Virus record (IMG/VR): IMGVR_UViG_3300022187_000136
Span: 1-31,156 of that record
Source of the DNA: a virus
Length of the DNA: 31,156 nt
Direction: 5' to 3' (one strand)
The notes under the pieces were generated by a model, which saw only the letters and a program-made list of their open reading frames with translations, had not been told where the DNA came from and searched no databases. Position 1 is the stretch's first letter; the number at the start of each line of letters is the position of its first letter. Of the stretch, positions 1 through 31,156 are shown piece by piece. Both the position numbers and the translations under genes were made by a program.

Positions 1-204
1 ATGTATCTGGGGACAGGTGATGACCGAAGACCTGTTGATACAAATCTCAGATTTTATAATGTGGATGATTGTCTTTATTTTGCATCTCGTTTGGCTCAGC
101 GACACGGTAACTATAGCCATATAGATTTTATTGACCCAAGAGACAGGGTTACGACATACTGTTTACCTAAAGCATACGACCCTAGCTTGGTGGAGATATT
201 TTGA
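1..204 (+). CDS. Conserved small phage protein, possibly 5'-truncated
   Basis: 67 residues are visible from an ATG at the first base of the window, so the true start may lie upstream. The protein is soluble-looking, with many aromatic and charged residues, the stretches LRFYNVDDC and DFIDPRDRVTTYC, and no membrane segment or known catalytic motif. Its character matches small uncharacterised proteins found near the fibre and lysis genes of marine podoviruses, but that is recollection of a family type, not a search. The stop codon shares one base with the ATG of the next gene (TGATG), so the two are probably translationally coupled. Function unknown. Confidence 0.65.
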   Translation: MYLGTGDDRRPVDTNLRFYNVDDCLYFASRLAQRHGNYSHIDFIDPRDRVTTYCLPKAYDPSLVEIF

Positions 205-632
205 TGCTTGCTGAATTGAGTGCCGCTAATGCCGCCTTTGCTGTCATCAAGCAAGCGGTGACTAATGCTGGTGATGTAGCCAAGGCTGGCTCTGCGCTGA
301 TGTCTTTCGCCACAGCCAAGGAAGACTTGGAAAAGAAACTGCGCGGCAAGAACAAGGCCGCCGCAAACCAGTCAGACCTAGAGGCTTTCCTAGCCCTAGA
401 ACAAATCAAGCAATACGAGAAAGACCTCAAAGAAATTATGATTTATACAGGCCGCCCCGGCTTGTGGGCAGACTGGCAGGGGTTTCAAGCTGAGGCTAGA
501 AAGGAACGCCGCGAGGCAGAGCTAAAGGCAGAGCGCCGTAAAGAGTTTATGGCTGAGATTGTTGTTGGCTTTCTGGCTACAATAATATTTATTGGTATTG
601 TTGGAACGGCGGTTTATGTACTCAGAGGCTAG
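204..632 (+). CDS. Tail-anchored membrane protein of unknown function
   Basis: 142 aa from the ATG at 204; a TTG at 201 is possible but the overlapping ATG fits better. The N-terminal 45 residues are Ala-rich and helical. A charged, probably coiled-coil middle (about residues 48-115, rich in Lys, Glu and Arg) follows, and a single strong hydrophobic helix near the C terminus (about 117-139) precedes the final RG. It has no signal peptide, so a cytoplasmic body with a C-terminal anchor is the simplest topology. It sits directly before a nuclease-like gene (stop and start abut) and the lysis genes. A role in lysis or late membrane remodelling is possible, but a spanin is unlikely because inner-membrane spanins carry their helix at the N terminus. 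Confidence 0.8.
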   Translation: MLAELSAANAAFAVIKQAVTNAGDVAKAGSALMSFATAKEDLEKKLRGKNKAAANQSDLEAFLALEQIKQYEKDLKEIMIYTGRPGLWADWQGFQAEARKERREAELKAERRKEFMAEIVVGFLATIIFIGIVGTAVYVLRG

Positions 633-1058
633 ATGATAACAGCCACAACTACTGGCTTGATCGGCGAACACATCGCGGCGGCTTCGATCCTGTCGATGGG
701 GTGGCGTGTCGGTATGGCACAGCAAGACAGTGTGGATCTGCTGGCTTGGAACAACAACACATATGTCCGGGTTCAAGTTAAGTCTGCCAGCCCATATGAA
801 TATAATAAGGGCGGCTATCAATTCCAGCTAGGCTCTGGATCTAAGTCAAAGAAATTGCCATCCATCCAGCTATTCGATATGATTGCGCTGGTCGCTGTCG
901 ATCAGCGCCGGGTCAAATATCTAGCCACGGAACAGGTGCAACAGTTTACCAAGCGATGCACCCGGCGGTGGTTTGAAGATCTGGAAAACGAAATCGACAG
1001 CTTTAATTATGCGATTGAAATCATCGAGGCGCGAAATGGATTGGTCAAGGTATCCTAA
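633..1058 (+). CDS. PD-(D/E)XK nuclease-superfamily protein
   Basis: 141 aa, starting at the ATG immediately after the previous stop. The core signature of the superfamily is visible: Glu12 in GLIGEHIAAA, Asp35 in QDSVDLLAW, and the QVK triad with Gln48 and Lys50 in VRVQVKSA. This layout (GE, then VD, then a V-x-V-Q-V-K strand) is that of small group-I-intron-endonuclease or restriction-like folds in which Gln replaces the second acidic residue. The residues are seen; nuclease activity is inferred from them. Its last 23 bases overlap the endolysin gene. It is one of four PD-(D/E)XK-type products here, so it may act in host DNA breakdown or recombination, despite sitting in a lysis neighbourhood. 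Confidence 0.75.
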   Translation: MITATTTGLIGEHIAAASILSMGWRVGMAQQDSVDLLAWNNNTYVRVQVKSASPYEYNKGGYQFQLGSGSKSKKLPSIQLFDMIALVAVDQRRVKYLATEQVQQFTKRCTRRWFEDLENEIDSFNYAIEIIEARNGLVKVS

Positions 1059-1407
1059 TTTTAGTGAGGATGAGTTTAAGTGTAGTCATACTGGTAAGTG
1101 TGCAATGGATAGTGGCTTTATGGATAAGCTACAGGCATTGCGCTCAGAGCTTGCTGAGGCGATGACAGTGACGTCTGGCTATAGAGACACCAGCCATCCT
1201 GTTGAGGCCAGCAAGGGGCGTCCGGGGACGCATACACGCGGCATTGCTGTGGACATAGCGTGTGACGGTCAGCAGGCGTATCGGATTATGGCGCTGGCAA
1301 TGAAGCACGGTTTCACTGGCATCGGCGTCAGCCAGTCTGGCGGCGGTCGGTTCTTACATTTGGATACGTTCACTGGTGGGCCGCGTCCGAATGTCTGGAG
1401 CTACTGA
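1036..1407 (+). CDS. M15-family D,D-peptidase endolysin
   Basis: 123 aa, Peptidase_M15_3 type. The start is taken at the ATG at 1036, giving MDWSRYPNFSEDEF, where the family normally begins; GAGG lies six bases upstream. A longer in-frame reading from 973 would add a poor N terminus overlapping the nuclease gene. Zinc ligands expected for the family are present: His66 and Asp73 in HTRGIAVDIA and His108 in FLHLDT. SGYRD (47-51) is the usual substrate-side motif. The enzyme should cleave peptide cross-links of peptidoglycan. There is no signal peptide, so release depends on the two membrane proteins that follow, both overlapping by one to four bases. Confidence 0.93.
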   Translation: MDWSRYPNFSEDEFKCSHTGKCAMDSGFMDKLQALRSELAEAMTVTSGYRDTSHPVEASKGRPGTHTRGIAVDIACDGQQAYRIMALAMKHGFTGIGVSQSGGGRFLHLDTFTGGPRPNVWSY

Positions 1408-1607
1408 TGTCAGCCAAAGACATATTGGAATGGAAGATACTGCCGCGTCTAATGATGGCGATTATGACGCTGATGAGTTGGCGTTGTGCCGAGTGGTTTA
1501 TGAAATTGGAAGACCCAACAGCCGCACAGTCAGCCTTTGTCAGCGTTGTAATGGGCGCTATGACAGGTGCGTTTGGTATTTGGATGGGAAATGAGGCAAA
1601 GAAATGA
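1407..1607 (+). CDS. Small two-helix membrane protein, probable holin
   Basis: 66 aa. The ATG overlaps the endolysin stop by one base. Two hydrophobic helices (about residues 11-31 and 43-61) are separated by a short loop containing KLEDPT, with a basic C-terminal tail (NEAKK). Size, topology and position directly after the endolysin fit a class II-like holin. It contains three Trp, and its first helix is Met-rich. The next gene encodes a second holin-like protein, so one of the two may act as an antiholin or pinholin. That assignment is inference. Confidence 0.75.
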   Translation: MSAKDILEWKILPRLMMAIMTLMSWRCAEWFMKLEDPTAAQSAFVSVVMGAMTGAFGIWMGNEAKK

Positions 1608-1978
1608 TTGATTTATTAGTCGGCCCTATCACCGGGCTATTGGATAAGTTTATTGAAGACAAGGATCAGAAGGCACAGCTCGCTCACGATCTCGCCACAA
1701 TGTCACAGCGTCATACGCAAGAGCAGATCTTGGCGCAGTTGGAAATCGCCAAGCAAGATGCCAAAGGTAATTGGTTTCAGTCGAGTTGGCGCCCATTGAT
1801 CGGGTGGATCTGCGGCTTGTCTTTGGGCATCAATTATATGGTCGCGCCTATTGCCGCTGGGTTCGGCATCACCATACCTCAAGCGGATATGAGCGTGATG
1901 ATGCCGTTGTTGTTTGGTATGCTTGGCATCGCTGGTATGCGTTCCTATGATAAGAAGCAAGCCACCGATACCAAGTAA
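1604..1978 (+). CDS. GTA-type three-helix holin
   Basis: 124 aa, with an ATGA overlap with the previous gene. The family hallmark is visible: an N-terminal GPITGLLDKFI helix, a charged amphipathic segment (about 18-56), then WRPLIGW (62-68) opening a hydrophobic segment to about 89, and a last helix (about 95-112) before a charged tail. This matches the Holin_3TM family (GTA_holin_3TM) known from alphaproteobacterial gene transfer agents and many phages. It should permeabilise the inner membrane for endolysin release. It is the last rightward gene before the leftward operon, and its stop lies only two bases from the end of the convergent exonuclease gene. Confidence 0.88.
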   Translation: MIDLLVGPITGLLDKFIEDKDQKAQLAHDLATMSQRHTQEQILAQLEIAKQDAKGNWFQSSWRPLIGWICGLSLGINYMVAPIAAGFGITIPQADMSVMMPLLFGMLGIAGMRSYDKKQATDTK

Positions 1979-1980
1979 TC

Positions 1981-2937
1981 TTACAGCTCTTTAATGCTGA
2001 GTGTCTTCTGCCTAACAAATGTTTCCGGCTTGGCAGGCACGACCTTCTCAGGTTGCGCCTTGGTGCGCCGCATCGGCCATTTGATTTGGTAATGCGACAG
2101 ACCAATGTTTACTCGCGCCTCATCGTGGTTGCCCATCAGCTCTTTGATCGTAGCCTCGGCCTGATCTATGTCAGCCTCGGCTTGTTTCTTAGCTTCCTTG
2201 GCGGCGATGAGATCCTCAAACGCTGTGAGTGCATCCGGCTGGTCGTTTAGATCCAGCGGTTCTGCGTCAGGCTCTGCCTCTGGATAGGCGTGGTTGCCAT
2301 CGTCAGACGATAGCACCGGGTACATATCGCCTGTCTTGCGGCGTTTCTCAAAGTTGAGGATGGCATCCTCGATGCGCTTTTGCATGACCGCATCAGCTTC
2401 ATAAACAAAGACACGCATTTCAATGCCGCGATAGAGTACGCAGACAGCGCCCCATTTATAACCGCCACACATCATCTGCGCCTGTAATTGCCAGACGCCT
2501 CGGTGTGCGGCTGGCATCTCTTCGGGCATAGCGCTGGTGGCCTTAGCTTCCAGAACGCCTATCGTGCTGATGTCAATCTCATCGCTGGTCATGCAATATA
2601 TACCATTAGCGGTATCAGTCTTGATCGTGCCGTTGGCAACGCCCAGCCCATCAAGGCTGGCGGCCAGCGGCAGATCAGGGTGGAACTCCGGCTTGGTTAT
2701 ATTGACCTCATGATTGCGTAAGCCCAAACGTTTGGCGGCTTCATTGAGAATAACATTCTCAAGGCGGTCACCCCACTCGGTAATCTCATTGCCGTGGAAC
2801 GTAGGCTCAAACTTATCGTGATCCCTCTGGATCATTTCAGATAGCAATTCGTTCTGCGTTGCGTAAGGCGATAGACCCAGCAACACTGGTATGCGTGATG
2901 CTGAAATCATATTATCAGGTGTTAGTTTACCGACCAT
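1981..2937 (-). CDS. YqaJ-type viral recombinase / lambda-exonuclease-like nuclease
   Basis: 318 aa. The start is the ATG at 2937 because a GGGGGA ribosome site lies just upstream; a TTG at 2952 would add only five residues. Residues 11-20 carry the YqaJ entry motif (SASRIPVLLG). Active-site residues follow in order: Glu60 (WGDRLEN), Asp96 (AASLDG), Glu130-x-Lys132 (VLEAK) and Gln152/Gln154 (LQAQ). Residues after about 235 form a charged coiled coil and a basic tail, an extension beyond the nuclease core. Such exonucleases resect DNA ends for single-strand annealing. No RecT, Erf or Beta homologue is recognisable, so its partner may be the SSB-like protein or a host factor. Last gene of the leftward operon. 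Confidence 0.9.
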   Translation of the reverse strand: MVGKLTPDNMISASRIPVLLGLSPYATQNELLSEMIQRDHDKFEPTFHGNEITEWGDRLENVILNEAAKRLGLRNHEVNITKPEFHPDLPLAASLDGLGVANGTIKTDTANGIYCMTSDEIDISTIGVLEAKATSAMPEEMPAAHRGVWQLQAQMMCGGYKWGAVCVLYRGIEMRVFVYEADAVMQKRIEDAILNFEKRRKTGDMYPVLSSDDGNHAYPEAEPDAEPLDLNDQPDALTAFEDLIAAKEAKKQAEADIDQAEATIKELMGNHDEARVNIGLSHYQIKWPMRRTKAQPEKVVPAKPETFVRQKTLSIKEL

Positions 2938-2938
2938 T

Positions 2939-3055
2939 TTACATTCCCCCAAAGTAAGCTATTGCGCCCCACCAAGTGAGCTGTGGGTTACCAGTGATAT
3001 TGAGCCAGCCCATCACAAAGACGGCGCCAGCAAGATAAGCTATGAATTTAGCCAT
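2939..3055 (-). CDS. 38-aa membrane microprotein
   Basis: The reading begins MAKFIAYLAGAV and ends AIAYFGGM. The ATG at 3055 has a strong AGGGAG site about eight bases upstream, in a context (CAAAAGGGAGATT) identical to that before the first gene of this operon. The stop lies one base before the ATG of the exonuclease gene, a typical coupled arrangement. A hydrophobic stretch (about residues 4-20) suggests one membrane span, with a second weakly hydrophobic Trp-rich part near the C terminus. Function unknown. The coding call rests on the ribosome site, tight packing and clean boundaries. Confidence 0.65.
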   Translation of the reverse strand: MAKFIAYLAGAVFVMGWLNITGNPQLTWWGAIAYFGGM

Positions 3056-3213
3056 TGAACAATCTCCCTTTTGTTAAAGAATATGTGACGTTTTAGCGTC
3101 ACCTCGCGCCACGGCTTTGGCGAATTTTTTTTCCACCAACGATAAGCCTCAGCTTTGGTGGCGAAAAACATACTCGGTTCTTCGATTTGCCAGATAGTTG
3201 TTTGAGCATACAT
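3040..3213 (-). CDS. 57-aa basic protein of unknown function
   Basis: The ATG at 3213 shares a base with the stop of the serine recombinase (TAATG), and the reading ends by overlapping the next small gene by 16 bases. The product begins MYAQTTIWQIEEPSMFFATK, is rich in Trp, Lys and Arg, and contains the run RWWKKNSPKPWREV, so nucleic-acid or membrane contact is possible. No known domain is recognised. The downstream part of the gene contains a perfect hairpin-forming sequence (3085-3102, six-base arms GTGACG/CGTCAC). Coding status is inferred from one-base coupling on both sides. Confidence 0.6.
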   Translation of the reverse strand: MYAQTTIWQIEEPSMFFATKAEAYRWWKKNSPKPWREVTLKRHIFFNKREIVQWLNS

Positions 3214-3854
3214 TATGCTAACTCCCGGTTGACTAGGTTACGCACAGAGGTGCTGTGCCACGCGCCACCCATTGCGGATGGAATACGAGCGTCATTCAGA
3301 GTGTCGGCAATCTTCGCAAACGACACGCCTGACTGACGTAATGTTTTAATGATGGGCATAGCCTCGACAGCAACAGTGGCTGTCTTGCCCCTACGAGCTT
3401 CACCAGCGGCTTTACCGCCTGCGTGTGGGTTAGGACTGCCCAGCTTGGTGCCACGGCGTTTAGCGGCGGCTAGGGCGTCCTTGGTGCGCTCACTGATACG
3501 GCGACCCTCGAACTCAGCAAACACCGACATCATCTGCAACATTGTGCGGTCGGCCTCTGGCATATCGGCGCAAGTGATCGGCACGTTAGCTTCTAGTAAG
3601 TTGGCAATAAAAGCCACATTACGAGCCAGTCGGTCGAGCTTGGCAATTAACAAGGTGGCGCCTTCACGTTTGGCGTGGGCCAGTGCCTCAGCTAATTGTG
3701 GGCGGTGGTTGTTCTTACCGCTCTCTACCTCAACATATTCTGCGATGATGCTGTCAGCGAATGGCGCGACAGCTACGCGTTGTGCTTCTAAGCCAAGGCC
3801 GGATTGACCTTGGCGCTGAGTTGATACACGAAAATAAGTGATGTAAGTGGTCAT
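3213..3854 (-). CDS. Small serine recombinase (resolvase/invertase family)
   Basis: 213 aa. The N-terminal catalytic domain has Arg9 and the nucleophile Ser11 in YFRVSTQRQGQSGLGLEAQR, the KLDRLAR signature at 72-78, and the E-helix region FEGRRISERTKDAL (115-128). A C-terminal helix-turn-helix (about 165-213, including FAKIADTLND) should bind DNA. The length is that of resolvases and invertases, not of large serine integrases, which have long C-terminal zinc domains. It would make double-strand exchange at short paired sites: resolving multimers, inverting a segment, or possibly integration. Its ATG overlaps the upstream stop by one base. No obvious paired crossover site or invertible segment was found, so its substrate is unknown. 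Confidence 0.92.
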   Translation of the reverse strand: MTTYITYFRVSTQRQGQSGLGLEAQRVAVAPFADSIIAEYVEVESGKNNHRPQLAEALAHAKREGATLLIAKLDRLARNVAFIANLLEANVPITCADMPEADRTMLQMMSVFAEFEGRRISERTKDALAAAKRRGTKLGSPNPHAGGKAAGEARRGKTATVAVEAMPIIKTLRQSGVSFAKIADTLNDARIPSAMGGAWHSTSVRNLVNRELA

Positions 3855-4084
3855 TATGCTACCCCAAATTCTATTGCGGCTTGAGCCATAAGATAGCGCA
3901 TTTCTTCATCATAAAAATCAGCACGCGACCAATCATCACCTGAGAGCTGTTCACGTTGTGCTTCAGTCATATAAATAAGGTGAAGATCAAGATCACAACA
4001 AATGTTGCCGTATGCGTCACGCTCAATAGCATTGAATTCAGCGTTTGTGTACTTTTCAGTGCGGTTAAAATCAAATTTTGCCAT
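3854..4084 (-). CDS. 76-aa acidic protein, first gene of leftward operon
   Basis: 76 aa, acidic, beginning MAKFDFNRTEKYTNAEF and ending AAIEFGVA. No membrane segment and no recognised fold. A consensus-like GGGAG site precedes the ATG, and a TATAAT-like box lies about 40 bases upstream. It is thus the first product of the leftward transcript and is coupled to the recombinase by a one-base overlap. First genes of such operons are often small takeover or regulatory proteins, but nothing in the sequence itself proves this. Confidence 0.8.
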   Translation of the reverse strand: MAKFDFNRTEKYTNAEFNAIERDAYGNICCDLDLHLIYMTEAQREQLSGDDWSRADFYDEEMRYLMAQAAIEFGVA

Positions 4085-4116
4085 CAGATAATCTCCCTTT
4101 TGTCTGTCTGATAATT

Positions 4117-4147
4117 ATTATATTAGACCAAAATACATAATGTTCAA
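4117..4147 (-). promoter_or_regulatory. Candidate leftward sigma70-like promoter
   Basis: On the minus strand, TTGAAC (4142-4147) is followed after 19 bases by TATAAT (4117-4122). The -10 is perfect and the spacing is long; an alternative -10, TAATAT, gives 16 bases. It lies upstream of the 76-aa gene and its GGGAG site, in the only AT-rich gap between divergent genes. Confidence 0.45.
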
Positions 4148-4187
4148 GTAAAATATAGCCAAAAAACGAAAAAAAATGATGGGGTGC

Positions 4188-4214
4188 TTGCAACACTATG
4201 TATTTCTATATAAT
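4188..4214 (+). promoter_or_regulatory. Candidate rightward sigma70-like promoter
   Basis: TTGCAA (4188-4193), a 15-base spacer and TATAAT (4209-4214) precede the GGGAG site and ATG at 4242. The spacer is short, so strength is uncertain. Just upstream are A-runs (about 4160-4178) that could bend DNA or act as an UP element. Together with the leftward promoter this makes 4085-4241 a divergent control region. Confidence 0.4.
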
Positions 4215-4241
4215 TATTTTCACATCAATCGGGAGATACAG

Positions 4242-4664
4242 ATGGTCAATTCAAGAGCCAAAGGCAGTCGCAACGAATTAAAGGTCGCGGCAGATCTATA
4301 CGAAGCCTTGGGCATTAAGTTTGAAAGAATATTAGATCAGACTAGGCAGGCTGGGCTGGGTGATCTGCGCCCGGTCAGCGGTTCGTTCCCCTTTACATTA
4401 GAGCTAAAGCATTACAAGGAAGGCGTCCAAGCTCGCCCAGAATGGTGGGATCAGGCCATCACTGCGGCGCAGTTAGCAGGCAACTACCCAGCTCTTCTAT
4501 ACCGCTACAACCGCCAGCCAGTACGTTGCCGGATACCGTTACAGGCAGTCATAGATATGCCAGAGTTTAACGTGTACGCCGGGGGCGGCAATCCCTACGA
4601 TTGGCGCTATGCGTGTGAGGTGGACTTCGACACGTTTTGTATGATCTGCCGGGAGCTAATGTGA
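4242..4664 (+). CDS. PD-(D/E)XK endonuclease, Holliday-junction-resolvase-like
   Basis: 140 aa. The start at 4242 is supported by GGGAG seven bases upstream; an upstream in-frame ATG (4176) would place the promoter inside the gene. The N terminus (VNSRAKGSRNELKVAADLYE) has the basic GSRNE motif of archaeal Hjc-like and phage resolvase-like nucleases. The active site reads Glu12, Asp41 (GLGDLRP) and Glu54-x-Lys56 (LELKHYKE). A conserved Trp-rich segment (EWWDQA) and a strand with LLYRYNRQP follow, as in phage PDDEXK resolvase-like families. It probably cleaves branched or recombination intermediates before packaging. One-base overlap with the next gene. Confidence 0.8.
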   Translation: MVNSRAKGSRNELKVAADLYEALGIKFERILDQTRQAGLGDLRPVSGSFPFTLELKHYKEGVQARPEWWDQAITAAQLAGNYPALLYRYNRQPVRCRIPLQAVIDMPEFNVYAGGGNPYDWRYACEVDFDTFCMICRELM

Positions 4665-5074
4665 TGCTATATGAAACCGAAGAAAACAAGAACGCCGAAG
4701 ACAAGTTGAGGACAGCCTTGGGCGATGCGTATGGCTATAATATGGTGGCGTTGCCCATCAAGTATAGCCTCGATTGTCTCGCGTTTAAGGGTAAAGAGGC
4801 TAAGTGTTTCTTTGAATTTAAGTGTCGTACAGTAGCAAGCACTGAGTATGACACGGCCCTAGTCAATCTGCACAAGGTGATAGCCGCCGCCAACATAACC
4901 AAGGCGACAGGGCTAAAGTGTTGGCTGGTGGTGCAGTGGACAGATATGGTCGGCTTCATAGATTTTGAAGCTGACAAAGAGATCGGGATGAGCAAACGGC
5001 GTGACCGCAATGAGGCGGCAGATCTGTTTGCTTACTACCCGGTGAGTGGGTTCAAGACATTGAGCCTTTATTGA
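4664..5074 (+). CDS. PD-(D/E)XK-like small protein
   Basis: 136 aa from the ATG overlapping the previous stop by one base; an upstream GTG or ATG is possible. Candidate active-site residues are Asp37 (YSLDCLAF), Glu51 and Lys53 (FFEFKCR), with an early acidic helix (ENKNAEDKL). A second strand region, WLVVQWTDMVGFIDF, fits the mixed beta sheet of this fold. The arrangement resembles the preceding gene without close sequence identity, so the pair could be two distantly related nucleases. Function inferred from motif order only. Downstream, AGGAG at about 5090 begins the next gene. Confidence 0.65.
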   Translation: MLYETEENKNAEDKLRTALGDAYGYNMVALPIKYSLDCLAFKGKEAKCFFEFKCRTVASTEYDTALVNLHKVIAAANITKATGLKCWLVVQWTDMVGFIDFEADKEIGMSKRRDRNEAADLFAYYPVSGFKTLSLY

Positions 5075-5102
5075 AACTAGCGTTACAGTAGGAGTTATAG
5101 TT

Positions 5103-5711
5103 ATGGCGTTAGGATTACAAACAGAAACCACCAGTGGTGGCGACATCGTTCCAATCGTTAAGTGGGACGCAAAAGCTGGCGATATGATCGTTCAAGATCG
5201 TGTTCAGTCAGCCAGTGGCGAATGGCAGAAAGAGGAAAGGGAGATGCCCCTGCCCACGAAATTCGCTATGGATATGGCTGGTATGGAAGTTGGGTGGCTA
5301 TCATTTGCTTCCGGCGCACCAGACTTTCGTATGGTGAAGCTGGGCGAAGCTATGCCGCCAAAGCCAGAGGGCGATTTCAAGAACGCCTTTCGGGTACGCA
5401 TTGGATCAAAGGATCTGGGATTGCGTGAGTTTTCGCACAGCGCCAAGACTGTGATCCGGGCTATGGACACGTTGCATAATCAGTACGAGGCTGAAAAAGG
5501 CAACAACCCCGGCAAGATCCCAGTGGTGGAGATCTCCGGCACAGAAACCGTGAAGATCAACACTCCGCAAGGTGAGTTGCGTTTCAAGGTGCCGCAATGG
5601 TCTATCAGTGGGTGGACAGACAAGCCGGAAATGTTTAACAACACGGCATCTGCGCCTGAGCCTGTCGCCGCTGAACCAGCTCCGGCTGTGAGCGATGACG
5701 ACTTGTTCTAG
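5103..5711 (+). CDS. Phage single-stranded DNA-binding protein (SSB-like)
   Basis: 202 aa with an AGGAG ribosome site. The N-terminal 170 residues are beta-rich with mixed charge, compatible with an OB-type fold. A low-complexity Pro/Ala/Glu linker (about 178-196) leads to an acidic tip, SDDDLF, at the extreme C terminus. That linker-plus-acidic-tip plan is the hallmark of single-strand binding proteins, whose tip recruits replisome partners and shields the DNA groove. Its neighbours (recombination nucleases before, primase-helicase after) fit. The OB fold itself is not proven by eye. A strong hairpin follows the stop. Confidence 0.7.
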   Translation: MALGLQTETTSGGDIVPIVKWDAKAGDMIVQDRVQSASGEWQKEEREMPLPTKFAMDMAGMEVGWLSFASGAPDFRMVKLGEAMPPKPEGDFKNAFRVRIGSKDLGLREFSHSAKTVIRAMDTLHNQYEAEKGNNPGKIPVVEISGTETVKINTPQGELRFKVPQWSISGWTDKPEMFNNTASAPEPVAAEPAPAVSDDDLF

Positions 5712-5720
5712 GTCGTAGTA

Positions 5721-5768
5721 GACAGGGGCGTGGCACTCTCCCGGCCGCGCCCCTGTCGTTTCGGGAGA
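5721..5768 (+). terminator. Hairpin/attenuator between ssb-like and primase genes
   Basis: A perfect 10-base inverted repeat (GACAGGGGCG at 5721-5730 and CGCCCCTGTC at 5748-5757) is followed by GTTTCG, so it has a strong stem but a weak U-tract. The loop carries TCTCCCG (5737-5743), exactly complementary to CGGGAGA at 5762-5768 just downstream, allowing an H-type pseudoknot near the primase ribosome site. Partial terminator or translational control are both possible. Confidence 0.6.
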
Positions 5769-5787
5769 TCGGGAGTGAGGCATAATA

Positions 5788-7617
5788 ATGACAAACATAG
5801 CGGCTTATATAGACACGATTGCGCGACACTACTGGGGTGAGCCTACCAGTGTACGCGGCACAGAACTTAGGTGGGGGACACACGGCTCAAAGAGCGTGGA
5901 TCTAAAGAAAGGTACCTTTTACGATCATGAGGCTGGCGAAGGTGGGGGCGTAGTGGATCTGGTAAAGATGCACGAAGGCGCCCAACTTGCCAGCTTGCCT
6001 GATATCTTAGAGCGTAAGTTTGGGATACCAAAGCAGACGCAGAAGACATTGGCGCCAGCTCGTTGGCTGTCTAAGCGCTATGATTACTACGATGCTGATG
6101 GCGTTCTGGCGTATCAGGTCGAGCGATACGAACCCAAGACATTCAGACAGCGTAGGCCAGAAGGCGATGGCTGGGTGTACAATATGGATGGTATCGAGGC
6201 GGTGCCATATAATCTGCCGGAGATGATTACCAACCCAGACAAGGTTATTGTCATAGTCGAGGGTGAAAAGTGTGTCGAAGCATTAAGACGTTATAACGTC
6301 ATAGCGTCATCAAATCACGGCGGCGCAGGGAATTGGAAGCCAGAGTTAAATCAGTATTTCAAAGATAGGAAGGTCGTTATCATTCCTGACGCGGATGCGG
6401 CTGGCGATAAACACGCCCGAAAGGTCATCCAGAACTTACTAGGTGTTGCCAAAGAGGTGCGCCGTGTGGATCTGCCGGGGCTATCGGATAAGCAGGATGT
6501 CTTCGATTGGCTGAACTCAGGCAATGATGTGTCTAAATTAAAGGCGTTAATTAAGACATCCGAGCCTATCGTGGCAGTCGAAGCTGTCGAGGATACGCCA
6601 GAGGCGCCACAAGCTGACGTCTTTCAGACGTTCGATGAAACCTATCTTATCAATATGCCGCCAGTCGATTGGCTGGTGGATGGTGTGCTTACTAGGCACG
6701 GCTTCAGTGTCATTTATGGTGCGCCGGGTACAGGCAAATCATTCCTAGCGATTGATATGGCGATGAGCATAGCTCACGGTAAGCTGTGGCAGGAACGCCC
6801 TACGATGCGCGGTGGCGTCCTTTACATAGCTGGTGAGGGTGTTGGCGGCTTGGGCAAACGTGTCAAGGCGTGGCGGCTTTATAGAGGCGCTGAGGGCTTG
6901 GGTGATATGGTAGTCTTGCCTACCGCTGTTAATTTCAGAGAGAATGAACAGATTGAAAAGCTACTCCGCACTATAGATGCGCTCGGCAAGCGCTTCAGTT
7001 GCGTTGTCGTGGACACGGTGGCTAGAGCATTGCTAGGCGGCGAAGAGAACTCAGCGACCGATATGGGGCTGTTCGTGGGCGCTTGTGACGCCATCAAGGC
7101 GCATTGTGGTTGTGCGTTGGTGGCTATCCATCACAGCAATAAGAGTAGCTCGGCTGGCATCAATGCTATGCGCGGCTCATCAGCGTTGGCTGGTGCGGCT
7201 GATACGGTCATTAATGTACAGCGTGATGAGGATGTGGTTACCGTCACTATGGAAAAGCAAAAGGACGCAGATCCGGCTGACCCGATGAAATTCGATATGG
7301 TCAATGTGGCGATGCTGGGCGATACGTCAGTCGTATTGCGTCAGCAGGGCGGCGAGGGCAGTACGGCGAAGGGCGGCAAACCAAAGAGTGTCAGCCTCAA
7401 TAAACGTCAGCAGGATGCGCTTCAGTTACTGCGTAATATGATTATCGACAACAAGGGTCAGAAGGTTCGGATCGAGCATTGGCACGATGCGCATAAGCGT
7501 GATTGCCCTGATTTATCGCCCGGCAACCGTAGGGATGCCAGAAGAGCATTGTCTGACAAGCGTGTGATTTTGATGGGAGATGGGTTTGTATGGTTATCAA
7601 GGGGTTACGATGCCTAA
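5788..7617 (+). CDS. Toprim primase-helicase (RepA-like hexameric helicase)
   Basis: 609 aa, with GTGAGG seven bases before the ATG. Residues 1-65 look like a primase CHC2 zinc domain (DHEAGEGGGVVDLV aligns with the usual C-G-E-G-G-D-x-I-D-F motif), but the zinc cysteines are missing. A Toprim domain follows, with Glu158 (VIVEGEKC) and the DxD pair Asp201/Asp203 (IIPDADAAG). The RecA-fold helicase domain has Walker A GAPGTGKS (311-318), Walker B ending at Asp409 (CVVVDT) and HHSNKS as a sensor-like motif. A C-terminal domain of about 80 residues may bind DNA. It should unwind and possibly prime at the fork. No phage DNA polymerase is visible, so it must feed the host replisome. Confidence 0.92.
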   Translation: MTNIAAYIDTIARHYWGEPTSVRGTELRWGTHGSKSVDLKKGTFYDHEAGEGGGVVDLVKMHEGAQLASLPDILERKFGIPKQTQKTLAPARWLSKRYDYYDADGVLAYQVERYEPKTFRQRRPEGDGWVYNMDGIEAVPYNLPEMITNPDKVIVIVEGEKCVEALRRYNVIASSNHGGAGNWKPELNQYFKDRKVVIIPDADAAGDKHARKVIQNLLGVAKEVRRVDLPGLSDKQDVFDWLNSGNDVSKLKALIKTSEPIVAVEAVEDTPEAPQADVFQTFDETYLINMPPVDWLVDGVLTRHGFSVIYGAPGTGKSFLAIDMAMSIAHGKLWQERPTMRGGVLYIAGEGVGGLGKRVKAWRLYRGAEGLGDMVVLPTAVNFRENEQIEKLLRTIDALGKRFSCVVVDTVARALLGGEENSATDMGLFVGACDAIKAHCGCALVAIHHSNKSSSAGINAMRGSSALAGAADTVINVQRDEDVVTVTMEKQKDADPADPMKFDMVNVAMLGDTSVVLRQQGGEGSTAKGGKPKSVSLNKRQQDALQLLRNMIIDNKGQKVRIEHWHDAHKRDCPDLSPGNRRDARRALSDKRVILMGDGFVWLSRGYDA

Positions 7618-7720
7618 ATCACACCAATCACACCAATCACATCACGAAATCACACGCCGTGTGATAAATGTGTGTGATGTGATTTTCCTTAAGGGAAATC
7701 ACATTTCACATCACATCGTA
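7618..7720 (+). repeat. ATCACA/TGTGAT repeat array: candidate origin or operator
   Basis: The gap after the primase-helicase holds six ATCACA (7618, 7627, 7636, 7649, 7698, 7710) and three TGTGAT (7660, 7673, 7678) hexamers in about 100 bases. Two are tandem 9-mers (ATCACACCA at 7618 and 7627). One pair forms a perfect palindrome, ATCACACGCCGTGTGAT (7649-7665). A second inverted repeat (7677-7704) is centred on TTAA within CCTTAAGG, with one mismatched pair. A further TGTGAT lies inside the primase gene at 7563. This resembles iterons or a dense operator next to replication genes. The half-site also resembles half of a CRP site, but the orientation and spacing do not match one. Confidence 0.75.
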
Positions 7721-7743
7721 TTTTTCGCATCAGGGAGAGGGTA

Positions 7744-8316
7744 ATGAGTAAGAGAATTAGAGGCATTGATAGACTGCCTACAAGGGCAGAACAGAATGAT
7801 AGTCGGATTAATGAGGCGGTGCATATGCACGACCGCGTTGTGTCAGATGTCGAAAAGCGATGGGGTGTGGACAGACTGCAAGAGCTGGTGAGTGAGAATA
7901 CCAGACGCAAGTTTCATTTACAGCGTCAGAAGCTGTGGGATGCTTTGACCAAGAATGATGGGCGTGACGCAATACATCAGGCTGAGGTCATGTGCAGGGC
8001 GTATCAGGTGCTAGAACGTGAGGCCATAGGGTTAGGCTGTAAAGAGCTGACAGGTGACTATATCGAGGGGCTTATGCCTGATGGTCGGGTCATAGCGATT
8101 ACTACTGATAAGTTTGAAGCTGGCAAGGTTGCCAGAGATAATCGGAATATGGTGGTCTATTCGATTGAAGAGATAGGCAGGATCTTGTCGGTTAAGGAAG
8201 CTATGGCCAAGGCCAAGATCAATGAAGCTGTGGCGAGGGTCAAGGGTATCTTTGCTGGTGCTGAGGTAGTTAGTGTGAAACCGCTAGAGGATATTGATGA
8301 TGAAATCCCTTTCTGA
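7744..8316 (+). CDS. Unknown helical protein with SSB-like C-terminal tip
   Basis: 190 aa, with GGAGAGG before the ATG. The body is mostly helical and highly charged. A Gly-containing beta segment (GLMPDGRVIAITTD, about 110-122) lies in the middle. The last residues, DIDDEIPF, almost copy the DDDIPF tip of bacterial SSB, which binds host proteins such as DNA polymerase III chi, PriA, RecQ and RecO. No OB fold is apparent, so this is not an ordinary SSB. Lying between the repeat array and a winged-helix gene, it may recruit host replisome proteins to the origin or compete for them. The tip is seen; the role is inferred. Its 3' end overlaps the next gene by 20 bases. Confidence 0.8.
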   Translation: MSKRIRGIDRLPTRAEQNDSRINEAVHMHDRVVSDVEKRWGVDRLQELVSENTRRKFHLQRQKLWDALTKNDGRDAIHQAEVMCRAYQVLEREAIGLGCKELTGDYIEGLMPDGRVIAITTDKFEAGKVARDNRNMVVYSIEEIGRILSVKEAMAKAKINEAVARVKGIFAGAEVVSVKPLEDIDDEIPF

Positions 8317-8950
8317 ATATAAAAGGCCGTGGTCGGTCATGCCGATGCGTGTGTTTAGTGATAGAACGCTAAAGGAACGCGAACTGCGTGTGCTTGGTGC
8401 GTTGTGTAGCTTTACCAATAGAGCTGGCGTGTGTTGGCCTTCGCTTGAGACAATATGTCAGGTGACAGGCTACGCAGAGCATAGGACGCCCCTCGAAGCG
8501 CTGAAGGTGTTGAAGGCCAAGAAGTACGTCAGACAGCTCAAGCCAAAGGATTACCAGCGCGGCGAAAGCGGATGGTATACGAACAGGTATCAGGTTCTTT
8601 GGGATGGTGATGAACCGTTGCCTACGTTTGAGGAAGTACAGAGCGCACGGCCGTTGCAGATGGTGGTGGATCAGGAAGTTGTGCAAGAAGAAAGTAAAGG
8701 GGGTATGGGGGATGTAGAACTACTCTCTCACTCTCTCGCTCATGCTTATCTGGCGGCTGTCCAAAAGGCGACAGGTCAGGTCAGGCTGTTCGATAATGAG
8801 ATAGCCCACGCCCGGAAGCTGGCAGACCAAGGGCATACACCTAATGATGTCACGGCGGCTACGCTGGTGGTGTGCGACCAAGCCATAGAACGTAGGGCAG
8901 GGGTGCCTTCGCTCGCGGATGTTGCACGGTATATGGGTGCCGTGCAGTGA
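8297..8950 (+). CDS. Winged helix-turn-helix replication-type protein
   Basis: 217 aa from the ATG at 8297 (AGAGG six bases upstream; a second ATG follows at 8300). Residues about 20-100 form a winged helix of the HTH_36 type: LKERELRVLGALCSF, then WPSLETICQVTG, EALKVLKAKKYVRQL and a wing ending NRYQVLW. The C-terminal half has an acidic linker and a helical domain (LSHSLAHAYLAAVQKATG onward) with a pattern like replication-accessory proteins of the DnaT or DnaD sort. Such two-domain proteins often serve as phage origin-binding initiators. With the repeat array just upstream it is the best candidate for the array-binding factor, but a transcriptional regulator is also possible. Confidence 0.75.
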   Translation: MMKSLSEYKRPWSVMPMRVFSDRTLKERELRVLGALCSFTNRAGVCWPSLETICQVTGYAEHRTPLEALKVLKAKKYVRQLKPKDYQRGESGWYTNRYQVLWDGDEPLPTFEEVQSARPLQMVVDQEVVQEESKGGMGDVELLSHSLAHAYLAAVQKATGQVRLFDNEIAHARKLADQGHTPNDVTAATLVVCDQAIERRAGVPSLADVARYMGAVQ

Positions 8951-8951
8951 G

Positions 8952-8971
8952 GCAAACGGTGGTTTGCTTTT
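8952..8971 (+). terminator. Rho-independent-type terminator after replication genes
   Basis: Two bases after the winged-helix stop, GCAAAC (8952-8957) and GTTTGC (8962-8967) form a six-base stem with loop GGTG, followed by four T. It is short but correctly oriented, and marks the end of the replication block. Confidence 0.6.
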
Positions 8972-9089
8972 GCACGGTGGTCAGGGCGCGACATATTAAT
9001 GTCGCAAAAACGCCACCCCTTGCCCCCCACCCCTCGGCGCGTATATGGGGGGGTGTCACACAAAATTTTGGTAGAAATTGGAGAAACGA
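8972..9089 (+). other. Structured intergenic region before packaging genes
   Basis: No gene is credible here. A hairpin GCGACAT-ATTA-ATGTCGC (8988-9005) followed by five A sits inside a longer GGTGG/CCACC pairing (8976-8980 with 9013-9017). A C-run (9023-9028) can pair with a G-run (9047-9053). A weak promoter-like pair, TTGCAC (8970-8975) and TATTAA (8994-8999), is spaced 18 bases. The region is a likely control point between early and late genes, but the exact elements are unproven. Confidence 0.4.
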
Positions 9090-9368
9090 ATGAACAAGAA
9101 CGATTTATTAATGACCGCCATCCGCACGGTAGGCAATCGCGGAGACAGCTACGGCGATGTCTATATCAATCACGAAAGAATTGCGGTAATGTGGACAGTG
9201 ATATTCGGCACTGAGGTGAAGGCGCATCAGGTAGCTATGGCGATGGCGGCGGTAAAGCTGGCACGTTTGGTTGAGACGCCTGATCATCAGGACAGTTGGA
9301 TTGACTTAGCCGGGTATGCCGCGATAGGATCGGAGTGTATTGATGGACAGGAAACCGATGACAGTTAG
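9090..9368 (+). CDS. DUF6378-like phage protein
   Basis: 92 aa from the ATG at 9090, with a GGAG site; a TTG at 9078 would add four residues. The family features are visible: an N-terminal LLMTAIRTVGNRGDSYGDVYINHERIA, then AMAAVKLARLVETPDHQDSWIDLAGYAAIGSE. The RG-x-SYGD and KLARL...DHxDSWxDLAGY motifs are typical of DUF6378 proteins, which resemble MazG-like all-helical pyrophosphohydrolases in size and acidic pattern. Catalysis is not established. The last 26 bases overlap the small terminase gene. First gene of the packaging block. Confidence 0.75.
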   Translation: MNKNDLLMTAIRTVGNRGDSYGDVYINHERIAVMWTVIFGTEVKAHQVAMAMAAVKLARLVETPDHQDSWIDLAGYAAIGSECIDGQETDDS

Positions 9369-9750
9369 ACAACAGAGGGCGGCATTAGCCAGCCCTGACG
9401 TTGATAAGCGCGAGGCGGTCGTACAAGAGCTTGAGGCTATTGCGTCTGGCGTGATTACTGATGTATTGAATTGGGACGATTTGGGTCAGGTGTTTCTGAC
9501 GCCATCGGAGAAATTGTCTGAGCGCTCGCGGCGTGGGATTAAGAAAGTGAAGGTAACGCCTACACAGCACGGCAATAGCATCGAGGTAGAGATGCACGAT
9601 AAATTGTCGGCGTTGCGGCTCTTGGCGAAGCACCGTGGCTTGCTTGAGCCGAACAGTGATGATCAGCGGCCTAGCATGATCGGGATTAATGTGACTGGGC
9701 CGAAGACAACAACGTATGAGGTATTGGATGACCAAAGCGAAGAAGATTGA
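9343..9750 (+). CDS. Terminase small subunit (C-terminal-domain type)
   Basis: 135 aa, with GGAG seven bases before the ATG. Residues about 35-100 carry the late part of Terminase_2-like small subunits: GVITDVLNWDDLGQVFLTPSEKL, then IKKVKVTP, then IEVEMHDKLSALRLLAKHRGLLEP. The usual N-terminal helix-turn-helix that reads the packaging site is not evident; only about 30 residues precede the oligomerisation part. DNA recognition may therefore be supplied by the 53-aa basic or zinc-ribbon proteins that follow, or by a shortened helix pair. It should form the ring that presents DNA to the large subunit. The 3' end overlaps the next small gene by 23 bases. Confidence 0.8.
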   Translation: MDRKPMTVRQQRAALASPDVDKREAVVQELEAIASGVITDVLNWDDLGQVFLTPSEKLSERSRRGIKKVKVTPTQHGNSIEVEMHDKLSALRLLAKHRGLLEPNSDDQRPSMIGINVTGPKTTTYEVLDDQSEED

Positions 9751-9889
9751 TCCGAAGCTAGCGGAATTGCTGGCGGTGCCGCAGATACCGAAGGCATCGG
9801 AGTTTCGTAAGGGCTGGGCGTGGATCAATAAAACCGCGAAGGGCAAGGAACAGTTTTGGTTGTCGAGGCGCAATGACAAACGTAGTTAA
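9728..9889 (+). CDS. 53-aa basic protein between terminase genes
   Basis: It begins MTKAKKIDPKLAELLAV and ends SRRNDKRS. A GAGG site lies six bases before the ATG, and it overlaps the genes on both sides by about 20 bases. The product is strongly basic (Lys/Arg-rich) with several Trp (KGWAWINK, EQFWLSRR), suggesting nucleic-acid contact. No known domain is recognised. Its place in the terminase cluster suggests a packaging accessory role. Coding status rests on the ribosome site and its exact fit into an overlapping gene chain. Confidence 0.65.
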   Translation: MTKAKKIDPKLAELLAVPQIPKASEFRKGWAWINKTAKGKEQFWLSRRNDKRS

Positions 9890-10097
9890 TATGAATGATC
9901 GTAAGTTTGTGCGGTTTTTTGCCGAGCCGATTGAATGTGAGGATTGCGGCAAAGATACGCGAGGCTATGTGTATGAGGGTAGCCAGCAGATTATTTGTAG
10001 TCATTGTCGCGGCGTGATGTTGGAATTGGAACGCGAGCGCATTACGACTGAGATGGTAATAGTGTTTACGCCGGAGGGTGATGATGGCAAGAGCTGA
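9873..10097 (+). CDS. Zinc-ribbon protein in packaging operon
   Basis: 74 aa. Four cysteines form two CxxC pairs (Cys22/Cys25 in CEDC and Cys42/Cys45 in CSHC) separated by 16 residues, a classical small zinc ribbon. Flanking residues are charged, and the tail is acidic then ends GKS. GAGG lies just before the ATG. The gene overlaps the large terminase start by 14 bases. Zinc ribbons of this kind bind DNA or proteins. A packaging or late-transcription role is suggested only by position. Confidence 0.75.
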   Translation: MTNVVNMNDRKFVRFFAEPIECEDCGKDTRGYVYEGSQQIICSHCRGVMLELERERITTEMVIVFTPEGDDGKS

Positions 10098-11634
10098 GAG
10101 GGCGACTGATCGGTCAGCCCGGCGAGGTAAGGTCAAGCCAGAGGCGTTGACCGGGTTGAACTTAGATTTTTCGGAAAGTCCAACGGTATGGAAATTTTTG
10201 CAAGACGACAGCTTCGTGCGTGGATTGATGGGGCCAGTCGGATCTGGCAAGACATTTGCTTCCTTAGCGGAAGTGATGCTGAGGGCTGTCAAGCAACCCC
10301 CTTCACCTATAGATGGCATCAGGTATACCAGATTTGCGGTGATACGAAATTCCTACCCGGAATTGAGGACGACTACGATCAAGACGTGGCAAGAGATATT
10401 CCCGGAGAACACTTGGGGTCAGATGCGTTGGTCGCCACCGATCACCCATCACATCAAGCTACCGCCGCGTGATGGCGCGGCTGGGCTTGATTGTGAGGTG
10501 ATCTTTCTGGCTCTGGATCAACCCCGGGATGTGCGTAAGCTGTTGTCGTTGGAATTGACTGGCGGTTTTATTGATGAGGCGCGAGAGTTGCCCAAGGCGG
10601 TGGTCGATGGATTGACTAGCCGCGTTGGTCGTTACCCAACTAAGAAACACGGCGGTTGTCCTTGGCGCGGCGTATGGATGTCCACCAACCCGATGGATAG
10701 TGACCACTGGTGGCCGAACCTAGCTGAGAAAAATCCAATTAGGGGTAAGTACCCTTGGAAGTTTTACAAACAGCCGGGCGGCGTGATTGAGGGTACGAAA
10801 GAACACGAAGACAATATATTTGCGGCTGGCAAGTATTGGCTGAATAATCCGAAGGCTGAGAATGTTAATAATCTGCCGAAGGGCTATTATGAACAACAGT
10901 TAGCCGGGAAGACGCTGGATTGGATACAGTGTTATGCCGGAGCGCAGTATGTGTATGTGCAGGACGGCAAGCCAGTGTGGCATGAGTTTAGCGATAGTCT
11001 GATGTCGGGTGATGTAGAGATTGAGCCTGCCCTGCCTGTCCATATTGGGTTGGACTTTGGTTTGACACCAGCGGCGGTATTTGGACAGAAACTGCCGAAT
11101 GGAAGATGGAATGTCGTGCATGAGCTGGTGGCGTTTGATATGGGGCTGGAGCGGTTCTGTCATCACTTGATGGCTGACATCCAGACGCATTTTCCTAAGA
11201 ATGATGTGATGATCTGGGGTGACCCGGCTGGTGCCAAGAGGGATGAGATCTTCGAGGTGACGGCGTTTGAGCATTTGAGGACGTTGGGGTTGAGGGCGCA
11301 ACCGACCGCATCGAATGATTTTATGGTGCGGCGTGAAGCTGGCGCGATGCCGATGAACAGGTTGATTGACGGCAAGCCCGGATTAATTGTGGCGAAAAAT
11401 TGTCATAAGGTGCGTAAGTCTTTGGCTGGCGGTTATCACTTTAAACGTGTCGCTATGGGCGGCGGTCAAGAACGGTTTAGGGATGCGCCGAACAAAAATG
11501 AACATTCGCACGTTGGTGATGCGTATGGATATTTGATGTTGGGCGGCGGCGAACATCGTGCTATGACTAAGAATTATTTGGGTAAGTCGCAGTTTAAGCA
11601 AGCTGTGGCAAATATGGATTTTGATGTTTTTTAG
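10084..11634 (+). CDS. terL: Terminase large subunit
   Basis: 516 aa from the ATG at 10084, with GGAGG six bases upstream; in-frame GTG and ATG starts at 10078 and 10081 are close alternatives. The ATPase domain has Walker A GPVGSGKT (50-57) and Walker B with Asp164-Glu165 (GGFIDEAREL). The RNase H-like nuclease domain shows Asp324 (IGLDFGLTPAA), Asp380 (WGDPAG) and Asp479 (VGDAYGYLM). This is the T4 gp17/Terminase_6 plan, of ordinary length. It translocates DNA into the prohead and cuts the concatemer. The cutting mode (headful, cos or direct repeat) cannot be read from this window. Confidence 0.96.
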   Translation: MARAERATDRSARRGKVKPEALTGLNLDFSESPTVWKFLQDDSFVRGLMGPVGSGKTFASLAEVMLRAVKQPPSPIDGIRYTRFAVIRNSYPELRTTTIKTWQEIFPENTWGQMRWSPPITHHIKLPPRDGAAGLDCEVIFLALDQPRDVRKLLSLELTGGFIDEARELPKAVVDGLTSRVGRYPTKKHGGCPWRGVWMSTNPMDSDHWWPNLAEKNPIRGKYPWKFYKQPGGVIEGTKEHEDNIFAAGKYWLNNPKAENVNNLPKGYYEQQLAGKTLDWIQCYAGAQYVYVQDGKPVWHEFSDSLMSGDVEIEPALPVHIGLDFGLTPAAVFGQKLPNGRWNVVHELVAFDMGLERFCHHLMADIQTHFPKNDVMIWGDPAGAKRDEIFEVTAFEHLRTLGLRAQPTASNDFMVRREAGAMPMNRLIDGKPGLIVAKNCHKVRKSLAGGYHFKRVAMGGGQERFRDAPNKNEHSHVGDAYGYLMLGGGEHRAMTKNYLGKSQFKQAVANMDFDVF

Positions 11635-11646
11635 AGGGAGATTATT

Positions 11647-11853
11647 ATGGCATCATTTAATTTCAATGGATCGCTTATTAGGCAAGAGGGTGAGTTTAGC
11701 GTTATCTTTGATGTGACGGTAAAGCTCGGCGTTGTTGTTAAGGCTGACACCGAAGAGCAAGCCGAAGAGCTGGCGCTGATAGCTTTGAATGATGGCGACT
11801 ATGAGGTGCTGGAGATCGGCGACATTGAAGACACCGAGATCGAAGAGCTGTAA
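11647..11853 (+). CDS. Small acidic protein after large terminase
   Basis: 68 aa, with the GAGGGAGAT ribosome context also used by other genes of this phage. The N-terminal half is beta-like (FNFNGSLIRQEGEFSVIFDVTVKLGVVVKA). The C-terminal half is very acidic and helical (EEQAEELALIAL) and ends IEDTEIEEL. No known family is recognised. Acidic proteins of this size can be DNA mimics or assembly factors, but there is no direct sign. It is followed by a strong hairpin and a short gap. Confidence 0.75.
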   Translation: MASFNFNGSLIRQEGEFSVIFDVTVKLGVVVKADTEEQAEELALIALNDGDYEVLEIGDIEDTEIEEL

Positions 11854-11859
11854 AAAAAT

Positions 11860-11877
11860 CCCCGGCTAGTGCCGGGG
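11860..11877 (-). terminator. Hairpin with U-tract on minus strand
   Basis: CCCCGGC-TAGT-GCCGGGG is a perfect seven-base GC stem. On the plus strand it is preceded by seven A and followed by CAGTTGG, so it has no U-tract rightward. Read leftward it is followed by a T-run, the form of an intrinsic terminator. It may also stabilise the 3' end of the rightward packaging transcript. Confidence 0.55.
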
Positions 11878-11914
11878 CAGTTGGGGAGGAATCCATAGTG
11901 ATTAACATAATCCG

Positions 11915-12463
11915 ATGCGCGAAATAGTCAATGGGTCAGATGTAAGATTTGTTAAATTTCATTGGGCGCACCCGATGAACGTCAAGCTGAGGCATCACTC
12001 AAGCCAATGCTTTAAGCAAATCCCAAACTTTGTTGATGTGTTAAAGATGTACAGCAATGAGCCTCATGCGTGGACAGCGATGTATCGCGGCAGGATGGCG
12101 TGTTTCTTTGGGATTTGTAGTTTGTGGCCGGGCGTAGGTGAGGCGTGGATGCTGACCACCTCGGTTGTTGAAGGTCACGCGGTCAAAATGTTACGCGGCG
12201 CAATGCGTTATTTCGACATAGCGATGGCAGATCTAAAATTGCATAGACTACAGATAACTGTTAATGTAAATGATGGGCTTGCCATAAGGTATGCAAATGC
12301 GTTAAAATTCCGGCGTGAAGGTTTATTAGTTGGTTATGGCCCAAATGGCGATGATCACGAAATGTTAGCGAGGTATGCTGATGTCATTTCTGAAAACACC
12401 AAGACCGCCAGCGCCAGATCCAGAATTAGTTGCGGCGCAGAAGCGGCAAGAGGAACGTCTTGA
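11915..12463 (+). CDS. GNAT-fold protein, T7 gp13-like
   Basis: 182 aa from the first ATG after an in-frame stop at 11903. The central part (AWTAMYRGRMACFFGICSLW, then GEAWMLTTSVVEGHA, then LQITVNVNDGLAIRYANALKFRREG) follows the strand-helix plan of GNAT acetyltransferases, including the late RYANALKFRREG segment. This resembles DUF2833/gp13 of T7-like phages, where it is needed for assembly. The ribosome site is odd: the strong GGGGAGGA (11883-11890) is about 24 bases away and better placed for a GTG mini-frame at 11898. The last roughly 25 residues overlap the next gene and are low in order. An acetyl-transfer reaction is not established. Confidence 0.8.
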   Translation: MREIVNGSDVRFVKFHWAHPMNVKLRHHSSQCFKQIPNFVDVLKMYSNEPHAWTAMYRGRMACFFGICSLWPGVGEAWMLTTSVVEGHAVKMLRGAMRYFDIAMADLKLHRLQITVNVNDGLAIRYANALKFRREGLLVGYGPNGDDHEMLARYADVISENTKTASARSRISCGAEAARGTS

Positions 12464-12596
12464 AGCTGAAGAGGCTCAGAAGGCGGCGGCGATTGCCGCG
12501 AGGAAAAAAGCGCGGCGCATAGGCGGCCAGCGCTTGTTATTGTCAATGGAACGTGAAACGCCGCAGACTGGCGTCAAGTCAACTTTAGGAGCGTAA
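12381..12596 (+). CDS. Small basic virion protein, T7 gp7.3-like
   Basis: 71 aa from the ATG at 12381 (GAGG seven bases upstream; another ATG at 12375). A Pro-rich start (FLKTPRPPAPDPE) leads to an Ala/Glu/Lys helix, and a conserved-looking tail GGQRLLLSMERETPQTGVKSTLGA. The pattern of a charged helix followed by GG-x-R-x-LLS resembles the end of T7 gp7.3, a small virion protein needed for tail assembly and adsorption. Assignment to that class is by pattern and position. It overlaps the GNAT gene by 83 bases and is followed at once by another gene of similar style. Confidence 0.65.
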   Translation: MSFLKTPRPPAPDPELVAAQKRQEERLEAEEAQKAAAIAARKKARRIGGQRLLLSMERETPQTGVKSTLGA

Positions 12597-12597
12597 T

Positions 12598-12810
12598 ATG
12601 GGCAGTTTATTTGGCGGCGGCAAAAAGAAAGCACCACCACCACCACCAGTGGCACCACCAGAGCCAACAGGTGTTACTCGCGTTCAACAGTTGGCGGCAT
12701 CAAAACTAAGATCTCGCAAAAGTAGTGGCAAATATTCATTGATAGGTGGCACAACACTTGGCCCAACTAAGGAAATCGTTAATCAAGACCAGAGCAACAC
12801 ACTAGGATAA
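12598..12810 (+). CDS. Small Pro-rich virion protein
   Basis: 70 aa beginning MGSLFGGGKKKAP, followed by a polyproline run, then VTRVQQLAASKLRSRKSSGKY and a tail with GTTLGP. One base separates it from the preceding stop. The Gly/Lys/Pro-rich N terminus and the repeated LG-type ending suggest a structural tail-assembly partner related in style to the preceding gene, possibly a split or duplicated gp7.3-like function. No catalytic motif is present. Confidence 0.65.
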   Translation: MGSLFGGGKKKAPPPPPVAPPEPTGVTRVQQLAASKLRSRKSSGKYSLIGGTTLGPTKEIVNQDQSNTLG

Positions 12811-12815
12811 TCATT

Positions 12816-12947
12816 ATGCCTCTTTATTCCGGCAAATCGAAAAAGAAAATCAGCAGAAACATTAGGACGCTGATGAGTGAAGGCAGACCACAAAAGCAAG
12901 CCATCGCCATTGCAATGTCTAAAGCTGGGATGAGTAAAAAGAAATGA
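12816..12947 (+). CDS. 43-aa basic protein (AIAMSKAG family type)
   Basis: It begins MPLYSGKSKKKISRNI and contains MSEGRPQKQAIAIAMSKAG. The stretch of the type xLMxEGxPQKQAxAIAxSKAG recurs in tiny phage proteins near portal genes (DUF6496-like). The gene starts five bases after the preceding stop, and its end overlaps the next ATG. Function unknown; abundance of Lys and Arg suggests DNA or capsid binding. Confidence 0.65.
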   Translation: MPLYSGKSKKKISRNIRTLMSEGRPQKQAIAIAMSKAGMSKKK

Positions 12948-13096
12948 AACAGGTTTGGGATAAAAAACGACCAAAAGATCTAGGCAAGCCGAAAGAGCTG
13001 TCACCAGCGAAAAAGCGAGCCGCTATGAGAGCCGCCAAGAAAGCTGGTCGTCCATATCCTAATCTTATTGACAATATGAGAGCCGCTAGGTCATGA
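12944..13096 (+). CDS. 50-aa basic protein (GRPYPNLIDN type)
   Basis: It begins MKQVWDKKRPKDLGKP and ends NMRAARS. The central KELSPAKKRAAMRAAKKAG helix and the GRPYPNLIDNMRAA motif are typical of a small phage family seen beside portals. ATGA-type overlaps join it to the genes on both sides (12944 with the previous stop, 13093 with the next start). The extreme positive charge suggests binding of packaged DNA or negatively charged capsid parts. Function unproven. Confidence 0.65.
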   Translation: MKQVWDKKRPKDLGKPKELSPAKKRAAMRAAKKAGRPYPNLIDNMRAARS

Positions 13097-13365
13097 CGCT
13101 AAAAAAGCATCAAAACCCATCCGGCGGTCTAAACGAAGCAGGCCGCAGACACTTTGAGCGCAAGGAAGGCGGCAATCTAAAGGCACCAGTAAAGTCCGGC
13201 ACCAATCCGCGCCGGGTGTCTTTCGCCGCTAGATTTGCTGGCATGAAGGGCGACATGAAAGACAGCAAAGGTAGGCCAACCAGACTTGCCCTAGCGTTAA
13301 GAGCTTGGGGCTTTGGTTCTAAAGAGGCCGCCAGAAACTTTGCACAGAGGCATAGGAAAACATGA
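13093..13365 (+). CDS. DUF6321-like small protein upstream of portal
   Basis: 90 aa. The motif order NPSGGLNEAGRRHFERKEGGNLKAP, then NPRRVSFAARFAGM, then a charged region and an Ala-rich end is that of DUF6321-type proteins (K-N-P-x-GGLN-x-x-GR...). It is rich in Arg, Lys and Gly, with no membrane segment. It is linked by ATGA overlaps to the 50-aa gene before and the portal after, so it is likely made with the connector. Possible DNA-handling or connector-assembly role, by position only. Confidence 0.7.
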   Translation: MTLKKHQNPSGGLNEAGRRHFERKEGGNLKAPVKSGTNPRRVSFAARFAGMKGDMKDSKGRPTRLALALRAWGFGSKEAARNFAQRHRKT

Positions 13366-14933
13366 GCTATTCACCAGAAAGCATTTTGAAACGATACGAA
13401 ATGGCACAACGCCGGAAAGATAACTGGCGTCAGATCTATGAAGATTGCTATGAGTTTGCTTTGCCACAACGCAATCTATATGACGGTTATTATGAAGGTG
13501 GCGGTTCACCGGGTCAGAACAAAATGGCTCGCGTGTTTGACAGTACCGCAATTAACAGCACCCAGCGTTTTGCTAATCGTATTCAGTCTGGCTTGTTTCC
13601 ACCCTACTCTAACTGGTGCCGCTTAGAACCCGGCTCCGATATCCCGGCGGCTCGGCGCTTAGAGGCGCAAGCCGCCTTGGATATCTACGCAGACAAAATG
13701 TTTTCGTTACTGCGTCAAACAAACTTTGATCTGGCGATGGGTGAGTTTCTGTTGGATCTGGCGGTTGGCACTGCCGTGATGCTGGTTCAGCCCGGTGACG
13801 AAGTGACGCCAATTCGCTTTACCGCTGTGCCGCAATATCTTGTGGCATTCGAGGAAGGCGCACACGGCAAGGTTGATAACATCTATCGCCGGATGAGATT
13901 GAAAGCTGAGGCGATTGTCCAGCATTGGCCTGACATCGAGATCCCAGAGCGCCTTCAGCGCATCATTGATGAACACCCAACCAATGAGATCGAATTGCTA
14001 GAAGCCACTATCTATGAAGCTGATGAGGGTGAGTATTGCTATTATGTGATCTGGCCGGAAGGCAAAGAGACAATGCTAGAGCGCAAGATGAAATCTAGCC
14101 CGTGGATTGTGGCGCGATACATGAAGGTGGCAGGCGAGGTATATGGCCGTGGGCCGTTGGTCACTGCTATCCCTGATGTTAAAACGCTAAACAAAACGCT
14201 AGAGCTGTTGCTGAAAAATGCCAGCATTAGCATCGCCGGGGTATATACAGCGGCAGACGATGGTGTGCTGAACCCACAAGCGGTAAGCATTAGACCCGGC
14301 GCAATTATTCCTGTGGCTCGTAATGGCGGCCCACAAGGTGAAAGCCTCAGAGCATTGCCGCGTACTGGTGATTTTAATGTTAGCCAGATCGTCATTAATG
14401 ATCTGCGTATGAATATCAAAAAGATTATGATGGATGACACCCTGCCGCCGGACAATATGTCGGCCCGGTCAGCCACAGAGGTGTCCCATAAGATATCTGA
14501 GCTAGCCCAGAACCTAGGGTCTGCCTTTGGAAGATTAATCAATGAGACAATGATCCCACTGATCTCACGCATCCTATATGTGATGGATGAGCGCGGATTG
14601 ATTGAAATGCCGCTGAAGGTGAATGGCCTAGAGGTAAAGGTGACCCCGGTCAGCCCAATTGCTCAGGCGCAGAATTATGGCGACATTGAGAAGATTATGC
14701 AGTGGGCGCAGATCTCATCCAGCCTTGGGCCGGATGGGCAAATGGCGGTTCGCACATCAGCCATCCCAGATTACATCGCAGACAAGATGGGCATTCCTGC
14801 CGATCTTCGCACTACGCCGCAAGAGCGGCAACAAGCCGCTGAGATGGCGGCGCAAATGGCTCAAGCCGCCGCACAGCAACAGGGAATGTTGCCACCAGAA
14901 GGCGGTGAGATGCCACCAGAGGGAGCTATCTAA
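13362..14933 (+). CDS. Portal / head-tail connector protein
   Basis: 523 aa, the length of T7 gp8-like connectors. Characteristic segments are present: an N-terminal MAQRRKDNWRQIYEDCYEFA helix, then FDSTAINSTQRFANRIQSGLFPP, a VGTAVMLVQPG stretch, a wing region and the clip/stem part with LRMNIKKIMMDDTLPP. The C-terminal tail is Gln/Ala/Met-rich and ends with PPEGGEMPPEGAI, a repeated PPEG motif. It forms the dodecameric ring for DNA passage, scaffold docking and tail attachment. The start is set by ATGA overlap with the preceding gene, and the stop abuts the next ATG. Confidence 0.95.
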   Translation: MSYSPESILKRYEMAQRRKDNWRQIYEDCYEFALPQRNLYDGYYEGGGSPGQNKMARVFDSTAINSTQRFANRIQSGLFPPYSNWCRLEPGSDIPAARRLEAQAALDIYADKMFSLLRQTNFDLAMGEFLLDLAVGTAVMLVQPGDEVTPIRFTAVPQYLVAFEEGAHGKVDNIYRRMRLKAEAIVQHWPDIEIPERLQRIIDEHPTNEIELLEATIYEADEGEYCYYVIWPEGKETMLERKMKSSPWIVARYMKVAGEVYGRGPLVTAIPDVKTLNKTLELLLKNASISIAGVYTAADDGVLNPQAVSIRPGAIIPVARNGGPQGESLRALPRTGDFNVSQIVINDLRMNIKKIMMDDTLPPDNMSARSATEVSHKISELAQNLGSAFGRLINETMIPLISRILYVMDERGLIEMPLKVNGLEVKVTPVSPIAQAQNYGDIEKIMQWAQISSSLGPDGQMAVRTSAIPDYIADKMGIPADLRTTPQERQQAAEMAAQMAQAAAQQQGMLPPEGGEMPPEGAI

Positions 14934-15203
14934 ATGGACGTTGAAGGTTGGGAAGCACTCAGGACGGTTGAGCCTGAGTTGCGTAAGAACGTGGAAGATA
15001 TGAAGGATGATGTTGATCGTTTGTATCTTCGCGTGTTTGGGTCAGAGGATGGCCAAGAATTATTGGAACATTTGAGATCGCAAACGATTGAGCAACCCAC
15101 TTGGTACCCCGGCGAGGACGCCTCGCACGGTTGGGCTAGAGAGGGTCAAAACAGTATTGTTCGAGAGATCGAACGCAGAATGAAAAGGGCAAGACACTTA
15201 TGA
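14934..15203 (+). CDS. Bbp19-like phage protein
   Basis: 89 aa starting directly after the portal stop. It contains VFGSEDGQELLEHLRSQT and EGQNSIVREIERRMK, the paired motifs of Bbp19-like proteins named from the Bordetella phage structural set (x-S-x-DG-x-x-LL-x-x-L, then x-EGQ-x-x-V). It is small, acidic to neutral and mostly helical. Such proteins sit between portal and scaffold genes in many podoviruses, and their role is not established. It overlaps the scaffold start by four bases. Confidence 0.7.
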   Translation: MDVEGWEALRTVEPELRKNVEDMKDDVDRLYLRVFGSEDGQELLEHLRSQTIEQPTWYPGEDASHGWAREGQNSIVREIERRMKRARHL

Positions 15204-15967
15204 GTGATGAAACCGAAGGCTTGATGGCCTCCGCTACTCTGGAAACAGAAGGCGAAGATAACCAGCAGGCAGAGGCAGGCATTTCCCATATTCAGCCAGA
15301 TGCAGAAGCACAAGCGGCTGAACAAACCACCGAAGCCGAGCGGCCAGAATGGTTGCCGGAAAAATTCAAGACAGGCGAAGATCTCGCCAAAGGCTACGCT
15401 GAATTACAAAAGAAATTTAGCCAAGGCAAACACAAGGCACCAGAAGAGTATGACGTTAGCGCATTTGCTGATGCCAACATCCCAGAAGATGATGAGCTGT
15501 TCAACACCTATAAGGATTGGGCAAAAGAGAATGGCATTAGTCAGTCGGCGTTTGAAGAGCTGGCCAGCAAGTTTGTTGATATGGCTGGGGCTGAAGCGGA
15601 TATGGCTGAGGTTTCTTATCAGGAAGAATATAAAAAACTGGGCAACAACGCTGACGCTATCATCAAGTCTATGACTGAGTGGGGTCAGTCCCTAGTACGC
15701 AAGGGCGTCTGGGGTCAGGATGACTTTGAAGAGTTTAAGATTATGGGCGGCACCGCTCAGGGCATTCGCGCTCTTCAGAAGATCAGAAGCTACTACGGCG
15801 ACCGCTCTATTCCGATTGATGTGGCACAGCCGGAAGGTGCGCCATCGAAGGATGAGCTAACCGCAATGGTGGCGAAACCTGAGTACCTCAATGATCCGAT
15901 CTACCGGGCAAAGGTGGAGAAGATGTTTGAACAGGTTTACGGCACTCAGGACTATCAAGCTATGTAA
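15200..15967 (+). CDS. Capsid scaffolding protein
   Basis: 255 aa, very acidic N-terminal 60 residues (ETEGEDNQQAEAG and similar), then a conserved-looking RPEWLPEKFKTGEDLAKGYAEL (the usual entry motif of T7-like scaffolds), a helical middle, and a C-terminal helix-rich region after about 205 likely to contact the shell. The order portal - small gene - scaffold - capsid is standard. It guides prohead assembly and is then lost. A strong terminator follows five bases after the stop, separating it from the capsid gene. Confidence 0.9.
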   Translation: MSDETEGLMASATLETEGEDNQQAEAGISHIQPDAEAQAAEQTTEAERPEWLPEKFKTGEDLAKGYAELQKKFSQGKHKAPEEYDVSAFADANIPEDDELFNTYKDWAKENGISQSAFEELASKFVDMAGAEADMAEVSYQEEYKKLGNNADAIIKSMTEWGQSLVRKGVWGQDDFEEFKIMGGTAQGIRALQKIRSYYGDRSIPIDVAQPEGAPSKDELTAMVAKPEYLNDPIYRAKVEKMFEQVYGTQDYQAM

Positions 15968-15971
15968 ATTA

Positions 15972-15999
15972 ACTGGGGTGTTTACACGCCCCAGTTTTT
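15972..15999 (+). terminator. Rho-independent terminator after scaffold gene
   Basis: A ten-base-pair stem (15972-15995, with one G-U pair) with loop TTAC is followed by five T at 15995-15999. This is the cleanest intrinsic terminator in the window and lies just before the capsid gene. Confidence 0.85.
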
Positions 16000-16140
16000 C
16001 CATTATATTTTGACTTGACAGACAATCGAGCTTCGACCTGTCGCACACGTTTGGGGGCGTAGCGTTTATGCCCAAGTGACAGCCCGGCATCGGATACCTG
16101 ACGCGATCTTGTATTAAACTTTTTATGAAAGGATAGAGAA
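16000..16140 (+). promoter_or_regulatory. Capsid gene leader
   Basis: No gene is seen in these 141 bases. They must carry the capsid promoter or leader because a terminator precedes them. A consensus TTGACA (16015-16020) lacks a good -10 at normal spacing. A TATTAA-like box lies near 16112-16117. GGGCGTA (16055-16061) can pair with TATGCCC (16067-16073). AAAGGA precedes the ATG. Confidence 0.4.
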
Positions 16141-16974
16141 ATGGCAGTAGGCATTTCCAATGCTTTCGTTCAAATGTTCGATGCGGAAGTCAAGCAGGCG
16201 TACCAAGCAAATCGCGCCCTTGCTGGACTTGTTCGTGAGCGTTCAAATGTCGAAGGCAATCAGGTAAAATTCCCGAAGATCGGGAAAGGCACCGCAACTG
16301 TCCGCGTACCGCAGACAGACGTCACCCCTCTGAACGTAACCTATTCACAGGTTACAGCTACGATGTCCGACTACATCGCCGCTGAATATTCAGATATCTT
16401 CAACCAAGCCAAGGTCAATTTTGACGAGAGGCGGGAATTAGTCACCGTTGTGGGTAGTGCGATATCCCGGCGTATGGATCAGATCGTCATTGACGCACTG
16501 AACGCGGCTTCCTCACCATCAACCGTTGGCACCGACATTGGCGGCGTTGGTTCAAATATGAACCTTGCCAAGCTGTTGGCCGCTAAGAAAGCACTGGACA
16601 CCAAAAACGTACCTTCCGAAGGCCGCGTTATGTTGATCCACGCCAATGGCCTGTCTTCACTGCTTGACGAAACTGAGCTGACCAGCTCTGATTTCGCCAG
16701 CGTTAAGGCACTGGTGCAGGGCGAAATCGACACTTTCCTCGGTTTCCGCTTTGTTACTCTTGGTGATCGTGACGAAGGTGGCTTGCCACTTCCATCCACA
16801 CGCACTTGCTTCGCATTCCACCGCGATGCAGTAGGGATGGGCATTGGCATGAACCAGCGTTCAGAAATCAACTATGTAGCTGAAAAGACATCCTTCCTCG
16901 TGTCTTCAATGTTCTCTGCTGGTGCAGTGGCCATTGACGATGAAGGTATTGTCAAGATCAGCGCAACAGAATAG
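16141..16974 (+). CDS. Major capsid protein (short HK97 fold)
   Basis: 277 aa, with AAAGGA before the ATG. It has the N-terminal AVGISNAFVQMFDAEVKQAY helix and ERSNVEGNQVKFPKIG strand of short T7-like/P22-type major capsid proteins, a spine helix region (ERRELVTVVGSAISRRMDQI) and an A-domain with FLGFRFVTLGDRDEGG. The C-terminal strand is VAIDDEGIVKISAT. The position after scaffold is diagnostic. The protein lacks a long N-terminal delta domain, consistent with use of a separate scaffold. Isolated by terminators before and after (with the next gene), as expected for a high-expression unit. Confidence 0.93.
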   Translation: MAVGISNAFVQMFDAEVKQAYQANRALAGLVRERSNVEGNQVKFPKIGKGTATVRVPQTDVTPLNVTYSQVTATMSDYIAAEYSDIFNQAKVNFDERRELVTVVGSAISRRMDQIVIDALNAASSPSTVGTDIGGVGSNMNLAKLLAAKKALDTKNVPSEGRVMLIHANGLSSLLDETELTSSDFASVKALVQGEIDTFLGFRFVTLGDRDEGGLPLPSTRTCFAFHRDAVGMGIGMNQRSEINYVAEKTSFLVSSMFSAGAVAIDDEGIVKISATE

Positions 16975-16988
16975 AGAGGAGCTAACTG

Positions 16989-17273
16989 ATGGCATACGCA
17001 CAAGCTGGCTTCGGCCCATTAGGTGGACAATCTTTAGCTGGTAACGCCCCGGCCCTATATGTGTACACGACTGCTGATGCACATACAGACGTTGACGCTT
17101 CTGGCTACTTTAATGATCTTGCCGACACACTAAAAGTCGGTGACATGATTATTGTTCACGGTTCAACTGGCGGCACTCGCACAGTAACTATGCACATTGT
17201 AGTATCAAACGCATCAGGCGTTGTTGATTGCTCAAATGGCACGGTTATCGGTGTGGTAACTGACAGCGACTAA
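16989..17273 (+). CDS. Probable capsid decoration protein
   Basis: 94 aa, with a strong AGAGGAG site. It begins MAYAQAGFGPLGGQSLAGNAP and has a compact beta-rich core (ALYVYTTADAHTDVDASGYF, then LKVGDMIIVHGSTGG) ending TDSD. Small proteins of this pattern follow capsid genes in many phages, and several are thought to be outer-surface or head-tail structural parts. The shared capsid transcript and lack of other motifs support a decoration role, but a tail or connector role is not excluded. A UUCG-loop hairpin follows the stop. Confidence 0.6.
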   Translation: MAYAQAGFGPLGGQSLAGNAPALYVYTTADAHTDVDASGYFNDLADTLKVGDMIIVHGSTGGTRTVTMHIVVSNASGVVDCSNGTVIGVVTDSD

Positions 17274-17281
17274 TATTGGTC

Positions 17282-17307
17282 GGGGCGGCTTCGGTCGCCC
17301 CTTCCTT
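17282..17307 (+). terminator. UUCG-tetraloop terminator after capsid unit
   Basis: GGGGCGGC (17282-17289), loop TTCG and GTCGCCCC (17294-17301) form an eight-pair stem with one G-U pair, closed by C(UUCG)G, an exceptionally stable tetraloop. It is followed by TTCCTT, a weak U-tract, so termination may be partial, lowering tail-gene transcription relative to capsid. Confidence 0.7.
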
Positions 17308-17322
17308 CACTAGGAGTAGACT

Positions 17323-17937
17323 ATGGCCTCTGGCGACACAAAACTATCAATCTGCTCCGATGCGCTAATTATGCTTGGCGCATCACCTCTTTCAAGTTTT
17401 TCTGATGGCACAGATGAGGCTCAGGTTGCAGACCGTCTTTATGACGATGTGCGCGACACTCTTCTGATGCAGTACCCATATAGCTGGACATTAAAGAAGG
17501 TACAGCTTGCCCAGTTGCTAGACACCCCGATCAACGAATGGAAATATAAGTATCAGTTGCCGGGTGATCGTCTTGGCTTGCCAAAGGCAGTCTTTCCCAC
17601 CAGCGCAATCTCTGAGCGCTCGGTGCGTGATTATGAGATCTATGCTGGTGGTTTATACACGAACTTAGAGACTGTCTATATTGATTATCAATATCGGCCA
17701 GAGCCTACCGATTTCCCACCGTATTTTGTGCGGTTATTGAAAACAGCATTGGCGGCAGAGTTTGCCGAGCCAATTACTGATCAGCTCACCAAAGCTGACT
17801 ACTATCACCAGAAAGCCTATGGCGCCCCATCTGATAATATGCGTGGCGGTTTGGTTCGCGTTGCTATTAATATTGATGGCATCGACAAACCAGCCCAAAG
17901 CATACAGGAATTTCCGATATCTGACATAAGGTTCTAA
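17323..17937 (+). CDS. Tail tubular protein A (adaptor, T7 gp11-like)
   Basis: 204 aa, with AGGAG before the ATG. The N-terminal SICSDALIMLGASPLSSF and VADRLYDDVRDTLLMQYPYSWTLK segments are the hallmark of the gp11/gp4-type adaptor that joins portal and nozzle. A beta region with YIDYQYRPEPTDFPPYF follows, as in the family. Length is normal. The next gene (nozzle) starts two bases after its stop region, the standard TTPA-TTPB order. Confidence 0.95.
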   Translation: MASGDTKLSICSDALIMLGASPLSSFSDGTDEAQVADRLYDDVRDTLLMQYPYSWTLKKVQLAQLLDTPINEWKYKYQLPGDRLGLPKAVFPTSAISERSVRDYEIYAGGLYTNLETVYIDYQYRPEPTDFPPYFVRLLKTALAAEFAEPITDQLTKADYYHQKAYGAPSDNMRGGLVRVAINIDGIDKPAQSIQEFPISDIRF

Positions 17938-17938
17938 T

Positions 17939-20146
17939 ATGAGCCGCATCATCCAGATCCAAAATGATTTTACCGCAGGCGAGCTAGATCCGAGGCTTCG
18001 CGCTCGTACTGACATCACGCAGTATGGATCTGGCTTAACGACAGCTCGCAACGTCAGCATCCAGCCGCAAGGCGGTGCCAAGCGCCGGGATGGCACTAAG
18101 TTTATTGCCGAGCTGGATAGTGGGGCTGGCACTGCTGTCAGAATGGTATCATTTGAGTTTAGTGTGACAGACAGCTATATGCTGGTGTTCACACCCGGCA
18201 AGATGTATGTGTTTAAGGATGGTGCGCTCATCACTAACATCAATGGGTCAGGCAATGATTATTTGACTGTGGCCGCATTGACCAGCGCCATCTTGCCGGA
18301 AATGAATTGGGTGCAGTCTGCCGACACCGTAATCGTTGTTCACGAAAGTCTGGCGCCGCTCAAGATTGTGCGTGGCGCAACTGACGCATCGTGGACAGCC
18401 AGCACAATCACATTTACCCACATCCCTAAGTATGCGTATAACCTAGACACGCATGAGCCGCAATATACTATCACGCCGTCAGCGACCAGCGGCAACATCA
18501 CTATCACCGCATCCAGCGTGACTAGCGACAACGGCACAGCTCAGGGCGGCACCAGCAACACGATTACGCTAAAGGCGGCATCAAGCTATGGGTCTGACGA
18601 TCAACCCAATGGTATGTTTATTGAAATCACGGCTGGCACTGGCGTTGGCCAAGTCAGGCACGTTGAGGATTATGTAGCGTCCACTAAGGTGCTGACTGTG
18701 TTCCCAGCTTGGGACACAGCGCCGGACGGCACTAGCCAGTATTCGGTCAAGGCATTTGGCACGGCAATGGTGGATGAGTATTTCAATGTTTTGTCAGGCT
18801 TCGGCCGCGCTAGGGTGACAGAATACGTTAGCGACACTGAGGTCAAGGCGTATGTCGAAATTCCATTTTTTGACACCAGCGCCATAACGGCTGGAAAGTT
18901 TGAGACAGAACACGGTTACGAAGATGTATGGTCAGCCACAAGGGGCTATCCAAGATCGGTGACTTTCCACGAAGGCCGACTATACTTTGGCGGCACTAGC
19001 AGTAGGCCATCAACATTATTCGGTAGCCGGGTGTCGGATTTCTTTAACTTTAATCCGGGCGAAGCTCTGGACGATGATGGCGTTGAAGCCACATTAGATA
19101 CTGGCACATTTAACGCCATTGTCGATATTTTCTCTGGCCGCCATCTGCAAGTCTTTACGACAGGCGGTGAGTTTTATGTGCCTCAAACTCTGGATGAACC
19201 GATTACGCCTAGCAATCTCATCGTTAAACAACAGACTGGCTTTGGTATCAAGCCGGGCATTAGGTTGCAGAACGTGGATGGCGCCACCATCTTTGTCCAA
19301 CGTCAGGGCAAGGCGTTGCAAGAGTTTCTGTTTACCGACACGCAGAACGCCTACACATCAGCTAAGATCTCGTTGCTGTCGTCACACCTGTTGAAATCGC
19401 CAGAAGAAATGGCGGTGCGTAAATCTACTGGTACTGATGAGGGTGACCGCCTCTTGGTAGTAAATGGTGACGATGGGTCGATTGCGTGTTATACACTATT
19501 GAGATCACAGAATGTCATCGCGCCTAGCGAATGGACAACCGATGGAGAGTTTATAAATGTCGGGGTTGATATTGATGATATCTATGTGGTGGTCAAACGC
19601 ACGGTCAATGGTAGCACGGTTTATTATGTCGAACTATTTGATAGCACAGTATTGCTTGACTGCGCCAAAACAGGTGGCGCGGCGGCGTCTGTCACAATGG
19701 ATCACCTCGAAGCTGAAACAGTTAAGATCATTCGTGATGGGATTGTGGAGCCGGATCAAACTGTGCCTGCAACGCCGTTTACGATCACGTTTGCTACGGC
19801 GGCGTCTGAGAGCTATCAGGTCGGTCTTAACTTCACGCCAGAGGTAAAGACACTGCCAGTAGAGCCAAGGCTACCCAGCGGCTCTCTGAAGGGCTTTAAG
19901 AAGAGAATATTTGAGGTGAATGCGGAATTGTTTGAGACACAGGCATTAACGATCAACGGCAAAGAGGTACCATTCCGGCGGTTTGGTTCTGAGGTTCTTG
20001 ACGATGATGTGGCTGAGTTTACAGGAATAAAGACACTTCACGGCATTTTAGGTTATAATTATGATGGTCAGATTACGATTGGCCAAACCGTACCGCTCAA
20101 GATGACACTCTTGGGCATAGATTATAAAGTGAGCGCAGGACAGTAA
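17939..20146 (+). CDS. Tail tubular protein B (nozzle, T7 gp12-like)
   Basis: 735 aa. It begins with SRIIQIQNDFTAGELDP, the conserved N terminus of the podovirus nozzle, followed by LTTARNVSIQPQGGAKRRDG and a beta-propeller-type body (EFSVTDSYMLVFTPGKMYVF, then RGYPRSVTFHEGRLYFGGT). It forms the distal tail tube to which fibres attach. It is a little shorter than T7 gp12. No lytic or depolymerase motif is visible. Start supported by coupling to the TTPA stop. Confidence 0.95.
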   Translation: MSRIIQIQNDFTAGELDPRLRARTDITQYGSGLTTARNVSIQPQGGAKRRDGTKFIAELDSGAGTAVRMVSFEFSVTDSYMLVFTPGKMYVFKDGALITNINGSGNDYLTVAALTSAILPEMNWVQSADTVIVVHESLAPLKIVRGATDASWTASTITFTHIPKYAYNLDTHEPQYTITPSATSGNITITASSVTSDNGTAQGGTSNTITLKAASSYGSDDQPNGMFIEITAGTGVGQVRHVEDYVASTKVLTVFPAWDTAPDGTSQYSVKAFGTAMVDEYFNVLSGFGRARVTEYVSDTEVKAYVEIPFFDTSAITAGKFETEHGYEDVWSATRGYPRSVTFHEGRLYFGGTSSRPSTLFGSRVSDFFNFNPGEALDDDGVEATLDTGTFNAIVDIFSGRHLQVFTTGGEFYVPQTLDEPITPSNLIVKQQTGFGIKPGIRLQNVDGATIFVQRQGKALQEFLFTDTQNAYTSAKISLLSSHLLKSPEEMAVRKSTGTDEGDRLLVVNGDDGSIACYTLLRSQNVIAPSEWTTDGEFINVGVDIDDIYVVVKRTVNGSTVYYVELFDSTVLLDCAKTGGAAASVTMDHLEAETVKIIRDGIVEPDQTVPATPFTITFATAASESYQVGLNFTPEVKTLPVEPRLPSGSLKGFKKRIFEVNAELFETQALTINGKEVPFRRFGSEVLDDDVAEFTGIKTLHGILGYNYDGQITIGQTVPLKMTLLGIDYKVSAGQ

Positions 20147-20147
20147 A

Positions 20148-20675
20148 ATGGGTGCAACGGCTGGATTACAATTAGCGGTATCTGCCGCAAGCGCTGTATC
20201 GCAGATGCAAGCCGCTCGCTCGCAAGCCAGAGGGCTTGCGGCGCAAGCGACTATGGCTCGGATACAAGCAAAACAGGAAAGCCTTAAATACAAAGCACAA
20301 GGCGTTCAAGTTATGGATAACATTCTCAGGACGCAGGCGGCTATTGTGGCGAGGGCTGGATCTGGCGGTATTGACCCATTCTCAGGTAGCGCATTAAGAT
20401 TAGCAAAGTATGCGGCGGCTAAAGGCGTTCAAGAGCTTTATACCGTACAGGACAATGAGATAATCACAATGCGTGGTGGTGAGATGCAGGCGGCTCAATA
20501 TATGCAACAAGCTAAGTCAACTATGAAAGCTGGGATGATTGGGGCGTTTACATCATTTGGAACGACAGCTTATAATGTTGGGTTGATTGGTGGGCCAACA
20601 GCTCTTGAACCAGTTATGGGATATGGCGCTGGGCAAGTTGATCCAAGATTATTTAAAGCGGCAGGACTAGGATAA
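20148..20675 (+). CDS. Internal virion / DNA ejection protein, T7 gp14-like
   Basis: 175 aa. The N-terminal 50 residues are Ala/Gln-rich amphipathic helix (LQLAVSAASAVSQMQAARSQ), followed by KYKAQGVQVMDNILRTQAAIVARAGSGGIDPFSG, the typical gp14-like signature, then a hydrophobic C-terminal region (MIGAFTSFGTTAYNVGLIGG). In T7, gp14 forms the outer-membrane channel for DNA ejection. Start follows the nozzle stop by one base; stop overlaps the next ATG. Confidence 0.85.
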   Translation: MGATAGLQLAVSAASAVSQMQAARSQARGLAAQATMARIQAKQESLKYKAQGVQVMDNILRTQAAIVARAGSGGIDPFSGSALRLAKYAAAKGVQELYTVQDNEIITMRGGEMQAAQYMQQAKSTMKAGMIGAFTSFGTTAYNVGLIGGPTALEPVMGYGAGQVDPRLFKAAGLG

Positions 20676-22411
20676 TGGCAGAGTTACCACGTTACAGACC
20701 GCTAGGTGTTTCAATCGGCAGTATGCCGTCAGTTAACTTTATTCAAACTGGCGCGGCAGAGGCTCAGGTTTACGACAACATAAGTAAAGGCTTAAACGCT
20801 ATATCCGACTTTGTTTATAAGCGAGCTGTAGCTGAAGCAGAAATTGCGGCCGTCAAATACGGCGCAGAGATTGCGCCAAGCGTTAAACAGCTTGAGGAAG
20901 CCAGCCGCACTGGCGTTACTCTCGACCCGGATCTGCCGGATGGCTTTACCATCTTTGACCAAAAGGCTCGCAAGACTGCCATTGACGTAATGCAAACCAA
21001 TATGGAAATTGCGGCGCGTAATGAGATCAGCGCACTTAGTATTGAAGCTAAAGACACTGATATGTCGGCTGATGAGTTTCAGCTTCAGCTTAATGCAATT
21101 ATTGATGGTTATAGCTCTGCGCTTGGTCAGGTAGACCCGATTGCGGCAGTTAATTTACAGGCCGCAATTACACCTGTTTCTAACAGTAAGCTAACCACTC
21201 ACGCGAATGCAATGGCGGCCAAAGCTGAGGCAAAGGAAAAAGTTGCTGTGTCGTTTGGCGTTGATACTATTATTAATGACGTCCCTGATAATGTGGCGGC
21301 TGGTAATCGTGTGGCGGCAGATGGAACAATAACTACTATTGATGATTTTCTTAATCTTGAAAGGCAACGCATTTACGCATTAGCTTATGCCATAGAAGAC
21401 GAGGCGTTCCTTAGCCGTAGGCTAGAAGAGTTTGACAAGGCAGTAATGGAAGCCAAAGGGCAATATGTTGTGGATTGGATTAGAGATTCCGATTCGCCTC
21501 TTGACGCTATGATCCAACTTACGAATGGCAGTATTGAAGATGAAAACGTAGCAATTCTTGTGTCGCAGATGTCACCTGAGCAAGCCGAGTTTGCGTTTGG
21601 TAAAGCATTATCTGCACTAAGTGATGAACAGAGCGTGATTGCGGCTGATGATGCTAGAGATGAAAAGGCCAGAAAAGAAAAAGTTGATGGCATCAAGGCA
21701 GATATTATTGATGCTAGGATTGCTGGTGACCCTGATGCAGAATTAGGCTTTATTGAGAGCTTGCGCGAGATTGATGAGGATTTATATAGCACAGAGCTTA
21801 CTGTGTTTTATTCTGGCAAAAACATTATTGATAACCCCGATACAATTTCATTGCTCGATGGTATGGCGGCTAGAGGGCAGCTAACCGAAGGTATGATTGT
21901 CCAGCAAGTTACTGATAGAGATTTGTCCACAGATACGGCTCGCACATATTATACAATTTTGAGATCACAGCGCGACAGCTCGCATAACAAAGCGATGCAA
22001 CTTATTCGTTCAGAGTTTAATGTTACAACAGAAGGCTTTGACTATGCGGCTATGTTAAAAGGTGACGATAACGCAGAAAGTAACTCTAACAACCAAAAAG
22101 TTATTCAAGCCGAGCTAGAGTTAATTGAGGCAAAGAAAGCAAATGCCGATTTGGACGCGATAGCGTGGGCAAGAGCATTTATTAAAGATTCGCGTGGCAC
22201 CGCTAAAGTCGAACTGGCTGAAGGCGCTGGGCTTAGAATATTTGGCAATGAATATAAAAAGCTCACCACTTTCTTAAAGAGAAAAGGCGTTGATCCAGAA
22301 GATAGGACGCAAGTTTTGTTAGCGTTAGATAAAGCGCAACAAGATGGCGAGATAGACACAACACAATTTAGCAATTTATTTAATATGTATAATGTGGCTG
22401 GTGGCAAATGA
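20675..22411 (+). CDS. Internal virion / ejection protein, T7 gp15-like
   Basis: 578 aa, beginning MAELPRYRPLGVSIGSMPSV and then mostly long charged helices with Ala- and Asp-rich spacing (SDFVYKRAVAEAEIAAVKYG and similar). No catalytic motif is visible. Size, helical content and position between gp14-like and larger proteins fit the periplasmic tube component gp15. Overlaps the previous stop by one base and the next start by four. Assignment is by position and composition more than by motif. Confidence 0.75.
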   Translation: MAELPRYRPLGVSIGSMPSVNFIQTGAAEAQVYDNISKGLNAISDFVYKRAVAEAEIAAVKYGAEIAPSVKQLEEASRTGVTLDPDLPDGFTIFDQKARKTAIDVMQTNMEIAARNEISALSIEAKDTDMSADEFQLQLNAIIDGYSSALGQVDPIAAVNLQAAITPVSNSKLTTHANAMAAKAEAKEKVAVSFGVDTIINDVPDNVAAGNRVAADGTITTIDDFLNLERQRIYALAYAIEDEAFLSRRLEEFDKAVMEAKGQYVVDWIRDSDSPLDAMIQLTNGSIEDENVAILVSQMSPEQAEFAFGKALSALSDEQSVIAADDARDEKARKEKVDGIKADIIDARIAGDPDAELGFIESLREIDEDLYSTELTVFYSGKNIIDNPDTISLLDGMAARGQLTEGMIVQQVTDRDLSTDTARTYYTILRSQRDSSHNKAMQLIRSEFNVTTEGFDYAAMLKGDDNAESNSNNQKVIQAELELIEAKKANADLDAIAWARAFIKDSRGTAKVELAEGAGLRIFGNEYKKLTTFLKRKGVDPEDRTQVLLALDKAQQDGEIDTTQFSNLFNMYNVAGGK

Positions 22412-24612
22412 GCAGTGTATTTGATGAAGCGGTAAGGGTATACGCATACGCTAGGACTGACGTTGATATGCAAGTCAGTATGGATAAGCTAGGCCGCGCT
22501 CGCATTGAGCCTAAGCCGCCAGAGGTAAGAGCCGACCTAGATACTCTTGAAACAGCGATGGGGCCAATGGCCGCATTTGCGCCAGATATTGACGCCGCAA
22601 GAATGACCGGGGAAGAGTTTTTGCCAGATAGGCAACAACTAGAAATCGCCGCCGGATTGCCAAAGGGAATGGCTGAAGGGTTTTTGGGTATACCCGGAGA
22701 TATCTATGGATTAATCGCGGCGGCTGGTAAGGCTGGCGCTTATGCACAGTTAAAAGAAATATTCCCAGAAGATTACCCAGAACAATCTTTAATGGTGTTT
22801 GCTGAAGAGTTTGGCGAGATATCTAAAAGCTGGGGCACTGAATATTTCTCTGACAAGTTTGATGGTTGGCTAAATAAGTTGCCGATTGATGAGGCGACTA
22901 AAGAAAACATCAGAATGGGATCTGGCATTGGCCAATTCTTTGGTATCCCCGGCGCTGGCGTTGCTACCGCCGCTGGTGTTAAGGGCATTAAGGCTGGCGC
23001 TAAAACAGTTGCTGGCGCCACTCAGGAATTTATTGAAGGCGCACCAGCTCGCGTAGCGGCTAGAAAGGCTGATACGTCTGTGCAGTTAAATGCTGGCGTG
23101 GATGTGCCTGCCGCTATTGATGATGCTATTGTTGGGGCGCAGAAACTAATGGGCAAAACAGAGGATATTGTGGCGGCACCAGAAACCGCTCGCGCTCACA
23201 GAACGCCTGCGCCTTTATTAATACAGGGATCAGGCGAAAAACCAACAACGCCAGTTGTACAAAAGTTTACAAAGGGTAAAGAGCAAGAAGTTATAACAAA
23301 CATAGATACGGCTTTGCAGAACAACCCTGATGCAGTTAAAACAATAGACGGCTGGAAAGCATTTACACAACAAACATTTGGCGGCGATTATCTGCCTCAT
23401 CCCCCAGTTGTCGCTATGAAATACGCACAATCTCCTGAGGCTATCGCAGAGAAACTAAACGCATTAACTCCAGAGCTAAAAGCAGGAGTTGATGAAGGCT
23501 TTGGATATGTAAAAAATATTAGAAATATTTACCAAAGCGGCGAAGCTGACCCGACTATGACGGCCGATCTTTTTGTATGGGGCATTTTGTCAAGAGGTGC
23601 TGGCCCAGTACAGCAAGAGGCCGCGTTTATTGACATAATGGAAGATGCCGCGCCATTAATTCAAAAGGTTGCTGATGGCACGTTTGATGAAGCAGATATG
23701 AATTTCTGGATTGATAATATGAAAAAATCATTGCCAGAGGGGTCGCCTAGCAAACAAGTGACTATGAATGTAAACGCAACAGGCAAACTGTTATTTGAGT
23801 TAAGCAAAAAACCACAGGGTTCAAATAGAACTGTTTTGGAAATTATGCACGACATGATTTCCGACCCCGATGTTCCGGCAAAAGATATTAGACGCCAATT
23901 TATGACGCTAACAGAAAGCGCTGGCATTGATAACAAAGTTGTTAGCTTTATTTTGTTAGTGTCTGGGCGTGACGATGTATTGGTTATGGATAGGATACAG
24001 GGTCGTCATTTATGGGATGATGGCAAGTTTGGCGGCGCCAACATTTATGATGGCATTGGCAAAAACAATGAGGGATTGAATGGCATATTTAAAGGGCCTA
24101 GAGGATTATTAGTTACAGAAGCTATGGAAGACGCTATGCGTCCAAATATTCAATCAGCATATGAAATGATAGGGCGTCCAGAAGATGGCACACTTGGACG
24201 TTTTCATTGGGAAAGTTGGGTTATTGAAGGCGAACAAGTTGTTAGCCACTCAACATTACAGGCAATAGAAAAAAGAACGCCAAGAGGATTTGGCGTTACT
24301 GAAGGCAAAACAGATGAGTATGCTTCCGGCTTCAGGTATATCAGAGGCGAAGCTGGCCCTGTTCAAAGATATCCATTGTCAGATGGGTCGTTTGTTTACA
24401 TGACCCCGGTTCAAGCAAAAGAGTTTTTGTCTTTTGTAAAAAACCCTAAGTCTGGTATTGTGCCTAAAGGATTTAAAGTAACAGAAAGAGCGGATGTACC
24501 TTGGTATGAAAGAACAGAAGTCAACAGACAAAAACTCGATGAAGCCGCAAGACGGTTTGAAAACGCAACCCCAGAAGGCGAACTTTTACCAAGCCCTGAG
24601 GGGGCTGAGTAG
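22408..24612 (+). CDS. Large virion protein with DUF7178-like domain
   Basis: 734 aa. Residues about 90-230 include AGLPKGMAEGFLGIPGDIYG and Ala-rich helices. The central part (about 305-560) reads like the DUF7178 phage domain: KAFTQQTFGGDYLPHPPVV, then LFVWGILSRGAGPVQQEAAF, then FILLVSGRDDVLVMDRIQGR. The conserved W-G-x-LSR, QE and DR residues may form a binding or catalytic site, perhaps of helix-hairpin-helix glycosylase-like type, but this is speculative. Its place between gp15-like and gp16-like genes suggests an ejected protein. Part of the gene is more AT-rich than its neighbours. Confidence 0.7.
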   Translation: MSSVFDEAVRVYAYARTDVDMQVSMDKLGRARIEPKPPEVRADLDTLETAMGPMAAFAPDIDAARMTGEEFLPDRQQLEIAAGLPKGMAEGFLGIPGDIYGLIAAAGKAGAYAQLKEIFPEDYPEQSLMVFAEEFGEISKSWGTEYFSDKFDGWLNKLPIDEATKENIRMGSGIGQFFGIPGAGVATAAGVKGIKAGAKTVAGATQEFIEGAPARVAARKADTSVQLNAGVDVPAAIDDAIVGAQKLMGKTEDIVAAPETARAHRTPAPLLIQGSGEKPTTPVVQKFTKGKEQEVITNIDTALQNNPDAVKTIDGWKAFTQQTFGGDYLPHPPVVAMKYAQSPEAIAEKLNALTPELKAGVDEGFGYVKNIRNIYQSGEADPTMTADLFVWGILSRGAGPVQQEAAFIDIMEDAAPLIQKVADGTFDEADMNFWIDNMKKSLPEGSPSKQVTMNVNATGKLLFELSKKPQGSNRTVLEIMHDMISDPDVPAKDIRRQFMTLTESAGIDNKVVSFILLVSGRDDVLVMDRIQGRHLWDDGKFGGANIYDGIGKNNEGLNGIFKGPRGLLVTEAMEDAMRPNIQSAYEMIGRPEDGTLGRFHWESWVIEGEQVVSHSTLQAIEKRTPRGFGVTEGKTDEYASGFRYIRGEAGPVQRYPLSDGSFVYMTPVQAKEFLSFVKNPKSGIVPKGFKVTERADVPWYERTEVNRQKLDEAARRFENATPEGELLPSPEGAE

Positions 24613-24665
24613 AGTTCCTACACCCCTGCAAGATGGGGTCGAGCAAACAAAGGAACAGTCATCGA

Positions 24666-27626
24666 ATGGCACGACCACCTAGAGACATCACCGCTCGCGT
24701 CAATGAAATGGTAGACGAGAAGGTAGCTAAGGAAACAGTCCAAGAGGCTGTGTTCAGAGAGCCTGCACCTGACGTTGTGCCAGAAATGGAAGCGCCGCAA
24801 ATCATCGACCCGGTGTTAAAGCCAGAAGAAAACCAAATGCCAAAGCTAATGGAAGTTGGCGGTAAAACCGATTTCATTACTAAGGGCGCTGAGTGGCTTG
24901 CTAGGCGAACAGCTCAGGCAGAAAAGAAAGTGTTGCCGCCATTGCCCGATGAGCCGATCCAACAGCTTGGGTCTAGCATTATCATCAAGCCAGCATCTGA
25001 TGAAGAAATCAAAGCTATAAACGAGGCGCTCGGTGGCGAGTTTCTTGATGGCGTTAATCTGCCTGAGATTGCTATGGGCGATGAACTGCCTACTCACGCT
25101 GAGTATCTAGCCAGACTTAAAGATGCTAATGCCGAGCAGTTTGATGCGGCACGGCGAGGCTCCATCACTTATGACAATCTGCTAAAGATGGCAGAAGATC
25201 AGGGGATGGAAGAGGTTGTTAAGTATTGGGCGCAACGAGCGCCGGGATCTGGTGAGACTGCCGAGAACTTACTGGCCGGAATGATTGCCGCCAGAAAAGT
25301 ATCACGCACGGCGCAAGAAACATTATTGTTGTCCAGAGCCGCAACTGACTTGGTTGAGAAAGAACAACTTTACAAACGATTTGCCCAGCTTGTTACTCTT
25401 GAAAGAAATCTTTACGCCAACATTTCTGCTGGCGGCTCTGAAGCCGGACGCACTATGAGGGCATTGCAGTTAGCGCAAGAGGTAGGTTTTGAGAGCGGTC
25501 GCGCCGCCCAGCTTGAAAGTATGGATAACCTCATCTTTGGCGCAACTACGCTAGAAGATTTTGAATATTTGGGTGAGCTGTACTTAGCTTTGCCAGATGC
25601 GGCGTCAAAATCTAAGTTTGTGCAAAATGGAATAACTGCAACAACAATGGATGTTGTTATCGAATCGTGGATTAATTCTATTCTGTCTGCGCCATCAACG
25701 CATATGGTAAACGTAGTTGGTAACACTAGTTTTATGGTGTTGCGTAGTTTTGAGCAAATGGTGGCTGGTGTTATTGGTAGAGCAAGATCAGCAATAACCG
25801 GGAACAAAGATCGCGCCTTTATCCGCGATGGGATTATCCAATTAGACGCCATCCGCGAAAGTTTTTTTGATGCGGCTGTGGTTGCCGGGAAAGCATTTAT
25901 TAAAGAAGAGGCATCAGACGCCGTAAGTAAGATTGATGTTAGGAAACCAAAAGCTATCCAAATGGGATCTGGCGAGGTTGTTAAGGAAATCAGAGAAGGT
26001 AATGTAGGCGCGGCGGCAGTAAATGCGTGGGGCATTTATACGCGAATGGCTGGCCGTATGCTGATTACTGAAGATGAGTTTTTCAAAGCCATAGGCTATC
26101 GCGCCGCAATCAGAAAATCTGCAATGCACGCCCAACACAAAACATATGATGCGGCACTTGCGGCAGGCAAAGATCCAGAGGAAGCATTTGCATTAGGCCG
26201 TGCTGAACACGACAGGATCTTAAATAACCCACCAGAAGATATTGTCCGAAACGCAAAAGCAGAGGCTCAAGAACTTACTTTCCAAAATGATTTGACAGGA
26301 TTTCTTGGTGATTTACAAGTTGGTGCCACGCATCCGGCTGTTAAGTTGTTTATGCCATTTTACAAGACACCAGCTAATATTGTTAAAGTAGTTTTGGCTC
26401 GTAGTCCTCTTAGGGCGCTTCACAAAAATCTTTATAAAAATATAAGGGCAGGCGGTGCGGTGGCTGATGCTGAGTTGTCTAGGCTATCTATGAGCGCATT
26501 AACAATGGGCTATTTTACCTCGCTTGCGTGGGATGGCAATGTAAACACAGATCAACAAATATTGATTATTGGGTCTGGGCCAACTGATCCGCAAACCAAA
26601 CAAGCAATGATGCGGATGAACCTAAAGCCATTTACTATTAACATTCGGCAAGAAGATGGCACATATAAAAGCATTTCTTATAATCGATTAGACCCAATAT
26701 CCGGCACATTAGCTATGTCGGCAGACTTTGCTTATTATATGGGTAGGTATACAACTGAGCCGGATGACACAAGTTGGATGGAATATGCCGATGAGTTGCC
26801 ACTTGAATTAACATCTGCGGCGGTTCTTAGCACATATAATTATATGTTAGAATTTCCGGCGTTGCAGGGGATTGCGGAACTTTCTACCTCACTGGCTAAC
26901 TCAGACCCAAAGGTTCAGTTTGATAACCTAACTAAACTGTTTGGCGAAAAGTTTGCATCTGCCGCATTAGCTGTGTTCCCAACTGTATCATCTGCGTCAG
27001 CTACGGTTGAACGTGAGATGGCGCCAACTGCATCTAACACAATGCTACCGCCAGAGGGATTATTCGGTGAAGACCCGACAATGTTACATCCAATGTTTCA
27101 AGGGTTCTATACCGCATTGCAAAAAGCTAAAGCTCGCAATCCATTCTTTAGCGATCAGGTGCCGCCAGCCCTTAACATCTGGGGCGAAGAGGTTAAGTCC
27201 ACAGATCCGGCAATGCCGTTTGAGTGGCTATCACCTATCCGGGTTCAGAACGCAAAGTATGAAGGCATAGACAAAGAGCTGATGCGCTTAGGTGATGGCG
27301 TATCTATGCCATCCAAACGCATCAGCGGCGTCCTGTTAAATAATGAACAGTATAACCGTTGGATTGAGCTGGCGAATACGTTGGATGCAAAAAATAAATT
27401 GCCGGGTATGGCAGGCTATAACGAGGACACTACATTGCTGGCCACTCTTAACACAATGATAGAGACTGATGTTTACAAAAATGCTGATGACGAAAAAAAG
27501 CTAGAGGTTATTAAGACAATCGTCTCGAATTATTATAATGGTAGCGGCAAGAAAGCTGTTGGCGCAAAACGGCTTTTGCTTGCTGAATATCCAGACCTTC
27601 TGAAGAAGGTGGAAGCGGCTAAATAA
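24666..27626 (+). CDS. Large internal virion protein, T7 gp16-like in position
   Basis: 986 aa. The ATG at 24666 is preferred (AGGAA about 11 bases upstream); one at 24633 has no ribosome site. The body is helical, with ESWINSILSAPSTHMVNVVGN (about 340), a phrase common to large ejection proteins of marine phages, and PFYKTPANIVKVVLARSPLR (about 575). A hydrophobic span near MSALTMGYFTSLAW may insert in membrane. No lytic transglycosylase Glu motif, unlike T7 gp16. It probably extends the trans-envelope tunnel during DNA entry. Confidence 0.8.
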   Translation: MARPPRDITARVNEMVDEKVAKETVQEAVFREPAPDVVPEMEAPQIIDPVLKPEENQMPKLMEVGGKTDFITKGAEWLARRTAQAEKKVLPPLPDEPIQQLGSSIIIKPASDEEIKAINEALGGEFLDGVNLPEIAMGDELPTHAEYLARLKDANAEQFDAARRGSITYDNLLKMAEDQGMEEVVKYWAQRAPGSGETAENLLAGMIAARKVSRTAQETLLLSRAATDLVEKEQLYKRFAQLVTLERNLYANISAGGSEAGRTMRALQLAQEVGFESGRAAQLESMDNLIFGATTLEDFEYLGELYLALPDAASKSKFVQNGITATTMDVVIESWINSILSAPSTHMVNVVGNTSFMVLRSFEQMVAGVIGRARSAITGNKDRAFIRDGIIQLDAIRESFFDAAVVAGKAFIKEEASDAVSKIDVRKPKAIQMGSGEVVKEIREGNVGAAAVNAWGIYTRMAGRMLITEDEFFKAIGYRAAIRKSAMHAQHKTYDAALAAGKDPEEAFALGRAEHDRILNNPPEDIVRNAKAEAQELTFQNDLTGFLGDLQVGATHPAVKLFMPFYKTPANIVKVVLARSPLRALHKNLYKNIRAGGAVADAELSRLSMSALTMGYFTSLAWDGNVNTDQQILIIGSGPTDPQTKQAMMRMNLKPFTINIRQEDGTYKSISYNRLDPISGTLAMSADFAYYMGRYTTEPDDTSWMEYADELPLELTSAAVLSTYNYMLEFPALQGIAELSTSLANSDPKVQFDNLTKLFGEKFASAALAVFPTVSSASATVEREMAPTASNTMLPPEGLFGEDPTMLHPMFQGFYTALQKAKARNPFFSDQVPPALNIWGEEVKSTDPAMPFEWLSPIRVQNAKYEGIDKELMRLGDGVSMPSKRISGVLLNNEQYNRWIELANTLDAKNKLPGMAGYNEDTTLLATLNTMIETDVYKNADDEKKLEVIKTIVSNYYNGSGKKAVGAKRLLLAEYPDLLKKVEAAK

Positions 27627-27658
27627 ATAGGGTATACTGCACACCAGCGAGGTAAAAG

Positions 27659-30600
27659 ATGGCAGACTACAACATAAATGCAGTGACACGCCGGGTCGTG
27701 TTTACAGGTTCAGCAGGCACTGGGCCGTATAGCTTTACGTTTGAGGTGCTGGATCAAAATGATCTGGCCGTATACTTTAACACGACTAAGCTGACGCTGA
27801 CGACAGACTACACTGTCTCTATTGCGGCTAATGGCACTGGGTCGGTGACGATTGTTGTCGGCACCAACGTGCCATCCACGCCTACCGCGTCTGACCAGAT
27901 TGTTATTGTTGGTGCCAGAGACATTGAGCGTACCACCGACTTTGTTACTGCCGGGGATCTTCGCGCCTCAGCTCTAAACGAACAGCTAGACGGCCTAACC
28001 ATTTTTGATCAGCAGATTGCAGAAGAGCAAAAGCGCACATTGCAAGCCCCGGTCTATGACCCAGCTCACGTTGATGATGGCGGCACATTAGATATGACAC
28101 TGCCAGCTAAGGCGGCTCGCGCTGGTAAGTATCTGCAATTCAATAGCACGACAGGTAATCCAGAAGCTGGCCCTGACAGCACTGACGTTACTGCGCTGGC
28201 TGATGTTGCTACCGATATTGCTACACTGGCTGATATACAAGATGGCACGGTTGCAACCAATGCTATCACAACTGTTTCTGGTATCTCAGCTAACGTAACA
28301 ACGGTTGCTGGTATAGCGGCTAACGTGACTACAGTAGCTGGCATTCAATCTGATGTGACTGCGGTGGCGGCTGACGCTACCGACATTGGCACAGTAGCCA
28401 CAAACATCGCGTCTGTTAATACGGTTGCTGGCAACATCAGTGAGGTTATCGCTGTTGCCAACGATCTTAATGAAGCGGTGTCAGAGGTTGAAACTGTTGC
28501 CAATGATCTTAATGAGGCAGTGTCAGAAATCGAAACTGTTGCCGCATCTATTAGCAATGTTGATGCCGTTGGTACAAATATAGCTAACGTTAATACCGTG
28601 GCTGGGAATAATAGCAATGTTACCACGGTGGCTGGTATCTCAGCAAATGTAACGACTGTGGCTGGGATTAGCGGTAATGTAACAACTGTGGCTGGTATAT
28701 CTTCTGACGTTACTACGGTGGCGGCTGATGGCACTGATATTGGTACTGTTGCAACCAATATTGCCAATGTTAATTCTGTTGCTGGCAATGCCACAAACAT
28801 CAACAATGTTGCTGGTAACGCCACAAACATTAATACCGTTGCTGGCATTTCAGCAGACGTATCCACAGTGGCTGGTGATAGCGCAGACATCCAAGCTGTT
28901 GCGGCTGATGCGACTGACATCGGCACAGTGTCTACTAATATTGCTAACGTGAATACGGTGGCTGGCATTAGCGCGAATGTTACAGCAGTAGCTGGTGACG
29001 CAACAGACATTGGAACTGTTGCCGCCGATCTTGCTGGCTCTGATACTATTGGAACGGTTGCTACAAATATTGCTAATGTAAATGCTGTTGGCGGCGATAT
29101 TGCTAATGTCAATACTGTTGCGACAAACATTTCATCAGTCAATGACTTTGCTGATAAATATCGCATTGGTGCTTCTGACCCGACTACATCACTTGATGAA
29201 GGTGATTTGTTCTACAACACCACTACAGACACATTGAAGGTGTACACTGGTTCTGCGTGGGAACAGGGCGTAACAGCTGGTTCTGGCTTCTTGCCTACAA
29301 CTGGCGGCGCAATGACAGGCAATGTGTCCTTCGGCGACAACGACAAGGCCATTTTCGGTGCTGGGTCTGACTTGCAGATTTATCACGATGGGTTTAATAG
29401 TTACATCAAAGAAAATGGAACTGGTGCTTTAAACATACTTGGACAAGGACAAATAAATTTATTAAATAGTGCAGGTGATGAAACATTAGCACAGTTTGTC
29501 ACAAATAGCGCAGTAACCCTATACCACAACAACGCCCCCAAACTCGCCACCACCAATGGCGGCGTAAATGTCACAGGTAATATGGTGGCTGATGATGTCT
29601 ATATTGCTACTTCACTGCGTCACGAAGGGGACAGCGATACTTACCTATACTTCCCTTCAGCAGGCAACACCATTGGCTTGGTCACTGGCGGCTCAGAACG
29701 GATGCGCATCGACAGCGTTGGGAATGTGGGAATTGGGACGAGTTCGCCTAGTGTTGCATTGCATGTAAAGGGAGCAAATAACCCTATCATTTCTCAAAGC
29801 ACTTCAACTGGCGGTGGCCCAAACTCTTTGAAATTTATAGATTCTGCCAGCACAGATTTAGGATATGTAGGCTATGGGGCTGCAAATAAGAGCCTGTATC
29901 TTGTTAACTTTAGTGCAGACCCTATCATTTTCTATAACAGTTCAGAGAAAATGCGTATCGACAGCTCTGGCAACGTGGGCATTGGTACTGCAAGTGTGGA
30001 CGAAAAATTAGATGTTAATGGAAATGTTAAATTTACTGGCACAGGCAGGATAATTAAGTTTGATAAGAACGGTTCTGGTGAAGATAATGCAATTTATTAC
30101 GACAACTCAACAGCCAGCAACAATTTATTTATTGGTAGGGATTCGTCAAACATAGCCTTTAGAACTGGCGGCTCAGAACGCCTCCGCATCGACAGCGTTG
30201 GCAACGTGGGCATCGGGACAAGTAGTCCTTCTGCGCCTATTCATCTTAAAACAAGTGGTTCAGCAGAATTAAGACTTGAGCAAAATGGTGCAGGATACGG
30301 CACTATAAAAAGTTCAGACTTTGGCATTTTGTATCTGGATGCTGATGCAGGAAATACCGTAGCTTCTAGTTCTATGCGTTTTCGTGTTGACGGCTCCGAA
30401 GCAATGCGTATCAACAGCAGCGGCAACGTGGGCATTGGAACGACTTCGCCTAGCACTGCCCTAGATGTTAACGGCACTGTAACAGCCACAGCTTTTGTTG
30501 GTGATGGCTCTGGGCTTTCTAACGTAGGCAACCCTCCAAGCATTCAAGTATTCACATCAAGCGGCACTTGGACAAAGCCATCTGGCTGTAAAACCATCAA

Positions 30601-31156
30601 GGTTACTGTCGTTGGCGGTGGTGGCGGTGGCGGCGGTGCCACAGGTCAGGATTCTGATTGTAATGTCGCCGCAGGCGGCGGAGGCGGAGGCGGTTGCGCT
30701 ATTGAGTATATTGATGTTTCTGCCGAAAGTTCTGTTTCTGTTACCGTGGGCGCTGGCGGCGCTGGCGGAACTGGTGGTACAAACGACGGTTCTACAGGTG
30801 GCACAAGTAGCTTTGGTGCTTACTGCTCTGCTACTGGCGGCGCTGGCGGCGATGCCTTACAGACAGGCGGTAATGATACCACCTATGGTGGAGATAGCGG
30901 AGTTGGTTCAGGCGGAGATATAAACGCAGAAGGTGGAGTAGGCGGAAACAGTGACCTGATTATTAATAACTACACGATAAGTGGTAGTGGTGGAAACTCT
31001 TTCTTTGGGGGTGGGGCTAGAGGGGTTACTCGTACTACAAACGGCACTACGGCGGGTAATGCAGGGACTTTAGGTGGCGGCGGATCAGGTGGCGTAGTCA
31101 GAAACGCTTCTGGAAGTGCTGCCGCTGGTGGTGCTGGTGGTAATGGTATAGTTGTT
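27659..31156 (+). CDS. Tail fibre / receptor-binding protein, 3'-truncated by window end
   Basis: 1166 codons open without a stop to the last base. A GAGG site precedes the ATG. Residues 1-150 are the T7 gp17-like N-terminal attachment domain (NINAVTRRVVFTGSAGTGPY, then DFVTAGDLRASALNEQLDG). About 203-493 is a run of 28 decapeptides of the type VTTVAGISAN. A beta module follows (GDNDKAIFGAGSDLQIYHDG), then four GSERMRIDSxGNVGIG units to about 930. The end (from about 961) is a glycine-rich adhesin-like domain, FTSSGTWTKPSGCKTIKV then polyglycine. The visible end, GGNGIVV, looks like the last strand, so few residues may be missing. Confidence 0.93.
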   Translation, partial: MADYNINAVTRRVVFTGSAGTGPYSFTFEVLDQNDLAVYFNTTKLTLTTDYTVSIAANGTGSVTIVVGTNVPSTPTASDQIVIVGARDIERTTDFVTAGDLRASALNEQLDGLTIFDQQIAEEQKRTLQAPVYDPAHVDDGGTLDMTLPAKAARAGKYLQFNSTTGNPEAGPDSTDVTALADVATDIATLADIQDGTVATNAITTVSGISANVTTVAGIAANVTTVAGIQSDVTAVAADATDIGTVATNIASVNTVAGNISEVIAVANDLNEAVSEVETVANDLNEAVSEIETVAASISNVDAVGTNIANVNTVAGNNSNVTTVAGISANVTTVAGISGNVTTVAGISSDVTTVAADGTDIGTVATNIANVNSVAGNATNINNVAGNATNINTVAGISADVSTVAGDSADIQAVAADATDIGTVSTNIANVNTVAGISANVTAVAGDATDIGTVAADLAGSDTIGTVATNIANVNAVGGDIANVNTVATNISSVNDFADKYRIGASDPTTSLDEGDLFYNTTTDTLKVYTGSAWEQGVTAGSGFLPTTGGAMTGNVSFGDNDKAIFGAGSDLQIYHDGFNSYIKENGTGALNILGQGQINLLNSAGDETLAQFVTNSAVTLYHNNAPKLATTNGGVNVTGNMVADDVYIATSLRHEGDSDTYLYFPSAGNTIGLVTGGSERMRIDSVGNVGIGTSSPSVALHVKGANNPIISQSTSTGGGPNSLKFIDSASTDLGYVGYGAANKSLYLVNFSADPIIFYNSSEKMRIDSSGNVGIGTASVDEKLDVNGNVKFTGTGRIIKFDKNGSGEDNAIYYDNSTASNNLFIGRDSSNIAFRTGGSERLRIDSVGNVGIGTSSPSAPIHLKTSGSAELRLEQNGAGYGTIKSSDFGILYLDADAGNTVASSSMRFRVDGSEAMRINSSGNVGIGTTSPSTALDVNGTVTATAFVGDGSGLSNVGNPPSIQVFTSSGTWTKPSGCKTIKVTVVGGGGGGGGATGQDSDCNVAAGGGGGGGCAIEYIDVSAESSVSVTVGAGGAGGTGGTNDGSTGGTSSFGAYCSATGGAGGDALQTGGNDTTYGGDSGVGSGGDINAEGGVGGNSDLIINNYTISGSGGNSFFGGGARGVTRTTNGTTAGNAGTLGGGGSGGVVRNASGSAAAGGAGGNGIVV
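28265..29137 (+). repeat. Decapeptide-coding repeats in tail fibre (30-bp period)
   Basis: 291 codons encode 28 ten-residue units of consensus (V/I)-x-T-V-A-G-x-x-x-N, with three short interruptions (two AVSE and one SDT). Units such as VTTVAGISAN, VNTVAGNISE and IGTVATNIAN diverge mainly at synonymous sites. The period suits a trimeric coiled or helical shaft. Confidence 0.9.
29690..30441 (+). repeat. Four GSERMRIDSxGNVGIG modules in tail fibre
   Basis: Copies occur near residues 678, 761, 838 and 912, separated by 83, 77 and 74 residues. Nucleotide similarity is high in the motif cores and low between them. These look like modular beta-prism units that could be shuffled by recombination. 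Confidence 0.85.

Follow-up and report, generated by a model that had tools for sequence, protein, structure and literature searches.

A dense array of short repeats that directly follows a phage primase-helicase gene is probably a replication origin. Sequence comparisons and predicted structures favour, as its reader, the winged-helix domain at the C-terminus of the primase-helicase over the separate winged-helix protein encoded at 8297-8950. The DNA analysed (hereafter the window) comprises 31,156 nucleotides, positions 1 to 31,156 of the IMG/VR virus record IMGVR_UViG_3300022187_000136. We have good confidence in the model as a whole, in which the array would be an origin read by the helicase C-terminal domain, the adjoining hairpin would serve in priming or assembly, the product of the next open reading frame (ORFX) would serve in recruitment, and domain and array would form an exchangeable cassette.

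The 98 bp from 7618 to 7715 hold nine exact hexamers ATCACA/TGTGAT, the number that the original prediction had given for about 100 bases. They start at 7618, 7627, 7636 and 7649 on the plus strand, at 7660, 7673 and 7678 on the minus strand and at 7698 and 7710 on the plus strand, the apex of the hairpin lying before the last two (copy order ++++ --- (apex) ++; no strand is assigned to the array as a whole). The tandem 9-mer, the 17-bp palindrome and the longer inverted repeat of that prediction are all present as well. Two tandem 9-mers ATCACACCA (7618-7635, plus strand) are followed by a varied third copy, ATCACATCA, at 7636-7644; the palindrome ATCACACGCCGTGTGAT, also without assigned strand, occupies 7649-7665; and the inverted repeat at 7677-7704 contains one mismatched pair. 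The array starts immediately behind the helicase stop codon and stops 28 bp 5' of the ORFX start. In the 180 bp 5' of ORFX the top hexamer occurs nine times, whereas 200 dinucleotide shuffles gave 2.7 on average and never more than 5, and other 150-bp stretches of the window hold at most five copies of any hexamer. ATCACA/TGTGAT was counted only 15 times in the rest of the 31 kb, which is background level (19.6 expected for the whole window) and agrees with its predicted concentration here; the cluster is the single one of its sort in the window. When folded as single-stranded DNA, the array region gave a z-score of -3.8, and none of 200 shuffles was equally stable. GC skew lends the origin reading no support: no switch was seen at the array in the window, and in the complete CRP-831 genome the skew extremes are located away from the array.

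The array is embedded in a block that consists, in order, of two PDDEXK/RusA-type nuclease genes, an SSB-like gene, the primase-helicase gene, the array, ORFX, an HTH_36 gene, a DUF6378 gene, TerS and TerL. To call it the only gap in the replication block was an overstatement, as gaps of about 76 bp (5711-5788) and 140 bp (8950-9090) are also found. The gene resembling those of phage ssDNA-binding proteins (5103-5711, plus strand) ends in SDDDLF and keeps its place in the block; the gene at the same place in CRP-831 is annotated as an ssDNA-binding protein. The 609-residue primase-helicase (5788-7617, plus strand), the proposed self-loading initiator, combines Toprim with an AAA_25/RepA-type ATPase. 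It matched AAA_25 in Pfam at 1.8e-38, with a weak Toprim match under the Pfam cut-off, and DNA polymerase/primase (3e-53) and primase/helicase (1e-42) families in PHROGs. The separate winged-helix protein (8297-8950, plus strand) is replication-initiation-like and matched Pfam HTH_36 at 2.1e-7, and TerS (9340-9750, Terminase_2) lies 1.6 kb from the array. Elsewhere in the window, a serine recombinase gene of the resolvase/invertase type (3213-3854, minus strand) is kept near a YqaJ exonuclease gene in relatives, and a long tail-fibre-like ORF with NVTTVAGI-type repeats (27659-31156) runs off the contig; a 273-aa ORF on the opposite strand (28345-29166) looks like its shadow.

In order to compare this region among relatives, we collected 42 IMG/VR loci by a helicase search, about 150 further loci, many of them overlapping records, by alignment-based searches with the winged-helix protein and ORFX, and three MAG loci. 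The order helicase, gap (mostly 100-170 bp) and ORFX is kept in more than 100 of the relatives' loci. These gaps resemble one another in layout but differ in sequence. They fall into 62 spacer groups, nearly every one of which repeats a word of its own on both strands, followed by a hairpin and ORFX. The array is kept by relatives, as its predicted function had implied, dozens of distinct ones retaining the layout between the primase-helicase gene and ORFX. The word is ATCACA in the window, ATCGCA in L013-L016, ATCGTA in L017 and ATCTCA in L032-L036, and further lineages carry GTTGCA (L125), CGGACA (L135), CCGACC (L136) or CCGTAC (L146/L147). All copies within an array change together, lineage by lineage; such concerted change of direct and inverted copies is the expected effect of a DNA-reading protein that changes with them. 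The same layout was found in CRP-811, CRP-821, CRP-823 and CRP-831, which are cultured Roseobacter phages (PMC12629253).

A few loci depart from this layout. In L169, L173 and MW202711, the helicase gene is no neighbour of the array or hairpin, which stays 5' of ORFX; in MW202711 (L204), 1.5 kb separate the helicase gene from a GGGACA array. The RepA-type helicase of this last record (972-3272) itself ends in ...DDIPFD, an SSB-tip-like tail. A long GGGACA array with a hairpin directly follows the helicase gene in L202 (1750-2100), a Rhizobium MAG in which ORFX is undetectable. L170 and L171 have neither array nor hairpin, and their ORFX comes immediately behind a YqaJ-type exonuclease gene and a short ORF. 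Gene order differs in L027, L028, L037 and L039, partial records in which no ORFX was found; there, a GC-rich terminator-like hairpin and another gene take the place of the array behind a related helicase gene.

The hairpin beside the iterons is an extended inverted repeat (7669-7716, without assigned strand) with a 28-bp core, ATGTGATTTTCCTTAAGGGAAATCACAT, at 7677-7704 and its apex, CCTTAAGG, at 7687-7694. Of 69 distinct loci, 46 carry a hairpin with a CC..TA..GG apex 5' of ORFX, where shuffles led us to expect 2.8; the median distance to the ORFX start is 48 bp. The apex is nearly fixed (CCTATA, CTATA, CTTA or CTA), and the arms are built of the lineage's word; the core AACCCTTTAGGGTT is common to both CRP word types (CRP-821 and CRP-823). 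No promoter-like or terminator-like site was matched in 7400-7900, and no Rfam family reached threshold for the hairpin region. A sub-threshold Rfam hit to Whalefall-1 (E 0.73) was absent from the relatives L064 and L094 and was taken as chance. We also considered that CACTATAGGG might be a T7-like promoter and rejected this by inference, given that the element is palindromic, that its TATA is not constant and that the upstream words recur many times, on both strands. As the hairpin element is palindromic, a role in RNA and a role in DNA are indistinguishable by sequence.

We then asked which protein reads the word. The proposed origin-reading domain, residues 538-606 of the primase-helicase (7399-7605, plus strand), was modelled with an AF2 pLDDT of 86 as H-(beta)-H-H-beta-beta, that is, three helices and a two-stranded wing, and is predicted to fold as a winged helix. 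The top Foldseek matches of this domain in the PDB were mostly winged helices (MCM C-term, Rpa2 WH, Fur, LexA), none with an E-value below 0.001, and a PDB profile search with it gave no relevant match. The predicted recognition helix NRRDARRALSDKR (residues 578-590; 7519-7557, plus strand) lies inside the stretch that best predicts the word, residues 566-590. Among 32 representative helicases with body identity of at most 88%, identity over this stretch predicted a shared word with an AUC of 0.885 raw and 0.824 once the helicase-body effect was removed (permutation p=0.0003), values to be read with the caveats that the segment was picked after the alignments had been seen, that words were cut to top hexamers and that the representatives are related. 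The independent check on this post hoc choice is provided by the cultured CRP phages, which lay outside the shared-word test. AUC values elsewhere were at most 0.68 for other helicase segments, 0.35 for ORFX and 0.43-0.47 for the separate winged-helix protein. All eight ATCACA representatives carry G(K/N)RRDAR in the recognition helix while the rest of their chains is widely different; the helix reads R(K/R)R(S/A)DDR in ATCTCA lineages and SARRDAR, PARRDAR, AKRRDAR or, in one case, AQRKDAR in ATCGCA lineages.

The original prediction had paired the array, as a set of iterons, with the product of 8297-8950 as its initiator. An iteron-type origin is still the best explanation of an array that is unique in the window and kept in relatives, but the proposed reader did not withstand the comparison. 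In L111 and L121 the separate winged-helix proteins are 99.6-100% identical and the ORFX products 97% identical, yet the words are unrelated; both proteins are therefore unlikely readers. These words, together with the AUC values, led us to reject the 8297-8950 protein as the likely reader; its gene is, moreover, undetectable in many array-bearing relatives. ORFX had been an appealing candidate, since the array stays with it in rearranged loci, and was rejected on the same near-identity. Also discarded were the serine recombinase, which lies about 4 kb off and retains 92-93% identity where the word changes between ATCACA and ATCGCA, and host CRP-like sites, for which the half-site spacing does not fit and the lineage-wise change of the word is unsuited. 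Earlier word measures (5-mer cosine and a mismatch kernel) gave weak, mixed correlations in which ORFX scored about as the helicase domain did; the deciding evidence on the reader came from the shared-top-word test on representatives and from cassette pairs.

In four such pairs, whose helicase bodies are 93-97% identical, the DNA between about -300 and +120 bp of the helicase stop codon is only about 40-80% identical, and identity recovers at ORFX. A fifth pair, L111/L121, shows a drop that begins about 970 bp upstream and ends at the same place. Protein identities behave likewise: body 97%, domain 28% and ORFX 94% in L140/L141, and body 93%, domain 46% and ORFX 94% in L136/L139. CRP-821 and CRP-823 are 96.3% identical over the helicase body (656 aa), 71.8% over the last 85 aa and 54% over the array DNA, with TTTATACA-type and TTTGTAGT-type words, respectively. 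Conversely, CRP-831 and CRP-821 share just 91.5% of the body but 98.8% of the last 85 residues and 98.9% of the arrays. Some changes of word, in L083/L150 and L111/L115, weigh against the model in that the accompanying domain changes are small (88-90% identity). Since the identities of domain and array fall together and then recover at ORFX, both move as one; on the evidence of these alignments, the winged-helix domain and the array are a single exchangeable specificity cassette of about 400 bp.

ORFX (7744-8316, plus strand) encodes 190 aa, follows the array in nearly all relatives and is proposed to be an SSB-tailed accessory factor. It matched no convincing family in Pfam, NCBIfam or PHROGs, and its predicted structure (AF2 pLDDT 87) had no PDB match and one weaker viral match, to a protein named terminase small subunit. 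Its C-terminal DDEIPF (codons at 8296-8313, plus strand) is the same as an SSB C-terminal tip, and an SSB-tip-like C-terminus was found in 77 of 80 non-redundant ORFX; the ORFX of the cultured CRP phages are without it. In L065 (2921-3511) ORFX is in two pieces, owing to a frameshift or a sequencing error. SSB ends in DMDDEIPF (Rhizobium) or DLDDDIPF (Hyphomicrobiales) in alphaproteobacterial MAGs carrying relatives. The tip (DDDIPF) is described in PMC5872125 as the part by which bacterial SSB binds its partners.

Other readings of the array were weighed against the origin read by its own helicase. The array could be an iteron origin read by the separate winged-helix protein in the manner of lambda O or RepC, with the helicase recruited afterwards. 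This protein is initiator-like by its HTH_36 and PHROG replication initiation matches, and its gene often lies one gene downstream of the array; on the other side stand the unrelated words of L111/L121, its chance-level AUC, its frequent absence from detection and its position in CRP-831, where it is not adjacent to the array. We consider this reading very unlikely. It is also unlikely that the array is an operator through which the helicase C-terminal domain or another phage protein controls the ORFX operon, without origin function. Such a role would suit an array that lies directly 5' of ORFX and stays with it when gene order changes, and iterons often act both as origin and operator. The absence of promoter-like and terminator-like sites in 7400-7900 and the conserved central hairpin, needless for an operator, speak against it, and where replicative primase-helicases carry sequence-reading domains, these are known to bind origins (PMC7581432, PMC4234260).

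We see hardly any likelihood that the terminase small subunit reads the array as a DNA-packaging (pac) site, as the nearby TerS gene and the name of the weaker structural match of ORFX might suggest. Compared with ATCGCA relatives, the TerS of the window shows 89-90% identity, the gene lies about 4 kb off across the record start in CRP-831 while the array stays by the helicase gene, and the word follows the helicase domain. A structured RNA, such as a leader or attenuator of the ORFX message, would account for the conserved hairpin before ORFX and for arms that change compensatorily between lineages, the words co-changing merely to keep the arms complementary. However, direct repeats outside the hairpin change along with the arms, neither a terminator nor an Rfam family at threshold was found, and the linkage to the helicase recognition helix is left unexplained, which makes this reading extremely improbable.

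Iteron designs read by a helicase are already known from SaPI Rep and SCCmec Cch2, two systems left unmentioned in the original prediction. As presented in PMC7581432 (citing Ubeda et al. 2007), the C-terminal domain of SaPI Rep reads iterons just downstream of its own gene; Cch2 likewise uses its C-terminal domain to bind direct repeats that are located downstream of its gene and close to inverted repeats (PMC7581432). P4 alpha is a primase-helicase whose winged helix binds origin repeats and which also primes, the RSF1010 oriV employs RepA, RepB' and RepC, of which RepC reads the iterons, with the hairpins ssiA and ssiB for priming, and pRN1 ORF904 has a C-terminal winged helix and, just downstream, an essential stem-loop of variable sequence and conserved shape (PMC4234260). 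The window shares with the first two a short-repeat array directly downstream of the helicase gene and a C-terminal DNA-binding-type domain, whose changes here match those of the iterons. It differs from SaPI Rep in its helicase family, in belonging to a phage and not a satellite, in its hairpin with a nearly fixed apex and in its SSB-tailed neighbour; homology to SaPI Rep (DUF927 or Primase_Cterm/D5_N) was not found in the Pfam scan, which gave AAA_25 and Toprim. Cch2 is a D5/Primase_Cterm protein of a staphylococcal element with a separate polymerase-primase and three iterons. Like P4 alpha, a satellite protein from a different helicase superfamily, the window protein would unite a Toprim primase (a weak match here), a helicase and a predicted winged-helix domain in one chain, but here the array adjoins the gene's 3' end, and domain and array are exchanged together. 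A RepA-type helicase and iterons are shared with RSF1010, and the conserved hairpin beside the iterons may correspond to its priming hairpins; the three separate polypeptides of RSF1010 contrast with the single one that would here combine priming, unwinding and reading. As to a separate reader of the RepC type, the word was tracked neither by the separate winged-helix protein nor by ORFX, and the lack of tracking by the former, which is O/DnaD-like, likewise disfavours a lambda-type, O-like initiator. pRN1 resembles the window in its C-terminal winged helix and in the stem-loop that closely follows the gene, but is without iterons and has an archaeo-eukaryotic primase and an SF3 helicase. By analogy, it appears most plausible that a helicase of another type works here as SaPI Rep, Cch2 and P4 alpha do. 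In the literature searched we did not find this helicase type, the cassette exchange, the nearly-fixed-apex hairpin or the SSB-tailed partner described for such a design.

On this basis, we infer that the winged-helix domains of the helicase subunits bind the repeated word in the iterons, and that the bound helicase may load itself on its own origin with no separate initiator. Once assembled, it would melt the DNA beside the conserved hairpin, and its Toprim part would prime. The hairpin would probably become exposed on unwinding and offer a priming or assembly site, and ORFX, which ends like the host SSB, probably draws host replication proteins to the opened origin. We are evenly divided on whether this constitutes a widespread kind of phage origin not described before, whose RepA/Toprim primase-helicase reads its own origin, whose specificity is repeatedly swapped between near-identical phages in cassettes of about 400 bp, and whose module is completed by ORFX and a hairpin with a nearly fixed apex.

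If the model is true, both origin and reader are identified for cultured Roseobacter phages as well as for a large group of uncultured marine phages, and matched domain-word pairs form a natural panel for working out a winged-helix recognition code. ORFX, with a host SSB tip beside the origin, could offer phages a way of capturing host replication proteins. Swaps of origin specificity between otherwise near-identical phages are unexpected for an essential module and raise the question of the selecting force; a rapid change of the origin 'password' would suggest antagonism, for example interference from co-infecting phages, or from defences and satellites that target origins.
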